DNA of 61,612 nt, taken from positions 1-61,612 of the IMG/VR virus record IMGVR_UViG_3300046313_000168, one strand, 5' to 3'. Below the pieces are notes generated by a model, which saw only the letters and a program-made list of their open reading frames with translations, made no database searches and was not told where the DNA came from. This document shows, one piece after another, positions 1 through 61,612 of the stretch; positions within the stretch are counted from its first letter, which is position 1, and each line of letters begins with the position of its first letter. The translations under genes were made by a program, and so were the position numbers. The DNA comes from a virus.

Positions 1-251
1 ACACTACCTTCTGCTTTACCATAGATACGCCCTAGTTGAACACCTTTTCTTTCACCACTTGCGTATTCGATAATTATACCACGATTGTCCACGCTGATAA
101 CTTTACCAGCTTCAGTGGCGTTAAATGCAAACAAACCACTTGTCCTGTTAGCCACTACGTAATCATAACCTGTTCTTACGATAGGTTGGTGGTAATCTCT
201 ACAAGCGATGGTATGTGCCTGCTGTATTTGGACAAAGTTGACCCGTTTTCC
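1..251 (-). CDS. Virion RNAP beta subunit, 3' exon (partial at window edge)
   Basis: Reading the minus strand from 251 gives a frame beginning GKRVNFVQIQQAHTI and continuing through PIVRTGYDYVV to the window edge. This matches the part of bacterial RNAP beta that follows the HDD motif (DDANRALMGSNMQRQAV...VGTG). It directly continues the protein that stops at 1612, which ends in ...APGSSQDD, so joining the two across the intron gives QDD-GKRVN, the expected order of conserved residues. About 83 codons are visible and the end of the gene lies outside the window. The exon boundary is inferred from frame, protein similarity and the G that should end a group I intron (position 252). Confidence 0.85.
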
Positions 252-568
252 CTTACTGTCCAATAAAGTCGCTCAGCTTCACAGCTTACCCTCTTTACCC
301 GGTGTGCTCAGACACCCGCCTATATTCTCATACAGGAACAGACTATATCTTCACCCTCTGTATACAGTAGGGCGCTCTCCGCTTCGAATACCGCTAGGTA
401 TCCTACAGGTTGATAAAACCTTAGTCGTTGAACTTTACACATGGTTGATCAGAATCAACTTTAGCGTCTTAGCTGCTGATTGTCTCTACCTACTAATTTT
501 CAAACACGTTACGTATGTGTTTTCACACTCCGCTTTGGTTTAGTAGTCTAACAAGAGTTTCCAGCAAT

Positions 569-1588
569 TCAAAGAGATTCTTTGAAAAGTTTCTTTTCCA
601 AAGGACTTAACTGACTGTAATACACATACTTTCTACCGTCACGGTGAACCTTTGCTTCTTGGTTTAAACGCCAGTGTAAGGTAGTTATTTTAATACCATT
701 ATCGCTAGCGCAACTTGTGACAGACTTATATATTTTTCTTTCGTCTGTCAGACAGTTCCAAACAGTTATGACTTTACACCCTGTGAAATTTTCATAACTT
801 TCAATGAAATCTGTGTGTGTTACCCAAGGTATCGAATTATCATTAGGTTTAAGCTGAATAAAATTATCTATAACCGGCTGATCTTTGTTGTAAAACAACT
901 GAGAAACATAACCTGTGCTTAAGCCTAATTTTGACGATACTTCATTACAACTACTGTAGATAGTGATTCTTTCAATAGCTGGATATGTTCTCACCGCAAC
1001 GCTTTTGTTCCTACCGTAAAGTTTTTTCGCTTCTTCTAAATCTTTTATTTCAACCCAAGGTGTTTTATCTTTCTTCAGTTTGAATTGTTGACCAGATGGC
1101 GATAATCTTTTACCTAGGTATCTTAATCTGTATAAAACAGTATCCTTACTAACACCAAGATGTTTGGAACATTCAATGATGCTAGGGTATTCCGATATCA
1201 AACCACTTTTAACATCTCTTACTAAAATAGGTAAACACTTTCTACTTAAGTTGTTAAGACCTGCGTGTTCAACGTTCTGTTTAGGTGTTACGATTTCAAG
1301 ATTTTCAAGTGTGTTGTTGTGTTTATTACCGTCCTTATGGTTTACATACAACTCACCAAACTTTTCATAATCGCTGCAAATAAAACAAAACGCTATCAGT
1401 CTATGCAATCCCCAAGTTAAGGTTACGCCATTATCGGATGTTAATCTAATATTGGTGTAACCTGCTGGATTTATAGATCCTTTTAAAAACTTTTCTCTAT
1501 GAAACGAAAAAACTTTTCCATCTGGCGAGACTCTGTATTTAGAGTAACCTTTTGGAATCTTAAAATTAGGTGTATTACATTCAGTCAT
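569..1588 (-). CDS. Intron-encoded HNH homing endonuclease
   Basis: This 339-residue protein has the layout of phage intron homing endonucleases. A NUMOD4-like segment lies at about 8-70 (IPKGYSKYRVSPDGKVFSF). The HNH nuclease core follows at about 80-110, with YVNHKDGNKHNNTLENLEIVT including the His and Asn residues. Then come three repeated helix-turn-helix-type DNA-binding units of the NUMOD1/IENR1 kind, near residues 125-160, 205-240 and 275-310. It starts 26 bases inside the intron with SD GAGGAA. Such enzymes cut intronless alleles near the insertion site and so spread the intron. It is the only endonuclease gene among the three introns here, so it may also mobilise the other two, which is inference. 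Confidence 0.9.
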   Translation of the reverse strand: MTECNTPNFKIPKGYSKYRVSPDGKVFSFHREKFLKGSINPAGYTNIRLTSDNGVTLTWGLHRLIAFCFICSDYEKFGELYVNHKDGNKHNNTLENLEIVTPKQNVEHAGLNNLSRKCLPILVRDVKSGLISEYPSIIECSKHLGVSKDTVLYRLRYLGKRLSPSGQQFKLKKDKTPWVEIKDLEEAKKLYGRNKSVAVRTYPAIERITIYSSCNEVSSKLGLSTGYVSQLFYNKDQPVIDNFIQLKPNDNSIPWVTHTDFIESYENFTGCKVITVWNCLTDERKIYKSVTSCASDNGIKITTLHWRLNQEAKVHRDGRKYVYYSQLSPLEKKLFKESL

Positions 1589-1609
1589 ATACAGTTCCTC
1601 ACTGTATAT
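1587..1609 (-). promoter_or_regulatory. Hairpin over the endonuclease ribosome binding site
   Basis: A perfect 9-base-pair stem (ATATACAGT with ACTGTATAT) has the SD sequence GAGGA as its whole loop. The A and T of the ATG lie in the 3' arm of the stem. A similar hiding of intron-ORF start sites is known in T-even phage introns, where it limits endonuclease translation from the early precursor RNA. The structure is seen in the sequence; the regulatory role is inferred. Confidence 0.6.
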
Positions 1610-1614
1610 ATTTA

Positions 1615-4600
1615 ATCATCTTGACTACTACCTGGTGCAAGCATAGTGGCTGTGCTTACCATAGAAGCAGGTGTTACATTTTTATCAGCTTTGATAATCC
1701 CACGCATATCCTTAAAATTTGGATTAGACGAAAGATAGAAGTTGATACCCACGTCACCGCTGTCAACAGAAGCTTCAGAGACCACACCTACATCAGACAC
1801 ATGAAAAGCTCTGGTGGCTTTGTTCATGGATTCTTTACCACGACCACCTTCACCTACATATGTCACTATCTCAGACTCTTTCATGTTCTGGATAGGGTTG
1901 ATATCCTCTACTAACTTAATAGCAGGGTCTTTCATAATAGCTGACCATACAGCAAAAGGAGACATATCTATCTTGGATCTTCCAGAGATATTCTTATTCC
2001 TATACTGTCTTATAGCTGTAGATAATTGACTGTAGACTATGCCAGAGATACGCTCATAACCTCTGATACGCATGTGGTTTAGGTCTTGAGTATCTGGATG
2101 GCTGTAATCTACAAGCATCTCAGTAGACTTGACTAACAAACCTTCAAAAGTAACAGGCATGTTCATCTGCTCAAGTATGGTTTTAGTAATCCCATCTATA
2201 AACAGTTGACGATAGACATCCAGTTCACGTATGTATAGTGAGCTCAGAGATTTACTTTCAAACAAGTTGAAATAAACATCTTTGTCGTTATACATCTCTA
2301 CCGGATATTGTTTTAGAGTTTTCTCAAAGTCTAAGAAGCCAGAGAGTATTAAACTGGCTGCTTTCTGTTTCCTGCTGAATATGTAAGACACATCAGCAAA
2401 CTTCAAAGCGTATTCATCTTGCTGAAGATCCTTTTGGAACCTGCCTTCGACGACACGATACTTGGCTTTAAGAAGAGTCAGTAGTTTATCTAGCCCAATG
2501 TAGTACCCAAGCACTACACCGACAGGTATTGTCTTAGCAAATACTCTAAGCTCTGTAAAGTCTACAGGTGATTTGGTTTTATCTATCCCTAGCATGGTCT
2601 CTATATGACCTATGCTGACATATCCACCTGCTTTATAGATAAAGAATTCTTCAGTCTCAGCCATCACGATAGGTTCCAGCTTAGCTGTAAACCCACAGAC
2701 TATACTTCCGTTCTTCTCTATTTTAGCAAAGTCGTCAGAAATAACAGATCGATCTCTTTCATCAAAGATGAAAGTATTACCTGCTATCTTAAACGTTTTA
2801 TAGTTTTGAGACAGAAAGCTATAGAGGTAAGGAGCTTTAAGTAAGTTGTTATACACGTTAGCAGGACCCAGATCTGTAATGACAGGGTTTTCTAACATGC
2901 TTAACTTACTGATGTTTCTCAATAACCAATCGTAAGAGCTGTTGGCTTTCTTATCAGATACAGCCACAAACGTCTTACCGTAATAGCTGGTTAAAGCTAC
3001 TGTGATAGGGTCTATTTTGCGGATAGGTGTATCTACACGCTGTTTTCTGTAAGAGTAAGAAGACCCACCTACCTTCATCACTCCGTCTTCATCCACACAC
3101 GGTACTCTGAACCGTATCGTAGAAGCCATACCGTCTACAGGTTTAAACTGTACTTCATGTACATCGTAGGCACCCATGACACTACTTTCATTTCTGATCT
3201 CATAGCTGGTTATAGCTACACCAGCTTTCTGTAAACCAGACACCATCATCAACATGTCTTTCTTCATGACTTTGTTGATGTAAGCTTTATCAAAAGACTG
3301 TAAAGAAGATTCAGCCATCGTCTTGTCTAACATGTATTCAGACGTGACTATTTTATTGTCTTCTTCATTTAAAGTGACATCAGCTACTGTAACAGAGTTC
3401 AACTCAGAGATTTTCTTCTTGCTACCGTAAGGATCTTCTATGTTGTCAAATTCTTCAGCCAGCTTAACCATCTTTTTATAATCAGCTGCTGACAACCTAC
3501 CAGTATCAGCAGCAGCATCTATAGACATTTTAAGACTTTCTTTATAAGTCTTATCCCCATAGACTTCAGCTTGTACTTGTTCTTCTGTAAATACTCTCTT
3601 GAGTTTGGTTTCGGTAACTGCACCTTCACCATCTACAGATATGCCTTTCTTGGCTAACTTGTTCTTCTGTACAGTATCAGCTACTTTGACTTCTTCATCC
3701 ACTTGAGCCAATATAGCGTCAATATCTTTTATATCGTTTAAACCATCGTCTTCATCCTCAGAAACCTCAGGCTTTTTATCTGTGGTTTCTTTTGCTTTAG
3801 ACTTGGTAACACCATGCATGAAAGCATCTGATACCTCACCAGGTAGATCTACCTCATCATCGAAGTCAACAGACTCTGCATCCTGAACAGGATCTTCCAT
3901 CAAAGGTTCTTCTTCTGCAATCTCAGAAGAAGTATTCAGCTCCATCAAAAACTTCAGAAACAACTTCTGGATGTGGGTATCCTCAAGCTGCATAGTGTCA
4001 TTAAAGCCTGTTAGGTTGTTATGTCCTTTGATCCAACTAGACATATAACCTAAGTTAACGATAGAAGCTTTATTGGTTTTGTTAAAGAAAACGATGTTTA
4101 CTTTAGAAAGCTTGTCCTCAGTGATACCAGACAAAACACTTTGACCTGAGTTCTCTTTATCCAACCATTTGTAAACCTCAAGAACAAACAGTTTCTCAAC
4201 TGTATTAAATACAGTCAGTAAACCTGTACTAGGCTTGGCTTTAGAGAACTGTTCTAAGAAGCTAACTGCAGGTACCTCTTTAGGCACAGACATGAAGATA
4301 AAGTGATGCCTTCCAGATATCCCACAATCTTTAGACACGTTTTCAAATAACGTATTATAAAGATTCTTAAACTTGAAATAAGGCGTTGTAGCCAGATCCA
4401 TGTATTTATAACTCTCATGCAGATAGTTATAATTTTTCACGATTAAAGTACTGCTGTCTTTAACAACAGCTGTGGCTTCAGGTCTGTATTGAAACAGTTT
4501 GTTTTTCAGATGGAAATCTCTGATAGCCACTTTCAATACAAAAGGTACCTTCCTGGCACCACCTTCTGTAAAGTCCGACACAAAGACATAGTCAGTAGCT

Positions 4601-4785
4601 ATCCTGTTTTTAAAACCTTTGAAATAAAGCTTAGAAACATCAAGATCCATACCACCATCCATAGTGAGGTGGTGGTAAACAGAATCTCTGGGAAAGCTTA
4701 TGAAATCCACTATTTTTGGACTGACTAAGTTCTGTATGCGTCTGGTACCTGATTCTCTATAGAAGAGATTAAAAAGTTTTTGCAT
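1615..4785 (-). CDS. Virion RNAP beta subunit, 5' exon
   Basis: This is the large 5' exon (1057 codons) of a phiKZ-type beta subunit (gp178-like). The beta signatures lie in its second half. A segment near residue 575-620 (VDEDGVMKVGGSSYSYRKQ) matches the bacterial G-F-x-I-x-G stretch. Near 985-1045, a segment with R-x-FHVSDVG...NFYLSSNP corresponds to the TPEG/GL region. An acidic, low-complexity insert sits at about 295-365. The frame runs into a stop right after ...SSQDD, where intron A begins, and resumes at 251. The gene starts six bases after the beta' gene stops, so the two are an operon. Such polymerases travel in the virion and transcribe early genes. The exact boundary with the intron is inferred. 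Confidence 0.9.
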
Positions 4786-4790
4786 GTTGT

Positions 4791-4952
4791 TTAACCTGTC
4801 ATGTTGGCCAGTGTTAACTCAAGAACATCATCTCCAGCACTGAAGTTCATCTTGTTATTTACACCGACATAGAAATCTCTAGAATTTAATTTGTTTCTGA
4901 TCTCTAACTTAGACTCTTCAGACAGAACGCAAACTAAAGACATCGTATCACC
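4791..4952 (-). CDS. Virion RNAP beta' N-part, exon 3
   Basis: Fifty-three codons plus a stop, beginning GDTMSLVCVLSEESK and ending ...VLELTLANMTG. The opening GD completes the catalytic DFDGD motif, whose three Asp residues bind the active-site magnesium in all multisubunit RNAPs. The rest matches the stretch after DFDGD in bacterial beta' (x-M-x-V-H-V-P-L ... P-x-QDVVLGLYYMT). The subunit ends here, so, as in phiKZ, the remaining beta' must come from another gene not seen in this window. A continuous reading frame extends upstream to 5138, but that extension is intron sequence and should not be annotated as protein. Confidence 0.88.
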   Translation of the reverse strand, partial: GDTMSLVCVLSEESKLEIRNKLNSRDFYVGVNNKMNFSAGDDVLELTLANMTG

Positions 4953-5291
4953 CTTATTGTCCAGTAAAGTCGCTCGGTTATATAAACCTACTCTCTTTAC
5001 CCGGTGTGCTAAGACACCCGCCTGTACTTTCATACAGGAACAGACCATATCACCATCTTCAGCTTTATCTGGTAAGATGCTTCCCACTTCGGATCTGCTA
5101 GATCCTACTCCCTTACGGGATGGTCGTTGAACGTTCACCTATACGGTGCTTCGCTGCTGATAACCCAATCCTAATCTTTTCAAACCGTGGCTTTGGCTTT
5201 CGCCTCGCGGTGGTGATTAGGCTCTAAGGGTGTTCCAGCAATTCAAGAAGTTTTCATTACAGAATTTCTTCTATATGCGACAATGTTACTT
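4953..5291 (-). ncRNA. Group I intron C in virion RNAP beta'
   Basis: This 339-base intron has no internal gene. It runs from AAGTAACATTG (after the GAT of the micro-exon) to ...GGACAATAAG, ending in G at 4953. Conserved core strings appear in order: AATTGCTGG, TATCAGCAGC, GTTCAACGACCA, GATATGGTCTG. Its P7 pairing is GACCA with TGGTC, where introns A and B have GACTA with TAGTC. This is a matched base change on both sides and supports a real RNA helix. A short P1 helix (CGAU of the exon with GUCG, 10 bases into the intron) is possible. Most of the remainder is alignable with intron B. Confidence 0.87.
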
Positions 5292-5297
5292 ATCGAA
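5292..5297 (-). CDS. Six-base micro-exon (Phe-Asp) of virion RNAP beta'
   Basis: Only TTCGAT remains between the G that ends intron B (5298) and the start of intron C (5291). It encodes Phe-Asp. Joined between exon 1 (ending GGT GCT GAT, Gly-Ala-Asp) and exon 3 (starting GGT GAT, Gly-Asp) it restores GADFDGDTM, the catalytic metal-binding motif, in frame. Joining exon 1 straight to exon 3 would also stay in frame but would lose Phe-Asp and kill the motif. The exon is inferred from motif restoration and from two complete intron cores on either side of it. Confidence 0.83.
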
Positions 5298-5708
5298 CCT
5301 ATTGTCCAGTTACAGTCGTTCGGTTTCAAACCTATCATAAAGTAACCCGGTGTGCTTAGACACCCGCCTTTGGCTTTCCCAAAGGAGCAGACTATATCTT
5401 CACCCTCTGTTTATACAGTAGGGTGTTTCCCACTTCGGAGATACTATCTCCTACACCTTGCTTAAGGGTTAGTCGTTGAACTTTACGCATGGTTGGCTAT
5501 AAAGTCAACTTTAGCGTCTTAGCTGCTGATTACCCATTGTTACATTTAATCCGTTTTCAAACCTTGGCTTTGATTTTCATCTAGCGGTGGTGGATTAACT
5601 TTAGGGTGTTCCAGCAATTCAAGAAAAATCTCTTTAAATATTACTATTTAAGAGGACAATCGGATATAAAATATGAATACTTTTAACTCACTTTTTATAT
5701 CCTTTTTT
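5298..5708 (-). ncRNA. Group I intron B in virion RNAP beta'
   Basis: A 411-base intron without an internal gene, starting AAAAAAGGATAT after the exon-1 GAT codon and ending ...GGACAATAGG. The core shows AATTGCTGG, TAATCAGCAGC, GTTCAACGACTA and AAGATATAGTCTG in order, with the P7 pairing GACTA/TAGTC. Its first ~80 bases, A/T-rich, include a stop codon at 5688 that would end unspliced translation six residues past the splice site. It is clearly a paralogue of introns A and C. The exact 5' and 3' ends are chosen to restore the DFDGD reading frame. Confidence 0.87.
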
Positions 5709-7154
5709 ATCAGCACCCAATCTCCCAAGCTGCTTCACAGCGGGCGAGAACGAATTATAAAAACCATTTCCGTGTATGGGAAATTCAGCACAGACAAGTT
5801 CTGTAGGTTCCCAGTTATCATCCAGTAAAGTTCTGGTGTCAGCTTCTACTGTAGACTTCAGGTACACGTAGCTTGGATATATACTACCATACCCAGTGAT
5901 AGGGTAACGCGTAGCAAAACAAGGTATCTCTTCAGACCCGTGATAAACACTTAACATGATCAGCTCAGTTAAAGTGATAGGGCTCACTTCTTCTTTGCTG
6001 TATCTTTCAGGTAGTTCATCTATGTCTTGTAAGAATCGATATGTGTTGTCCTTACCTTTAAAGATCAATCCTGCGTAATGACCAGATATCTCTATATAGT
6101 CATGTCTTAGGTTCTCTTGTCCGTAAGTAGCAAAGACTTTCTCTAGACCTTCGTTGGTCATCCACTTATCGTACTCTTTACCATTGATAGGTACAGTTAC
6201 TTTCTTCAGAGTCTTTTTATCTACCAGTATCATGGGTGTGTTAGGTCCTGTAAAGACCTTAGACATAAACCCATCTCTTACGTTTCTAATAGAAAGAGGT
6301 AGAGTAGCTCTTAGAAACTGATAAAGACCCACCACAGTTTGTTCTGTGGAAACAGACTTAGGACCAAAGAGTTGTGTAGACTTACTTACATAAGAGGTAA
6401 TAACGTTTCTGGTAGAATGAAAAACTTTTCTACCTGCCCACTTACCTAGTATGAGTTTAGACTTACCTTCTAACAGATTCTTAATATACTCAAAGATCTC
6501 ATTACAAGCTATCTGTAGCTGAAACCTCATGTTGTTGAAATACTCAGCATTTAACTTAGAGTCTACCGTACCTATGACACCAGAAAGAGAAAGTACTCTT
6601 CTATAGAGTCCGTTGATCTCATCTTCGCTAGGTTGACTATTCTCATCTAGAGTATAGTCTCTCATACCAGCTGGCATCACTACAAACTTATCTATCAGAG
6701 CTTTACTGATATATTTATTTACCAGCTTAATATTAAACTCTCTCTTAGGAGATGGTCTGTCTTCAAACTTGATATCCTTATAATGCTTAACAAAGAAATC
6801 AAATCCAGTTTTACCTGTGACAGGATCAGACTTAACAAAGTCTTTAAGTTCTGTGTCAAAGACAGCGTAAGCTCTAGATGACATGATGTCACCGTAAAGA
6901 CTCTTAAGATCATAAAGAGCTTTAAAGATGATAGGATGGAAGATCTGGATGTTTAGATCTATATAAGAGAACATACGGTTTCTCTTCTCTTCCCCCACCA
7001 TACCGAACGTCTCAGTGCTGAATAAACCATCTGGATGAAAGTTCTTACTGAACCCGTCCATGATGTCAAGTACTTTAACAGGTCTTAAACTTCGAATGTC
7101 TAGATCTGCTAGGTTAAGCAAATCCAGGTTAAAGGGTAAAGAAGGTGATTGCAT
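5709..7154 (-). CDS. Virion RNAP beta' N-part, exon 1
   Basis: 482 codons from ATG (SD AGGATC) to ...LGRLGAD, where intron B begins. Recognisable beta' features are an N-terminal clamp-like start (SLRPVKVLDIMDGF...), a segment near residue 240-262 (KWAGRKVFHSTRNVITSYV) matching the bacterial [22 protein letters not shown] stretch, and the final N/GAD of the catalytic motif. With the micro-exon and exon 3 the spliced product is 537 residues, a gp180-like beta' N-terminal fragment. Without splicing the product would end six residues later and lack the active-site aspartates. It is the first gene of the beta'-beta operon and is divergent from the tail hydrolase gene, with 44 bases between the two starts. 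Confidence 0.9.
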
Positions 7155-7198
7155 GCTTGATCCTATGAAATTAATCGGCCTTAAAAGGATTACCCAAA

Positions 7199-10100
7199 AT
7201 GGCTAAGAATGTAAAGAAAAAATTACAACGTGATGAGTTTGATCTAGATAATGATCTAGACTTTGATGACTTTGGTATGGATGACATATCTTCCGAAATG
7301 TCACCAGAGTCTAGTAATTCTAAATCTAGATCCCCTGTCACGGAAGTTTTTAAAGGCACCATTTCTGGTGCTGCTGGGGAAGTGGTAAGGCCTGAGTTTT
7401 TAGCTAAGACTTTAGAAGGTGCTTTACCAGAAACTTTCTCTACCAGTTTCAGCACAGCTGATAAGGTAATAGACAAAACGTCTAAGCTATATGATGATAC
7501 TATCAGGGAATTAAAGCCCCAGCTTAATAACCTCGGTAGAAAAATCGATAAGCTGGTGCCTCAGGAAGAAGGTTTCCTGAGAAGAATGACAGATAAGTTC
7601 TTGGAAATGACTGGTGGTAAAGACCAGATTTCCAATTCTTCTTCTGAAGGTCAACTAGAACAAAGCATCAACAGCACAATAGCTGGAGTATTTGCAGCTA
7701 ATCAAGAAGCTCAAATACAGATGTCTGCTCGTTCTAACGCACAAGAGAATGTGCGTGAAGGCGTGGCTAAGAAACGTTTCGATAGCGAAATAGGTGTCTT
7801 AGGCGGTATCCACGATAACATAGCCAGATTGACCAGCTATAACGACACTGTAACTCAAGCTTATCAAAAGAAAAGTTTAGAGTTACAGCTGAGATCCTTC
7901 TTTGCTCAGAAAGAACTTTTAGACTTTACCAGAAAGTACCAAGAAGTATCCACTAAGCAATTCGAGGTCATCAGTAAGAACACGGCTTTACCTGAGTTTG
8001 TTAAGATACATCAGAGTGAACGGTTTAAAGAAGAATTACAGAACAGAGCTGTAAGTAAGATAACCAATAAGTTATTTGGCGATAATAGCTTTGTGGATAA
8101 CTTCTTTAAGCGTCTTACTCCTTACATAGGTGAGAAGGTTTCGGAGATAGCTCAGGGTATTGAGCAAGGTGCCGGTGCTATCGATATGATAGGCATGGGC
8201 GTGGAGACCAACAGATCAATGGGTGGGTCAGCCGCTAGTTTCTTTGGTGAGTCTATTGGCAGCATGGGGGCGGGTTACATAAGAGATCTTCTCACGCCTG
8301 AACTTAGAAAAGAAATTGAAAAAGAGTTTCCTGATCTGAAGATGACCGGTCAGAAATGGGCAAACCTTATAAAGAACCCACACGAGCTTCTTAAGAAATT
8401 CAGAAAATCTGATTGGCTGCAGGGCGGATTAAGTAGTGATAATATTGTTAAACGTCTAGCTGCCGAGACTCTGAGCGACATGAGTCACATGGGTGATAAT
8501 GAAGGACTCAAAGATTCAATAAGCGCTAGAAAAATTTATGCTGGTGATGTTCCAGGAGTCGAACAACATACCAACAGCAAGATGTTTGTTAGCGTTACCG
8601 AGATTATACCTGGCTATTTAGCCAGGATGTATCGAGAACTTAAGATCGCTAACGGTGGTGGTGAAACAACACCTCTGACTGTCTTTGATGAAAAGGCAGG
8701 AGAGTTCAAAACTGAGGATAAACTTAAAAGCGATGTTTTAGCCAATTTGGAAAAAACAGCTAAAGATTCTTCTACGTCTTTTAACCGTAAATTAAAAGAC
8801 GTTACATCTGCAATACTAGGTAATGAAAGCACACCTGAGGAACAAGAACAGACAAACAAGTTCTTGGCGGGATTCACTTTTGAGAATTCAAGTGATACTT
8901 CCATGCAGGCTATGTTTGACAGTAAATCTTTTAAAGATCTTCCGTCAAAGATTAGAGAAAAGTTAACAGAGAAACTATTCCATAAATTAGGGGCTGAAGC
9001 CAACCCTGAGCGTGAGGGTAATAAAGGTAGAATGATGAAGGATCTGGAAGAACTCAGATCCATGGCTCCTAATATACAAGGTACTATCAACGATCACCTT
9101 ATGGCTAACCAAACTTCCGCGTTCAATGAACTCGGTATAGTTAAAATGGATAGTGGTGGTAAGTGGAGTCTTGATAGTGACAAATACAAAGATTGGTTAT
9201 TAAAACAAGCTGAGTCTGAACGATTAGGTACGTCTGACATCAACGCCAAAACTAATATTACTAACTTTAACGGAGTGCAGCTTCCTGGACATAATGGTAA
9301 ATCTGTGCTTGAAAGTTTAAGCAAGACTGGTATCTTTAATTGGAATTACAAGAAGGGTCTTGGGGAAGACACAGAGAATGCTAAGATAGGTCCTATGGCC
9401 CAAGAGGTCAAAGCCAATTTTGGTAACGCTGCTGCTCCAGATGGTAAGAAAATAGATCTGGTTAGCATGAACGGTATAGCCATGGCTGCCATCAAAGAGT
9501 TAGATGGTAAGGTATCTAAAGTCATAGATAACAAACCTGAAAACGTCGACGATATCTTGGAAATGGCTAAGGTACAGACAGACTATCTTAAACAAATATC
9601 TGAGAATACCAAACTAACCAATGAGAAGATGGATAACCTAGGTAAATTGACTTTACTCAATATACCTGGTATAACTATCAACAGAAACTTCTTTAAATCC
9701 ATAGGTAGTTCTTTCATGTCAGCTGGTAAGCTGATTAAAGACATGACCATAGGGACTGGTAGATTTGGACTTAAACTCACAGGTGGTATATTAGGCGCTG
9801 GGTTAAAAGGCGCCGGATCTGTGGTGGGTGGTCTTTATAAGAACAAAGATAAAATAGATTCTGGTATACGCACTGTTGGCAGATTAGGAAGAGACCTTAT
9901 TACTAACGTAGGAGATATGGCTTATAAAGGTGCAGAACGCTTAGGCGGTAGCGTTTTTAAGATGGCTGCGTCTTTGGTAAGAGGTACCGTGAATCTGTTT
10001 ATCGATACAGATATTTATATTAAAGGTGAACTTGCTCCTCGTATCAAAAAGATATTGGTGGAGTCTGGTGAGTATTACGATAAGCAATCTGGAACCGTCA

Positions 10101-13100
10101 TTAAGAAGTTCTCTGATATCAAAGGTGATATCGTAGATAAGTCCGGCAACATTGTTATATCAGCAAGTGATCTGGCTAAGGGTTTAGTAGACAGACATGG
10201 ACATCCTATCAAAACCATGTTTAAGAGCATGTTTGGTATGGCTGCTTCTACTATCAAACTTGGTGCTAAGGTAGTAGGCGCTGTGGCGTCTGGTGCTTGG
10301 AAACTGGCTACTAAGGGTATTAAAGGCTTTAGAGATGGCGAATTTGGAATAGGTTTCGGTAACACTAAGATCTTCAACGTACTTGTAGAGATCAGAGATC
10401 TACTTAAAGGTCCTGTCTCTAAAAGTAAAAAGAAGAAAAAGAATGGTAAGAACGAACCCATTGCTAAAGCTGAAGAAGTCAAACAAGATAACGACGACGC
10501 TTTTAAAGAACTTAAAGATATCTTTAAGTCAAGTCCACAAGGGCAAAGTCTTTTAAAGTTCGCTTCTATATTCGATCCCAGACTGAGCGACGATAATGAA
10601 TCCACTGCTGATGGTGATAAGCCTAAGAAGAAAGGATTCTTTGCATCTATGCTAGACAGGATAGATGCTGCTTCTGACGCTCATGACGAACGTGTAAAGA
10701 AGTTCAAAGAAGGTCTTGATCAAAATAAAAAAGAAAACTTTGTCGGTCCTATGCCTGAGAAGAAAGGTTTGTTTTCAAAGCTATCTTCATACGCTAAAAA
10801 GACTAAAGATAAACATGACGAACGTTTGCAGACTCTAGCAGATCAATACAATCAGATAAAGAATGGTGGGTTTGTAGGACCCATGCCTCAGAAATCTGAT
10901 GGAAAAAAAGGTCTCATGGGTAATGTATTCTCTACAGTCAAGAAACAATACGAAAAACTAAACCCAGCTTTTGTCGGCCCTATGCCACAAAAACAAGAAC
11001 AGAAATCCATGTTCAAGAGAGCTGGTGAGTATATCAAGAAAGCCTCAGACGAACAAAAAGCCAGGATGGTTGTTTTAGCTGAACAGCATGAACAGCTTAA
11101 AAATGGTGGTTTCGTCGGCCCTATGCCTAAGAAGAAGAAAGGATTCTTCAGAACTGTCATAGGTGATATGGCCAGTGACTTTAAAGAAAATCGCAAAGCT
11201 ATAAAAGAACACGCTCAGCAACAAGCTGAAAAGAATAAAGAGTCTAAACCTTCTATACAAGAATCTTCAGAACAGAACACCCCGGACGGTGAAAAGAAAC
11301 CAGGTTTGTTTTCTAGAGTGAAGAACGGTATAATGGGTAAGCTTGCTGGTAAGCCAAAGGCTACTATCAAGATGCCTGGTAAAGCTGATAAAGGCACTAC
11401 TGCTGAACGGTTAGCTAGAATAGCTGCCAAGAAAAAAGAAAAAGCCGGTAAGTTCAATGACGCGGATGGTGACGGAAGACGCTCTGGTTCCTGGATGGAT
11501 ATATTCGACAGGAATAAAGATAAAACTTCTCAACAGAATCCTGCAGCTAAGGGTAAGACCAACGCAGATCCAGACATGACTGTTAAGTACAAAGACGGTA
11601 ATGGACTTGGGTCTATAATGAGTAAACTCATGGGTGTCTTGTCTGGAGCTGGGTCTTTGATATCAGGCGCTTTCTCTATTTTCGGTACTATAGGTAAACT
11701 GGGTAAAGGTTTAATGACCATGGGTAGAGCATTACCTTTAGCTAAGACTGCCATGACTGCATTAAGAGCAGCTCCAGCTATAGCCAGTGTAGTAGCAGCT
11801 GGTACCATGGGTGGCGGCTTAGCTACTGGTCTTGCTGTTGTGGCTGGAGTGGGTAGCTTCTTAGTAGGAGCAGCCCCTTACCTTTTAGCAGCTGGTATAG
11901 GTTATGGTGCCTACAAAGGTGTTAAATACTTAATGAGGAACAACCTCAACAAGTATGAAAAATACAGAGCTTATCAGTACGGTTTTAGTAACTCTTCTGG
12001 TGATAGTCAACACCATCACAAAGTCATAGAGCTTGAAAATCTTATCATAGAGAAACATTTAGCTGTCTCTAACGGCGATCCTAAGATAGCTTCTTCTTTG
12101 GATTGGAAAGATGTTTCTAATATCTTCGGTGTGAACATAGAAGACAAAGAACAATTCGATAAACTGAAAACTTGGTTTAAAGATCGTTTCAGAGTATTCT
12201 TTATCAACCACCTTAGAGTTTTATACAACATAGACAAGAATGCTTCCTTAAACAAGGTAGACAAGCTTGAGCCTAGTAACAGAAAGCGCTATCTTGAACT
12301 CTCTAGTTTTGATGACGGTCCGCATGATGTAAAGACAAGTCCTGTTAAGGATGTGCCTGAGTTGAGCGATAACCGTGAGATCATCAAAATAGAAATTAAG
12401 AACCTACTCGCTTCTACAGCTGTAGATATTAAATTAGAACCCACTAAAGTAATTGATTCTTCAGGTAAGGTGAAAAGAGAAAAAGCTCCTTCATTAGAAC
12501 CTAAGAAAGAAGACAAAGATCTGATTAAACCACCAGCTGCTAAAACCCAAAACACAAAAGCTGTAGAGGGAACAGAAGATGGTAAAACAGAACCTAAAAC
12601 CACTAATACAGATAGTACAGGTTCTTTAGGTGGTATGAAGACACCTGGTCTGGCTAATGGCCCTATGAGGGATGGTAGCACAGGTATGCAATTCATCTCA
12701 CTGAAGCCAGGTGTGGATATAGAAAATCTACATCCAGAAGTTCGTAAGAACCTTTTGGCTATGGCTCAGGAATACGGTGAGATAACAGGTAAGTCTATAT
12801 CTCTAAACGATGCGTTTAGATCTTACGAGAAACAAGCTGAAATACACAGAAGATCACCTGGTACATCAGCAGCACCTGGTAAGTCTTTACATGAATTTGG
12901 TTTAGCCATGGATGCCGACAGAGGCATTATGAATGAACTAGATAAGTTAGGACTCATGAAGAAATATGGTTTCACTCGTCCTGTGGGTAGTGAACCATGG
13001 CACTTTGAACCAGCTGGTATACAAATGGCTCTGATGGAATCTAAAAAGAATCCAGCAGTAGCAGCAGATCTTATTAATTACGGTGTGGGTAGAGGCGGTG

Positions 13101-14443
13101 GTGGTTACGGCACCATTATGCAAGGTGGTCTAAAAGGTCGTAATCACGCAATGGCTAAAGCATTATTAGACGCTACTGCCAACGGAACTATCAATAATCA
13201 GTTAACTGAAGAAGACGTCAACTTAGCTGGTAAAGCTATGTCTGATAAACCTTTAGATAAACCAGCTGCTAAGACTGAGGAAATATCTATAGGCGGAGCA
13301 TCTTCATTTGACGCTATGGGTAACTTTACAGGCATGGATGATGGGTCGACTATCAAAGCTGCTAAAGCTCCTGCATCTTCTGTTCTCAGAACAAATGCGA
13401 GCAATAGCACTTACGATGCCTTGGGTAATGTTACTGGTAGTGAAGATGGTAAGATACCGCAGACAGATACTGTCAGCAAGACAGATGTGCCTCTAGATAT
13501 AAACGCAGCTATGCAAAAAGCCGCATCGCAAACAGGTGTGGATCTTAATCTGCTTAAAACCTTTGCTACTTTGGAATCTAACATGAATCCAAATGCAAAG
13601 AATCCAAACTCTTCGGCTACTGGACTATTCCAGTTTACCAAAGGTACTTGGATGGAGCAGATAAAGAAATATGGTAGAAAATACAACTTGGGTCAGGATG
13701 CCTCTCCAACAGATCCTTTGTCAGCTAGTTTAATGGCTGGTGAATATATCAAAACTAACCTAGATACTCTATCTAAAGTAAAACCTAATCCAGATGACTT
13801 AGATTTGTATCTGGCACATTTCTTAGGACCAGCAGGGGCTTCTAAGTTTCTGTCTGCTCATCCTAACGTACCAGGTTCTCAATTGTTCCCAGCTGCTGCC
13901 AGTTCAAATAAAGAAATTTTCTTTGATGGTAGAAGACCAAGAACACTGGCTGAGATATACGAACTGTTTAAGAAGAAGGTTAGTAAAGCCGGCGGTAAAG
14001 CTTTGGGTGCATTAAAAGCCAAGGTTGATTCTGTTACAGGTTCTACCCCATCTGCTACGACAACTTCTGCTAAACCAAGTACAGAGAGTGCAAACTCTTC
14101 TTCTGGTATACAAAATGCTTCTTATCAGGATGTGCCTCAGAAGAAATCTTTTACAACTTTCCAACAGGCTCCTGACTTACAATCAGCTGGTAAAGCCAGC
14201 TCTGAGCTTGGTAGAAATACCATGCCGGATCTTAATATTGTGAATAATAGCTTAGGTGAATCACTGAGTGTGCAAAAGCAAATGCTGGATGTACTCAGTA
14301 AGATACATGGATTAATTTCCAATAAAGGCAGTGGTGGTAAATCAGATTCTGATTCTGAAACTCCTGCGGCTCGTCCGTTGGGTAACAGTAAGAAAGAATC
14401 TCTTCCTAACCCTGCTTTAGATTTGAGAAGAAGATCCGCATAA
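7199..14443 (+). CDS. Giant tail-associated murein hydrolase (M15 peptidase plus lytic transglycosylase)
   Basis: At 2414 residues this is the phiKZ gp181 type of virion protein, also by position next to beta'. Visible parts are: an acidic N-terminus; a segment at about 672-745 resembling the S74 intramolecular chaperone (SDINAKTNI...FNWNYKKG...IGPMAQEV); Gly/Ala-rich hydrophobic stretches near 870-930 and 1480-1580; and four FVGPMP repeats near 1180-1303 between charged helical stretches. A VanY-like M15 peptidase follows at about 1835-1945 (SLHEFGLAMD and PWHFE, zinc and catalytic residues). An SLT-type transglycosylase lies at about 2100-2210 (ATLESNMNP with the catalytic Glu, then ATGLFQF). 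It probably opens the peptidoglycan during DNA entry. SD AAGGA. Confidence 0.9.
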   Translation: MAKNVKKKLQRDEFDLDNDLDFDDFGMDDISSEMSPESSNSKSRSPVTEVFKGTISGAAGEVVRPEFLAKTLEGALPETFSTSFSTADKVIDKTSKLYDDTIRELKPQLNNLGRKIDKLVPQEEGFLRRMTDKFLEMTGGKDQISNSSSEGQLEQSINSTIAGVFAANQEAQIQMSARSNAQENVREGVAKKRFDSEIGVLGGIHDNIARLTSYNDTVTQAYQKKSLELQLRSFFAQKELLDFTRKYQEVSTKQFEVISKNTALPEFVKIHQSERFKEELQNRAVSKITNKLFGDNSFVDNFFKRLTPYIGEKVSEIAQGIEQGAGAIDMIGMGVETNRSMGGSAASFFGESIGSMGAGYIRDLLTPELRKEIEKEFPDLKMTGQKWANLIKNPHELLKKFRKSDWLQGGLSSDNIVKRLAAETLSDMSHMGDNEGLKDSISARKIYAGDVPGVEQHTNSKMFVSVTEIIPGYLARMYRELKIANGGGETTPLTVFDEKAGEFKTEDKLKSDVLANLEKTAKDSSTSFNRKLKDVTSAILGNESTPEEQEQTNKFLAGFTFENSSDTSMQAMFDSKSFKDLPSKIREKLTEKLFHKLGAEANPEREGNKGRMMKDLEELRSMAPNIQGTINDHLMANQTSAFNELGIVKMDSGGKWSLDSDKYKDWLLKQAESERLGTSDINAKTNITNFNGVQLPGHNGKSVLESLSKTGIFNWNYKKGLGEDTENAKIGPMAQEVKANFGNAAAPDGKKIDLVSMNGIAMAAIKELDGKVSKVIDNKPENVDDILEMAKVQTDYLKQISENTKLTNEKMDNLGKLTLLNIPGITINRNFFKSIGSSFMSAGKLIKDMTIGTGRFGLKLTGGILGAGLKGAGSVVGGLYKNKDKIDSGIRTVGRLGRDLITNVGDMAYKGAERLGGSVFKMAASLVRGTVNLFIDTDIYIKGELAPRIKKILVESGEYYDKQSGTVIKKFSDIKGDIVDKSGNIVISASDLAKGLVDRHGHPIKTMFKSMFGMAASTIKLGAKVVGAVASGAWKLATKGIKGFRDGEFGIGFGNTKIFNVLVEIRDLLKGPVSKSKKKKKNGKNEPIAKAEEVKQDNDDAFKELKDIFKSSPQGQSLLKFASIFDPRLSDDNESTADGDKPKKKGFFASMLDRIDAASDAHDERVKKFKEGLDQNKKENFVGPMPEKKGLFSKLSSYAKKTKDKHDERLQTLADQYNQIKNGGFVGPMPQKSDGKKGLMGNVFSTVKKQYEKLNPAFVGPMPQKQEQKSMFKRAGEYIKKASDEQKARMVVLAEQHEQLKNGGFVGPMPKKKKGFFRTVIGDMASDFKENRKAIKEHAQQQAEKNKESKPSIQESSEQNTPDGEKKPGLFSRVKNGIMGKLAGKPKATIKMPGKADKGTTAERLARIAAKKKEKAGKFNDADGDGRRSGSWMDIFDRNKDKTSQQNPAAKGKTNADPDMTVKYKDGNGLGSIMSKLMGVLSGAGSLISGAFSIFGTIGKLGKGLMTMGRALPLAKTAMTALRAAPAIASVVAAGTMGGGLATGLAVVAGVGSFLVGAAPYLLAAGIGYGAYKGVKYLMRNNLNKYEKYRAYQYGFSNSSGDSQHHHKVIELENLIIEKHLAVSNGDPKIASSLDWKDVSNIFGVNIEDKEQFDKLKTWFKDRFRVFFINHLRVLYNIDKNASLNKVDKLEPSNRKRYLELSSFDDGPHDVKTSPVKDVPELSDNREIIKIEIKNLLASTAVDIKLEPTKVIDSSGKVKREKAPSLEPKKEDKDLIKPPAAKTQNTKAVEGTEDGKTEPKTTNTDSTGSLGGMKTPGLANGPMRDGSTGMQFISLKPGVDIENLHPEVRKNLLAMAQEYGEITGKSISLNDAFRSYEKQAEIHRRSPGTSAAPGKSLHEFGLAMDADRGIMNELDKLGLMKKYGFTRPVGSEPWHFEPAGIQMALMESKKNPAVAADLINYGVGRGGGGYGTIMQGGLKGRNHAMAKALLDATANGTINNQLTEEDVNLAGKAMSDKPLDKPAAKTEEISIGGASSFDAMGNFTGMDDGSTIKAAKAPASSVLRTNASNSTYDALGNVTGSEDGKIPQTDTVSKTDVPLDINAAMQKAASQTGVDLNLLKTFATLESNMNPNAKNPNSSATGLFQFTKGTWMEQIKKYGRKYNLGQDASPTDPLSASLMAGEYIKTNLDTLSKVKPNPDDLDLYLAHFLGPAGASKFLSAHPNVPGSQLFPAAASSNKEIFFDGRRPRTLAEIYELFKKKVSKAGGKALGALKAKVDSVTGSTPSATTTSAKPSTESANSSSGIQNASYQDVPQKKSFTTFQQAPDLQSAGKASSELGRNTMPDLNIVNNSLGESLSVQKQMLDVLSKIHGLISNKGSGGKSDSDSETPAARPLGNSKKESLPNPALDLRRRSA

Positions 14444-14449
14444 ACCACA

Positions 14450-14480
14450 GATAGACAGGCTCCAACGAGCCTGTCTATCT
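14450..14480 (+). terminator. Hairpin between tail hydrolase and next virion gene
   Basis: A perfect stem (GATAGACAGGCTC / GAGCCTGTCTATC) begins seven bases after the hydrolase stop codon. The T-rich tail is short (TATTT), so it may be a weak terminator or an RNA-processing/stability hairpin. Confidence 0.6.
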
Positions 14481-14502
14481 ATTTCCGAGAAGGTGTAGCC
14501 TC

Positions 14503-16671
14503 ATGGCCGATTTAAACAACATAGACCCCACCATAGCTGAAACTCCAGATGGCGGAAGTATATTCCCTATTACCAAGACGGATAAAGATGAGTTTGCACA
14601 AATAGACGATAAGGATTGGGTCAAACAAGCTTTTCTTATCTCAGATATAAACCTAGATGAGAGCTTTGACAGAGCTAATAGGTATTTCACATCAGCATCT
14701 ATGAAGTTCACCAGCACCAAACTGGGTAACAACATAGGTATCAATGCAAGACCAGGGTTTACACCTTATGCTGATATCAGACAGGGTAGAAAGAACTCTG
14801 TATTTAGACCACCTACTGTAGGTTCTATATCTAACTGTGGTTTAGGTAGATACTATTCAGAAGCTATAGATGATCCATCACAGATGATCTTTATTAGATT
14901 CGGAGTACCTCAGTTTAATGGATTGTTAAACTTCTTTGCCAGAGCTTATGATGCTAACATGACCACGTTAGCTAAAACAGGCAGAGGCTTAGGGTTCTTC
15001 TATAACCTAGGTGACTTTGCAGGCACAGCTGTAGGTACTGTGTTTATGCCTCAGTTGGCTGTTTTGTCATTCTTAAATGGAACTATAGAGACTTTGTTTG
15101 GTAGACCCACCACAAAGTTCTATACTCTAAAACCAACCATGCACACATATTGGTCAGCTGTAAACACACTTGTGAACAGTCTGGCTGTAAACAGAGGTAT
15201 AATGCCTAAGATGCTTTCTGATGATAAAAATCAGAAGTTAGGTGGTCAGCCTTTTAGATTAGATACTGAATACTTAGAAGAGATCAAGAAGTTAATGCCG
15301 GATCTCTTTACAGGCACTGGAGAGAACGCTAACTATATTGACGTATTCGCCATAGCTTCAAAAGCTCAAAGAACAGCTAACAATGTGTTCATGGCCGAAT
15401 ACGACGCCAGTAAGAACAGTGATGACTACAACAGCCATATAGGTTTTTTAAAGAAGAGATCCGATATTCTTAGAACAGATATGGTTAACCCAGGTGGTAT
15501 ATCTACGTTCTTCAATTGGGTCAACGAGAAGTTAATGGCGCATAGCTATTATAAAGCTGGTGTGGATAAAGGTAAGAACTCAGTAGGTGAAGAAACCACT
15601 TTGCTGAAAACAGAACAAACTGAATTAGATCCTAGGATAGATACAAGTGATCAAAAAGGCGGTCAGCTTAAAGAAGCACCTGCTGGGTTCGCTGAATACT
15701 TCGATGCTGAGTTTCGCCAAGGTTCTCAGTTTGCTGTATTTAGAGTAGATAGCACAGGTTCTGTATCTGAGTCTTTCTCTAACGTAACTACAGAGTCAGA
15801 ACTTTCACAGAAGTTAAATAGCACAGCTTCTCAGATTCGGGATGTTCGATTCTCATTAGCTGATGGTAACCTAATAGACAATACGCTTACTAACGCAGTC
15901 GGTAAGGTAGTGGGAGCAGCTGCTGACTTTGCCATGGGTGCTGTGAGCGGTGTCACGTTTGGTATCTCTGATCTGATCATGGGTTTAGCTAATGCTGGAT
16001 ATATAGACATACCTAAACATTGGCAAAACTCTAACGCTAAATTACCCACAGCTTCTTACAAAATGAAACTGGTGAGTCCTTACGGTAACGTGATGTCTCA
16101 GTTTCAGAATATGTACATACCTCTCTGCATGCTGTTAGCAGGTACTTTGCCTTTATCAGCAGGTAGATCAGCATATGGCAGTCCTTTGATCTGTCAAGTA
16201 TTTGACAGAGGTCGTTGTCAGATCAAACTAGGTATTATAGAATCCCTCTCTATCACAAGAGGTACAACCAATCTTCCATTTAACACCACAGGTAATGCCT
16301 TAGGTATAGATGTCAGCTTTACCATAGCTGATCTGTCTTCTATCATGCACATGCCTTTGACCTCATCTGGTATCTTCGGTAACAAGATAGAGATGACGTT
16401 GGATGAAGACAATATCTTATCTGACTATCTGGCTGTGTTAGCTGGACAGGACATATACAGTCAAATCTTTGCTTTACCTAAAGCTAAGCTAAGATTGGCT
16501 AAGAAATTATTGACTTTAAACAGACTTACTTCACCAGCTGAGTGGGCATCTATAGCTCATGAAACTTTAACATCGGGATCTCTATCGTGGACTCTGGTAG
16601 GGAACGTGTTAGAAAACTTGGTGGGTAGCTCTGCTATATTGTCAGGTAGTACTAACGCAACAAGAGTTTAA
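14503..16671 (+). CDS. Probable virion structural protein (phiKZ gp182-like by position)
   Basis: 722 residues, SD GAGAAGG. No enzymatic motif was recognised. A hydrophobic, Gly-rich stretch lies near 160-190 and another (AVGKVVGAAADFAMGAVSGVTFG) near 465-490. The rest looks soluble and mixed. It follows the tail hydrolase in the same direction and ends at a bidirectional terminator. The position after the giant hydrolase corresponds to a virion protein in phiKZ. A role in the tail or its tip is inferred from the neighbour only. Confidence 0.55.
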   Translation: MADLNNIDPTIAETPDGGSIFPITKTDKDEFAQIDDKDWVKQAFLISDINLDESFDRANRYFTSASMKFTSTKLGNNIGINARPGFTPYADIRQGRKNSVFRPPTVGSISNCGLGRYYSEAIDDPSQMIFIRFGVPQFNGLLNFFARAYDANMTTLAKTGRGLGFFYNLGDFAGTAVGTVFMPQLAVLSFLNGTIETLFGRPTTKFYTLKPTMHTYWSAVNTLVNSLAVNRGIMPKMLSDDKNQKLGGQPFRLDTEYLEEIKKLMPDLFTGTGENANYIDVFAIASKAQRTANNVFMAEYDASKNSDDYNSHIGFLKKRSDILRTDMVNPGGISTFFNWVNEKLMAHSYYKAGVDKGKNSVGEETTLLKTEQTELDPRIDTSDQKGGQLKEAPAGFAEYFDAEFRQGSQFAVFRVDSTGSVSESFSNVTTESELSQKLNSTASQIRDVRFSLADGNLIDNTLTNAVGKVVGAAADFAMGAVSGVTFGISDLIMGLANAGYIDIPKHWQNSNAKLPTASYKMKLVSPYGNVMSQFQNMYIPLCMLLAGTLPLSAGRSAYGSPLICQVFDRGRCQIKLGIIESLSITRGTTNLPFNTTGNALGIDVSFTIADLSSIMHMPLTSSGIFGNKIEMTLDEDNILSDYLAVLAGQDIYSQIFALPKAKLRLAKKLLTLNRLTSPAEWASIAHETLTSGSLSWTLVGNVLENLVGSSAILSGSTNATRV

Positions 16672-16683
16672 AACAAAAAAAAA

Positions 16684-16718
16684 TTAACACCCCCGGCCTG
16701 TTATGGCTAGGGGTGTTA
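16684..16718. terminator. Cassette 1 terminator, works in both directions
   Basis: The stem AACACCCC with GGGGTGTT carries an inner GGCC/GGCT pairing. It is preceded by a run of A (16674-16683) and followed by TTATTTATATT, so each strand has a T-tract after the hairpin. It ends the 722-codon plus gene and the minus cassette gene. Near-identical copies end the other cassettes. Confidence 0.9.
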
Positions 16719-16724
16719 TTTATA

Positions 16725-17021
16725 TTAAACCAAGTGCATGCGCACTTGGCTTTCATGTACCTCGGGGAATCCGAGGCTGTCAAGAGATTGTCGAATTGAC
16801 CAGCCCTGACCAACGCGCCTGGCGTTGGTGCAGTAGAGATCGGCTGCGACATCGTCGCAGCCGTCGGCTTTGACGGCTTTACCGAGTAACCCAGTGGTCT
16901 TGTCGACCACCAAGTATAGTTTCCCGATCCAGCCGTCTTTGACGGCGAGAGTTTGAACATTTGCGGCGGGTGCATAATTGCGCTCGCCTTCGTTGCCAAA
17001 CTGGCAGGTAACTGCGTTCAT
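16725..17021 (-). CDS. Cassette 1 accessory protein, unknown function
   Basis: 98 residues from MNAVTCQFGNEGERNYAPAAN. The start at 17021 is preferred over an in-frame ATG at 17081, because it has the cassette's AAGGAGATACTC ribosome site, whereas the longer frame would read through promoter and leader. The gene is clearly richer in G+C than its neighbours (runs such as GGCTGCGACGATGTCG), suggesting a different origin. The protein is small and soluble, with a possible beta-rich middle (LYLVVDKTTGLLG) and two Cys residues. No family was recognised. By its setting it could act against or modify the host early in infection, as many phage accessory genes do; this is speculation. Confidence 0.7.
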   Translation of the reverse strand: MNAVTCQFGNEGERNYAPAANVQTLAVKDGWIGKLYLVVDKTTGLLGKAVKADGCDDVAADLYCTNARRVGQGWSIRQSLDSLGFPEVHESQVRMHLV

Positions 17022-17100
17022 GAGTATCTCCTTAACCATGAGTTCGAAAGATGTTTCGATTAAACCACAGCGATAGCTCAAATAGAATATATGTGACTGA
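17022..17100 (-). promoter_or_regulatory. Cassette 1 promoter and structured leader
   Basis: On the minus strand the promoter motif TCACATATATTCTATTTGAG (17077-17097) is followed by GCTATCGCTGTGGTTTAA, a perfect 6-base-pair hairpin (TCGAAA-CATC-TTTCGA, 17044-17059) and then AAGGAGATACTC before the ATG. The same order is found at four other cassettes. The start codon is 56 bases after the motif. Confidence 0.75.
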
Positions 17101-17102
17101 AA

Positions 17103-17132
17103 AAGTTTACACAGGGGAAACCCTGTGTAAAC
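17103..17132 (-). terminator. Terminator of the 355-codon gene
   Basis: A perfect stem, AAGTTTACACAGGG with CCCTGTGTAAACTT and loop GAAA/TTCC, is followed on the minus strand by TTTTTCAG. It lies 13 bases after the stop at 17146 and immediately before the cassette 1 promoter, so it shields the cassette from upstream transcription. Confidence 0.85.
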
Positions 17133-17145
17133 TTATAATCAGCTT

Positions 17146-18213
17146 TTACCAAAGATCTTCACTCACTAATCCATCTGCGTCACTATAGAAGTCGTCTGTT
17201 CCAGCAGCTTCATAGGCAGAACTTAAAAACACTTGATCTGAATCAGGTATGAAATCTAAGCTGTCTTCATCGATAGCTATAGCTGTTCTTCTGGCAGTCA
17301 TGACATCTGAAAGATCTTCGTTATAATCTCCAAACTCAGAGATAGATAACATATCCTCACTTCTGTCAAAACCTTCATCTAACAGCTCAGCCCCACCCAT
17401 CATCCGATCAGACATTTCAGCCATGTCGAACTCCTTCACACCAGATGGCATTTTGAAAGATGATAGAGTCATGGATAAAGCACCAGGTAATTCTCTTAAA
17501 GGAGATAAGCCTGTAGAACCCGCTATCACGTCTAGGGCACCTAGGCTATTGCTAGACTTACTAAGCATGCCTAGAAGGCCAGCAGAGGCTCTGGAGAGCA
17601 TAGGCTTGTTGGTCATGTCTTTAGTAACAGCATTGAACACACCACACATGTTCATTTTGTAACCGAAGGAAGCCAAAGCCATGACTTTCTTCAACATGCC
17701 ATTCAAATCTTCATAAGAAGAATTATAAGCACCACCTGTTAGCTTGTTAAGTATATCTCCATACTTACCTGCATTACAGCTGTTATTCTTAGTATTGGTT
17801 TTCCTACCGTTACAGGAAACACTAGGGTCGTAGGGTTTACCTAACCCTTGCATGCTCAGAGGGTCTCTCTTACATTTGTCAGACATCTGTGTAAACACAG
17901 ACCTGGCTATAGGGTTATCCGGAAAGAGATCCTGTACTCTCTTATCCATCTCTTTGACATCTAAGAGATTGACATCTTTCATATCAGCTATCAGATCCTT
18001 AGTAGCTCTGGTAGCCTCATCGATAGCATCTTCATAGTCGAAAGGTACTTCGTCCATCATGTCCTGGACAAACTCTTCCAACTCATCACTTATCTCACTG
18101 TAATCAGCATCAGGATCGTTACGTATAAACGTATCCTCTATCTCGTCAAGATTGGTAATGCTTAGATTGGTTTCTTCTCCTATGATGGAAAAGCGTTTAG
18201 AAGATATAGCCAT
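17146..18213 (-). CDS. Unknown protein, acidic termini
   Basis: 355 residues, SD in GAGAGAGAG. The first 80 and last 90 residues are strongly acidic (for example ISDELEEFVQDMMDE). The middle is more hydrophobic, with Cys residues near 113-145 (CKRDP, SVSCNGRK, NSCNAGK) and CGVF near 197. No known domain was recognised. Its place next to large virion genes suggests a structural or internal virion protein, but it is on the opposite strand with its own terminator, so this is weak. Confidence 0.5.
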   Translation of the reverse strand: MAISSKRFSIIGEETNLSITNLDEIEDTFIRNDPDADYSEISDELEEFVQDMMDEVPFDYEDAIDEATRATKDLIADMKDVNLLDVKEMDKRVQDLFPDNPIARSVFTQMSDKCKRDPLSMQGLGKPYDPSVSCNGRKTNTKNNSCNAGKYGDILNKLTGGAYNSSYEDLNGMLKKVMALASFGYKMNMCGVFNAVTKDMTNKPMLSRASAGLLGMLSKSSNSLGALDVIAGSTGLSPLRELPGALSMTLSSFKMPSGVKEFDMAEMSDRMMGGAELLDEGFDRSEDMLSISEFGDYNEDLSDVMTARRTAIAIDEDSLDFIPDSDQVFLSSAYEAAGTDDFYSDADGLVSEDLW

Positions 18214-18256
18214 ATCTAGACTCTCTCTCTGTTAATTCACTATAGGATTGTGAACA

Positions 18257-18288
18257 GAAAAAAAGACAGGACCCGAAGGTCCTGTCAT
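18257..18288 (-). terminator. Terminator of the 18291-20822 gene run
   Basis: On the minus strand GACAGGACC-TTCG-GGTCCTGTC is followed by TTTTTTTC: a classic intrinsic terminator with a stable UUCG loop. It starts a few bases after the stop at 18291. Confidence 0.92.
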
Positions 18289-18290
18289 TC

Positions 18291-19100
18291 TTATTCAGCA
18301 GCTGTAAAAGAAGGAGCTGTTGAAGAGTTATTATCCACAGTAACTTCAGAGATAGCGTCCGGCTTCAGTTCCACTGCGTCTAATTTTGTTTCAGCGATTA
18401 CTGTCTTTAGTTCAGTTGCTGAAGGTTTGATGGGTTTAACACCAGGATTCTTTGGCATTACGTAATCATAGATGCCAGAACCGTGCTCGTCCAATAGACA
18501 AGTGAAATCAGGCTCACGATCTTCCCTCAGAGCTTTGCGAATTTCTTCAGTAGCCCAAAGCAACCAACCGAAGAAAGGCGGGCGAATGCGCAGACCTGTG
18601 TCGTACTCTACTCGATAACAATCGAAGGGTAGATCGGAACGTTTCAACATGGCTATCAGAGCAGGTTTTGATTTGATACGTTGCCAGTTGCTATCTGCAA
18701 TGATCGCTCTGAAGTTAACAACCCGTGTAGACTCCATCTTTCTACCGAAACGTACAGCTGAGATAGGGTTCATACCGCGCAAACGATCATCTCGTTCTTT
18801 GCTCTGCATGTAGAACCAAAATGCAGTCATGTTGTCAAAGTAACCAAAGATGGAATGTGTCAGTTCCAGAGGGCTGTTAAAATCCAATACGGCACCTAGG
18901 TCTGTTTCAGCGGCATGCCAGATGTTGATGTGGTCTTTACCATCAGCGATCAATGCGTTAACATCTGAGTAAGGGCGCATGAAGTCCACAGTAGGGATGG
19001 CGTCATTACTTCTTACTTTCTTGGACCTGGGTGAATTTTGATTCCTGCGTTGATTTTTGATAGCCAACAGTTCGTCAAAGAGAGATTTAGCCATGGTCAT
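18291..19100 (-). CDS. Unknown protein, faint NADAR/YbiA-like pattern
   Basis: 269 residues. The start overlaps the stop of the preceding gene (ATGA), so the two are translationally coupled. The region 40-195 has FMRPYSDVN, HSIFGYFDNMTAFWFYMQS, a conserved-looking FGRK and a final RPPFFGWLLWATEEIRKAL. The order of aromatic, G and W residues loosely recalls YbiA/NADAR N-glycosidases, but the match is too faint to assign. The C-terminal 60 residues are low-complexity and probably disordered. It lies last in a four-gene run before a strong terminator. Confidence 0.5.
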   Translation of the reverse strand: MTMAKSLFDELLAIKNQRRNQNSPRSKKVRSNDAIPTVDFMRPYSDVNALIADGKDHINIWHAAETDLGAVLDFNSPLELTHSIFGYFDNMTAFWFYMQSKERDDRLRGMNPISAVRFGRKMESTRVVNFRAIIADSNWQRIKSKPALIAMLKRSDLPFDCYRVEYDTGLRIRPPFFGWLLWATEEIRKALREDREPDFTCLLDEHGSGIYDYVMPKNPGVKPIKPSATELKTVIAETKLDAVELKPDAISEVTVDNNSSTAPSFTAAE

Positions 19101-19618
19101 TTACCCTTGAGATATATTTCGTTAAATGTTTTCAGTTCCGTGATGTGTTGTGACACCACATAAAACATGATGATGATGGGGTTGGCGTGTAGAAACGCAT
19201 GTAGGGCTGACAATCCATTTTCAGTATTGCGAAACTTAGTAGGTATGTCAACAGTGGAAAGGAAGGCTTCTGGGGAAAGATGACTAACCGATCTCGTGGT
19301 CATGACCGCATAAGCAATCATTTCAACAAGTTCTTTATAACCATCTGCTGTATCAGTCTTCAAACATTTCAGCTTAAACACAACACCGTCAGCAGCATTG
19401 TAGATAAAATCTCTGACTTTAGAATCAGAGTGTATTGTATCAACAAAGTTTGCCAACCGTGTAGGCATCAGAGCATAGAAAGGTTCAAAGCCTAGACTGA
19501 ATTCAAAGAACTGATTCAGCACATTCATGGCAGTGTTATCAACTTTTGCTGCGACAAGTTGCTTCAAGCAAGCATTGTCGACAGCGTCTAGCACCGCTTG
19601 TACGTGTGGTTTGTACAT
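19097..19618 (-). CDS. Unknown conserved-type phage protein
   Basis: 173 residues, mostly alpha-helical by composition (Leu, Ala, Lys, Asp), with no signal peptide or obvious membrane segment. Its stop TGA overlaps the ATG of the next gene, so it is coupled to it. A weak SD (GAAAG) lies upstream. No domain was recognised. Confidence 0.5.
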   Translation of the reverse strand: MYKPHVQAVLDAVDNACLKQLVAAKVDNTAMNVLNQFFEFSLGFEPFYALMPTRLANFVDTIHSDSKVRDFIYNAADGVVFKLKCLKTDTADGYKELVEMIAYAVMTTRSVSHLSPEAFLSTVDIPTKFRNTENGLSALHAFLHANPIIIMFYVVSQHITELKTFNEIYLKGK

Positions 19619-19621
19619 AGT

Positions 19622-20362
19622 TTAACTTTCGTTTTCAATATCAGCAGCTGTCATGGAAACAGGAAAGCCTACCCGAAATACTCTTCGGTCAAACCTAACC
19701 ACTTCCAAAGCCACCACGTAGTGTTCTATACCAAGGAAACACAGACCTTTGATAAAGACTCTCCAAGTCATGTTACCACGAGAGATCTCTTTCTTGATGC
19801 TGCCTTTGATGGATGATAAATCACGTTCGTTGGTGTTCATCATTGTTTTCTTGGCATAGTCGATGACCATGTCTTGCTCTGTAACTCCGCAATCGATAAA
19901 GCACTGATGGATTTTTTGGTAAAGTCCATGTAACACATTGGTCTCTTCCAACTCATCCTTTTCTTTATCTGTTCCACCGAACAATTTCATGTTGATGGTT
20001 TTATAATCGAAAATATGAGATTGCTCTATATTCTCGATCACGCTAGTTACTTTGTTGTTGAACGTGACAGAGAGTTTAAACTCCTTCACACCCAGAAACA
20101 CCATAGACTTCAAGAAGACTTTCCAAGACATAGAAGGCTTAGCCAGTTCTTTCTTAATGTTACCGCGAACCGAACTCAGTTCTTTGATGTTCTTAGGCAA
20201 ACCAGCATTTGTGATATACTGATCTATTCTGTTCTCGTACATGATACTGTCAACATTCATAGACTTCAACATCTCAATAAAGAGACGTGTAAGCATGCTG
20301 TTGACACTTCCAGTTTTAATCTGTCTGTTCAGATCCAGACTGAAGAGATTGACTGTGGACAT
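19622..20362 (-). CDS. Unknown protein made of two duplicated domains
   Basis: 246 residues with a clear internal duplication. LSSVRGNIKKELAKPSMSWK near residue 62 and LSSIKGSIKKEISRGNMTWR near 180 are each followed by V-F-x-K-x-x-x-FLG and a beta-strand-like stretch. The halves are joined by an acidic linker. The lysine-rich helix followed by a strand would suit nucleic-acid or protein binding, but no named family was recognised. The frame overlaps the preceding gene by 47 bases, and SD GAAAG precedes the ATG. Confidence 0.6.
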   Translation of the reverse strand: MSTVNLFSLDLNRQIKTGSVNSMLTRLFIEMLKSMNVDSIMYENRIDQYITNAGLPKNIKELSSVRGNIKKELAKPSMSWKVFLKSMVFLGVKEFKLSVTFNNKVTSVIENIEQSHIFDYKTINMKLFGGTDKEKDELEETNVLHGLYQKIHQCFIDCGVTEQDMVIDYAKKTMMNTNERDLSSIKGSIKKEISRGNMTWRVFIKGLCFLGIEHYVVALEVVRFDRRVFRVGFPVSMTAADIENES

Positions 20363-20822
20363 TTTGTATATCTTTCATAAGTGTGAGTAGGTCTCCACAT
20401 ACACTACCTACTGCTTTAAAGTTATGCTCTTGATTATAAGTACGATTTAACATTCTATCGTGCTTCTTATATAAGTCCATGAAGATCTCTACCTCTTCAA
20501 GAAAGAGGATCATCTGCTCAGATGGTTTTGTAAACATTCCATTAACAGTAAACCAATCTGGTAAACGTATCTGGAAGTGCTCTGTTGTCAAGGATCTCAA
20601 ATAGATCTCTTCTCCTGTTGAAAGCTTTCGATTGATTCTCCTAAGGTAGTTTAGATAGTCAGAAATGTTTTTCTTAACTACCGACAGACTTATCAAAGCT
20701 AAATCTGATGAATAAACAAATGCGTAATCTGTGTTTTTCAGTTTACGTATGAGTTCAGTTGTTTTCTCTTCTTGAGTTGGTTCTCTTGGTTTTTGAAACC
20801 AAGACTTGATGATCTCAAACAT
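20316..20822 (-). CDS. Unknown protein, first gene of the 20.8-18.3 kb run
   Basis: 168 residues, SD AAGGTAACC. It is helical with many charged residues and a polar C-terminus (VHSQSLQSGSEQTD); no family was recognised. It is transcribed from a promoter of the same kind as the cassette promoters, 30 bases before its ATG. The four genes from here down to 18291 overlap or nearly touch and end at a strong terminator, so they form one operon, probably expressed early. Confidence 0.6.
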   Translation of the reverse strand: MFEIIKSWFQKPREPTQEEKTTELIRKLKNTDYAFVYSSDLALISLSVVKKNISDYLNYLRRINRKLSTGEEIYLRSLTTEHFQIRLPDWFTVNGMFTKPSEQMILFLEEVEIFMDLYKKHDRMLNRTYNQEHNFKAVGSVCGDLLTLMKDIQNVHSQSLQSGSEQTD

Positions 20823-20851
20823 GGTTACCTTGTGTTGATTGAATAACTAGA

Positions 20852-20872
20852 CTCAACTAGAATATATATTAC
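20852..20872. promoter_or_regulatory. Probable early promoter(s) between divergent genes
   Basis: On the minus strand the sequence GTAATATATATTCTAGTTGAG closely matches the cassette promoter (ATATATTCTATTTGAG) and lies 30 bases before the ATG at 20822. On the plus strand the same bases contain TATATTAC (20865-20872), the string reported for phiKZ early promoters, 28 bases before the ATG at 20900. One or both directions may be active. Confidence 0.65.
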
Positions 20873-20899
20873 TTTACTAATTAAAGAAAGGGGTCCATT

Positions 20900-21292
20900 A
20901 TGGCAACAGAAGATGTATTGGACATTGACGATAAACGCAGATTAGAGCTGGGTCTTTCTTTAAGGGAAGACATGATCAGAGAGCTTACTAAGAAAGGTTC
21001 TTTACCTGAGAATCCCAAAGATAGGTATTTTCTATTAAAGATCATGGAAACCATGGATACCACTATCCTAGGCAAAGCCAAGATCAAGACTGATGATAAT
21101 GGACAGAAGACACAGGAAGCTGTGGCTAAATCTCTGTCTGAAATTCTCATCAGAACCACAGCTAGACTTCCTGATAGTCAGAGAGAAGCGCCTGTTGTTT
21201 CTTCTGATCACCAAGTTACCAATAAAGTTCTGGGTGAAACAGATCAAGGTTCTAGCACTTTAGATTACGAATCTTTCACAAGACCAAATTAA
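20900..21292 (+). CDS. Unknown small protein
   Basis: 130 residues, SD AAGGGG. The N-terminal half is helical (DKRRLELGLSLREDMIRELT and RYFLLKIMETMD). The C-terminal 50 residues are polar and likely flexible. Size and build resemble small accessory proteins such as small terminase subunits, but no diagnostic motif supports that. It stands alone on the plus strand between a divergent promoter region and a convergent terminator. Confidence 0.5.
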   Translation: MATEDVLDIDDKRRLELGLSLREDMIRELTKKGSLPENPKDRYFLLKIMETMDTTILGKAKIKTDDNGQKTQEAVAKSLSEILIRTTARLPDSQREAPVVSSDHQVTNKVLGETDQGSSTLDYESFTRPN

Positions 21293-21300
21293 AAAGCATT

Positions 21301-21330
21301 ATCTCACTACCCTGAAAAGGGTAGTGAGAT
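21301..21330. terminator. Convergent bidirectional terminator
   Basis: A perfect 13-base-pair stem, ATCTCACTACCCT with its complement around loop GAAA, lies between a plus gene ending at 21292 and a minus gene ending at 21338. The flanks are A-rich on one side and ATGTTTGTCATTT on the other. Confidence 0.88.
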
Positions 21331-21337
21331 ATGTTTG

Positions 21338-22024
21338 TCATTTAAAAGGATTGACTATCATAGAGAAGTCTTCTATGGGGAAAAACTTAAGACCTATGAT
21401 AGGAGCAGTGATGGTCTCTAGTATCTGAAAAGGATTCCTTTCCATATCCACATTTTCTTTGACCAATAAAGCTGGGCAAATAACTGTGACATCTGGACAA
21501 GCTCTTTTATTGAATCTACCAGCATCTGCTTGCACATCCATCCAAGCTATGCCATGGTACATGACCATGATAGACACATGGTTTCTGACATATTGAGGAG
21601 ACAGCTCGTCATTATCCATAGAGACTATTCTGATATCTGCTTCCATGTTGGTAACAGATGCGAGTATCTCTATAAACCCTGAAGATTCCTGTTCAGTCAA
21701 AGTGTAAGGATGTATGTTCAGTATAATCTCAGGCTTGAACACATGGGGTGAATTAAGATTGTTGAGAAGTGTGGATTTCACAAACTCTTTAATCATTCTT
21801 AAGACAGGAGTGACCATAGATTGCTTAAGAGTAGAAATATCTCTTTTCTGATATTTCTCTTTAAACCCTTCTACTTTAAAGAAGTCGTTCAATCTCTTAA
21901 AGTAATCTGCTGTCACACATGTCTCTAAAGCATCATTACCCATTAAAGCAAGCGTGCCTGCTCTGGTATCCATTAAAGCATCTAGCTCAACAAAGATAGT
22001 TTGTTTAGGTGTGTCTTTAATCAA
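21338..22024 (-). CDS. Unknown protein with TTG start
   Basis: 228 residues. The start codon is TTG, overlapping the TGA stop of the preceding gene (TTGA) with SD AAGGAG seven bases before it, so it is coupled to that gene. Alternating hydrophobic stretches (EIILNIHPYTL, ADIRIVSMDN, HVSIMVMYHGIAWMDV, DVTVICPALLV) suggest an alpha/beta fold. No family was recognised. Confidence 0.55.
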   Translation of the reverse strand: MIKDTPKQTIFVELDALMDTRAGTLALMGNDALETCVTADYFKRLNDFFKVEGFKEKYQKRDISTLKQSMVTPVLRMIKEFVKSTLLNNLNSPHVFKPEIILNIHPYTLTEQESSGFIEILASVTNMEADIRIVSMDNDELSPQYVRNHVSIMVMYHGIAWMDVQADAGRFNKRACPDVTVICPALLVKENVDMERNPFQILETITAPIIGLKFFPIEDFSMIVNPFK

Positions 22025-22686
22025 AGAGTGCTCCTTAACATCATAGATGTCAAGAACGTCTTAAGGGTTTTGGTAGACTCCACACCAGAGGCATAAGGCT
22101 CCACACTCTTTAAGTTAACTCTACCATATCTACTCAGCATGGCATTAAAAGCTATAAGACCTTTATTATCACCACCTCTGTACTTCATCAATTCTACCAT
22201 GGAGTTATCTAAACCCATGGCAGCACAGACTTGTAATTCAGGATAGGATAACTTAGCACCTTTGGATTCACCTGTTGGCTGACCTGTTAAAGCATCTACA
22301 GTTCTGCTGTCATCTGGCACAGAGATCTTCTTGATCAGAAGTTGCGAAGCCCTTCTGACAGGCAGATCCATAACCAAAGACTCTATAGGTGTTAAATGAT
22401 CAGGTATATCTTTCTTACCTGTGATCCAAAGTCTTTGAAAGAACTCATGTCCTAATTCATCAGCTATCTTGAGATTGTTCTCAAGACTCACGCCTGTATG
22501 TTTAAAGTTAGGTAACTGAATGACCAAAAAAGCTTTACCAGATTCCAAGTTCTTCATGAACTCGTCAAACTGCTTGTCATTCATCTTACCGAACACAGCT
22601 TTGTAGACGTCAGAATTACCTGACTTAGGTGCTATCTTTTCTATGTAAGACAGTATGACTGCCTCGGCTTCTTTTCTTTTGGCCAT
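22021..22686 (-). CDS. Unknown protein
   Basis: 221 residues from MAKRKEAEAVILSYIEKIA. The ATG at 22686 is preferred to a GTG nine bases upstream because it is correctly placed after GAGGTGTGGAG. No enzymatic motif was recognised; the protein is mixed alpha/beta with a basic start. It forms a three-gene run with its neighbours (22697-23026 and 21338-22024). Confidence 0.5.
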   Translation of the reverse strand: MAKRKEAEAVILSYIEKIAPKSGNSDVYKAVFGKMNDKQFDEFMKNLESGKAFLVIQLPNFKHTGVSLENNLKIADELGHEFFQRLWITGKKDIPDHLTPIESLVMDLPVRRASQLLIKKISVPDDSRTVDALTGQPTGESKGAKLSYPELQVCAAMGLDNSMVELMKYRGGDNKGLIAFNAMLSRYGRVNLKSVEPYASGVESTKTLKTFLTSMMLRSTL

Positions 22687-22696
22687 TCTCCACACC

Positions 22697-23026
22697 TCAA
22701 ATAGGTTTAGGTAGATTGTGCTGAATCATGAAGGGTACGACCTTAGACCTAAATAAAGTCAGCCAGTCAGACACATCTCCATTAGGAATCAAACAGAATC
22801 TTTCTTCTGTAGAGTCTACAGGAGCCATAATTAACTGCATGCTGAAATAACGATTCAGTTGAAAGCGTTGTACAGAGGAGCATTTGTCAGAAGCTTCTGT
22901 TACAAAACGATTTGTGTCATAGGCATCTAATGATTGACCAAGCCCATTGGAGATAAGTATCTGTCTGACTTCAGCCACCAGATCTATTTCACCTTTTTCT
23001 CTGGGTTTAAAATAATCTTGACTCAT
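22697..23026 (-). CDS. Unknown protein
   Basis: 109 residues from MSQDYFKPREKGEIDLVAEV. A longer frame from 23080 is rejected, because its first 18 codons would run through the terminator hairpin at 23053-23081. The segment 30-90 (SLDAYDTNRFVTEASDK, SSVQRFQLNRYFSMQLI) is helical; no family was recognised. It ends ten bases before the next start. Confidence 0.5.
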   Translation of the reverse strand: MSQDYFKPREKGEIDLVAEVRQILISNGLGQSLDAYDTNRFVTEASDKCSSVQRFQLNRYFSMQLIMAPVDSTEERFCLIPNGDVSDWLTLFRSKVVPFMIQHNLPKPI

Positions 23027-23052
23027 GATGTTTGTTCTTTTCAGTAAATGAG

Positions 23053-23081
23053 AACATGAGTGACCACTCAGGTCACTCATG
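23053..23081 (-). terminator. Terminator after the ATPase gene
   Basis: A perfect stem (ACATGAGTGACC with GGTCACTCATGT) begins eight bases after the stop at 23089. On the minus strand it is followed by TCTCATTT, a modest T-tract. Confidence 0.75.
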
Positions 23082-23088
23082 TTTTATG

Positions 23089-24498
23089 TTAGGTTAACCA
23101 ATAGGGTTTATATTCACCCTTGCGCATTCTGAGCAAATCCATGGTACTCAAAAACTTCAGTGGGTGGGTTTCGTTATTCACGGTCCACCAACCACGGGTT
23201 TGTGACAGGATCATATCCCAATCATAACCCAGCTCTTTTAAATCTTTATAGAGTTCTGCTGGTGTGCAGAAGTATTCAGATTGAGCTTTAAAGTATTCTT
23301 GTATCTGGCAAAGCTCAGAAGTGATATTCATGGCTCGTCGGAGTTTCAAATCTTTATCCAACTTACCACGAACCGTAGTTCTAGACAACTTACACTCAGG
23401 ATAAATATCCAAAGCATAGTTCTGCAAAGATCCGTTTAGACCAAAACGTCCAGAGTCTTTAATGTAATTGAACTCGGTCAACCCAGGCAATACACCTTCG
23501 GTCTGACTAACGATGATTTCAATGGTATTTCCTGACGGGCCTGACTTGGATCTCAACTGTTTCAAACTGACCAAATTAAGATCAAGATCACCAGCTGCGT
23601 TATTGTCACTAGATTTAGGGTATTCAGGTCCTTTTGTACCTTGGTTAACTAGAGGCGTAACTGAGTTAGCCATCCAGAAATTGTTAGTCAAAAAGAAAAA
23701 CTGATCTGTGACACCTTTGATCTTTTCACCCATCTTCATATGCTGAAGTTTCTTAGGTGGTGGTGCGGCATATGGACCAGATGCAATGGCTGTGTCTTGA
23801 CCAAGATGGGCTGATAACAACATGAAATGGTTGTGTGTGCCTGCTAGACCAGGCACTTCCATCAGGAAGCGCATCTTAGCTAGACCTTGGCGCATGTGGA
23901 TGGTGTTACCACCCGACTCACCCAGGGCATTCTCATCCTGCATTCTGGCTACATCTTCAGTCTCAAACCTACTAAAACTATCCACTTCAGAAAAGGTAGG
24001 GATGATAGTCTTCATTAATGTTTTACCATCTCTCTCCATGAAAGGGGTTTCGTACATGATAGAACTATCACCTTGTTTCTTATTCTCTTTCAAATAAGAC
24101 TTCAGCTTCTCATACCAATCATTACCATGGTAAACAGTACGGTCAGTAATAACCCAGGTGCCATCTGTAATGATATCTTTATTAGCAAAGGAAGTGAATT
24201 GATTTGTCAGCTGTCGAAGACGTTCTTCGTGAATGTTGATTTCTGTGTCATAAGTAGACATAGAAGTTTCAGCTGCAGACATTAGTCGATCAGCTGCCGA
24301 CAACATCATGTAATGCATGATGGTGGATTTGAACATGTTGCCACGTCCTGTGATGCCTGTCAAAGCACCTAATCCACCTAATAGAATACTCTCTCCGTGT
24401 TTACCCTTGACATAGAAACCTGTAGGTATATCCAGACAAGCTCCGATGTTGAGCATGATCTTGACACTGGGAGCTGGTTGAAAACCTTGTTTGATCAT
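23089..24498 (-). CDS. RecA/DnaB-fold ATPase, probable recombination or replication factor
   Basis: 469 residues, SD AAGGA. A P-loop is visible at 48-59 (GITGRGNMFKST), a degenerate GxxGxxxxxKST form. Near 165-175 a PTFSEVDSFSRF stretch could hold the Walker B acid, and near 225-235 MLLSAHLGQD fits a sensor motif of SF4/RecA-like ATPases. The C-terminal 100 residues look like a winged-helix-type domain (TPAELYKDLKELGYDWDMIL). It could be a RecA/UvsX-like recombinase or a DnaB-like helicase; the sequence alone does not decide. It is divergent from the gene at 24604. Confidence 0.65.
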   Translation of the reverse strand: MIKQGFQPAPSVKIMLNIGACLDIPTGFYVKGKHGESILLGGLGALTGITGRGNMFKSTIMHYMMLSAADRLMSAAETSMSTYDTEINIHEERLRQLTNQFTSFANKDIITDGTWVITDRTVYHGNDWYEKLKSYLKENKKQGDSSIMYETPFMERDGKTLMKTIIPTFSEVDSFSRFETEDVARMQDENALGESGGNTIHMRQGLAKMRFLMEVPGLAGTHNHFMLLSAHLGQDTAIASGPYAAPPPKKLQHMKMGEKIKGVTDQFFFLTNNFWMANSVTPLVNQGTKGPEYPKSSDNNAAGDLDLNLVSLKQLRSKSGPSGNTIEIIVSQTEGVLPGLTEFNYIKDSGRFGLNGSLQNYALDIYPECKLSRTTVRGKLDKDLKLRRAMNITSELCQIQEYFKAQSEYFCTPAELYKDLKELGYDWDMILSQTRGWWTVNNETHPLKFLSTMDLLRMRKGEYKPYWLT

Positions 24499-24603
24499 AA
24501 TTATTCCTTGAGGGACGTAGCGGGTTTACGCTGCACATAGTATGGAAACTCGTGCTAGTTTTTTCATTTGCTTTCTAGCGCTCAACTTACAAGGTAGTTA
24601 TCA

Positions 24604-25458
24604 ATGAATCTCAATATAGAAGCTCCGGTACAGAGCCTGGAACAAATGGCCCAGGTTATCACTCTTGAATCTTCATTTATAGACAATGCGATCTTTCGCA
24701 TCAATGAATTCTTTCCTAAACTAAGTAACCAACTTAGCGATACCGTTTCAGGTTTTACTGGTGAACGTTTCGGTGGATATGACACACCTAAAATTACAGC
24801 GTTCCAAGCACAACGTGATTTTAAAGTTATCTCGAAACGTGTTCAATCTCATAATTTCCTGGACTTTCAAGATATTCTTGTTCAAGTACCAGAAGGCTTT
24901 GATGGTAACCTCATAGATTACCTTCGGCTATTAGACCGCATCCACCTCGATGTTTTTAAAGAAACCCTTGAAGTAATAGGAGATTACAACATTGTTCTCT
25001 CATCTTTTATCACAAATAAAGAAGATAAAACGTCGCTTCGTGTGCATACTCAAGTTTATACGAGAGCCGATGCAAAAAGACAGCAAGTTCTAAAAGACAT
25101 AGCTGGCTTCTTCAAACACGATAGTGATCTGTCTCGTCTTCCTCTGCGCAAAGTGATCGCTCGCTTTGCTGATATGGAACAGCTGACCGATGCAGCTGTG
25201 GATCTTACTAAAGATAACCATATTAAAAATCTTGAGAAAGTTAAAGCTGCTGTTAATGAAACAGTTATTTATCTTGACAAGATCATGGCTAATAAAGAAA
25301 CAAGTGAAGTGTCTGGCTATGCAGCTAAGCAACTTGCTGAGAGTGCTATGTCGGTGGCGCGCTTGGTGGAGACTTGTTCTGTTTATGCTTTCAAAACCAG
25401 ACAAGCTATCGAATGCACCAGATCTCTGGTGGACACAATCGATAAAGTAACAAAGTAA
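24604..25458 (+). CDS. Unknown, largely helical protein
   Basis: 284 residues, SD AAGGT. Long helical stretches with an even mix of charge (for example KNLEKVKAAVNETVIYLDKI and AKQLAESAMSVARLVETCS) and no membrane segment. No domain was recognised; an internal virion or scaffold-like protein is possible. It is single on the plus strand and ends at a strong convergent terminator. The 105 bases upstream separate it from the ATPase gene and should hold promoters for both directions; no clear motif was seen there. Confidence 0.5.
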   Translation: MNLNIEAPVQSLEQMAQVITLESSFIDNAIFRINEFFPKLSNQLSDTVSGFTGERFGGYDTPKITAFQAQRDFKVISKRVQSHNFLDFQDILVQVPEGFDGNLIDYLRLLDRIHLDVFKETLEVIGDYNIVLSSFITNKEDKTSLRVHTQVYTRADAKRQQVLKDIAGFFKHDSDLSRLPLRKVIARFADMEQLTDAAVDLTKDNHIKNLEKVKAAVNETVIYLDKIMANKETSEVSGYAAKQLAESAMSVARLVETCSVYAFKTRQAIECTRSLVDTIDKVTK

Positions 25459-25464
25459 AGAAAT

Positions 25465-25500
25465 AAGATACTACAGGACCTGATGGTCCTGTAGTATCTT
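25465..25500. terminator. Convergent bidirectional terminator
   Basis: A very stable 16-base-pair stem (AAGATACTACAGGACC with its complement) is followed on the plus strand by AAATGCTTTTTTG. It lies between genes ending at 25458 (plus) and 25514 (minus). Confidence 0.92.
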
Positions 25501-25513
25501 AAATGCTTTTTTG

Positions 25514-25960
25514 TTAAGCTGCACTCAGTTCAGGTAAACTCCGAACCAATTTCTTGATATCATAGCGCATGACATCTTCATTGGCATACTTGATCCACTG
25601 CGGTGTGGTTTCAATCAAGTGTCGAGCCATGCTGTCTAGATCAGAAGCTGTGTAGTTACCGCTTTTGAATTGATCTAGATTAAAGCTTTTACCATGATAG
25701 GTAAAACTTTTCTCATGGGCAAATTCTTTCCACAGCACTTCTTTAACAAACATGGTGTCTGTCACTGCGGAAGGATTCTTACCCAATTGAAAAATGTCAT
25801 TGAGTTTTCTAGCCAAAGCCTGATCGGACGTGGGTTGCACATCTATCACAGAAAGAAGACTGGAGATATACATCAGTCTCTTAAACATACCGGGAAGTAT
25901 AAAACCGACGGCTGATTGTACTTTGTCTGAAAATCGCTCCATCATTGTAGTTGTTAACAT
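25514..25960 (-). CDS. Unknown small protein
   Basis: 148 residues. It begins 15 bases after the RNase H gene stops, in the same direction, and has no clear SD, so it may be translated by coupling. Helical composition; no membrane segment beyond a short hydrophobic stretch near 18-40 (FILPGMFKRLMYISSLLSVI). No family was recognised. Confidence 0.5.
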   Translation of the reverse strand: MLTTTMMERFSDKVQSAVGFILPGMFKRLMYISSLLSVIDVQPTSDQALARKLNDIFQLGKNPSAVTDTMFVKEVLWKEFAHEKSFTYHGKSFNLDQFKSGNYTASDLDSMARHLIETTPQWIKYANEDVMRYDIKKLVRSLPELSAA

Positions 25961-25974
25961 GATAAACGAACGAG

Positions 25975-27447
25975 TTAGTTAAGAAAAATTCTATCGGCAA
26001 AATAGTTAGACCATATACCGATACCAGAGTTACATTCTATTACAAATGCATAGCGAAGAGTTCTTTCTGAGTCTCTCCAAGAGATTAAAAAAATCTTAGG
26101 AGAATGATCCTCTAGCTTTTTAAGGTTATTCCGGGGTGGAATGTCCAGACCGAATAACACAGGTAGGTCTATCTTGTCAGTTCTTTCCTTGTAGGTGACA
26201 GAGATAGACAGCTTAATGTTTTTCAGAGCTGAAGTATATTCAGGTTTAAGAACATGTTGAGTGATGGACTCCTTTTTTACAAGTTTAGATTCCAAGTCAT
26301 AGAATGTACTTGTAACATCATGGATCTGAAAACCGTTGTGATTATCAGGCACATCACAGCCTGTTTTAGAGTAAGTTTGAAACTTAATCAACATATCCTC
26401 AAGGAAGTTGAAAGTCTCGATTGCTCTCATAGACAGGTTAGTTGGATTCAACTCTACGGTAACTGATTGGTTATCTAGGAAGTTTAACCCCTTGGACTTC
26501 CTATCACCAAGTAAACAATACTTACCATGTTTCTCTAGATAAGGATAGACTTCTTTGCTATATACCCGATCTAGCTTCATCATCACTATAGAGTTGTGAT
26601 TATTGGCATGATCAATTTGTTTGGCTTTGACATCCTCAATGACTTTTTCAGGTTCATAAAGTCTGACCACGGCAAAACCAGTTTCAGGTATGCGCTTACC
26701 AATGATGAAATCACCCACGCCTTTACCTGGCTCAGCTTGGAAGTAGCTGCCAGCTATGTTATACTCTTGGGTGGTGTTGAAATAAACTCTTTTGAAGTTC
26801 AGGAAAGGATGGCGCTCTACTGAAGATTTCCAATAGCCTTTAGGATCACTGTAGGTATAATGATCCTTACAGAGATTATCGGTAGAGTAATTCATACCGA
26901 TCACAGCCAAGGCATCTGCTCTGGTATTACCCATGTCGTTGTTATGACCTCTGACCCACTCAATCGTGATCTCTTGACCTATAGATAGAAGTTGTTTATA
27001 GTAAGCATAGACTTCCATCCAGATGTCTGCGTTAACTACAGGCAATCCATCTTGCTTAATCCAGTTGTTTCTTTCCCAACCTTTACACCACTCAGTCAAA
27101 CCTTTCTTGACATATTCACTATCTGTGAGAAAATGAATAGACTTGGGTTTATGCTGTTGCAGTTCTTTGAGTGTGGACAGAAAAGCAAAGACCTCAGCTC
27201 GGTTGTTGGTTCCGTCCACAGCTGAAGTGCCAATGAAGTCTATAAACTGTGTGGGGGATACTTCGACGATGTCGTCTTTAAGCTGTTTTTTATAGCCTTT
27301 GTTGGTGAGAAGGTACCCACCATCTAACTTAACAGAAGGTTTACCTTCTAAACTAAACAGATAGCCGTGGGTGCCGAATCCTATTTTACCTGGATTAGGT
27401 CTGGCAGAACCGTCGATGTAAACCACGGCATTGATTTGTGTGTCCAT
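25975..27447 (-). CDS. Ribonuclease HI with long C-terminal extension
   Basis: 490 residues, SD GAGAGC. The first ~190 residues form a type I RNase H domain with all catalytic acids visible: Asp12 (YIDGSARPNPG), Glu85 (NNRAE), Asp109 (LTDSEYV) and Asp178 (NTRADALA), plus the His of GHNN. It would remove RNA from RNA-DNA hybrids, for example primers. phiKZ also encodes an RNase H (gp155). The remaining 300 residues match no domain I recognise and make the protein about three times the usual length. The extension is beta-rich and may bind substrate or a partner. Confidence 0.9.
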   Translation of the reverse strand: MDTQINAVVYIDGSARPNPGKIGFGTHGYLFSLEGKPSVKLDGGYLLTNKGYKKQLKDDIVEVSPTQFIDFIGTSAVDGTNNRAEVFAFLSTLKELQQHKPKSIHFLTDSEYVKKGLTEWCKGWERNNWIKQDGLPVVNADIWMEVYAYYKQLLSIGQEITIEWVRGHNNDMGNTRADALAVIGMNYSTDNLCKDHYTYSDPKGYWKSSVERHPFLNFKRVYFNTTQEYNIAGSYFQAEPGKGVGDFIIGKRIPETGFAVVRLYEPEKVIEDVKAKQIDHANNHNSIVMMKLDRVYSKEVYPYLEKHGKYCLLGDRKSKGLNFLDNQSVTVELNPTNLSMRAIETFNFLEDMLIKFQTYSKTGCDVPDNHNGFQIHDVTSTFYDLESKLVKKESITQHVLKPEYTSALKNIKLSISVTYKERTDKIDLPVLFGLDIPPRNNLKKLEDHSPKIFLISWRDSERTLRYAFVIECNSGIGIWSNYFADRIFLN

Positions 27448-27483
27448 ACAGCTCTCTTTTAAATAACAAGTCAGTTGATAAAT

Positions 27484-27879
27484 CTACTTGCTACTTTTTA
27501 GATTGACGACGTCATTGATCATATCTTCAGGTTGTCGTCGCTTAAGCTTTCCGCAAACGATCTCATAGGCTCGTTCATTGACTCTACAGTTCTCAAGATC
27601 TTTCTTATCTAGCTCTATAGTCAGCTGTTTGGAAACTAAGTCTTTATTCAGTAAAGCTATTTCTTTTCTCTGCTTCATAACAGTGACACCAGTGGAGACT
27701 GAATTATATATTAGCAAAGCACCAAAGGTAAGTACACTGACTATGATAATTAATATGATAGCAAGCCAGATGTTGAACTTCTTGCTGAAAGGGTCTAGCT
27801 CCCCTTTTTTAACATTAAAGCCTATTTTAAAACTGGTATAGACCACCTTGATGATGGTCTTTAATGGTTTTAGCTCCAT
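27484..27879 (-). CDS. Small membrane protein with coiled coil
   Basis: 131 residues. One strong membrane segment lies at about 34-58 (WLAIILIIIVSVLTFGALLIY) after a basic N-terminus. A coiled-coil-like helix follows (LLNKDLVSKQLTIELDKKDLEN), with two Cys residues. The shape resembles an inner-membrane spanin or a membrane anchor, but a much better spanin pair is present at 44.5-45.4 kb, so another role is likely. Its start is 26 bases from the divergent gene at 27906. Confidence 0.55.
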   Translation of the reverse strand: MELKPLKTIIKVVYTSFKIGFNVKKGELDPFSKKFNIWLAIILIIIVSVLTFGALLIYNSVSTGVTVMKQRKEIALLNKDLVSKQLTIELDKKDLENCRVNERAYEIVCGKLKRRQPEDMINDVVNLKSSK

Positions 27880-27905
27880 TTTTTTCTTTCAGGTAAAGAC
27901 ACGAT

Positions 27906-29219
27906 ATGAACTTAATCAAAGGCTTCGTTAACATAAACAGTTATGTTAACAACACTCAGGGACAGGTAGCACCCTTAGGTGAACTCAGCACATGGTCAGA
28001 AACTTATAGCAGGGAAAAAGGAGAGTACTCTGACCCTGCTTATAACAATCTGAAATTAACGACTTTCAAATCTATTAAGATATCAGACAAAACACATTAT
28101 GTTTTACCTGCGATACAGGTAAAACATATTTTGGATGTTGTTTCCACATGTTTGAATTACTCGACTAACCACATACAGCCTTTTGATTCAAACGATTTCC
28201 GAAACACAGTCATCTCTGCTCATAACGATAAGATCGCTGGATTAAACTTTGGACCGTTTGTTTCTAACGGGCCCGTGGCTATGCCTCAGTGGTTATCATG
28301 GGTGGATCTAGCTACTACTAACGATGAGATCAAGATTTGGTTGTCAGATGCTTCTTTCAGAGATCAATACGATGAATATGAAATAGAAGTCATACCACCT
28401 GTTACTGATTTGAATGTTCTGTTTGGTTTCTATGCTCCTGCTGCCGCAGCCATAGCCACCAACACAGTAGCCACGATCTATGAAAGAATAGATGCTATTA
28501 AGAATGGCGATCCTGAAACTTTTATCAGAATATTGCCTTTTGAATATAGCAACAGTACAAACCCTACACAAAAAATAGTCACCAATTGGTCTGTGGTTAT
28601 TTATGGTAAGGCTGGGGATCATATCGATGCTATCAAAGAAGCTGTTACAGCTTATGTATTAGCTAACTCTACCAGATCTATAACCGATTGGGAAAATATT
28701 CTACCTGAACTGTTTAGAAGAACAGAGTTCATAATGGTGCCTCTGTGGCATAAGAAGTCTATACCTAACTTGACAGATCTGTCAGCTTTGTATAGCAGCA
28801 TCATTAAGTTCACAGAGATAAAAGCTTTCTTAGAGACTATGTACCCTATCACGGTATATCCTTCTAACTACATAGCTGATAATCTGTCTATCATGCCTTA
28901 TGATTATAAAGGTATAAGCTTAGCTGTGTTCCCAGGCATAACTAACATCTTAGGCAGACGCAGTCTGGTAGAACTCTTTCCTGACTATATAGCTGTGCCT
29001 AGTACGTCTTTAGACTTCGCTCGTATGTCTATCAAGACTTCTGAATTCGCTATACTGTTAGGTAAGTTACTGGTAGCTGCTGAAAGTACATCTGTGTACG
29101 CATCTCTACCTAATAACTTCAGACGCATCACCAGAAATGGTAAGTTGTATATCTCTACTGTGTATGATAACATCAACTACATGGTAGCTACAGCTTCTAA
29201 CACAGACTTTACATCATGA
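27906..29219 (+). CDS. Probable virion structural protein
   Basis: 437 residues with no catalytic motif recognised. The composition (Ser, Thr, Asn, Tyr, Pro) and many short beta-prone stretches are typical of phage tail or baseplate proteins. It is coupled by an ATGA overlap to the 206-codon gene that follows. The two form a short plus-strand pair ending at a cassette terminator. Confidence 0.5.
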   Translation: MNLIKGFVNINSYVNNTQGQVAPLGELSTWSETYSREKGEYSDPAYNNLKLTTFKSIKISDKTHYVLPAIQVKHILDVVSTCLNYSTNHIQPFDSNDFRNTVISAHNDKIAGLNFGPFVSNGPVAMPQWLSWVDLATTNDEIKIWLSDASFRDQYDEYEIEVIPPVTDLNVLFGFYAPAAAAIATNTVATIYERIDAIKNGDPETFIRILPFEYSNSTNPTQKIVTNWSVVIYGKAGDHIDAIKEAVTAYVLANSTRSITDWENILPELFRRTEFIMVPLWHKKSIPNLTDLSALYSSIIKFTEIKAFLETMYPITVYPSNYIADNLSIMPYDYKGISLAVFPGITNILGRRSLVELFPDYIAVPSTSLDFARMSIKTSEFAILLGKLLVAAESTSVYASLPNNFRRITRNGKLYISTVYDNINYMVATASNTDFTS

Positions 29220-29836
29220 GTGATAATGTACTACCCACGATAGGATCTTCTGGCTCGTATAAACTTTTAGCTCCTTTTGATACTCTTATCACAGAAGGTG
29301 AAAGATATACGTGTCAAGGTATCAGATCCTTAAATGACTATTTGGCTAATAACGAAGATCCTTATAAGGATATCTACGTTAAATACCGGATACCAGATGC
29401 TGACTATGAACTCGATCTGCAAAACAACATGCATATCGTTTCTCTACAGTCTGATATAGGACATTGGTTATATGTGCCTGCTAGGTACATTTCTACCTAC
29501 CCTATGGTAAATGGCATACCTTACAGGTCATATGTACTTACTGCTTCTCTACCTTCTTTTCCTGTAGACAGAGATCTGAGCTTCTTACAAACAGAAGTGC
29601 GTAATCTGTGTATGGATACTCTGGGTGTAGTACCTACAGTTAAGTTTGTAGAAAGCAGCCGTGTGGTGTTAGTGTCCTCTGGTAAGCATGATACGCTGAC
29701 TACTGCTAGAGCCGGTGTATCTCAAGGTAGAGGTACTGATAGAGCGAGATACATGGAACTGTTATACAGACATGATCAGGCTTTGACTAAGATAGCTGAG
29801 CTAGAAGCTTATATCAAAAGAAGACTGAGTATTTAA
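29216..29836 (+). CDS. Probable virion structural protein
   Basis: 206 residues, start overlapping the previous stop (ATGA). Beta-prone and rich in Tyr and Pro, with YVPARYISTYPMVNGIPYRS near 85. It ends in a short helix (LYRHDQALTKIAELEAYIK) that could be a small coiled coil. Its function is probably tied to the preceding gene; both look like baseplate or tail components, but no family was recognised. Confidence 0.5.
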   Translation: MSDNVLPTIGSSGSYKLLAPFDTLITEGERYTCQGIRSLNDYLANNEDPYKDIYVKYRIPDADYELDLQNNMHIVSLQSDIGHWLYVPARYISTYPMVNGIPYRSYVLTASLPSFPVDRDLSFLQTEVRNLCMDTLGVVPTVKFVESSRVVLVSSGKHDTLTTARAGVSQGRGTDRARYMELLYRHDQALTKIAELEAYIKRRLSI

Positions 29837-29850
29837 AAAAGCAAAAAAAA

Positions 29851-29888
29851 AAATCATCCCCGGCCTGTGAAGGCTAGGGGGATGATTT
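29851..29888. terminator. Cassette 2 terminator, works in both directions
   Basis: A run of A then AAATCATCCCC-GGCCTGTGAAGGCT-AGGGGGATGATTT followed by TT. The stem has the same GGCCTGTGA-GGCTA centre as the other cassette terminators but a changed outer arm (ATCATCCC instead of AACACCCC), with both sides changed together so that pairing is kept. Confidence 0.9.
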
Positions 29889-30212
29889 TTACTTTCCAGC
29901 AGGACAATGACCTGTAAAGTCCAGTTCATAACCTTTGCCGGGGGTAATATTCACTGTTGGATATCTCCATCCAACAGCGCGACCATAGTGGTCGCGAAAG
30001 AAGACATGTGCCCCCAGCTGTCGCTGGGTGTTGTATCGGGTCCACTCCGACCTGTCGATCAGGTAGACGTCGGCCGTCCCGCCATCGGGGAGTGATAAGC
30101 TACACTCCCCGCTACCGTCGTCAACCCCACCCCAATCTTCGCCGTCGTCCCACTCCTCGGCAAATGACGAGAAGAATGGAACTGTAATTTTTATGTTAGA
30201 ATTTGCGTACAT
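29889..30212 (-). CDS. Cassette 2 accessory protein, unknown function
   Basis: 107 residues, SD CAGGAG. The protein is acidic in its N-terminal third (EEWDDGEDWGGVDDGSGE) and then turns beta-rich, with SEWTRYNTQRQLGAHVFFRD and a final GHCPAGK. The base composition is much richer in G+C than the surrounding genes. A negatively charged, small, soluble protein could mimic DNA, as some anti-restriction proteins do; that is only a possibility. It is the second gene after the cassette 2 promoter and stops exactly at the terminator. Confidence 0.7.
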   Translation of the reverse strand: MYANSNIKITVPFFSSFAEEWDDGEDWGGVDDGSGECSLSLPDGGTADVYLIDRSEWTRYNTQRQLGAHVFFRDHYGRAVGWRYPTVNITPGKGYELDFTGHCPAGK

Positions 30213-30348
30213 GACTATCTCCTGTTAACCTGTATTCACGATATGCGAACTTGAACAGGCTAATAATCCCTTTTTGCTGGCCAAGCGTCAGGGCAGGTTT
30301 TGGCCCAACTATTTATTTAAAGAGGTTAGTTGTCAACCTCTTGGGAAG

Positions 30349-30435
30349 TCAGCGACGTGTCGTCACTGCTTCCCAAATGATGAAAGGCGTTGTGATCGCC
30401 GCAAAGGCGATCACTGCAATGTCAATCATATCCAT
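30349..30435 (-). CDS. 28-residue membrane microprotein of cassette 2
   Basis: ATG at 30435 with SD GAGGAG, reading MDMIDIAVIAFAAITTPFII then WEAVTTRR and a stop. A single hydrophobic helix with a basic end fits a membrane microprotein inserted with the C-terminus inside. It occupies the standard first-gene position of the cassette, directly after the conserved leader. Between it and the 107-codon gene lie about 136 bases holding an 8-base-pair hairpin (AAGAGGTT/AACCTCTT) but no other gene. Confidence 0.6.
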   Translation of the reverse strand: MDMIDIAVIAFAAITTPFIIWEAVTTRR

Positions 30436-30517
30436 AATGTACTCCTCAGCTGATAGCTAGATCAAAAACAATCTATTAAACTACAGCTATACATCAAGTT
30501 AAGTATATATGACTGAA
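30436..30517 (-). promoter_or_regulatory. Cassette 2 promoter and structured leader
   Basis: The minus-strand motif TTTCAGTCATATATACTTAA then CTTGA (30494-30517) is followed by TATAGCTGTAGTTTAA, a hairpin with stem TAGAT/ATCTA and loop TGTTTTTG (30458-30475), and GCTATCAGCTGAGGAG. The start codon is 59 bases after the motif. Almost identical to cassette 3. Confidence 0.75.
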
Positions 30518-30530
30518 ATCTTTTACAAGG

Positions 30531-30704
30531 TCAAGAAAGCACTCTAGCTTCTCTCACAGAAGATATCATCCTATACCCACCCATGCGCAAAGGTTTGGTA
30601 GGTTCTGTATAGATCTCCAGAACTTTATCTTCCTTCTTGGCCTGCTCGATAAGCTCACTCACCACTTTTTCAAACTCTTCACGGGTCTTGATATTTTCAA
30701 ACAT
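30531..30704 (-). CDS. Small unknown protein downstream of the SbcC-like gene
   Basis: 57 residues starting MFENIKTREEFEKVVSELIE, with SD AAAGGAAAG. It has a helical, charged N-terminal half, then LEIYTEPTKPLRMGGYRM and a basic end. It begins 12 bases after the SbcC-like gene stops and is co-directional, so it is probably cotranscribed. No hairpin separates its stop from the cassette 2 promoter that follows. No family was recognised. Confidence 0.65.
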   Translation of the reverse strand: MFENIKTREEFEKVVSELIEQAKKEDKVLEIYTEPTKPLRMGGYRMISSVREARVLS

Positions 30705-30715
30705 GATTCTTTCCT

Positions 30716-33214
30716 TTACATTAAAGCAGGTTCAGTAAAATCTACACAGTTGTTATACCCACAACCTTTAGGTATCACCACGTTGTTAGGACATAGTACC
30801 ACCACGTCTGCATTGGCTATACTGCCATAGCTGTCTTCATAATGGGATATTAGAAAGACTTGACTATGATTAGAGTTAGTCATCAGGTCAGTTACGGTGT
30901 TGAAAGCTGACTTTCTGTGAGCAGAATCCATGTTAACGGAAAACTCATCTAAGAACAAAGGTGCCTTATCCAGCTTTAGGTATTTCATAGACACTCTCAT
31001 GAAAGCCATGTCTATCACTTCCTTCATAGCAGATGATCCCAGACTTACATCAGAGATATCGTTCTTATCATTGACTTTGACTTGAAACTTATAATCAAGT
31101 TCTAATTCATCGTCTAGTTGAAAGACAGGTTGTATCTCAAGAGGATATAACCAGACTTTCTTGATAATAGCGTTCATCTGTATAACGAAATGATTGATGA
31201 AGTTAATCAACCCTTTAGCGATAAGTCCTTCAGTAGGACTTAACTCTTTGAGCATGATCTTATACACTTCAGCCTGTTCTTGATACTCAGCTATCTGTTT
31301 CTCTATAGAGGTAAGCAGAGCTGCTTGGATATCTATCCTGGACACCATCTGAGTCAAACTAGCCAGTTCAGACTTAACCAACCTGATACAAGAAGTTATA
31401 AAATCTTGGCTAATAGTTTTCTCTATGTCTCTTACAGCTGAGCTATGGGCTGTCTGTAGATTAAACAGCTCTTGTTTCTTGAGATCTAGATTTTCTACGA
31501 TGGCTATAGACTTAAGTAAGGATTGTTCTTTTACTTTGCTTCTTCTGATTTTTACCTGATAGTCCTGAGCAGACAGTTCTAATTTAGCATACTTGATCTT
31601 AAGGGCGGATAGGTCGTTACTTTGATTCTCAGCTGTGATCTGTTTGATCTTAGATAATTCAGCTAACTTATCTATAGAGAGATTGAGTTGTTTCTGTTTG
31701 TCCAGTTCCTGACTGTATGTCTGGATCATCTGTCTTACGCCTATAGGAGCCGTTCTCAGAGAACCATAAGACATGATGTGTTTCCACATGCTGTCTAAAG
31801 CTTCTACTTGTGTCATGAGTTTAAGAAACTGACTCATCAAAGTTAGATATTCAAACTGTTCAGCTTTTACACTCTCTAACAATTTAATCTGAAGTTCCAA
31901 CACAGGTATGTCTTTATCCAATATTTCTCTGGATCTCAAACATTCATCATACAGAGACTGAGAGAAACCTTTGAACCAAGTATGTTTACAGTTAGGGCAG
32001 CTAACTTCGTTATGTTGTTTAGCGTGGTCGTACTCCTTTAACTGAGTAAAGAGTTTATCAGAAGCAAATCTGGTGTTGTTAAGCTTCAGATTAAGATCTG
32101 CCAAAGCCTGAACATTACTCTGATAGCTTTCTTTTGTGTAACCTTTGTTAGCATGCTTATACATCTCTGTCAGATACTCATCTAACTGAGGTTTAACAGA
32201 AGATAAAGCAGCAGATACAACATCAGGGTTTTTAACAATAGGGAAACTCAGTTGTTTATGCAACTGATCTATTTCATCTTGTATAGACTTAAGGCTCACA
32301 TCTAGATCTTGAAAAGAAGCTAAGTTGTTCTGTTCCAACATGGATATAGACTTGCTCTGTTCATCCATCTCTTGATAGACCTTATGCAGAAGAGTCTCTA
32401 AAGACTTGATATCTGATTTAACAAATAACAAATCATCGAGTATTTCTTGCTTACCCACATAGTTTTCTGGATTAATAAACTTGTTTCTATCTTGAACAGT
32501 ATCTGTAGCTGCTTTCCTAAGTTTGAGCTGTATGGTATCAAAATCAGAAAGTGTGCTTGCCTTTAAGATAGACTGATCTGTTTGAGAAAGCAATCCGTCT
32601 AAGAACATGTTCAAATGACGTATGTCTTCTCTGTATTTGATATGCTCTTGCTCATTAGGCAGCTTGTTAGTCTCCTGCACTAATCTAGCTTGCTGTAGTT
32701 TGACAGCTCCTTGTATATCTCGGTACTGTTCTTTAAGCTTGTTGTAGAAACCTATAGCAAAGGTGTAATCACAATCAGCTATCTGGGTAAACCACTTTCT
32801 TCTCTCAGCCACAGACATCTTACTGAACTTAACTCTACCTGTCATAAGCCCATGTACATCTGGAGTGATGTTAAACTCTTTTCTGACAAGTTCTTTAAAC
32901 ACAGTTACTGTGTGTCCAGGATTAAGCTCTTCCCCATCTTTACAAAAAGAAAACTTATTACCCAGAGCTGTGAAGTCACTCTTTAAGGTATAGGTGCTTC
33001 CGTTGTGCTGGTAGGTTATATGTTTGTAACCTGACTTCTTATACTCAGAAGCTTCAGCAGGCAGAGGGCTCAATTCTTTAATCAAGCTGCTTTTACCAGA
33101 TCCGTTACTACCAAGAATCAGCTGTATTTTTTTATCTGGGCTGTATTTGAAATACTCTATAGAGTTCAAAGACATTCTCTCGTAGCCTTTAATCACCACT
33201 TCTTTTATCTGCAT
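30716..33214 (-). CDS. SbcC/Rad50/gp46-like ATPase of a recombination nuclease
   Basis: 832 residues, SD AAGGA. Walker A is at 35-42 (GSNGSGKSS). Long coiled coils flank a zinc-hook motif CPNCKHTW near residue 406. An ABC signature-like LGSSAMKEVIDMAF lies near 730, then Walker B with LFLDEF near 750 and a final H-loop-like LISHYED. This is the full Rad50/SMC-type nuclease ATPase layout, like T4 gp46. With an Mre11/gp47-type nuclease (not seen in this window) it would process DNA ends for recombination-dependent replication. It is divergent from the spike gene at 33304. Confidence 0.9.
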   Translation of the reverse strand: MQIKEVVIKGYERMSLNSIEYFKYSPDKKIQLILGSNGSGKSSLIKELSPLPAEASEYKKSGYKHITYQHNGSTYTLKSDFTALGNKFSFCKDGEELNPGHTVTVFKELVRKEFNITPDVHGLMTGRVKFSKMSVAERRKWFTQIADCDYTFAIGFYNKLKEQYRDIQGAVKLQQARLVQETNKLPNEQEHIKYREDIRHLNMFLDGLLSQTDQSILKASTLSDFDTIQLKLRKAATDTVQDRNKFINPENYVGKQEILDDLLFVKSDIKSLETLLHKVYQEMDEQSKSISMLEQNNLASFQDLDVSLKSIQDEIDQLHKQLSFPIVKNPDVVSAALSSVKPQLDEYLTEMYKHANKGYTKESYQSNVQALADLNLKLNNTRFASDKLFTQLKEYDHAKQHNEVSCPNCKHTWFKGFSQSLYDECLRSREILDKDIPVLELQIKLLESVKAEQFEYLTLMSQFLKLMTQVEALDSMWKHIMSYGSLRTAPIGVRQMIQTYSQELDKQKQLNLSIDKLAELSKIKQITAENQSNDLSALKIKYAKLELSAQDYQVKIRRSKVKEQSLLKSIAIVENLDLKKQELFNLQTAHSSAVRDIEKTISQDFITSCIRLVKSELASLTQMVSRIDIQAALLTSIEKQIAEYQEQAEVYKIMLKELSPTEGLIAKGLINFINHFVIQMNAIIKKVWLYPLEIQPVFQLDDELELDYKFQVKVNDKNDISDVSLGSSAMKEVIDMAFMRVSMKYLKLDKAPLFLDEFSVNMDSAHRKSAFNTVTDLMTNSNHSQVFLISHYEDSYGSIANADVVVLCPNNVVIPKGCGYNNCVDFTEPALM

Positions 33215-33303
33215 GTCTATCCTTTTAGGCTTTATACATCTGATTTATCTGAGTCTTAAAGAAATATCAGAGTTTATTTTGTGATGTTAAACAAGGATTT
33301 AAA

Positions 33304-34173
33304 ATGATAACTGAGTCAAAGTTAAAACTGTACTCTCTGGGCATCGTAGTGCAAACTAAGCCAGATGACACAGATATGATAAAAGTAGTCCCTATAGAAG
33401 AATACTCTTATGTAGACGGTAAACTGTCTGAACATAAAGAAGAGTTCAAAGCTGACTACAAAGATATGTCAGGTACTATAAAGAAAGCATCTGCTGAAAG
33501 TTCAGTGATCATAGAAGCCAGATGGTTTCCTTTTGCACATAGTAACCGCATCACATCTCCTGATGTGGTAGTGAACGAAACAGTGATTATCTTTAGCTAT
33601 GCCGATACAGATAAGTACTATTGGACGACTATCTATAGAGAACCTAAACTAAGAAGACTAGAAAGAGTTTTATACGCTTTCAGTAATCTGGCTACAGGTA
33701 TAACCAAGAGAGCTTTTGATAAGCTATCTAGTTACTGGTATGAGGTAAGTACTAAAGACAAACATATTTGGTTAAAGACTACGAAGTCTGATGGTGAACC
33801 TTTTGAGTATGATGTGAAGATAGATACCAGAAAGGGTTATGTAGAGGTAAAGGATGATGTGGGTAACTACTATGTGTTGGACAGCCCTAGTAACACCATC
33901 ACTATAAATGCCTTAGAGAAGATACATCTTAAAGCTCCGTTTATACACTTTGAAGCAAGCGAAAGAGTATTAACCACAGCTCCTAAGATAGATGAGAAAG
34001 GTGATGAGATCACTGAGACTGCTGGTGGTGGTATCACCAATACTGCCGGTGGGACAATTACTGAAAGAGCCGGTAAAGTGTTGTGTGACACACCTATAGT
34101 GGAAAACACAGGTGAGGAATATACAGCTGGAGCTTCTAGAGCTAATCCGCATATCTGCGCAGTAGACTGCTAA
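33304..34173 (+). CDS. Probable baseplate central spike protein
   Basis: 289 residues, SD AAGGA. The C-terminal third resembles the beta-helical spike of contractile tails: short hydrophobic/Gly repeats (NALEKIHLKAPFIHFEASER, ETAGGGITNTAGGTITERAG, TPIVENTGEEY) with a recurring period. It ends in PHICAVDC, which puts His and two Cys at the very tip where spikes often bind a metal ion. It would pierce the outer membrane at the start of infection, as T4 gp5 or P2 gpV do. The assignment rests on repeat pattern and context. Confidence 0.6.
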   Translation: MITESKLKLYSLGIVVQTKPDDTDMIKVVPIEEYSYVDGKLSEHKEEFKADYKDMSGTIKKASAESSVIIEARWFPFAHSNRITSPDVVVNETVIIFSYADTDKYYWTTIYREPKLRRLERVLYAFSNLATGITKRAFDKLSSYWYEVSTKDKHIWLKTTKSDGEPFEYDVKIDTRKGYVEVKDDVGNYYVLDSPSNTITINALEKIHLKAPFIHFEASERVLTTAPKIDEKGDEITETAGGGITNTAGGTITERAGKVLCDTPIVENTGEEYTAGASRANPHICAVDC

Positions 34174-34183
34174 ACAAAAAAAA

Positions 34184-34221
34184 AATAACACCCCCGGCCT
34201 GTGAGGGCTAGGGGTGTTATT
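34184..34221. terminator. Cassette 3 terminator, works in both directions
   Basis: A tract of nine A, AATAACACCCCC-GGCCTGTGAGGGCT-AGGGGTGTTATT, then a T-rich end. Practically identical to the terminators at 16.7 and 57.6 kb. It serves the spike gene (plus) and the cassette gene (minus). Confidence 0.92.
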
Positions 34222-34222
34222 C

Positions 34223-34423
34223 TCACGAAAACGCCAGATAGGGTTTTCGTGAAAAGACCCGGACCCCGTCCTCGCGGACGAAACTCCAGGTTTTCCTAAC
34301 CATACACTTTTTGTACCGGGTTTCCCCGGTTTTAATGCTTTTGCTCATCCGCGCAGCTGCGCGGAGAGCGTACCCCGCAGCATAAAATGCTGCGGTGGTT
34401 TCACGACGGGTCATGTGTTCCAT
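34223..34423 (-). CDS. Cassette 3 accessory protein, small and strongly basic
   Basis: 66 residues, SD GAGGAG. Begins MEHMTRRETTAAFYAAGYAL and is rich in Arg and Lys throughout, with an Ala-rich helix at 11-26 and a basic core (KKCMVRKTWSFVRE). The composition suits binding to nucleic acid or to an acidic partner. The gene is G+C-rich compared with its flanks and contains palindromic GC blocks (GCGCAGCTGCGCGG). No family was recognised. Confidence 0.65.
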   Translation of the reverse strand: MEHMTRRETTAAFYAAGYALRAAARMSKSIKTGETRYKKCMVRKTWSFVREDGVRVFSRKPYLAFS

Positions 34424-34506
34424 AATACACTCCTCAGCTGATAGCTAGATCAAAAGCAATCTATTAAACTACAGCTATGTATCAAGTTAAGTATATGTGA
34501 TTGAAA
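34424..34506 (-). promoter_or_regulatory. Cassette 3 promoter and structured leader
   Basis: The minus-strand motif TCACATATACTTAACTTGA (34482-34500) is preceded by TTTCAA and followed by CATAGCTGTAGTTTAA, the hairpin TAGAT/ATCTA (34446-34463) and GCTATCAGCTGAGGAG. The start codon is 59 bases after the motif. It differs from cassette 2 at only a few positions. Confidence 0.75.
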
Positions 34507-34529
34507 TCTTTTATAAGCCGAATAAAAAA

Positions 34530-34557
34530 CTCTATACCAGCCTAGGCTGGTATAGAG
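34530..34557 (-). terminator. Terminator of the propeller fibre gene
   Basis: The perfect palindrome ACTCTATACCAGCC/GGCTGGTATAGAGT is followed on the minus strand by TTTTTTATTC. It lies 10 bases after the fibre stop and just before the cassette 3 promoter. Confidence 0.9.
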
Positions 34558-34566
34558 TAATTCTTT

Positions 34567-36744
34567 TTAACCGTACAGGTAAACTGCACCGTAACCAGCT
34601 TGAGCTATAGGAGTAGCTGTCTTGGTTAAACCAGGATCTCTACCCCAAGCACCCACAGCCATCTCTTTAAGATCATCAGAAAGAGATACCTCGACACCAA
34701 ACTTTTCGTTGTTGCCGATAGCTGAGTCAGGGAATACACGAGCTACTTCAGTCCACATACCAGTGACATCACTCTTCTTGAAGATATAAAGCATGCCTGC
34801 ATCAGTACCTTTGGTGTCTTCATATTCAGCACCTACAGCGATGGTCTTACCGTTAGGAGAAACCCACACACTTCTACCGAAATGAGAATACTGACGCTGT
34901 CCGCTAGGGGTCAATTTCTGACCTCTGACATAGGCACCGTTGATATAGTCCCAAAGCTCTACATATCCATAACCATCACTATACTGGATATTTTTAGCAG
35001 CCATTTGGTCGGTTATCCATGTATTTGTATTAGGAGCTAATACACCGCGACAAGCAGCAGCTAACAACTTACCGTCCGAAGACATGTTCTGAACAGAGTT
35101 ACCTAAATGACCGTAATGATCAGAGTGCCTGGGTGTAGAACTCTTCAACGTTTGGATCAAAGTAAACTGACCAGAGCCATTGTCTTTATACACATGCAAG
35201 GCACCCATCCAAGACACAGGGTATTGAGTTGGATTTGTATATGTAGCGGACTCATCTAAAGTATCAAAAACAGAAATGGTTCTGCCATCTCTAGATATAG
35301 ATACACTACCTGTGTTCTCAAGTGTATTAGGTATAGTGAGTGTTTGGCTCAATACCCAATCAGAGGCTGTCTTTCTATAAACCAAAGCTCTAGCGTTAGT
35401 ACCAGCTGTGTTAAAGATCCAAGGTGTGTTCCATCTCTGTTTATAAGCTGCGCCATAAAAGCTATCAGCTATAACCAATACAGCGCCATCACCAGAAATC
35501 TTCACATCTGCATCTAGGGGGTATTCTTTAAAGTTGCTATTCAGGGAAATAGTTTTGTTCAAAGACCACGTATTGGAACCTGACACTCTGTTATAGATCT
35601 CTACAGCTGTGGTGCCATCTAAGTTAGCAGATTGTGAGACAGGCGTGGAATAAGAGAAATTAGCTTGAGTAAACTCAGAACCATAGAACTTATGCTCACC
35701 CAAAGTCAACACACCACCATCATAGCTAAGAGAAGCTTTGATAGCGCCTGATGTACCGGTGGGTCTTTGTATACGCTGTACATGAGACCAGGTACCACCT
35801 GACTTCACATACATATCAGCATAGTCACCACCAGACTCATGGTTACGATTAGCAGCTAAGTTAACATCACGTTTGTTACTGGTGGTTACCATGACTTGTC
35901 CGTCACCAGACAAAACCACGTTAGCACCATAGCCCTCACCAGCAGATGCAGTATAACCTGCTTTGCTATTAGCTGTAACTATTTGCTTCTCTGTTATGGG
36001 AAGAAAAATAGTCTTGGTGGAGAACTGAACAATATCGCTATAACCAGATGCACCAGAGTTAACACCTGTGTGTTTAGCTCTTACATAGTAAGTGGCATTC
36101 TCAGACAAACCTGTTACAGTCCAACTGATCTTATTAGCGCTGCTATTAATAGCTTCGCCAATCAACGTGTTAAAGTTGATATCACTAGATACTTGCCAAG
36201 ATGAGGAGCTGTGAGTATCTGTGCCACCCACCACATCAAAAGGAGCAGTTACAAAAGTAACATCCCCACCCAGATTGTTGGATAGATTAACAGGAGATTG
36301 AATAACAGGTTTGTTAATCAAAGTCTGACCAACAGCTATATCAAACACTCGGTCGTTGATCCTAAAGCCTGCGATGCCATTAGCACCAGGTGCTGTATAG
36401 GTGATCACATCTTCTACACGACTTACAGTACCAGTTATGGCAGAGATACTGTAACTGGTAAATGTATCATAGTTGGTGATGGTGTAAGTAGCTACCTGAT
36501 TGGAGTTCAATAGAACAGGACCTTGGATACTGATAGTATCAGCATCTATAAGGTCTATAGGTAATCTACCCAAAGCGTCTAGACCGGCGATACCCCCAGG
36601 CCGATTGATCATCGACCTGTGGATACCACCAAGATTTTGCACAGCTGTTAAGTCTGTAGTGGCGTCAGTGCCGCCTTCATTGATACCCAGGACTCTGTCC
36701 AGAGCCCCGAGGTTCGCTGAAGGTCCTTGCAAATTACGAGGCAT
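34567..36744 (-). CDS. Tail fibre with a seven-bladed propeller-like tip
   Basis: 725 residues, SD AAGGAG. The N-terminal ~60 residues (ALDRVLGINEGGTDATTDL, GLDALGRLPIDLI) look like a fibre attachment segment, followed by a domain shared with the 1160-residue fibre at 39102. A fibronectin III-like domain lies at about 150-245 (TYYVRAKHTG...GYSDIVQFST). Then seven repeats, each with a core like ISGDGAVLVIAD or VSPNGKTIAVGA, fill 270-725, the number expected of a closed seven-bladed beta-propeller. The tip would contact a receptor on the host surface. First of a minus-strand fibre group with the genes at 36760 and 37112. Confidence 0.75.
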   Translation of the reverse strand: MPRNLQGPSANLGALDRVLGINEGGTDATTDLTAVQNLGGIHRSMINRPGGIAGLDALGRLPIDLIDADTISIQGPVLLNSNQVATYTITNYDTFTSYSISAITGTVSRVEDVITYTAPGANGIAGFRINDRVFDIAVGQTLINKPVIQSPVNLSNNLGGDVTFVTAPFDVVGGTDTHSSSSWQVSSDINFNTLIGEAINSSANKISWTVTGLSENATYYVRAKHTGVNSGASGYSDIVQFSTKTIFLPITEKQIVTANSKAGYTASAGEGYGANVVLSGDGQVMVTTSNKRDVNLAANRNHESGGDYADMYVKSGGTWSHVQRIQRPTGTSGAIKASLSYDGGVLTLGEHKFYGSEFTQANFSYSTPVSQSANLDGTTAVEIYNRVSGSNTWSLNKTISLNSNFKEYPLDADVKISGDGAVLVIADSFYGAAYKQRWNTPWIFNTAGTNARALVYRKTASDWVLSQTLTIPNTLENTGSVSISRDGRTISVFDTLDESATYTNPTQYPVSWMGALHVYKDNGSGQFTLIQTLKSSTPRHSDHYGHLGNSVQNMSSDGKLLAAACRGVLAPNTNTWITDQMAAKNIQYSDGYGYVELWDYINGAYVRGQKLTPSGQRQYSHFGRSVWVSPNGKTIAVGAEYEDTKGTDAGMLYIFKKSDVTGMWTEVARVFPDSAIGNNEKFGVEVSLSDDLKEMAVGAWGRDPGLTKTATPIAQAGYGAVYLYG

Positions 36745-36759
36745 GGACCTACTCCTTTA

Positions 36760-37086
36760 TCAAACAGCTTTTTCTAAACCGTGTACACGAATAGACACGT
36801 TGCTAGAACTGGCTTGGAAGAACATCTTCTCGCCAGGACTCATAGTCATACAGCTACGTTCAACGATGCCGCCGTCCTGAGGGATCTTGGCATTGAAGTC
36901 AACGAAGTCAGCAGGAGATGGAGTTTCACTTGTGGTGATAGCCACTTTAAGGAACACGTCTACTGTGTCCATGTTCAAAGCGTTATAACTGGCAGTAGTG
37001 AACACCACACCAGTAGAAGGTACTTCATACACCTTCACAAAGTTGTTAGCTATAGCCATAGCTTTACCAAGCAAACCGTTTGCCAT
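36760..37086 (-). CDS. Small fibre-associated structural protein
   Basis: 108 residues, SD CAGGAG. Beta-rich, with VYEVPSTGVVFTTASYNAL and a final RVHGLEKAV. The pattern fits small fibre- or spike-decorating proteins whose stop lies close to the next gene (16 bases). No catalytic motif. Its role is inferred from its place between two fibre-type genes. Confidence 0.5.
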   Translation of the reverse strand: MANGLLGKAMAIANNFVKVYEVPSTGVVFTTASYNALNMDTVDVFLKVAITTSETPSPADFVDFNAKIPQDGGIVERSCMTMSPGEKMFFQASSSNVSIRVHGLEKAV

Positions 37087-37111
37087 AATAAACTCCTGAT
37101 CTCAAAAAATG

Positions 37112-37789
37112 TTAGGGTGTGTTAAACTGATTAAAAAACATAACCAGTTGTCTGAGAGTGATGTACTTCTCTACTGGAGCAGCAGACAATACTTCGGCAT
37201 CGGAAGCCACAGGTAAGTTTTGAACATTACCCAAACCCACTACGATCTTATCTGGTGCTGGTCTGTTAAGAATCTGAGTGGCGATACCATTAATAGCCGT
37301 AATCAGTTCTAGATGTCCGTAAACATAATCTAAGTTCTGATCGTGGTTAATAGGTGGAAAAGCACTGGGTTTGTCTGTGACGACATCCCAGACTGTGGTT
37401 CTTGGGTTATAGGCCATAGTGGCCAATCTCTCAAGAACATAATTATAATTAGCTGTCCATTCACCGCCGATAGTCTGATACGTTACTCGTAGAGTGCCGT
37501 TGGGGAAGTCAGTGTTAAAACTGATGCCGCCATACAGCATTTTTCCGATAGATCTAGCCGCTCCTATATACGGTAGAGTAAGCATGTAATGCTGGTTCTC
37601 TACCATAGGTGTAATCACACCACCTGGACCCTCGTGTGAAACACTGAGATTATCCAGATAAAATGGTGCGAAATTAGGGATTATGATCCTATAACGCGAA
37701 TTGTTGACTTCGGTAAAAGTGTGTAGCTCATTAACGATTTTGTTACTGAGCAATAGGCCAGTCGTGTCTAAAGGGTACGTTGACGGCAT
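37112..37789 (-). CDS. Fibre- or baseplate-associated structural protein
   Basis: 225 residues from MPSTYPLDTTGLLLSNKIVN. The ATG at 37789 is chosen over an upstream TTG at 37831, because AGGA precedes it and this removes an overlap with the divergent gene. The opening (YPLDTTG...SNKIVNELHTF), then IIPNFAPFYLDNLSV and YQTIGGEWTANY, follows a pattern common to tail-fibre connecting proteins of large myoviruses. It is first in the minus-strand fibre run. Confidence 0.55.
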   Translation of the reverse strand: MPSTYPLDTTGLLLSNKIVNELHTFTEVNNSRYRIIIPNFAPFYLDNLSVSHEGPGGVITPMVENQHYMLTLPYIGAARSIGKMLYGGISFNTDFPNGTLRVTYQTIGGEWTANYNYVLERLATMAYNPRTTVWDVVTDKPSAFPPINHDQNLDYVYGHLELITAINGIATQILNRPAPDKIVVGLGNVQNLPVASDAEVLSAAPVEKYITLRQLVMFFNQFNTP

Positions 37790-37834
37790 AAAAGTTCTTC
37801 CTGAAGTTGACCATCCGATTTGGAGAAACAAGAA

Positions 37835-39091
37835 ATGTACAGCTACGTAAAAGCGGTGTGTTTAGCACGCACTGCCGGATCACAATGGATAGAGCAGAAT
37901 ATATCGAACCATGTTGTGTTCTCTATCTACGACACTTTCGCTAAGGTGTACATCGAATTGAGCTTACCAGCTCTTCCTCAGAATATATACATCGACCTAG
38001 ACACACTCAGATCAGAGTTTTCCAGCTTTGCTGGAACTCTGAATGAAATGCTTGTTTTATTAGGATCTAGAACATTAGAAACTGTTCCTCAGTTCCCTAA
38101 CACAGAAGTTAAGTTTGTGAAGTATTGTGATGCGGTTCGAGCCAGATATAAAATAGATATCTGTAGAATAGGCGTCAATCTTCCTGCAAATTACCCTGCA
38201 GAAGATAAACCTGATTTGGTTTTGACCAGACCTATTTATAGCACAGACATGTCTCTCATTCACAGCCACTGTTTAGTGACTGTGAATGGATTTGTGCATA
38301 TGACTGATACTGACGGTGAAAAAGCTTACGTGGTAGATGGCGGTAAAACACTTCAACACTCACGTATGAATAAACTAGGCATCATCAGTTTTCTAGATGT
38401 GGGTAGACTCACCAAGATAAAACTGAACCCAGGTAACATCATACCTCAAACCCCCTCTGGTAACTTGGTAGATAGAACATTCTTTAGTGTAGATGCGGAT
38501 TTAACTAGAAAGTCTTGCATACTTATACTGGGTGGGTACATAGTCATGCCTGAGCAAGGAGTCTTCTGGCAAACAGGTACCAATACTTTTGCTTTAGATT
38601 GGACCAAGATACCTCATATTGAACGTATCTATGAATCAGGCAAGACTTTGAATCTGAGTTCTTTAAACCTAAATGCAGATCTCCTCAACCCTAATCTGTT
38701 TAGTTTACCAGAGATGATCAGCAATACCACACTAACTAAGTACATGACTTTAAGTCAAAGCTTTTTAGTGGTAGTGGATAAAGAGTTCTTAGTGACTAAG
38801 AAGATACCTATAAAGCATTCTAATATGCCAGGTATGTTCATAGCTTATCAAGATCCTTCTTATCCTCTATTTGTGGGACATGGTAAGATCGCTGAGTATT
38901 GGAAAACACATGAAGGTGATAATCAGAGATGGGCCGTTACAGTAGCCGATAGCTATTATCAGAATTTCATTATCTCTCAACAGAACACAACCAACCTGAA
39001 CTTAGTTAACAACAACGAAGTTAATCAAAGAAGTTTTTATAACTCCAGAGGTAACATGTTAGAGATATCTGGTTACAACCTCACACCTTAA
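37835..39091 (+). CDS. Probable fibre or tail structural protein
   Basis: 418 residues from MYSYVKAVCLARTAGSQWIE. The ATG at 37835 with SD GGAG is chosen over a TTG at 37820. Beta-rich, with no catalytic motif recognised; the middle has PGNIIPQTPSGNLVDRTFFS. It is followed after 10 bases by the large fibre gene, so the two are likely cotranscribed. The start is 45 bases from the divergent structural gene. Confidence 0.5.
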   Translation: MYSYVKAVCLARTAGSQWIEQNISNHVVFSIYDTFAKVYIELSLPALPQNIYIDLDTLRSEFSSFAGTLNEMLVLLGSRTLETVPQFPNTEVKFVKYCDAVRARYKIDICRIGVNLPANYPAEDKPDLVLTRPIYSTDMSLIHSHCLVTVNGFVHMTDTDGEKAYVVDGGKTLQHSRMNKLGIISFLDVGRLTKIKLNPGNIIPQTPSGNLVDRTFFSVDADLTRKSCILILGGYIVMPEQGVFWQTGTNTFALDWTKIPHIERIYESGKTLNLSSLNLNADLLNPNLFSLPEMISNTTLTKYMTLSQSFLVVVDKEFLVTKKIPIKHSNMPGMFIAYQDPSYPLFVGHGKIAEYWKTHEGDNQRWAVTVADSYYQNFIISQQNTTNLNLVNNNEVNQRSFYNSRGNMLEISGYNLTP

Positions 39092-39101
39092 GAGAAACAA
39101 A

Positions 39102-42100
39102 ATGAGTAAACATATTTATAAAAATGATTCTGGTAGTTCTTCTTATATAGCCAGTATAAGTAACGGCGGTACAGGTGGGGCTAGTGCTACACAGGCTGCT
39201 GATAAGCTAGGTCTTTTGACCACAGACATGTTAGGCGTAGAGAAAGGTCTGGCTTTATTGGAATCTGTGAGTGGTCAACCTGTGTTGTCTATGGTAACTC
39301 TAGGTGATGAAGCCATCGTTAATAGAGTATCTGTGATTGGCTTAACCAATGCAGATATCAACACACAGCAAACTTACACCATTGTCAACTACGACAGTTT
39401 TACTAAGTATGCTGTTGTAGCTATTAATGGCAGTGTGGATAGTGTCAATGGTGCTGAAATACGCTACACCACTCCAGCTGTACCTGGTGAGTGTGGTTTT
39501 ACCATTAACGGACAGAAGATATTGTTGAGAGCTATCGCTGGTGCTTATGTTAATCCACCCACGATCACATCTCCTGTTAATAACAGTTTGGATAAAGGGC
39601 CTGATGTTACTATCACGACATCTCCTTTTCAAACCACAGGCGGTACAGATAACCATCTGAGTACAGATTACCACATAGCTGAAGATCCTTTGTTTGAAAC
39701 TGGATTTGTGGCTTACAGTAATCAGATCGCAGGTAAAACATCTTTTACAATACCGAGTCTGCAAGCTGTCAAGACTTACTATATAAGAGCCAGACATCGT
39801 GGTGAAATGCTGTCTGTGAGCGGATGGTCTGCTGTGGCGATGTTTACTACGAAAACAGTATACAAACCTAACAAACCTTCTATCACATCCCCTCTGAATG
39901 CTCAGGAAGGATTAGGTCCTAATCTGACAGCTACTTCCTCAGCTTATAGCTTAACTGGAAGCAGTGAGAGCTTACTGGCAGATGTGGAATGGCAACTGTC
40001 TAAGTCTAATACATTCAGTCCTTTGATTAACAGCTCTTCTGAGACTGGGCTGAATGCTATTTGGAACAGCATAGATTATTCAAGTACTTATTATCTTCGG
40101 ATAAGACATACATCTAACATCGGTACTGCCCCTAGTGATTGGAGTGATGTTATAAGTTTTATGTCTGGAGCTATCCCTAATCCAAATACTCCCACTATCA
40201 CAGCTCCTGTAGGTCAACAGGATATCGATCTGATATTGACAGCAGATGCATTTCACAGTGATGTGGGTGAGACTCATGCATCTTCCACATGGCAGATCTC
40301 TACAGACAGTAGTTTTGCCACAATAGTGAGTACCAAGTCTGTAACCAACAGCACGACTCACCTGACTACTTATACAGTATTAGGTCTGAATACAGCTACT
40401 ACTTATTACGCAAGAGTTTCTTATAAATCTGATCAAGGTAGAAGCAGTGCTTTTAGCGCTCCTGTTAGCTTTAACACCTTAGGTGTTTTGGTAGATACTC
40501 CTACGATCACATTTGTGAGCGGTGCTGATCCTTATTTGAATGCTTTGTCTAGTTACTATGTAGCTAACGATTCTGCTGGTCCTGTCAGTAAAATGCATTG
40601 GCAAGTCTACACCACTTCTGATTTCACATCTGGTGTTGTCTACGATCAAGAAGACAACTATAACGGTACAGGTAATCCTTCCTTAACTGGTATCTATTTA
40701 CCACCTAGTACGGTTCTGTATTTCAGAATGCGTTACAAATCTGCTAATGGTTTTTATAGTGGATACTCTAACGTATTGACTTCTACTTCTAGATCATATC
40801 TAACACCCCCTACTTTAAACACAGCTACTGTAGCAGAAGCAACAGGTACGTTTAGCTGGAACAGAGGTAGTAATACCGTCGTTGGTGTTGCCACTTCTTA
40901 CAGATTTAGTCTTTATCCAACTTCTGATTTTTCCGGTGTTGGTGTGGATATAAATACAGCATCCAGTACAATTAATGCTACTTTGGTTTATGATACTACT
41001 TACTACTGGAAAGTAGAACAGACAGATACCTTAACTTCTGCTGGATATACTGAAGTGAAAACTTCCACCACAGGTACTGTCAGTGTAGGTGCGCAACCTG
41101 ATGTAGTTTACACTCTAACTTCTAGTGTTGATACTTATAACGAAGGTGAATCTGCTGTATTTATTTTGACTAAAAGCAGAGAAGATACTTCTGGTGACTT
41201 CTTAACTTTCAGTGGGGATGCTGGTAATGTCGCTGATATTAACTACTTATTAGAGAACACTTTGTCTTTTGGGGCAGGAATTGACGCACAACTAATTGTA
41301 ACTGTACCTTTATTAGCTGATAACTTTACAGACGGTGATAAAATACTTACAGCTAACTGGAGAACTGGATCTATCACAGGTCCTATTGTAGCTAGTAAGT
41401 CAATCACTGTAGTAGACGTTTCTTTAACACCGGTTACACAACCTAGTGTCCAGCAACCTACCTTAACATTCACTGATAATACAGGTCCTAATTTATCAAT
41501 TCTGGCAACTGATTACTCAGCTAATGCTGAAGCAGGTGTTTTAGAAACGGTGATATGGCAATGGTCTTCAGATGCTACATTTACTGTTGTGGATGGTGAG
41601 CACCGAATTGACAGCACTGGTTCTACTGGTTATGATTTTAACAACACTGATTATAGAGTTTTAAATAACATATACCTACCGCCTGGCACTACAATTTATA
41701 TTAGGGTTACATACATATCAGCATCTGCAACAAATGCAGTATCCAATTTCATAAGCGGTTCTATAGCTTCTGGTGCTTATATCACAGCAGGTACTATAAC
41801 AAATCCAGCTAATGATAGTTTAGACTTTGATCCTATTTACGGTAGTTTGGACACTCCTATCTCCTCGACTCAATTTAGTCTTTTTCCAGGTTCTCAAAGC
41901 ACAACCTTTTTAAACATATGGAAAGCTGGGTGGAGTGAACAATCTGCTCAAGAATGGATGACATCCCCAATAGTAGATTATCCTGGACATGAATTTGGTT
42001 TATTGAACTTGGAATACGACACTCAGTATAATGCAAGAATACGAACAGTGGCTTCAGCTGATTTCTTCTCAGGTAACGCAATAGTATCCGCACAAAGCCC

Positions 42101-42584
42101 TATAACTACATTTAGAACAAAAGTATGTGACGTTTATTCTACCGCATCTATAGTCGCATCTATGACATCGCCGACGACAATGTCTGGTTATATACCTAAA
42201 AATAATCCTAACGATATATGGGTAGGTTGGGGCGCTAATACTGCTGATAACACTATGAACGCCACATATATGTTAGCATCAGCAAGCGCACCGCAAACAG
42301 CTATAGATCAAGCTATGGCTTTGTATGGTGGTAACGTTAAGATGCGTACCTATGAGTACTTACTTGGTTTGAACGGTGTTACATACAGTGCTTCAGAACT
42401 TAGTACTAATGCGGGTAGTTATTTGTACTGGTTCAGTGTAAATCTTGCTAATGCCTCAAGTGATGGACACAACGTCTCTATCACAAATAATTCTTTATGG
42501 CAATTGACATTTAATATAGATGGTACATTCACAGGCGTTTACGCTGGTGAGATAGTTCCTAGTGATTTTGGTGGCCCTCCATAA
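39102..42584 (+). CDS. Long tail fibre of repeated immunoglobulin-like domains
   Basis: 1160 residues, weak SD AGAGAAA. The N-terminus (SISNGGTGGASATQAADKLG) is a common fibre attachment motif. A domain at about 85-148 (QQTYTIVNYDSFTKYAVVAI) is shared with the fibre at 34567. Then follow about six fibronectin III-like repeats, each marked by TYYIRARH- or YYLRIRH-type strands and an IT-x-P-x-N start. A Calx-beta-like domain lies near 665-770 (YTLTSSVDTYNEGESAVFIL). The last 150 residues are distinct and are probably the receptor-binding end. It ends at a strong convergent terminator. Confidence 0.8.
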   Translation: MSKHIYKNDSGSSSYIASISNGGTGGASATQAADKLGLLTTDMLGVEKGLALLESVSGQPVLSMVTLGDEAIVNRVSVIGLTNADINTQQTYTIVNYDSFTKYAVVAINGSVDSVNGAEIRYTTPAVPGECGFTINGQKILLRAIAGAYVNPPTITSPVNNSLDKGPDVTITTSPFQTTGGTDNHLSTDYHIAEDPLFETGFVAYSNQIAGKTSFTIPSLQAVKTYYIRARHRGEMLSVSGWSAVAMFTTKTVYKPNKPSITSPLNAQEGLGPNLTATSSAYSLTGSSESLLADVEWQLSKSNTFSPLINSSSETGLNAIWNSIDYSSTYYLRIRHTSNIGTAPSDWSDVISFMSGAIPNPNTPTITAPVGQQDIDLILTADAFHSDVGETHASSTWQISTDSSFATIVSTKSVTNSTTHLTTYTVLGLNTATTYYARVSYKSDQGRSSAFSAPVSFNTLGVLVDTPTITFVSGADPYLNALSSYYVANDSAGPVSKMHWQVYTTSDFTSGVVYDQEDNYNGTGNPSLTGIYLPPSTVLYFRMRYKSANGFYSGYSNVLTSTSRSYLTPPTLNTATVAEATGTFSWNRGSNTVVGVATSYRFSLYPTSDFSGVGVDINTASSTINATLVYDTTYYWKVEQTDTLTSAGYTEVKTSTTGTVSVGAQPDVVYTLTSSVDTYNEGESAVFILTKSREDTSGDFLTFSGDAGNVADINYLLENTLSFGAGIDAQLIVTVPLLADNFTDGDKILTANWRTGSITGPIVASKSITVVDVSLTPVTQPSVQQPTLTFTDNTGPNLSILATDYSANAEAGVLETVIWQWSSDATFTVVDGEHRIDSTGSTGYDFNNTDYRVLNNIYLPPGTTIYIRVTYISASATNAVSNFISGSIASGAYITAGTITNPANDSLDFDPIYGSLDTPISSTQFSLFPGSQSTTFLNIWKAGWSEQSAQEWMTSPIVDYPGHEFGLLNLEYDTQYNARIRTVASADFFSGNAIVSAQSPITTFRTKVCDVYSTASIVASMTSPTTMSGYIPKNNPNDIWVGWGANTADNTMNATYMLASASAPQTAIDQAMALYGGNVKMRTYEYLLGLNGVTYSASELSTNAGSYLYWFSVNLANASSDGHNVSITNNSLWQLTFNIDGTFTGVYAGEIVPSDFGGPP

Positions 42585-42586
42585 TC

Positions 42587-42637
42587 AGAGCATAGTCCTA
42601 TACCAGACCCTAGGGTCTGGTATAGGAGTTATGCTCT
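42587..42637. terminator. Convergent terminator with a very long stem
   Basis: The two arms AGAGCATA..TCCTATACCAGACC and GGTCTGGTATAGGA..TATGCTCT pair over more than 20 bases with one small internal loop. The flank is TATTTTAACT on the plus strand. It separates the long fibre gene (plus) from the minus gene ending at 42641. Confidence 0.9.
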
Positions 42638-42640
42638 ATT

Positions 42641-43057
42641 TTAACTAAAACCCAAAAGTATAGCCATAAGCTCAGCGGCAGTTTTAAAGAAAGATGTTAT
42701 GTCGTCACCTTCTCTGAGTTCTAATATGGCTTTTATAGCTGCTACGCTAAACACCAATACAGTAACTACAGTAGCGCTTATAAGTGCCCAACGTATAACA
42801 GCAGAACGCTTCAAATCATCTTTTGCTTTTAGCAATTCTAATTCAGCTCTAACTGTATCAGCTTTATGATCTTCTATCTCTTCACCCTCAGCAAAATGAG
42901 TATCTACCATATCTTCCAATATAGCGATCTTTTCTTGCTTGGATAAAGTCTCGAAAATAGGTAAGATGTTTTCTCTCACATCCCCATCATGATCGTCGTT
43001 AGCATGAGACTTGATTCTCAGTAAAGCACTTTTAAACTTACTTACATTATCGGACAT
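42641..43057 (-). CDS. Small membrane-anchored protein
   Basis: 138 residues, SD CAGGAG. An acidic helical N-terminal 85 residues (IFETLSKQEKIAILEDMVD) are followed by a strong membrane segment at about 88-112 (WALISATVVTVLVFSVAAI) and a second weaker hydrophobic stretch at the C-terminus (FFKTAAELMAILLGFS). It lies in a minus-strand run with the spanins, so a lysis role (holin-like or antiholin-like) is possible but unproven. Confidence 0.5.
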   Translation of the reverse strand: MSDNVSKFKSALLRIKSHANDDHDGDVRENILPIFETLSKQEKIAILEDMVDTHFAEGEEIEDHKADTVRAELELLKAKDDLKRSAVIRWALISATVVTVLVFSVAAIKAILELREGDDITSFFKTAAELMAILLGFS

Positions 43058-43058
43058 G

Positions 43059-43814
43059 TTAAGACTCCTGTGTAGGCAGAGGCTGTGCCTGAGCAGGCTG
43101 TGCTATTTTCTGAGCTTCGGGGGTCTCATCAAAAGGTGGTAGATTCCATTCATTATCCCAGATCTTACCCATGAGTTCTTTTTCAGCTGGTACTTGAGAA
43201 CTACCCAACATACTTTTCTCAGGTTTAAAGGGAAGATGAGAAACCTTCAGGATAACTCTAACAGGTTTACCCTCAGACTTTTCATTGATCAAAGGCAGTA
43301 TGGTATCTAACTCCACATCGATCTTACACCATTCAGACTCAGTACCGTCTTTCTTCTTATAGACATCTACTTCATAGGTCAGATTAGGCAAGACGATGAC
43401 AGTCGTAGATCCGTCTTCTTTAACCAACTTCATCTCTACAGATTTAGAGTGGAAGACGTATCTGGATTTTTTTAAACGTTTCTTAGCTACGTTTCTGAAA
43501 CCTTCAAAGAAGTCTTGATCTATAGCAATATTATACTCTGTGTTGTTTTGCAGAGCCTTATCACCATCCTTCTTAACCTTGTATGTAAAAGTATAAGAAG
43601 TCTCAGTATTCTTAACTTCTTTTCTAACCCTACATCTGACACCGTTCATGAACTCACTTTCGATTTGTTCTTGTTCGATGACCTGAGAGGCTTGTTTCAA
43701 ACCTTCGGGATTGGTAATGTGAGCATAGATAGCTACTTCGATTTCACTGTTTAACTTACTTTGATTAACAGCATCATCTTCAAAAGCTAACTGCAGCATG
43801 TTAAATAATTTCAT
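43059..43814 (-). CDS. CYTH/triphosphate-tunnel-fold candidate
   Basis: 251 residues, SD AAAGGA. The order of charged residues follows the CYTH (triphosphate tunnel) fold: EIEV at 24-27 (the ExE start), RCRVRK at 60-65, YTFTYKVKKDG at 74-84, NTEYNI at 91-96, KKRLKKSRYVF at 111-121, YEVDVY at 147-152 and KIDVELD at 164-170. Such proteins hydrolyse triphosphates or modify RNA 5' ends or nucleotides by lining a tunnel with paired Glu, Lys and Arg. The Pro/Gln-rich tail looks disordered. The assignment comes from pattern reading, not from a search. Lies between a membrane protein and the spanins. Confidence 0.55.
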   Translation of the reverse strand: MKLFNMLQLAFEDDAVNQSKLNSEIEVAIYAHITNPEGLKQASQVIEQEQIESEFMNGVRCRVRKEVKNTETSYTFTYKVKKDGDKALQNNTEYNIAIDQDFFEGFRNVAKKRLKKSRYVFHSKSVEMKLVKEDGSTTVIVLPNLTYEVDVYKKKDGTESEWCKIDVELDTILPLINEKSEGKPVRVILKVSHLPFKPEKSMLGSSQVPAEKELMGKIWDNEWNLPPFDETPEAQKIAQPAQAQPLPTQES

Positions 43815-43824
43815 AGATATCCTT

Positions 43825-44538
43825 TTACCACTTTGAGAAAGCTGGTTTGTGCTCTAAAGAAAGTAAAGCAGCAGATATTTTCTTTACTTCTTTGAACTCT
43901 TTCTCAGAGATCGCTGTGTGTAAAATTTGCCGCTTAGGTAAGCTGTGATTCACCACAAGCTTATGGTAACCCTTAGGTAAGAACAGATCATCTTTATAGA
44001 AGAGTCCTTCTGGGTTCTCTATTTCTACAAACCAGGTAATTATGATCGCACTGTTGACTAGACCACCTTTACCTTGTAGGAGTAAATCTGCAAAAACTAT
44101 TTTACCTACTGTACGCTGATTGATGTTCGTGTGATCCTTGTCATACCCTACTATCCAGTGCTCTCTTGTTCTATCAGCATCTGGTACCAGAGTCTTATCA
44201 GGTATCAGAGCAGCTTCAAAATCAAGTCTAGAAATGACATAGCCATTTTTGAACTTATCAGAATCCATCAAAGTTTTATCAGCTAGGATGTCATCCAGAA
44301 AAACCGCATACCCGTTAAGACAATCTTCTATATTCATAGAAGCACTTATACGAGGTACTGTTCTATCTTCCCCTGGTGTGGCCTTATAAGGCATTAAAGG
44401 ATAGAAACTGTCAGGTGGATTCTTATCTATGCGTATTAAAAAAGGCTGAAGAGTCTGTGTCTTATCCACCACAGTGAAGTTTTTCAACTTCTGAGGAGTT
44501 TGATTCTTTATGTATTCCTTGAGATTATCTTTAGACAT
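43825..44538 (-). CDS. Unknown protein
   Basis: 237 residues, SD GAGG. The central part contains SMNIEDCLNGYAVFLDDILAD and REHWIVGYDKDHTNINQRTV, then GGLVNSAIIITWFVEIENPEG; the fold is probably alpha/beta. No family was recognised. It sits two bases downstream of the outer-membrane spanin gene in the same run. Confidence 0.5.
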   Translation of the reverse strand: MSKDNLKEYIKNQTPQKLKNFTVVDKTQTLQPFLIRIDKNPPDSFYPLMPYKATPGEDRTVPRISASMNIEDCLNGYAVFLDDILADKTLMDSDKFKNGYVISRLDFEAALIPDKTLVPDADRTREHWIVGYDKDHTNINQRTVGKIVFADLLLQGKGGLVNSAIIITWFVEIENPEGLFYKDDLFLPKGYHKLVVNHSLPKRQILHTAISEKEFKEVKKISAALLSLEHKPAFSKW

Positions 44539-44539
44539 A

Positions 44540-44869
44540 CTACTTAACCTCTAGCTTCTTAAGCATATCTCGTTGAAAGTCTCTGGCTTTACCCATCTGA
44601 CTATTACAATCTTTCAGATGTTTGTTAAGAGTAACAGAATGATTAATTAAAAGACTTTCCCTACCTTTATCCCCAGCAGACATATATTCTGTCTTGCTAG
44701 GTGGGGTGGATATTTCACAATCTTTGAGTAGCTCATTAGGAATAGTGATATAACTGTATTCAGTTTTAATCACAGTCACAGGCTCAGTTCTAAATGTAGA
44801 GCAGCCCATAATACCCACGGTGGAAATCACCACCATTAAACGCCAGTAGCTGTACCAGATTTGAAACAT
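44540..44869 (-). CDS. Outer-membrane spanin lipoprotein (Rz1-like)
   Basis: 109 residues. The signal peptide ends in a lipobox, VGIMGCS, with Cys22 as the probable lipidated residue, so the protein would be anchored in the outer membrane. The mature part is short and helical at its end (RDFQRDMLKKLEVK). It overlaps the end of the inner-membrane spanin gene by 34 bases in another frame, an arrangement typical of Rz/Rz1 pairs. It acts with the inner spanin to fuse the membranes at lysis. SD GGAGATGAGAA. Confidence 0.8.
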   Translation of the reverse strand: MFQIWYSYWRLMVVISTVGIMGCSTFRTEPVTVIKTEYSYITIPNELLKDCEISTPPSKTEYMSAGDKGRESLLINHSVTLNKHLKDCNSQMGKARDFQRDMLKKLEVK

Positions 44870-45351
44870 TTCTCATCTCCATCACAAAAAGATTCCCACA
44901 AAGCCTCGATATTTACTTCACTTGCCTTTTCACGGTAAGCTTCAACATCCGTATCTGTAACACCAGGATCTGTATCTAATCCTTCGATGTCTTTAATACC
45001 TTTAGATTTCTGAAGATCAGAAATTCTTTTATCCTTTTTAGCCAGTATAGTTACAGTACGTTTATCACGCTGGCTTAACTCAGTTGTCAATTCCAAAGTC
45101 AATTTCTCAGAAATAGCGATGCGGTTCTGAAGTATGTTAACTTCTTTGTCTTTAGAAGCAACAACTGCTTTCATGTCTTCTATGACTTTGTTTTGTTTCT
45201 CTAGTTCTACCTTAAGACTAGCCACAGTCTCAAAGCCAAACTTTTCCCTGATCTGGTCCATGTTAAAAAACATGAATAAAGATATCAGAAAAGTGAGCAT
45301 GATAACCAAGTACAGACCGTACTTCTTACCTGCAAATAAAGCGGTTAACAT
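44836..45351 (-). CDS. Inner-membrane spanin (Rz-like)
   Basis: 171 residues. One membrane segment at about 10-30 (YGLYLVIMLTFLISLFMFF) is followed by a long coiled coil (FETVASLKVELEKQNKVIED to about residue 110), the usual i-spanin build. Two Cys near 155-161 could form disulfides between partners. The start overlaps the end of the RuvC-like gene by 7 bases. Together with the lipoprotein at 44540 it forms a complete spanin pair, which points to a Gram-negative host. Confidence 0.8.
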   Translation of the reverse strand: MLTALFAGKKYGLYLVIMLTFLISLFMFFNMDQIREKFGFETVASLKVELEKQNKVIEDMKAVVASKDKEVNILQNRIAISEKLTLELTTELSQRDKRTVTILAKKDKRISDLQKSKGIKDIEGLDTDPGVTDTDVEAYREKASEVNIEALWESFCDGDEKCFKSGTATGV

Positions 45352-45929
45352 AAGTTCATTTCTCCATTGTTCTTAATGAAAGTATAGCCTATAGCTATAG
45401 AGTCTATAGCGTGTTCATCCAGACTATCTAAACTAACCTTTAACACAGGTAGTATTAAAGGATTCCTAAGGATAGCTTCCTTAACAGAACCTTTGTCGCT
45501 GCTCATAGTAGCCCCTATGGTTTTCTTAACCACCATAGGTTCTATGGTTCTGAAGAGTGTGTTGTGATTATGGGTTATGACACAATCATGCAGATGACTT
45601 ATTACCTCTACTAAAGAAGCATAAGCACTGGGTCTAAAGCTTGAATAGAAAGGACTTTCACAAGCCACCACTACAGGGTTATAGGTTCTGATCACATTTG
45701 AAAAAGCATTCTTAAGTCTATACAACTTAAATACTCTTTCAGGATGATAGTCTTCTTCAAACTCTATTGTATTTTCAAGATGTTCGTTAACCAGAGTAAA
45801 GGCAGTTATACTAACTACTTTCTTGCTCATCATGTCAATTTCGTAGACTGAAACACCTGTTCTATTTAACCCTGGATCCACAGACACCATGTTATACGAT
45901 TTAAAGCCATCAGGTATATCTAGAGGCAT
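45345..45929 (-). CDS. RuvC-like Holliday junction resolvase
   Basis: 194 residues, SD AAGGTAAG. RuvC-type active-site acids are visible: Asp18 (SVDPGLNRTG), Glu near 91 (ACESPF) and the Asp pair near the end (SLDEHAIDSIAIGY). A K-K pair near 133 (PMVVKKTIGA) fits the RuvC basic loop. It would resolve four-way DNA junctions before packaging. It is at the head of the run that leads into the spanins, an unusual neighbour for a resolvase. Confidence 0.85.
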   Translation of the reverse strand: MPLDIPDGFKSYNMVSVDPGLNRTGVSVYEIDMMSKKVVSITAFTLVNEHLENTIEFEEDYHPERVFKLYRLKNAFSNVIRTYNPVVVACESPFYSSFRPSAYASLVEVISHLHDCVITHNHNTLFRTIEPMVVKKTIGATMSSDKGSVKEAILRNPLILPVLKVSLDSLDEHAIDSIAIGYTFIKNNGEMNLC

Positions 45930-45982
45930 AAGACTTACCTTTTTTATTTAATACAATTTCATAGCATATAAAAACAGGGTAA

Positions 45983-46018
45983 ATATCTGACTGAGCCTTC
46001 AGTGGCTCAGTCAGATAT
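45983..46018 (-). terminator. Hairpin after the 279-codon structural gene
   Basis: A perfect stem (ATATCTGACTGAGCC with GGCTCAGTCAGATAT) begins a few bases after the stop at 46022. On the minus strand the T-tract is delayed (TTACCCTGTTTTTATA), so termination may be partial. Downstream TTTTATATGCTATG could be a late-type promoter (TATG) for the RuvC gene. Confidence 0.75.
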
Positions 46019-46021
46019 GGT

Positions 46022-46861
46022 TTAGCTAAGAGTCAGCAAAGGTTCAACGCTACCCACGTTCAGCATAACCGTCATATTACGGTTGATGGCGTTCATAGGC
46101 AAGAATGTACCAATGAAGTTACAAACCTGCATCGCTATGGCTTCGGTGTAACCAATAGAAGCACCGTTGAAGTCACCGGTCACGACACGATCCACACCAG
46201 AGCACAAAGCGATCTCAGAGATAATAGCGTAGTTAGGATCTCCATAGATCACATTACATACGTTCATGAACTCTTCAATATCAGTAACACCCATGGTAAA
46301 AGGTACTTTGGCATTGGCAGCGATGTAATCACCTGTAGTGACCAGTACCCCGCCAGTGCCTATAGCAGGTGGGGTAGGGTTAAGATCACCAGCGTTAGGA
46401 GAGAACTCCACACTGGTAACCACACCAGAGTTTACTGTTCTCAATTCAAGAACAGGTACTGTAGAAGAAACATCCATCAGTCTTGCATAATAAGCAGCGT
46501 AAGTAGCACCGTTATGCGTTTCCAATCTACGCATGCGATACTTGATACGCTCAGAAGCAGTCAGATCGTTAGCGATAGGTCGCAGAACAAAAGGTAGATG
46601 CTTGTACAAAGCAGCGTCACGAGGACGATGTTGTACCACTTCAGTCTTAGGAGTACCGTCAGCACCCACCGTAACTCTAACACCACCATTACCGATACAC
46701 AAATATTTAAGTGTGGGTAACTCACCACCAGCTAAAGTCAATCCAGCGTGTACGTTGAACTTCTCGTTCAATGTGCTATTGGGTTTGATAGTCAGAGGCA
46801 GATCCATGTACTGAGCTGTTTGCAGATGTGCACTGTAAACTGTACGTACGATATTTTCCAT
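46022..46861 (-). CDS. Probable virion structural protein
   Basis: 279 residues, SD AAGGATC. Beta-rich, with segments such as PVLELRTVNSGVVTSVEFS and NAINRNMTVMLNVGSVEPLL. No catalytic motif. It lies 15 bases after the 726-codon gene and close to the portal gene, and its composition fits tail or baseplate proteins of phiKZ relatives. Confidence 0.5.
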   Translation of the reverse strand: MENIVRTVYSAHLQTAQYMDLPLTIKPNSTLNEKFNVHAGLTLAGGELPTLKYLCIGNGGVRVTVGADGTPKTEVVQHRPRDAALYKHLPFVLRPIANDLTASERIKYRMRRLETHNGATYAAYYARLMDVSSTVPVLELRTVNSGVVTSVEFSPNAGDLNPTPPAIGTGGVLVTTGDYIAANAKVPFTMGVTDIEEFMNVCNVIYGDPNYAIISEIALCSGVDRVVTGDFNGASIGYTEAIAMQVCNFIGTFLPMNAINRNMTVMLNVGSVEPLLTLS

Positions 46862-46876
46862 GTTGATCCTTGTTTA

Positions 46877-49057
46877 TCAGGCAAATTTTAAAACTGACTT
46901 TTCTTCAGGAGTCAGAGATTCATAGATCTCATGTCCTAAATAACCTTTTTGGCTGTATAGTCCTGGTACATAACCTGGATAATCAGCTTCCATAACATGT
47001 CCTGGGAATAGTAAACTTACATCTGTGTCGTAAGTACCTTCTAGCAAAGCATCATTTTTCAAAGTGATGACTTTATCCAGATTGATACTTACATCAAAGA
47101 CATCAAAGTTTTTATCTATTACAGTCTCTATGTTTCTATCTACGATTACTTCAGTATCCGTGTCAAGAACATTGACTTCCACTTTAGCAGATTCTTCCAA
47201 ACCTACTGTACAGAGTCTTTCCCCTACTCTGATGGCAGCCCAGTTAACAGGTACGACTTCTTTGTCATTGATCTCTCTGAGATACTGTACGCTATAACTA
47301 CTCAGCTGTACCATGATACTGATCATGGCTTTCTGTACGTTAGCCATCTGCTTAGTCTCATCTATGACATAGCCTGTGGCAGCCATAAAGATGTTCTTCA
47401 TGAGATCATCAGCTTCACTATCTAGATAGTCATAGGTAGTTAGATTCTTCTCAGATAACCAATCGGTAAAGAGAGTTTGTGTAGGCATTAAGCTGTATCT
47501 CTTATCTCTATAAAGAGTATGGATCATCTCAGCTATCTGACCCCTATCAAACAAATCACCTGTATTGCCAAGTACAAACCATTGTCTTTGCACTGAATTA
47601 TACAGTCTGTTTACCAATTCCAAAAAAGAAGAAGTTGAGTAAACAGGTATGACATGCGGCATGTCATCTAGTAAAGCTTGCGCTATCTGAGGCTTATCCG
47701 TAAAGATTTCTTTTTTAACACCTTTTAACATGGTGGTTAAAGAAGGTCTTGGATTCCTTACTTCCTTGATATTGATGAAATCAGGTACATATTCACTGTC
47801 TAACTTAAATCTCTTATGTAGGATATAAGTATAGTAAATGAAAGCATCTGCTGTTTTCATTGTGTATATCTGAGAAGACTTAGGGTCCTTAAACGATGTA
47901 TATACATCGTAGTATCCCATTCTGGTCAGTTGTACCCAAGTTCTAACCAACACCTCTTCCATGGTGTCAGGTACTGAATCTGTGTAATCCAGCATAGACG
48001 ACTGAAGATCCTTGCTCTGTATCACACTAGAGGAAGAAGTTTTCAACAGATGAGTAATCGTAGAAGTATTGTCATTCAGATAAGGTATGTTACCGACAGC
48101 TGTGGGTCTTTCGTATTCATACAACTTATCCAAAGAAAAATAATCTTTCTCAGGTACGTTGGTCTCTAGATTAAGAGGTTTCTTTCTAACCCTTACTTCT
48201 GGATAGATCTTATCATCAAAAGCAGCTAACTGCCTTACAGACAGTTCAGCTAAAGGTATACCTCTATCTGAGAGTAACTTCTCTATCAGAAGTTTGAATT
48301 GCTCTACCTTACCAGAGTTTCTTTCTAAATAGTTAATGTTTCTATAAAGAAACATCACTTGTTTGAAAGTCATGTACGGCATATACCTGTCTAATCTACC
48401 ATGACTTGTCAAGTATTCTCTGATGTGAAAACTATGAGCTTCAAAAGTTTTACATTTCTCAGCTCTTAGATTTAAAAGCTTGCTGACTAAGTTTAAACAA
48501 AGTATAGCAAACTGAGCTGCGTTATATAAACTATCTGTCAAACCAAAAGCTTGCACATGCCATCTCTTCTGATAGTTCCAGATGTAGCTTTGCATTCTGG
48601 ATATCAGGGTGGTTTCTTGTGGTTCTACAAGAGCGGGATCGTAACTGACTATAGTCCAATCAGGAGAAGCCAGTGTTTTAATCATATCAGCGGGTAGCAA
48701 TATACCATTGATAAGCAACTCTTGTTCGGGATGATCTTTCAACAGACTGTAGTAGTATCTACTACCGTATCCGTATGCAGCCTTAGTGGCTGAGTGAGTA
48801 ACCAGATTTTCCTTAGAAAAAACTATGGATTCGAGCGTATCTAATGATGTGACATACATAACTGTGTCTGTGGAATGATAAATTCCACAGATGTTTTTGT
48901 AATACTTCCATTGAGATTTGTCGTCAGGTTTACCGATACCTTTCGAAGTCAAAAGGTAATCCTGCATCATTTCAGCTGCTGTTTCTGATTTGATGCATAT
49001 AGTTTTCACAAGCTTCTTATTGGCCTCTAGGTACAGTTTAAAGAAGTTTGTATCCAA
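46877..49057 (-). CDS. Large structural protein, TTG start
   Basis: 726 residues. The start codon is TTG at 49057, with GGAG seven bases before it. No domain was recognised; the protein is soluble, mixed alpha/beta, rich in Tyr and Leu, with an acidic stretch near 640-690. Its start is 21 bases from the divergent portal gene, and the palindromic CTCCAGGAG between them supplies ribosome sites to both. Neighbourhood suggests a neck, tail or capsid role. Confidence 0.5.
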   Translation of the reverse strand: MDTNFFKLYLEANKKLVKTICIKSETAAEMMQDYLLTSKGIGKPDDKSQWKYYKNICGIYHSTDTVMYVTSLDTLESIVFSKENLVTHSATKAAYGYGSRYYYSLLKDHPEQELLINGILLPADMIKTLASPDWTIVSYDPALVEPQETTLISRMQSYIWNYQKRWHVQAFGLTDSLYNAAQFAILCLNLVSKLLNLRAEKCKTFEAHSFHIREYLTSHGRLDRYMPYMTFKQVMFLYRNINYLERNSGKVEQFKLLIEKLLSDRGIPLAELSVRQLAAFDDKIYPEVRVRKKPLNLETNVPEKDYFSLDKLYEYERPTAVGNIPYLNDNTSTITHLLKTSSSSVIQSKDLQSSMLDYTDSVPDTMEEVLVRTWVQLTRMGYYDVYTSFKDPKSSQIYTMKTADAFIYYTYILHKRFKLDSEYVPDFINIKEVRNPRPSLTTMLKGVKKEIFTDKPQIAQALLDDMPHVIPVYSTSSFLELVNRLYNSVQRQWFVLGNTGDLFDRGQIAEMIHTLYRDKRYSLMPTQTLFTDWLSEKNLTTYDYLDSEADDLMKNIFMAATGYVIDETKQMANVQKAMISIMVQLSSYSVQYLREINDKEVVPVNWAAIRVGERLCTVGLEESAKVEVNVLDTDTEVIVDRNIETVIDKNFDVFDVSINLDKVITLKNDALLEGTYDTDVSLLFPGHVMEADYPGYVPGLYSQKGYLGHEIYESLTPEEKSVLKFA

Positions 49058-49078
49058 TTTGTTCTCCAGGAGTTCTTA

Positions 49079-51757
49079 ATGAGCGAGAAGATAAATCAAG
49101 TAATCAAATCTATTAACTCTGGTAAAAATTACCCAGCTGTGGATTTGGTTCAGAAGAATCCAGAGTTGGCTGCTCTGGTAAGTAAACTTACCAGATCAAG
49201 AGATAGAACAGAATCTCAAATCATCAACTCAGATGGTAACTCAGCCATCGATCAGAGTCAGATGCTTGGCATATCTGATAAAATAAAAACCAAAAGAAAA
49301 GACAATGAAAACATCATTCAACTCTTTCCGGATATTGAATTAGGCATTCAAATTCTGGTGAGTTCTATCTTGTCGCCAAAGGATATGGTCAAGACAGAAC
49401 TTATTTACAAGCTAAAAGATAGTATTTTCCCTTCTGAAATCACGATGGGATTGCACGATATCGTTAGGAAACATCTGGAGAATCATTACGATTTGCTGAA
49501 AGATCTTCCTGTTCTTCTGAGAGAATCTTTGTTCGGTACAGGTAGTTACATCAAAACTGTAATACCAGAGTCTATTCTTGATGACATTATTCATCAGAGA
49601 ACCATCTCAAAAGAATCTTTAAATCTAGCAAGTGAGTCTGGCTTCGCACAGATATCTAAGTCCATAGGTATCTTAGGCGGGTACGAACAAGATAAACGAA
49701 TAGGTTTAGAATCTATCTTCACAGGTAGTAAACCAGCAGCCTCTTCAGGCGCTCTGTTCCAAAGGCTGAATGGAAACGTGAGTGTGTTTGACGATAAGAT
49801 CAACATCACGGACAGCATGGAGTTGCTTAAGTTCAGTAAGCTTAAAGAATCTGTCAGAAAGAAAGCCATACGCAAACTAGCTGTAGAGAGTAATAGACTA
49901 GACAACACCATCATGACCAACATCATGTTTGGTGAACCCACAGGTAAATCACAGAACCTATTAGTAGTTCCTGATAAAGGATCTTCTTCTAGAAAGTCTA
50001 TCGGTAGACCCCTCACTATGAAAATGCCTAGTGAGGCTGTCATACCTGTATATATACCCGGTGACGAAACCAAACATATCGGATACTTTGTACTGATAGA
50101 TAGCTCAGGTTATCCAGTATCCGCTAACAGTAATCTTCAGGGTACTCAGTCTTTGAGTTCTTTGTGGCAACAAGCCAATCAAGGTGGTAGCTCTTCAGGT
50201 TTGATTCAAAAAGCCAGACAGAACTTGATAGCTGGTAATTGTAACGACACCAACAACTTAGACCAGATAGTAAGGATCTATGGCAGTATTGTAGAAACCA
50301 ATCTGGTAAACAGACTCAGGAACGGTGTATATGAATCTGAGTATGAGATTTCTGAGAATGAAGAAGTCTATCGGATCATGTTAGCCAGATCTCTGGCCGG
50401 TAAATTTACCACCATGGTTTATATACCTGAAGAGTTTATGACTTACTTTGCTTTTAAGTATCATCCAAACGGTACAGGTAAATCCTTACTGGATGATCTT
50501 AAGATCATTACAAGCATTCGTTCTATTCTTTTGTTTGCTCGTGTGATGGCTCTTACTAAAAGTGCCATTAACCTGACTCATGTCAATATGAATCTAGATC
50601 CTAATGATCCAGATCCAGAGAAGACTATCGAGATGGGCATGCATGAAGTATTGAAAATGCGTCAGAACTATCTACCTTTGGGCATTAACACACCCACGGA
50701 TCTGGTAGATTGGATCAACAGAGCCGGATTTGAGTTTACATTTGACGGGCATCCTGGTATACCTCAGACCAAATTTGAATTTGAATCTAGAAATATTCAA
50801 CATCAAGTACCTGATGATAGCTTAGATGAAAGTCTTCGTAAACAAACCTACATGGCATTTGGTATTAGTCCAGAGACTATTGACAATGGCTTCAACTCTG
50901 AGTTTGCTACTACAGTAGTGTCTAACAACATTCTTTTGTCTAAACGAGTGAGCCAGTATCAAGACATTCTCTGTAGACAACTTGTCGATTACGTACAGAA
51001 GTTGTTGTCGTGCGATGAAGTTTTCAAGAAAGAAGCTTTGGATTTCCTTAAGGAAAACAAAGGTCTGATGGAGAAAACTTTCAGCGCTCAGGAAGTTAAA
51101 GATTTAGATGAAGATACTGAAGATGGCAATCTGCTGTTTGCTATTGAAAAGTATCTGGAATATCTGGATATAGAACTACCCAAGCCTGATGAAACATCTG
51201 TAGACACACAGTTGGAAGCCTATACCAAATATGAAGAAGCTTTGGATAAAGCTATTACAAGCTGGATCAGTCCAGATATCATAACGTCTGATGTCTCTGG
51301 TGAAATCAGTAGTTATGCTGATACTATCAAGAACATTGTGCGTGCTCATTACTTAAGACAGTGGATGTCTGATAATAACTTCTTGTCTGAACTGGGAGAT
51401 ATGGTCACCAAGGATGAAGATGGTAAAGCTAATATGGATGTCTTTGATATCAATAAAGCTCACATCGAAGGTTTGGTGAAAATGTCTGTGCGGTTTATTG
51501 ACTCTATGAAGTCTGTTAAAGCTGCTGCTGATAAGGATATACAGAACCTAGGTACTGAACCTGCTCAGTCTAGCGGAGACAGTTCACAGTCAGGAGATGG
51601 CGGTGGATCACAAGACGGTGGTGCTCAGGATGGCGGTATGGATGATTTCTCTTTAGATGGAGAAGATGACATGTCAGCTCAAGATGGAGCAGCACAGGAC
51701 GGTGGCACGCAAGATGGTGAAGAAGCACAACCTGCTCAAGAACCGCCTGCTCAGTAA
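49079..51757 (+). CDS. Portal protein
   Basis: 892 residues, SD AGGAG. The pattern matches large-myovirus portals. A helical N-terminus is followed by ELGIQILVSSILSPKDMVKT and LLRESLFGTGSYIKTVIPES. The central part holds PEEFMTYFAFKYHPNGTGKS. Near 565-600 lies QVPDDSLDESLRKQTYMAFG with GISPETIDNG, the typical portal crown approach. The last ~70 residues are a low-complexity Gln-Asp-Gly repeat (AQDGG, SQDGG, TQDGE). It would form the dodecameric ring at the capsid vertex through which DNA is packaged. Confidence 0.85.
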   Translation: MSEKINQVIKSINSGKNYPAVDLVQKNPELAALVSKLTRSRDRTESQIINSDGNSAIDQSQMLGISDKIKTKRKDNENIIQLFPDIELGIQILVSSILSPKDMVKTELIYKLKDSIFPSEITMGLHDIVRKHLENHYDLLKDLPVLLRESLFGTGSYIKTVIPESILDDIIHQRTISKESLNLASESGFAQISKSIGILGGYEQDKRIGLESIFTGSKPAASSGALFQRLNGNVSVFDDKINITDSMELLKFSKLKESVRKKAIRKLAVESNRLDNTIMTNIMFGEPTGKSQNLLVVPDKGSSSRKSIGRPLTMKMPSEAVIPVYIPGDETKHIGYFVLIDSSGYPVSANSNLQGTQSLSSLWQQANQGGSSSGLIQKARQNLIAGNCNDTNNLDQIVRIYGSIVETNLVNRLRNGVYESEYEISENEEVYRIMLARSLAGKFTTMVYIPEEFMTYFAFKYHPNGTGKSLLDDLKIITSIRSILLFARVMALTKSAINLTHVNMNLDPNDPDPEKTIEMGMHEVLKMRQNYLPLGINTPTDLVDWINRAGFEFTFDGHPGIPQTKFEFESRNIQHQVPDDSLDESLRKQTYMAFGISPETIDNGFNSEFATTVVSNNILLSKRVSQYQDILCRQLVDYVQKLLSCDEVFKKEALDFLKENKGLMEKTFSAQEVKDLDEDTEDGNLLFAIEKYLEYLDIELPKPDETSVDTQLEAYTKYEEALDKAITSWISPDIITSDVSGEISSYADTIKNIVRAHYLRQWMSDNNFLSELGDMVTKDEDGKANMDVFDINKAHIEGLVKMSVRFIDSMKSVKAAADKDIQNLGTEPAQSSGDSSQSGDGGGSQDGGAQDGGMDDFSLDGEDDMSAQDGAAQDGGTQDGEEAQPAQEPPAQ

Positions 51758-51774
51758 TCTTTAAATAGAAAAAA

Positions 51775-51809
51775 AATAACACCCTGGCCTTTTGGGCTGG
51801 GGTGTTATT
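51775..51809. terminator. Cassette 4 terminator, works in both directions
   Basis: A-tract then AATAACACCC-TGGCCTTTTGGGCTG-GGGTGTTATT, then TTAATTC. The outer arm equals the other cassettes; the inner loop is changed. It ends the portal gene and the cassette 4 gene. Confidence 0.9.
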
Positions 51810-51816
51810 TTAATTC

Positions 51817-52305
51817 TTATTTACTCAGGAGTTGTTTCAACTCCGTGATGTCTTTGGCAATACCGCCAGATCCATCCCAGGAATCACCTAGGAGCTGGAT
51901 CATCGACGACAACCCAACCGCCCCTGTGGGAATTCCCAACAGGGTCAGTAGATTGTTTTGGGTAGTCTTGACAAAGACCCCCTCATTACCACTCTTGTAG
52001 CGCTCATGGACACATACGTGCCCGTATTCGCTACCTTGGACAATCAAGAGCCGATTAGTCTCCCAATCATAGGAGACGTACATGTCTCCGTCATTAATCT
52101 TCTCATACAGGACACCATCATAGTATCCCGTACCATTTGCCCACTCTTGGCGATAAACCAGGATTTTGTTTTCTTTAACAAGTCTTTGACAGTGTCGGTA
52201 AAACACTGTCCCTGCTTCTGTCGTCGGAATGCGACCATTATTGTACAGGGTTTCATTGCCCTCACCCCAAAAGGTGAAAACGAATTTTTCGAATGTCTGT
52301 GCCAT
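51817..52305 (-). CDS. Cassette 4 accessory protein, unknown function
   Basis: 162 residues, SD AAGGAG. Starts MAQTFEKFVFTFWGEGNETL. The first 110 residues are beta-rich with many aromatic residues (YYDGVLYEKINDGDMYVSYD). The last 50 are hydrophobic and Gly-rich (LLTLLGIPTGAVGLSSMIQL), perhaps membrane-associating. It is the longest cargo among the five cassettes. No family was recognised. Confidence 0.7.
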   Translation of the reverse strand: MAQTFEKFVFTFWGEGNETLYNNGRIPTTEAGTVFYRHCQRLVKENKILVYRQEWANGTGYYDGVLYEKINDGDMYVSYDWETNRLLIVQGSEYGHVCVHERYKSGNEGVFVKTTQNNLLTLLGIPTGAVGLSSMIQLLGDSWDGSGGIAKDITELKQLLSK

Positions 52306-52387
52306 GAGTATCTCCTTAACTGATAGTGTCGCAGAAAGAACGACTTAAACCACAGCGATAGCTCAAGTTAAGTGTACGTGATTGAAA
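52306..52387 (-). promoter_or_regulatory. Cassette 4 promoter and structured leader
   Basis: The minus-strand motif TCACGTACACTTAACTTGAG (around 52363-52382) is followed by CTATCGCTGTGGTTTAA, the hairpin GTCG-TTCTTTCTG-CGAC (52328-52344), ACTATCAGTT and AAGGAG. The AT core is more G+C-rich than in the other copies. The start codon is 58 bases after the motif. Confidence 0.7.
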
Positions 52388-52408
52388 TATTTTCTAAGGC
52401 GAGAAAAA

Positions 52409-52431
52409 GAAAAACACCGAGGTGTTTTTCT
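52409..52431 (-). terminator. Terminator of the 85-codon gene
   Basis: GAAAAACACC-TCG-GTGTTTTTC followed by TTTTTCTCG on the minus strand. It lies just past the stop at 52434 and before the cassette 4 promoter. Confidence 0.85.
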
Positions 52432-52433
52432 TT

Positions 52434-52691
52434 TTAACCTTTTATTATCTTATTGTGTATCTTTTCCAAGACCAATAAAAAGATAATCAAAGCTATAAAA
52501 CCTCTTAACACAAAAGCTGGAAAAGCCAACCAAGGATGTAACCCTTCCATGAAAACACTTATACCTTCAGTTACGCTAAAGATAAAGATAGCTGTGACTA
52601 TAGATACAAAAGCTGTCAGGCTTAATAACAAACCATAAGCACTTACAGCTATAGCCAGAAGAAGCACAACCAGCATGAGAAGATAACCCAT
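52434..52691 (-). CDS. Small integral membrane protein
   Basis: 85 residues, SD AAAGGAA. Three hydrophobic segments fill nearly the whole protein: about 3-24 (YLLMLVVLLLAIAVSAYGLL), 27-48 (FVSIVTAIFIFSVTEGISVF) and 55-76 (WLAFPAFVLRGFIALIIFLL), ending in basic KIHNKIIKG. The layout is holin-like, and no other holin candidate in the window is as good. Placement away from the spanins (44.5-45.4 kb) is not unusual for jumbo phages. Confidence 0.5.
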   Translation of the reverse strand: MGYLLMLVVLLLAIAVSAYGLLLSLTAFVSIVTAIFIFSVTEGISVFMEGLHPWLAFPAFVLRGFIALIIFLLVLEKIHNKIIKG

Positions 52692-52711
52692 TTGTTCCTT
52701 TCGGTTAAAAA

Positions 52712-52741
52712 AGATTACCCTGGCTTATGCCAGGGTAATCT
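52712..52741 (-). terminator. Terminator of the Q-rich protein gene
   Basis: A perfect stem (AGATTACCCTGGC with GCCAGGGTAATCT) is followed on the minus strand by TTTTTTAACC. Confidence 0.92.
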
Positions 52742-52751
52742 GATTCTTCAC

Positions 52752-54590
52752 TTACACATCTTTACGGATGAGATAGCCACGACCGATGATGTTCTCGTAT
52801 ACACGATACACCACACCATCCTGAGTGATAATCAAATCATGGATACTGGTGTGCTGGCCTTGTTTCTTGTGAAGCACCAAAGAGTCTATGATCTTAGCAA
52901 GGATCGGAGTCTTACCGTGGTTCACAGAGCACAGCTGACCATCAAACTTGTAACCAAGCTCACGGTCTGTCATAGGCAGGTAAGTCAGAGTGTAGTTCTC
53001 CGACAAAGAGATGCATCCGATCAGCTCACTGATGTCCAGGAGATTGCGAACTTCGTTGTCGATTTCATCACCCTCAGTTCGGAAGAACATGTTGATAACG
53101 TCATGACCGAAGTTACTCAAACCCAGATTACCCATCTGACCACAGTTCTCATGGACATACGAAACCAAAGCTTCGTAGTCCTCAGTGAAACTGTCGATGG
53201 TCACATCTTTGAGTTGTAGGTTGTTAGCCAGAAACTCATTGATCAGATTGGTGATCCGGCGATCCACAGTCACCATCACAGAGATCTTGTCGTCCTGAGA
53301 ACCTTCCACACCCCATTCATCACTGGCTTGCTTGAAAGCTGCGGACAAAGATTTCATAGTAAGAGCGAGTTGCTCAAAGTTAGAAGCTTTAGCCAACATC
53401 TTCTTGTATTCAGTCATATCGTCTTTGGACAATATGGCGTTAGTAGCGATACCAAAGCACCTGAATACTTTACCACCAGCTGTGATACATTTGGATTTAC
53501 CAGCTAAGATGACTGAATCCTCACTGATCTCCAAGATCATGTTGTTACCATCAACAACAGTGATATCAGCTTCATCAATCGCAGAGGCTTGTTTAAGAAC
53601 CTCTACTTGCTGATTGAAGTTGTTGTTGCGTACCACAGAGTCCATAGGGTAAGCTTTACCCATGAACGTGATGGTGTGTTTGGATCGATCCATCTCATCT
53701 CCGTTGACATACACCACGTCTTTCAGACCTTGTGGTTCTGGTTTGCTGGCTGGTTTTTGGGCTTGTGGTTTTTCGTCTACCACATAACTCTTCTGTTGAA
53801 CAGATACGTTACCGTATCGCTCGACGTTACCAGCGATGTTGGCAGCAGCAGGATTTTGCATCATACCTGGATTACCCTGATGCATGAACCCACCCACAGG
53901 ACCCTGCTGCATAGGTTGCTGCATAGGCATCTGTTGCGGGAACTGCTGAGGCATCTGTTGCGGGTAGCTATGCATAGGTTGCTGCATAGGCATCTGCTGA
54001 GGATAGCTATGCTGCATAGGCATTTGGAGCGGGCGTCCAAACTGATCTACAGGCTGACCCTGTTGATTATAGAAAATCTGTTGGTTTTGTTGGTTTTGCA
54101 TGGGTTGTGACAATTGCTGTTGATACATTCTGTTTTGCAGATCCTGCAACTCCAATTTTAAGTTGTTGAAAAAGGCGGCGTTTTGCGCTGATGCGTCTAC
54201 TACCCGTGAGTCTGAAGCATCATGCACTGCGTCCACTGTAAGTACTAACATACTCGTATAGAGAGTCAAATACTTTTGAACGCAGTCTTTCATAGCCATG
54301 TCTGTAGAGGTATGATTTCTCTTCTCCACTTCTAAAGCCATGAATAATAATGTTTGGGTCAAAACTTCTTGAAACTGTGGGTTGTTCCAATTGTTCATAA
54401 CCAAACTGTTGTAACAATACATCCTGGCTCGGCTGTTGTTGGCTCTCATAGAAGCCTCATTAGCCATTGCAGCAGCTGTCTTGTGGACAAGATGCTGACA
54501 ACCAGGTGGTGATGTCACTTGTACTGATAACGGGAAATTGTACTCCTCATACATAATCAGCGGTAGTATGGGAGCATCTGTAGGTAACAT
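52752..54590 (-). CDS. Unknown protein with Gln/Met/Pro repeat region
   Basis: 612 residues from MLPTDAPILPLIMYEEYNFP. The ATG at 54590 is chosen over a TTG at 54614 because AAGGAG sits right before it. Residues 1-150 are helical. About 165-265 is a low-complexity tract of repeated QQMPMQQPM and HSYPQQMPM units. The C-terminal 330 residues form a folded domain with KDVVYVNGDEMDRSKHTITF and a repeated beta pattern. It is just downstream of the non-virion RNAP beta fragment and could belong to the same module. Flexible Q-rich tracts often link assemblies or drive condensation. Confidence 0.5.
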   Translation of the reverse strand: MLPTDAPILPLIMYEEYNFPLSVQVTSPPGCQHLVHKTAAAMANEASMRANNSRARMYCYNSLVMNNWNNPQFQEVLTQTLLFMALEVEKRNHTSTDMAMKDCVQKYLTLYTSMLVLTVDAVHDASDSRVVDASAQNAAFFNNLKLELQDLQNRMYQQQLSQPMQNQQNQQIFYNQQGQPVDQFGRPLQMPMQHSYPQQMPMQQPMHSYPQQMPQQFPQQMPMQQPMQQGPVGGFMHQGNPGMMQNPAAANIAGNVERYGNVSVQQKSYVVDEKPQAQKPASKPEPQGLKDVVYVNGDEMDRSKHTITFMGKAYPMDSVVRNNNFNQQVEVLKQASAIDEADITVVDGNNMILEISEDSVILAGKSKCITAGGKVFRCFGIATNAILSKDDMTEYKKMLAKASNFEQLALTMKSLSAAFKQASDEWGVEGSQDDKISVMVTVDRRITNLINEFLANNLQLKDVTIDSFTEDYEALVSYVHENCGQMGNLGLSNFGHDVINMFFRTEGDEIDNEVRNLLDISELIGCISLSENYTLTYLPMTDRELGYKFDGQLCSVNHGKTPILAKIIDSLVLHKKQGQHTSIHDLIITQDGVVYRVYENIIGRGYLIRKDV

Positions 54591-54633
54591 TTGAACTCCT
54601 TGTGATTTACTCAACTAAAGTAAATGTTACCAA

Positions 54634-56271
54634 TTATTTTTCCAGGACCCTGTTTGGAAGATAGAACATCTTCAAGGCTTTCTCTGTCTCAGAAAGAATA
54701 TGCTCAAGCTCAGGGTTCTGAATGAAGTTTCCTGTGTTGATATCTATCTTTGCATATGGATTCAAGCGGTTAGTCGGTGACGGATTGCTTTTACCCAGAA
54801 AGAGAATACTTCCTGTACTGATCATACTGACATCCAAATGGTTGGCTTCAGAAATCACAGTTCTACCTTTACTCTCACGAGATCCATTACCTGTCGCTTC
54901 TTGCATGGCTGCTTTAGATGTGATCTTCAGGTACTTGTGGTCACCTGAGTACGACACTGCTTCAGCCACGATCCTTGACGATGCCAGTTTATAGATAGGT
55001 CCCGGATTGATCATTTTAGCCATGGTGGTGCGAACGTCCTGAAACAACAGACGATTCCTCTTTTGAAGGATCTTGTTGATTTCAAACATGCATTTAATCA
55101 TGCTTGAGGTAATGTCGTACAGCATGTAGTACATGACATCCAGGTTCTTTAGCCACATGTTGAGGTTACTGTTGGTATCCTCAAGCACCATCTGGTTAAA
55201 GCTCTTAACAATCACAGCCAACAGATCGTAATATGTGTCTACACAGATATCTCTATCAGCCAACTTCTCAATAGCGATAGAGTCCATGCAATCATCCAGA
55301 GATATCAAGTGATCCTTGATATCCATGATCAGTTTACTATGAGAATGATTACCCGAAAAGATAATGCTACCCAAAGTCATCATCCACTGTTCTCTGGTCT
55401 CCAGAAATGGAAGAGTCATCTGCAATGGGAAATGATCCACCACGTAAAAGAAACCAGCACAGAACTCACGAATGTTGTCATTCCAAAGGTGTCTTGGAAT
55501 AGCCAGTCGAATCTCAGTCGGTTTATAAAACTTATCCTTACTGGTCTTTGGCTGAATCTTGGTAGACTCAACAATCACCCAATCACTCTCAGGAAAAGTC
55601 TCTGCATTAATCTCAGACCCACCAGTTTTAGGTATACAGCCTGTATACCTTCTAAAGGTTTCTGAGAACCCATATTTAGCCAACAAGTAATGAATGTTGC
55701 AAGTGTTGGCTTTTGTAGTGGGTGGTAACTTTTTGGTGTTACTGTTTCTCCTATACAGACTGGCCCAGATGACGTGTGTCGTGATACGGACACTATCCAC
55801 GGTGATGGAATGGTAACACCGATAAAAACTGTTGCGATCACGAAGAACACGCACAAACACACTGGACTGCCCAGGAGATATCACCTTGTCAGATATCACT
55901 GGAGTGACATGGTACATCGTACCGGACAAATGAAAAGTACCTGCTTCACCTATAATAGGCAAAGACAGATACCGATCAGGTAAACGCTCGCCTTCAAACT
56001 CAAACATGAACTTTACCAGGTAAAGATCAGATTGAGAAATGTCAGCGGTGCGTTTGTTATTCTTTACCCGAGTGTATTCAGTATACTCCTCAAGAGGCGT
56101 GCACCTTTTACAACCCAGATAACGAAGTCCGGGGGGGTAACCTTTCAGATTCATGAAGACCTTATGCAAGTAGTCCTCAGGTCTCTGCATCACTGCTTGA
56201 CCAACACCGTTCATGATCAAGGGATTTACCGGTGGTGTGTTCTGCACCAGAAAATCGTGAAATTGCCCCAT
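54634..56271 (-). CDS. Non-virion RNAP beta N-terminal fragment (phiKZ gp123-like)
   Basis: 545 residues, SD AAAGGAA. The strongest match to RNAP beta is LPIIGEAGTFHLSGTMYHVT near residue 103 with VISPGQSSVFV after it, corresponding to the bacterial [31 protein letters not shown] stretch. The remainder fits the beta lobe and protrusion. The protein stops well before the HDD region, so the C-part must come from another gene (as with phiKZ gp123 and gp71-73). This set transcribes late genes from the phage genome and is not the copy packed into the virion. Confidence 0.8.
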   Translation of the reverse strand: MGQFHDFLVQNTPPVNPLIMNGVGQAVMQRPEDYLHKVFMNLKGYPPGLRYLGCKRCTPLEEYTEYTRVKNNKRTADISQSDLYLVKFMFEFEGERLPDRYLSLPIIGEAGTFHLSGTMYHVTPVISDKVISPGQSSVFVRVLRDRNSFYRCYHSITVDSVRITTHVIWASLYRRNSNTKKLPPTTKANTCNIHYLLAKYGFSETFRRYTGCIPKTGGSEINAETFPESDWVIVESTKIQPKTSKDKFYKPTEIRLAIPRHLWNDNIREFCAGFFYVVDHFPLQMTLPFLETREQWMMTLGSIIFSGNHSHSKLIMDIKDHLISLDDCMDSIAIEKLADRDICVDTYYDLLAVIVKSFNQMVLEDTNSNLNMWLKNLDVMYYMLYDITSSMIKCMFEINKILQKRNRLLFQDVRTTMAKMINPGPIYKLASSRIVAEAVSYSGDHKYLKITSKAAMQEATGNGSRESKGRTVISEANHLDVSMISTGSILFLGKSNPSPTNRLNPYAKIDINTGNFIQNPELEHILSETEKALKMFYLPNRVLEK

Positions 56272-56289
56272 GTTACATTCCTTTGTTGG

Positions 56290-57516
56290 TTAAGAAAACT
56301 TACGCATAGCTGCCCATACACCCAGTCCAGTTACCAAGCCAGCTCCCGCCATCTTGAGATACTCACTGCTGTCCTTACGTTCAGCTGACCTACTGTCATA
56401 ATAATCATCTCTGACTCTAGATTTTTGCTTAATATTATCTTCCAAAACCACAGTCTCGGTATTGAGTTTGTCTTTCAACATCTCATACTCCATTTTAGCC
56501 ATCTTGGCTTTTGTCTCAAGCTCAGCGACTATCTTCTTGGTTTCAAGAAGAGTTTGTTCAAATGTGAAGCGTGTTTCGTTGAGTTCTGCTGTTTTCATTT
56601 CATTGGCTGCGCGCATAGATTCAGTTTCTTTTTTGGCCTGCTCAAGCAGAATGCTATTGCTTGCTTTTGAAGCCTCTAACTCATTTTGCATAATCAGAAG
56701 TTTCTGTTTGCTGAGTTGTTCAGCTTGGTCGTCAGACAAAGCTTGCTCAGCAGTTGGGTAAAGACCCAGTTTATCCTGAGCCTCATCCAAGCCCAGTATG
56801 CTAGGTATGGTGGTCATGCTACCATCTTTGGACTTCAGTTCTGTGTAATAGACCCCGTTAGACCTGGATGGATCTTTAATAGGTTCAACCTCAATAAGAG
56901 ACTTACCCATTTTTATGAACCTTTTACCATACCGGTTATCGTTGTCTACCACCTGTATGGTAGCGCCGCTGTAGATGTTTTCAAGACCCATGTCTTTAAA
57001 CTGTCTAACGGTCCTACCTTCAGCACTGTAGGGATGGTGTATGTTAGCATGATAATCTTTACTCATGAGTAACAGATCCACACATGGCGCGTAACAAACT
57101 TTCAGCTTCGAGAGATTAGAAATAGGATAACGACTATCCACCACAATCTCACAACTGAAGATAGACCTGTTAGTGTCAAATGCTTCAGTCAGAACCAGAC
57201 GGATGGTTTCCAGTTCCTCATTACCAGAACCATTCAACTTCTGATACTCAGTCAGCATGTTGATTACCTCAACGATAACCGCATTGTTCTGGAACTTGTA
57301 GATTGATCTGACGATAAACTCTTTGGAATGCACGACGCCATTAACAGCACGTCGAACAAACACAGGGAGATTATTCCTATTAACAACCACAACGTCTTCA
57401 GTTGTGTCGTTGATGAAGAACATTGTCTTGCGGAAAGGGCTGTGAAGCTCTTTCGTATTCTGTTCGTTTACCACCTTGGTTTCAGAACCGATATTTTGTA
57501 CTTGGCTTGCCAGCAT
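56290..57516 (-). CDS. Coiled-coil protein with C-terminal membrane segment
   Basis: 408 residues, SD GAGGAAC. The N-terminal 230 residues are beta-rich (RKTMFFINDTTEDVVVVNR). About 265-365 is a long coiled coil (QNELEASKASNSILLEQAKK). The end has a basic stretch and a Gly/Ala-rich hydrophobic helix at 388-404 (MAGAGLVTGLGVWAAMRKFS). It could sit on a membrane or in the virion. It is preceded by a promoter of the cassette type and followed after 18 bases by the RNAP fragment, so the two are probably one operon. Confidence 0.55.
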   Translation of the reverse strand: MLASQVQNIGSETKVVNEQNTKELHSPFRKTMFFINDTTEDVVVVNRNNLPVFVRRAVNGVVHSKEFIVRSIYKFQNNAVIVEVINMLTEYQKLNGSGNEELETIRLVLTEAFDTNRSIFSCEIVVDSRYPISNLSKLKVCYAPCVDLLLMSKDYHANIHHPYSAEGRTVRQFKDMGLENIYSGATIQVVDNDNRYGKRFIKMGKSLIEVEPIKDPSRSNGVYYTELKSKDGSMTTIPSILGLDEAQDKLGLYPTAEQALSDDQAEQLSKQKLLIMQNELEASKASNSILLEQAKKETESMRAANEMKTAELNETRFTFEQTLLETKKIVAELETKAKMAKMEYEMLKDKLNTETVVLEDNIKQKSRVRDDYYDSRSAERKDSSEYLKMAGAGLVTGLGVWAAMRKFS

Positions 57517-57562
57517 AAGTTCCTCTTTTTAAAAGTTGATTAAGCTCTTTGAGACAGAGCGG

Positions 57563-57585
57563 TCAATTAAAGTATGTGTGACTAA
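57563..57585 (-). promoter_or_regulatory. Promoter of the coiled-coil/RNAP-fragment operon
   Basis: On the minus strand, TTAGTCACACATACTTTAATTGA matches the cassette motif (TCACATATACTTAACTTGA) at most positions. It lies 47 bases before the ATG at 57516. The cassette 5 terminator is just upstream and would block read-through into it. Confidence 0.65.
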
Positions 57586-57612
57586 CGATAGATACAAACA
57601 GAACAAAAAAAA

Positions 57613-57650
57613 AATAACACCCCCGGCCTGTAAGGGCTAGGGGTGTTAAT
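57613..57650 (-). terminator. Cassette 5 terminator
   Basis: A run of ten A, AATAACACCCCC-GGCCTGTAAGGGCT-AGGGGTGTTAAT and a T-rich end. Nearly identical to those at 16.7 and 34.2 kb, but here no plus-strand gene runs into it, so it only serves the minus-strand cassette. Confidence 0.9.
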
Positions 57651-57661
57651 TTACGCCTCGA

Positions 57662-57676
57662 TCACGCTCCAGCCAT
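57662..57676 (-). pseudogene. Empty cassette 5: four-codon remnant
   Basis: After a complete promoter, leader hairpin and AAGGAGATAATC ribosome site the frame reads Met-Ala-Gly-Ala and stops. Only about a dozen further bases (ATCGAGGCGTAA) separate it from the terminator. In another frame they read ...Val-Ile-Glu-Ala-stop, which could be the tail of a deleted gene. The unit therefore looks like a cassette that lost its gene or has never received one. The region 57677-57824 holds only the leader, promoter and the nrdB terminator. Confidence 0.65.
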
Positions 57677-57758
57677 GATTATCTCCTTAACTGATAGTGT
57701 CGTAGAAAGAACGACTTAAACTACAGCGATAGCTCAAATAGAATATATGTGATTGAAA
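57677..57758 (-). promoter_or_regulatory. Cassette 5 promoter and structured leader
   Basis: The minus-strand motif TCACATATATTCTATTTGAG (within 57733-57758) is followed by CTATCGCTGTAGTTTAA, the hairpin GTCG-TTCTTTCTA-CGAC (57699-57715), ACTATCAGTT and AAGGAG. The promoter part equals cassette 1 and the leader part equals cassette 4. Confidence 0.75.
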
Positions 57759-57789
57759 TTATTTACAAGAACTTATTTAGAAAAAAGAT

Positions 57790-57812
57790 ACACACAGCCT
57801 CATGGCTGTGTG
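57790..57812 (-). terminator. Terminator of the nrdA-nrdB operon
   Basis: ACACACAGCC-ATGA-GGCTGTGTGT followed by ATCTTTTTTC on the minus strand, 13 bases past the nrdB stop and upstream of the cassette 5 promoter. Confidence 0.9.
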
Positions 57813-57824
57813 TATTTTAATCTA

Positions 57825-58931
57825 TCAGAAGTCAAACTCCATAGCCCCAGCTGGAACATCATGAGTATTCATACCCAGTAGATACCCACCTAAACGTTCT
57901 TCCTGAGCAGCACCTTGAATACCATCAATAGTAATCCAATCAGCTGTAAAGGCCAAAGGTAGTTTCTTAGGAATATCAAACTCAGGTTGGATGCCAAAGA
58001 AACTGTAAACTTCACCTGCGTAATAACAGACTTGTTGGCAAAGTTTCTCAGCTGTCAGACCAGATACTTCTCTTCCATTACGGAACAGAGTCTTATTAAC
58101 CCAATCCAGTTCTGTCTGTATCACAGCTTTGATCATCTCAGCTATCTGTGTGCGACACTGATTAAAAGCCATCAGACCTTTAGAAGTACGCATCATGGCA
58201 TCAAGGATGATCATATCACCTTTAGAGTGAATATGATATTCATCCTGACAGATTTTCTGCACAGCTTTGGCAAATGGAATATATCTACCTGCTTCACCGT
58301 ACGAGAAAGTCACTGTAAAGCTTGCCATGAACTGGATACGTTCCAGACACAAAAGAGCAGCTACATACATAAAGACCACGTTGTAGACTTCCTGACTGTT
58401 TCTATCCAGTTGGTTAAGAGCCAGTTTATGAGAGACCTCATAAGCTTTTTCAAGAACTGCGTTGATAACAGACATTCTTTCAAACGAAGGCTTTAGGGCC
58501 AGGATATCTCTCATGACCTTATCAGGATCATCAAAAGCATTCTTGACCATCTCGCTGTATGTCAAAGCATGCACTTGCTCATTGTCACCCACACGCTGCC
58601 AATATGACCACAGAGTCGTATCGCTGGTAAAGTTAGCTCCAATACCGGAGATACCCTTACTCACCACACTGTCAGCTTCCCATTGCCAAGCAATAGTATC
58701 CAACATGATCTCGTAATCTGTGCGAGGGCAAGTCTTAAACTCTAACAAGCAAGATTGGAAATCGAATTCCATCTCATCCCAGTCCTGAGCTTTGAGTTTC
58801 TTATACAGATCTCTCAGCTCAGGTAACTGTACATTGATAGAGTCTGTCAATCCAGCATCTTCACCAAGTACAAGCTCAGTGCCGATATAGTCTTTCTTTT
58901 CATTGTTGAAAATCTTACTAGAATAACTCAT
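57825..58931 (-). CDS. nrdB: Ribonucleotide reductase small subunit (class I)
   Basis: 368 residues from MSYSSKIFNNEKKDYIGTEL. The ATG at 58931 follows AAAAAAGG; a TTG start at 58955 would overlap nrdA and is rejected. Metal-site residues are visible: WEADS, EQVHALTYSEMV (E-x-x-H, with the radical Tyr six residues on), a later LERIQFMASF with Glu, and DEYHIHS (E-x-x-H). It houses the tyrosyl radical that starts reduction in NrdA and so supplies deoxynucleotides for phage DNA. It ends DVPAGAMEFDF, whose acidic/aromatic tail should dock into NrdA. Confidence 0.93.
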   Translation of the reverse strand: MSYSSKIFNNEKKDYIGTELVLGEDAGLTDSINVQLPELRDLYKKLKAQDWDEMEFDFQSCLLEFKTCPRTDYEIMLDTIAWQWEADSVVSKGISGIGANFTSDTTLWSYWQRVGDNEQVHALTYSEMVKNAFDDPDKVMRDILALKPSFERMSVINAVLEKAYEVSHKLALNQLDRNSQEVYNVVFMYVAALLCLERIQFMASFTVTFSYGEAGRYIPFAKAVQKICQDEYHIHSKGDMIILDAMMRTSKGLMAFNQCRTQIAEMIKAVIQTELDWVNKTLFRNGREVSGLTAEKLCQQVCYYAGEVYSFFGIQPEFDIPKKLPLAFTADWITIDGIQGAAQEERLGGYLLGMNTHDVPAGAMEFDF

Positions 58932-58942
58932 ACTCACCTTTT

Positions 58943-61387
58943 TTAAAGTTTGCAACTATCGCCGCAGTTCTCTTCCACAGCCATCTCTTGAACTTCCCCG
59001 GAACCATCTTTGCTGTTGGTGAGTGTGTTACTGTAATACTTAGACTTAACCCCATACTTAATCATGGTAAAGTATTCAGTCAGAATCTGTTTATCACTGA
59101 GCATCACATTCTTAGATCTGTCTTTATAGGTATCCACGCTGATAGACTGATCAGTGAACTTTTGCATAACAGCATAAGCTTTGATCATATCCACACCAGG
59201 GATATCATAACCGATCTCGTACTTATCACCCAACAGATCGCTGTCAGTAGCTACCCAATCCACTGTGTTGTTCTCATCAGACTTCTTCAAAGACAAAGCG
59301 CGGATAGGATAAGGACCGTTAGGCACACCTGAAGCTTTAGATGAGGATTCAGTAGGCATCAGGTTTATCAGACAGCTAAAACGAATACCGCCGTTTTTCA
59401 CTATATCTGAACGAAGAGCTTCCCAATCATACTGAAGATCCACGGTAATCAACTCATCTACAGCTTTCTTATAGCTATCAATAGGCAACCATCCATTAGC
59501 CCATTTTGTTTTATGGATCCAAGGAGCATTACCTTTTTCAATACCTAATTCAAGAGCTGCTCTAATGACAAAGTAAGCATGGCGTTCAGAGATACGATGA
59601 ATCTCATTACGACCTTCAAGTGTACTATACTTAAGACCTTTACGAGCAAGTAGTGTAGCCAGACCAATGTGACCGACACCAGCATTCAAACGACTCTTAG
59701 CAGTGAATCCAATATGCGGCAAAGCATAAGTAGACAGATGAATACATCTATCAATCATTCTCAGAGCTAGTTTACAGGTTTTATGGTATTGTTCGTCTGT
59801 ATGAATGTTAGGAAGAACAACAGCACCAAGTGAACACAATGCTACCTCTCCTGGAATTTCTTTACTAACTATATCACCCACCACATAGTTCTTATAGGTG
59901 TTGCTATTAGGCACTGAGAAGAACTCACCTTTTGTCAAACTACCTGCATAAGTCCTACCTCTACCAGTCACAGACACTTCAAGATTGTAAGGAAGCTTAA
60001 CTATGTTACCGTTGGTCTGTGAGAATGAAATATGACCGTAATCACCAGTTCTGTACAGGTCTTGCACCGAGTTATAACCAGCTGTCGATTCGCAAACTTC
60101 CAAGCAGAGATTTGAGCTATGGATGGGTTCTTGAAAAGGAGTATGGCGATTAGCTTCTTCAATGTTGAAGTGATACAGAGTAGACACCTCTTCAAACTGT
60201 GTCAGCATAGTCAAACACAGATCACGAGCACTCACGTACTCTTTAACAAAGTTATCATCCTCTTCATACTTCTTATACAAAGCCTCAAACTTCTGAATAT
60301 CACCGCTGAACATAGCTGCGTGAAGATCAGGAGCTGTATAACAATTAAAACAAAACATTTGTTCATCGTCTCTTGCTTTTCTAGCAAAGAAACTATTAGT
60401 CATCACCGCAAAGTGTACATCACGATTGCGTTTGGCTTCAGGAGTCCTTGGGTTCTGAAGCATGATGAGATCTTTGGCTTCTTTTTCAAAGATGTCAAAG
60501 TAAAACGTAGCAGCCCCAGCACGACCTGCTTGCACACCTTTAATAGTGTTCTTAGCTGTAGTAGCGAAGTAAGGACGCTTGCCACCATGAGGGAACCTAC
60601 CACCGCGTACAGGATCACCGATAGATCTCAGATTATGATGAGTACCAATGCCAGCAGAAGCAGCTGTCATCTTAGAAGCGATCATGTCACCACAATCGAT
60701 AGACTCGTTGTTATCGGACACCTCGACGAGGCAACAACTGGCGTAGCCATTTAGAGGACTGCCTAAGTTCACATAGTTGGGTGTAGGCGCATTAAGACGA
60801 TTCAGGCTAAACTCATCGTAGTATTCTTGCACCAACTTAAGCTTCTCTTGACTGTCTTCGATATCATCAGACAAGCGCATAGCCATACGCATGAACGTAT
60901 ATTGAGGAGTCTCATACCTGATACCAGATACCAGATTAGAAATGCTGTACTTGTGATGGATTTGTTTGATCTGGCTGTGTGCGTAGTTAAAGTCACGCTT
61001 ATGGTCTATGATACTTTCAATCGCTTCAAACTCAGCATCTGTATAACCCATGTCAATCACCAATCCGGTCTTAATAAGATCTTCATTGATCTTCTTAACC
61101 GAAGGCATCTCATCACCATAGAGAGCTTTATGTAACCAAGCAGCATACAATCGACCAGCCATCACGTTATGCGGCCAATCTTTCTTATACAAACAAGCGT
61201 TGATCAACTCTTTCTGAAGACTCTGGCTGTTTTCAATCTCTTTACAGTTACTCAGAGCATCAAGCACCACACCTGACCAATCCACGCGATCGCCTAAACT
61301 GTCAGTAGCCCATATAGCCCATTTGTTGAGTTTAGAGGGTGTATATTCTTCTTTAGTTCCATCTCGCTTGATGATATACTTGATCAT
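58943..61387 (-). CDS. nrdA: Ribonucleotide reductase large subunit (class I)
   Basis: 814 residues, SD AAGGA. An ATP-cone lies at the N-terminus (IIKRDGTKEEYTPSKLNKWA), so allosteric activity control is probably kept. The active site near 427 reads SSNLCLEVCEST, with the Asn, catalytic Cys and Glu of class I enzymes. A late segment reads MPTESSSKASGVPNGPYPIR. The C-terminal pair CGDSC (808-812) passes electrons from thioredoxin or glutaredoxin. It is upstream of nrdB by 11 bases in one operon. A promoter is not clear; CAGTACAAAATACTTAGAG about 45 bases upstream resembles the cassette motif only partly. Confidence 0.94.
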   Translation of the reverse strand: MIKYIIKRDGTKEEYTPSKLNKWAIWATDSLGDRVDWSGVVLDALSNCKEIENSQSLQKELINACLYKKDWPHNVMAGRLYAAWLHKALYGDEMPSVKKINEDLIKTGLVIDMGYTDAEFEAIESIIDHKRDFNYAHSQIKQIHHKYSISNLVSGIRYETPQYTFMRMAMRLSDDIEDSQEKLKLVQEYYDEFSLNRLNAPTPNYVNLGSPLNGYASCCLVEVSDNNESIDCGDMIASKMTAASAGIGTHHNLRSIGDPVRGGRFPHGGKRPYFATTAKNTIKGVQAGRAGAATFYFDIFEKEAKDLIMLQNPRTPEAKRNRDVHFAVMTNSFFARKARDDEQMFCFNCYTAPDLHAAMFSGDIQKFEALYKKYEEDDNFVKEYVSARDLCLTMLTQFEEVSTLYHFNIEEANRHTPFQEPIHSSNLCLEVCESTAGYNSVQDLYRTGDYGHISFSQTNGNIVKLPYNLEVSVTGRGRTYAGSLTKGEFFSVPNSNTYKNYVVGDIVSKEIPGEVALCSLGAVVLPNIHTDEQYHKTCKLALRMIDRCIHLSTYALPHIGFTAKSRLNAGVGHIGLATLLARKGLKYSTLEGRNEIHRISERHAYFVIRAALELGIEKGNAPWIHKTKWANGWLPIDSYKKAVDELITVDLQYDWEALRSDIVKNGGIRFSCLINLMPTESSSKASGVPNGPYPIRALSLKKSDENNTVDWVATDSDLLGDKYEIGYDIPGVDMIKAYAVMQKFTDQSISVDTYKDRSKNVMLSDKQILTEYFTMIKYGVKSKYYSNTLTNSKDGSGEVQEMAVEENCGDSCKL

Positions 61388-61494
61388 GAATGACTTCCTT
61401 ATTAGGGTTAAATCTGTTAGTTTTCTCTAAGTATTTTGTACTGAGCCAAACTATAAGTCTGCTAGTTATTTAGATATTCGAGGCAAAAAAAAAA

Positions 61495-61519
61495 AGATAC
61501 CAGGGATGTCCCTGGTATC
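61495..61519 (-). terminator. Terminator of the gene at the right edge
   Basis: GATACCAGGGAC/GTCCCTGGTATC-type stem followed on the minus strand by eleven T. It lies five bases past the stop of the partial gene and upstream of nrdA. Confidence 0.93.
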
Positions 61520-61524
61520 CTTAA

Positions 61525-61612
61525 TTAAGATTCTGTCGGAAAGTCATATACCAAGGTTTCATCCTGTTTAGATACCTCAGGTGCCTTAGGCGTGATCTTA
61601 GTAACTTTCAGA
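61525..61612 (-). CDS. Partial gene at window edge, C-terminus only
   Basis: The last 28 codons of a minus-strand gene: LKVTKITPKAPEVSKQDETL, then VYDFPTES and stop, followed by a strong terminator. The Lys/Pro-rich stretch suggests a flexible tail. The rest lies beyond the window, and no function can be given. Confidence 0.6.
   Translation of the reverse strand, partial: LKVTKITPKAPEVSKQDETLVYDFPTES

Follow-up and report, generated by a model that had tools for sequence, protein, structure and literature searches.

The window, i.e., the whole stretch of DNA analysed here, from a giant bacterial virus (61,612 nt; IMG/VR record IMGVR_UViG_3300046313_000168), carries on its minus strand (7154-4791) a homologue of PHIKZ180 (gp180 family), the beta'-N gene of the phiKZ-type virion RNA polymerase (RNAP). 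The features assigned to this gene and to the adjacent virion RNAP beta gene, with the coordinates of the two guides counted by hand, are as follows:

5709-7154, minus strand: virion RNAP beta'-N exon 1, 482 codons, ending ...LGAD with GAT as the last codon (PHROG 2986; splice join)
5298-5708, minus strand: group I intron 1, 411 nt, without a long ORF (RF00028, 82.0 bits; ends from the restored frame)
5655-5659, minus strand: predicted internal guide of intron 1, UUGUC, pairing with GAU-AA at the 5' splice site, with a long P1 extension hairpin above it (minimum-energy fold)
5292-5297, minus strand: exon 2, TTCGAT (Phe-Asp), 6 nt, identical in contigs L009, L010 and L011
4953-5291, minus strand: group I intron 2, 339 nt, without a long ORF (RF00028, 79.1 bits; splice join)
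5278-5283, minus strand: predicted internal guide of intron 2, UUGUCG, pairing with CGAU-AA (minimum-energy fold, pairing count)
4791-4952, minus strand: exon 3, from GDTM... to the stop, 54 codons including the stop (splice join)
1615-4785, minus strand: 5' exon of the virion RNAP beta gene, ending ...GSSQDD (PHROG 3148; E-value, 9.7e-278)
252-1614, minus strand: group I intron 3, in beta after two Asp codons, 1363 nt (RF00028, 85.8 bits)
569-1588, minus strand: HNH/NUMOD4 homing endonuclease ORF inside intron 3 (Pfam NUMOD4, HNH_3)

Exon 1 of beta'-N belongs to PHROG 2986, RNA polymerase beta subunit (E-value, 6.9e-165), and for exon 3 a profile search detected a homologous C-terminal tail in L063, an identical contig. 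An earlier note on this DNA had read two complete group I cores at 4953-5708 from the letters alone. Those coordinates proved exact, and the covariance-model search that it had called for returned matches to the full model RF00028 (Intron_gpI, positions 1-253; gathering score, 50) on the minus strand at 5686-5368 for intron 1 (82.0 bits; E-value, 2.5e-19) and at 5301-5021 for intron 2 (79.1 bits; E-value, 1.9e-18). The joining of 7154-5709, 5297-5292 and 4952-4791 gives a single frame of 537 aa with GADFDGDTM, and the catalytic DxDGD of beta'-N is present only once both introns are joined out. When exon 2 is omitted, the join reads GADGDTM, and when intron 2 is retained, a stop follows right after GADFDK; the proposal that only the double splice restores the motif thus stands. 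The intron ends were placed by the frame and the terminal G, with exon 1 ending in ...GCTGAT, exon 2 reading TTCGAT and exon 3 starting with GGTGATACGATG. In both introns, the U at the 5' exon end pairs with a guide G, and the intron ends in G. Both lengths are multiples of three, and both introns hold stops in the continuing frame, so that an unspliced message would be unable to make the enzyme. Neither of them harbors an endonuclease ORF, as no long ORF is present in either. In four uninterrupted homologues the motif is found in one piece, as GADFDGD in FLC9, Eowyn and BONAISHI, and as NADFDGD in FLC6.

The same double intron is present in contigs L009 (526 and 364 nt) and L010 (409 and 339 nt) of IMG/VR, with TTCGAT unchanged in both and with exon 1 proteins that are 85% and 81% identical to that of the window, respectively. 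A longer contig, L011, has both introns and TTCGAT, and shows no difference from the window along the 13,154 bases compared; it probably represents the same phage. The same anatomy and the same six bases in two phages diverged to this extent (81-85%) indicate that the arrangement is neither an assembly error nor recent. Judged by frame, homology and conservation, the six-base exon between two group I introns, as read in the earlier note, is real. A scan for the double-intron junction pattern returned 48 stretches, namely, the three known contigs and 45 without nearby core signatures, which apparently arose by chance.

A homologue of the nuclear shell protein PHIKZ054 (26% identity; E-value, 1.7e-23) is encoded in an identical 164-kb contig (G001), and also in the contig of L009. 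By the presence of this gene, the window phage is classed with the nucleus-forming phages (chimalliviruses). No PHIKZ054 homologue was found in the 120-kb contig of L010, which is possibly incomplete.

In the intron tree, the intron 1 sequences of the window, L009 and L010 group together (support, 0.992). Intron 2 of the window groups with that of L010 (0.949), and intron 2 of L009 joins them at just 0.263, a weak placement that fits its mosaic make-up. In the intron alignment (341 columns), the site-1 intron of L009 is identical to the beta-gene intron of the same genome at 68/68 positions of columns 31-112, compared to 47/75 for the site-1 intron of the window. Outside these columns the relation is reversed, e.g., 17/39 vs 37/37 in columns 197-240. 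Introns within one genome appear, from such comparisons, to trade parts by module exchange or gene conversion. The introns that share the 68-position identical block are located at 7644-7932 and 11956-12228 of L009, in different genes of one genome.

The match of intron 3 also spans the full RF00028 model (1-253), and the beta gene reads GSSQDD-GKRVNF when this intron is joined out. The product of the HNH ORF inside it shares 37.5% identity with PhiPA3 gp210 across 325 aligned positions. PhiPA3 gp211 reads ...GSMNDD before its last residues, and the site of intron 3 matches the place of the gp210 intron in PhiPA3.

Relatives of the virion RNAP were collected by three overlapping alignment-led scans (78, at least 80 and at least 80 loci) together with nine annotated phage stretches. 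The resulting 226 loci comprise 172 uninterrupted, 34 interrupted and 20 unscored ones. By a 300-nt key, 130 distinct sequences were defined (105 uninterrupted and 25 interrupted), a biased sample rather than a rate, since the scans were seeded with interrupted loci; among the 20 loci without a key, 18 read as uninterrupted and two (L136 and L137) are unjudgeable. All three relatives from the genome collection are uninterrupted. The 25 interrupted sequences contain 29 introns, which, with the end of the first Asp codon taken as 0, are located at +0 (18), +1 (3), +2 (1), +6 (4), +9 (1) and +12 (2), i.e., at six insertion positions within 12 bases at DFDGD. A script check confirmed that 28 junctions in 24 sequences restore DxDGD, with L067 read by eye. 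The junctions of the relatives end in exon-T and intron-G in 28/28 cases, a count that is partly by construction, because the frame, together with T/G at offset sites, guided the choice of register. In L076, introns at +0 and +12 leave a 12-nt exon between them, and a P1 of seven pairs is predicted for the second intron.

Our own intron profile, built from 13 introns, found a core in all of the interrupted sequences (25/25), although matches to those surveyed sequences that had contributed to it are by construction. The Rfam gathering score was reached at the junction in 14/25, and the remaining 11 (L067, L100, L105, L119, L130, L141, L196, L219, L231, L268 and L281) rest on our own profile. 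The first Asp codon is GAT in 20/25 interrupted vs 14/105 uninterrupted sequences (Fisher p, 2e-10, with kin sequences counted as independent). In the 15 genomes with a +0 intron outside the window clade (a set including L076 with its second intron at +12), GAT encodes the first Asp in all 15 and the second in 6 (p, 7e-4, kinship ignored). The excess of GAT at the first Asp codon is consistent with a requirement for U at the 5' splice site. DFDGD thus stands out as an intron hotspot of phiKZ-like phages.

In the beta' gene of L067, a stretch of 46 nt (6353-6398; TAATG...TTTAG) lies between TTTGAT and GGTGAT and ends in G after an exon U. It is too short for a group I intron, and the only group I core found in the gene lies after GGTGAT. 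Translational bypass was rejected by eye, as GGT has no matching landing codon before it; a search for relatives gave L067 itself alone.

Among the isolated phages, 60 of the 244 listed annotated records were examined. The phiKZ genome (AF399011) matches an interrupted LC locus at 99.7% over 1843 nt, and PHIKZ180/179 has at this same site its own full Intron_gpI match (92.2 bits). At least 80% of this phiKZ stretch is carried by 10 of the 47 matching phage records, duplicates included. In the annotation of AF399011 (186178-188020, within L294), PHIKZ180 ends at GAD, and the FDGDTVSF exon after the PHIKZ179 gene is unannotated. In Klebsiella phage phiKp_32 (L141), a single interruption with a weak core (27.4 bits by our own profile) is found at +6, the site of window intron 2. 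An intron that is 85% identical to window intron 2 over about 131 nt was seen in Pseudomonas phage PAP02 (Litunavirus; L004 1510-1735, minus strand), where it sits between pieces annotated as RNA polymerase large subunit.

The non-virion polymerase is interrupted at the same motif. In phiKZ, gp55 is interrupted between APN and ADFDGD, with PHIKZ056 inside and an Intron_gpI match of 75.6 bits. The published structure, as described in PMC8287921, contains 417-DFDGD-421 of gp55, which, the origin of the expression construct aside, supports removal of the intervening sequence. The gp55-type gene in the contig of L009 (G002; L312 79060-80580) is split by four group I introns (370, 342, 339 and 347 nt), each of which exceeds the Rfam cut-off, with internal exons of 102, 12 (PNAD) and 9 (FDG) nt, and its joined exons restore APNADFDGDALNV. 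In the contig of the window phage (G001; L313 154641-152285, minus strand), two introns, one of them 1991 nt long and with a long ORF, flank a 21-nt exon (PNADFDG) of the gp55-type gene. A 9-nt exon (YDG) was found in a distant phage (L363), the first intron of which reaches the Rfam score and the second is recognized by our own profile alone. In L340, a 12-nt exon (DFDG) lies between two Rfam matches, and the last exon is outside the locus. Upstream of this pair, a third, weaker Intron_gpI match (6038-6352; 52.5 bits) is present in the same gp55-type gene. Altogether, 64 distinct gp55-type sequences include 47 uninterrupted and 16 interrupted ones, and one that ends with its contig. Cores were found in all 16 interrupted sequences (weakly in L334, 11 bits), and the joins were examined in four of them.

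In G001, the 164-kb contig of the window phage, seven group I matches were detected, two each in virion beta', virion beta and non-virion beta', and one in non-virion beta; every one of them thus lies in a polymerase gene. The beta introns are located after SSQDD, between GVGD and K, and between HGG and KGVV (the last two joined by eye). The latter two sites fall in the catalytic-lysine region known from bacterial RpoB. G002 has nine group I matches and G003 five. In G003, the introns at 6778-7068 (L319) and 10262-10563 (L318) interrupt a thymidylate synthase gene and a DnaB-like helicase gene; confinement to polymerase genes thus does not hold generally.

Minimum-energy folding of the window introns places P1 of intron 1 (GAUAA/UUGUC) beneath a long extension hairpin. 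The same is predicted for L010, where the hairpin is retained with its sequence changed on both sides; intron 1 of L009 did not take up this P1 in its minimum-energy structure. For intron 2, the predicted P1 (CGAUAA/UUGUCG) pairs CGAU of the 6-nt exon with GUCG in all three phages. P10 is in register for intron 2 alone (GGUG/CAUU with exon 3 in the window and L010; GGU/ACU in L009), and for intron 1 merely an offset UCG/CGA was found in the window. According to the earlier note, the splicing order may be forced. This is not borne out by the predicted pairing: P1 of intron 2 needs only four of the six exon bases, thus intron 1 need not leave first. Since the 3' end of intron 1 and P1 of intron 2 use the same six bases, the two introns are probably excised sequentially, with either order allowed.

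Based on sequence anatomy, homology, conservation and predicted pairing, from which we infer self-splicing, its order and entry by homing, the locus very probably holds two independent group I ribozymes six bases apart, each excising itself, and a micro-exon born of a homing hotspot. Intron 1 would find its 5' site by its own P1 (GAU of exon 1 with GUC), and intron 2 by its own as well (CGAU of the 6-nt exon with GUCG). Each would splice itself with the 6-nt exon included, to give a mature message reading GAD-FD-GD. The double arrangement would have arisen because the DFDGD codons are a homing hotspot: introns would enter behind its Asp codons or a few bases away, and two occupied neighbouring sites would leave a micro-exon between them. 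Entry by a homing endonuclease is suggested by the PhiPA3 system and by the HNH gene carried in intron 3, the product of which resembles gp210 (37.5% identity); as introns 1 and 2 have no long ORF, the enzyme was possibly supplied in trans.

A rather unlikely alternative is that introns 1 and 2 act together, so that the 6-nt exon is left out of at least some messages; an in-frame, dead GADGDTM would then be made, and the skipped fraction would tune the amount of polymerase. For Twort orf142, skipping of an exon that lies between similar group I introns has been published (PMC10136302), and SIOphi is reported to skip an internal exon (PMC11878797); introns 1 and 2 share a core, and both 5' sites end in GAU. 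The guide of intron 1 can form three pairs with exon 1 and just as many with the 6-nt exon. The guide of intron 2 makes four pairs with the 6-nt exon and four with exon 1, two of which are G.U. Such ambiguous pairings make skipping to GADGDTM, presumably a dead product, possible, and some of it may occur. However, the guide of intron 2 prefers the 6-nt exon (C-G replacing G.U), the long P1 extension may well keep intron 1 at its own site, TTCGAT and the reading frame are kept in all three genotypes, and a motif without FD is expected to be inactive.

A recent local origin, in which intron 2 would be a copy of intron 1 that reverse-spliced into the next GAU, six bases on, is improbable. GAT does recur every six bases in GCTGAT-TTCGAT-GGTGAT and UUGUC is found in both guides, but the cores of window introns 1 and 2 match at 185/303 positions, whereas those of intron 2 from the window and L010 match at 259/266; intron 2 is thus closer to that of another phage than to intron 1 of its own genome. 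Moreover, phiKp_32 has an intron at the second site alone, which indicates that this site can be entered independently. An inactive gene or an assembly artefact, with the motif supplied by another copy, is scarcely credible even though the window is a fragment and virus records may be incomplete, because the same structure occurs in three diverged genotypes with the exons homologous and in frame, and the second intact beta'-N copy named in the earlier note as a counter-finding is absent from the 164-kb contig of the same phage (a contig of unproven genome completeness).

Beyond two independent ribozymes at one locus, we tentatively consider that the active-site codons of both polymerases could be a saturated intron landing zone in this nucleus-forming clade, with the motif spliced from pieces of 6-21 bases and up to four introns per gene. 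The phage nucleus, by separating transcription from translation, would keep ribosomes from disturbing the folding of such tightly packed ribozymes, and the activity of the polymerase could be gated by how efficiently they splice.

A micro-exon between group I introns is an already known kind of structure (placozoan cox1, Armillaria, Twort, Coxiella), and the view expressed in the earlier note that no case with so short an exon had been described has to be abandoned: placozoan mitochondrial cox1 is reported in PMC5436844 to have a 1-nt exon between two group IB introns. In that gene, as in the window, two group I introns isolate a micro-exon needed for a conserved residue, but the exon is of 1 nt, mitochondrial, between group IB introns and supported by RNA-seq, whereas that of the window is of 6 nt, in a phage and predicted from sequence. 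Exons of 12-15 bp are described in Armillaria mitochondria. Among the phage and bacterial cases in the literature consulted for which a length is stated, the shortest exons are those of Twort (23 nt) and Coxiella (34 nt) (PMC10136302). Introns 2 and 3 of Twort orf142 are likewise two similar group I introns of a phage gene with a short exon between them; however, that exon is 23 nt long, the gene is another one, and exon skipping was shown by experiment. Multi-intron genes with exon skipping are described for Twort, Coxiella and SIOphi (PMC10136302, PMC11878797), and a small exon of phiNIT1 is mentioned in PMC11878797 with its length unstated in the relevant passage.

With regard to polymerase genes, the PhiPA3 gp210 intron is reported as a group I intron with an HNH endonuclease in virion RNAP beta (PMC11620839). 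Like window intron 3, it carries an HNH gene and follows conserved Asp codons of the virion RNAP in a chimallivirus, but it is a single intron of the beta gene, with no micro-exon and outside DFDGD of beta'. The phiKZ loci PHIKZ180/179 and PHIKZ055/056 resemble the window in that an ORF-bearing group I intron lies at DFDGD or next to it in each of the two polymerases, but they have one intron each and no micro-exon. A literature search, mainly of titles and largely of open-access papers, found no publication on introns in the DFDGD motif. In PMC7598289, the only one of the papers searched where DxDGD, intron and phage occur together, the sections concerned speak of introns solely as a proposed past cause of split genes. 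As far as the literature searched shows, the novelty lies in the location, in its recurrence in two polymerases and in exons of 6 to 12 nt in phage genes.

The locus offers a natural test of two ribozymes that share six bases, and of splicing fidelity when both splice sites end in GAU. In these phages a universal active-site motif is unreadable straight from the DNA, which leads to mis-annotation, e.g., of PHIKZ180 in AF399011, which stops at GAD, before the catalytic FDGD. The distribution of the introns points to active sites of polymerases as a recurrent target of intron homing, which would connect them with the interference competition among phages that has been shown for PhiPA3.

Next to beta'-N in the window, the adjoining ORF (7199-14443) encodes an SLT transglycosylase domain. 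The gene order lysin, beta'-N, beta met in the window is shared with FLC6 (transglycosylase) and phiKZ (endolysin); the neighbour of beta'-N is unnamed in Eowyn and called a tail fibre in PhiPA3.
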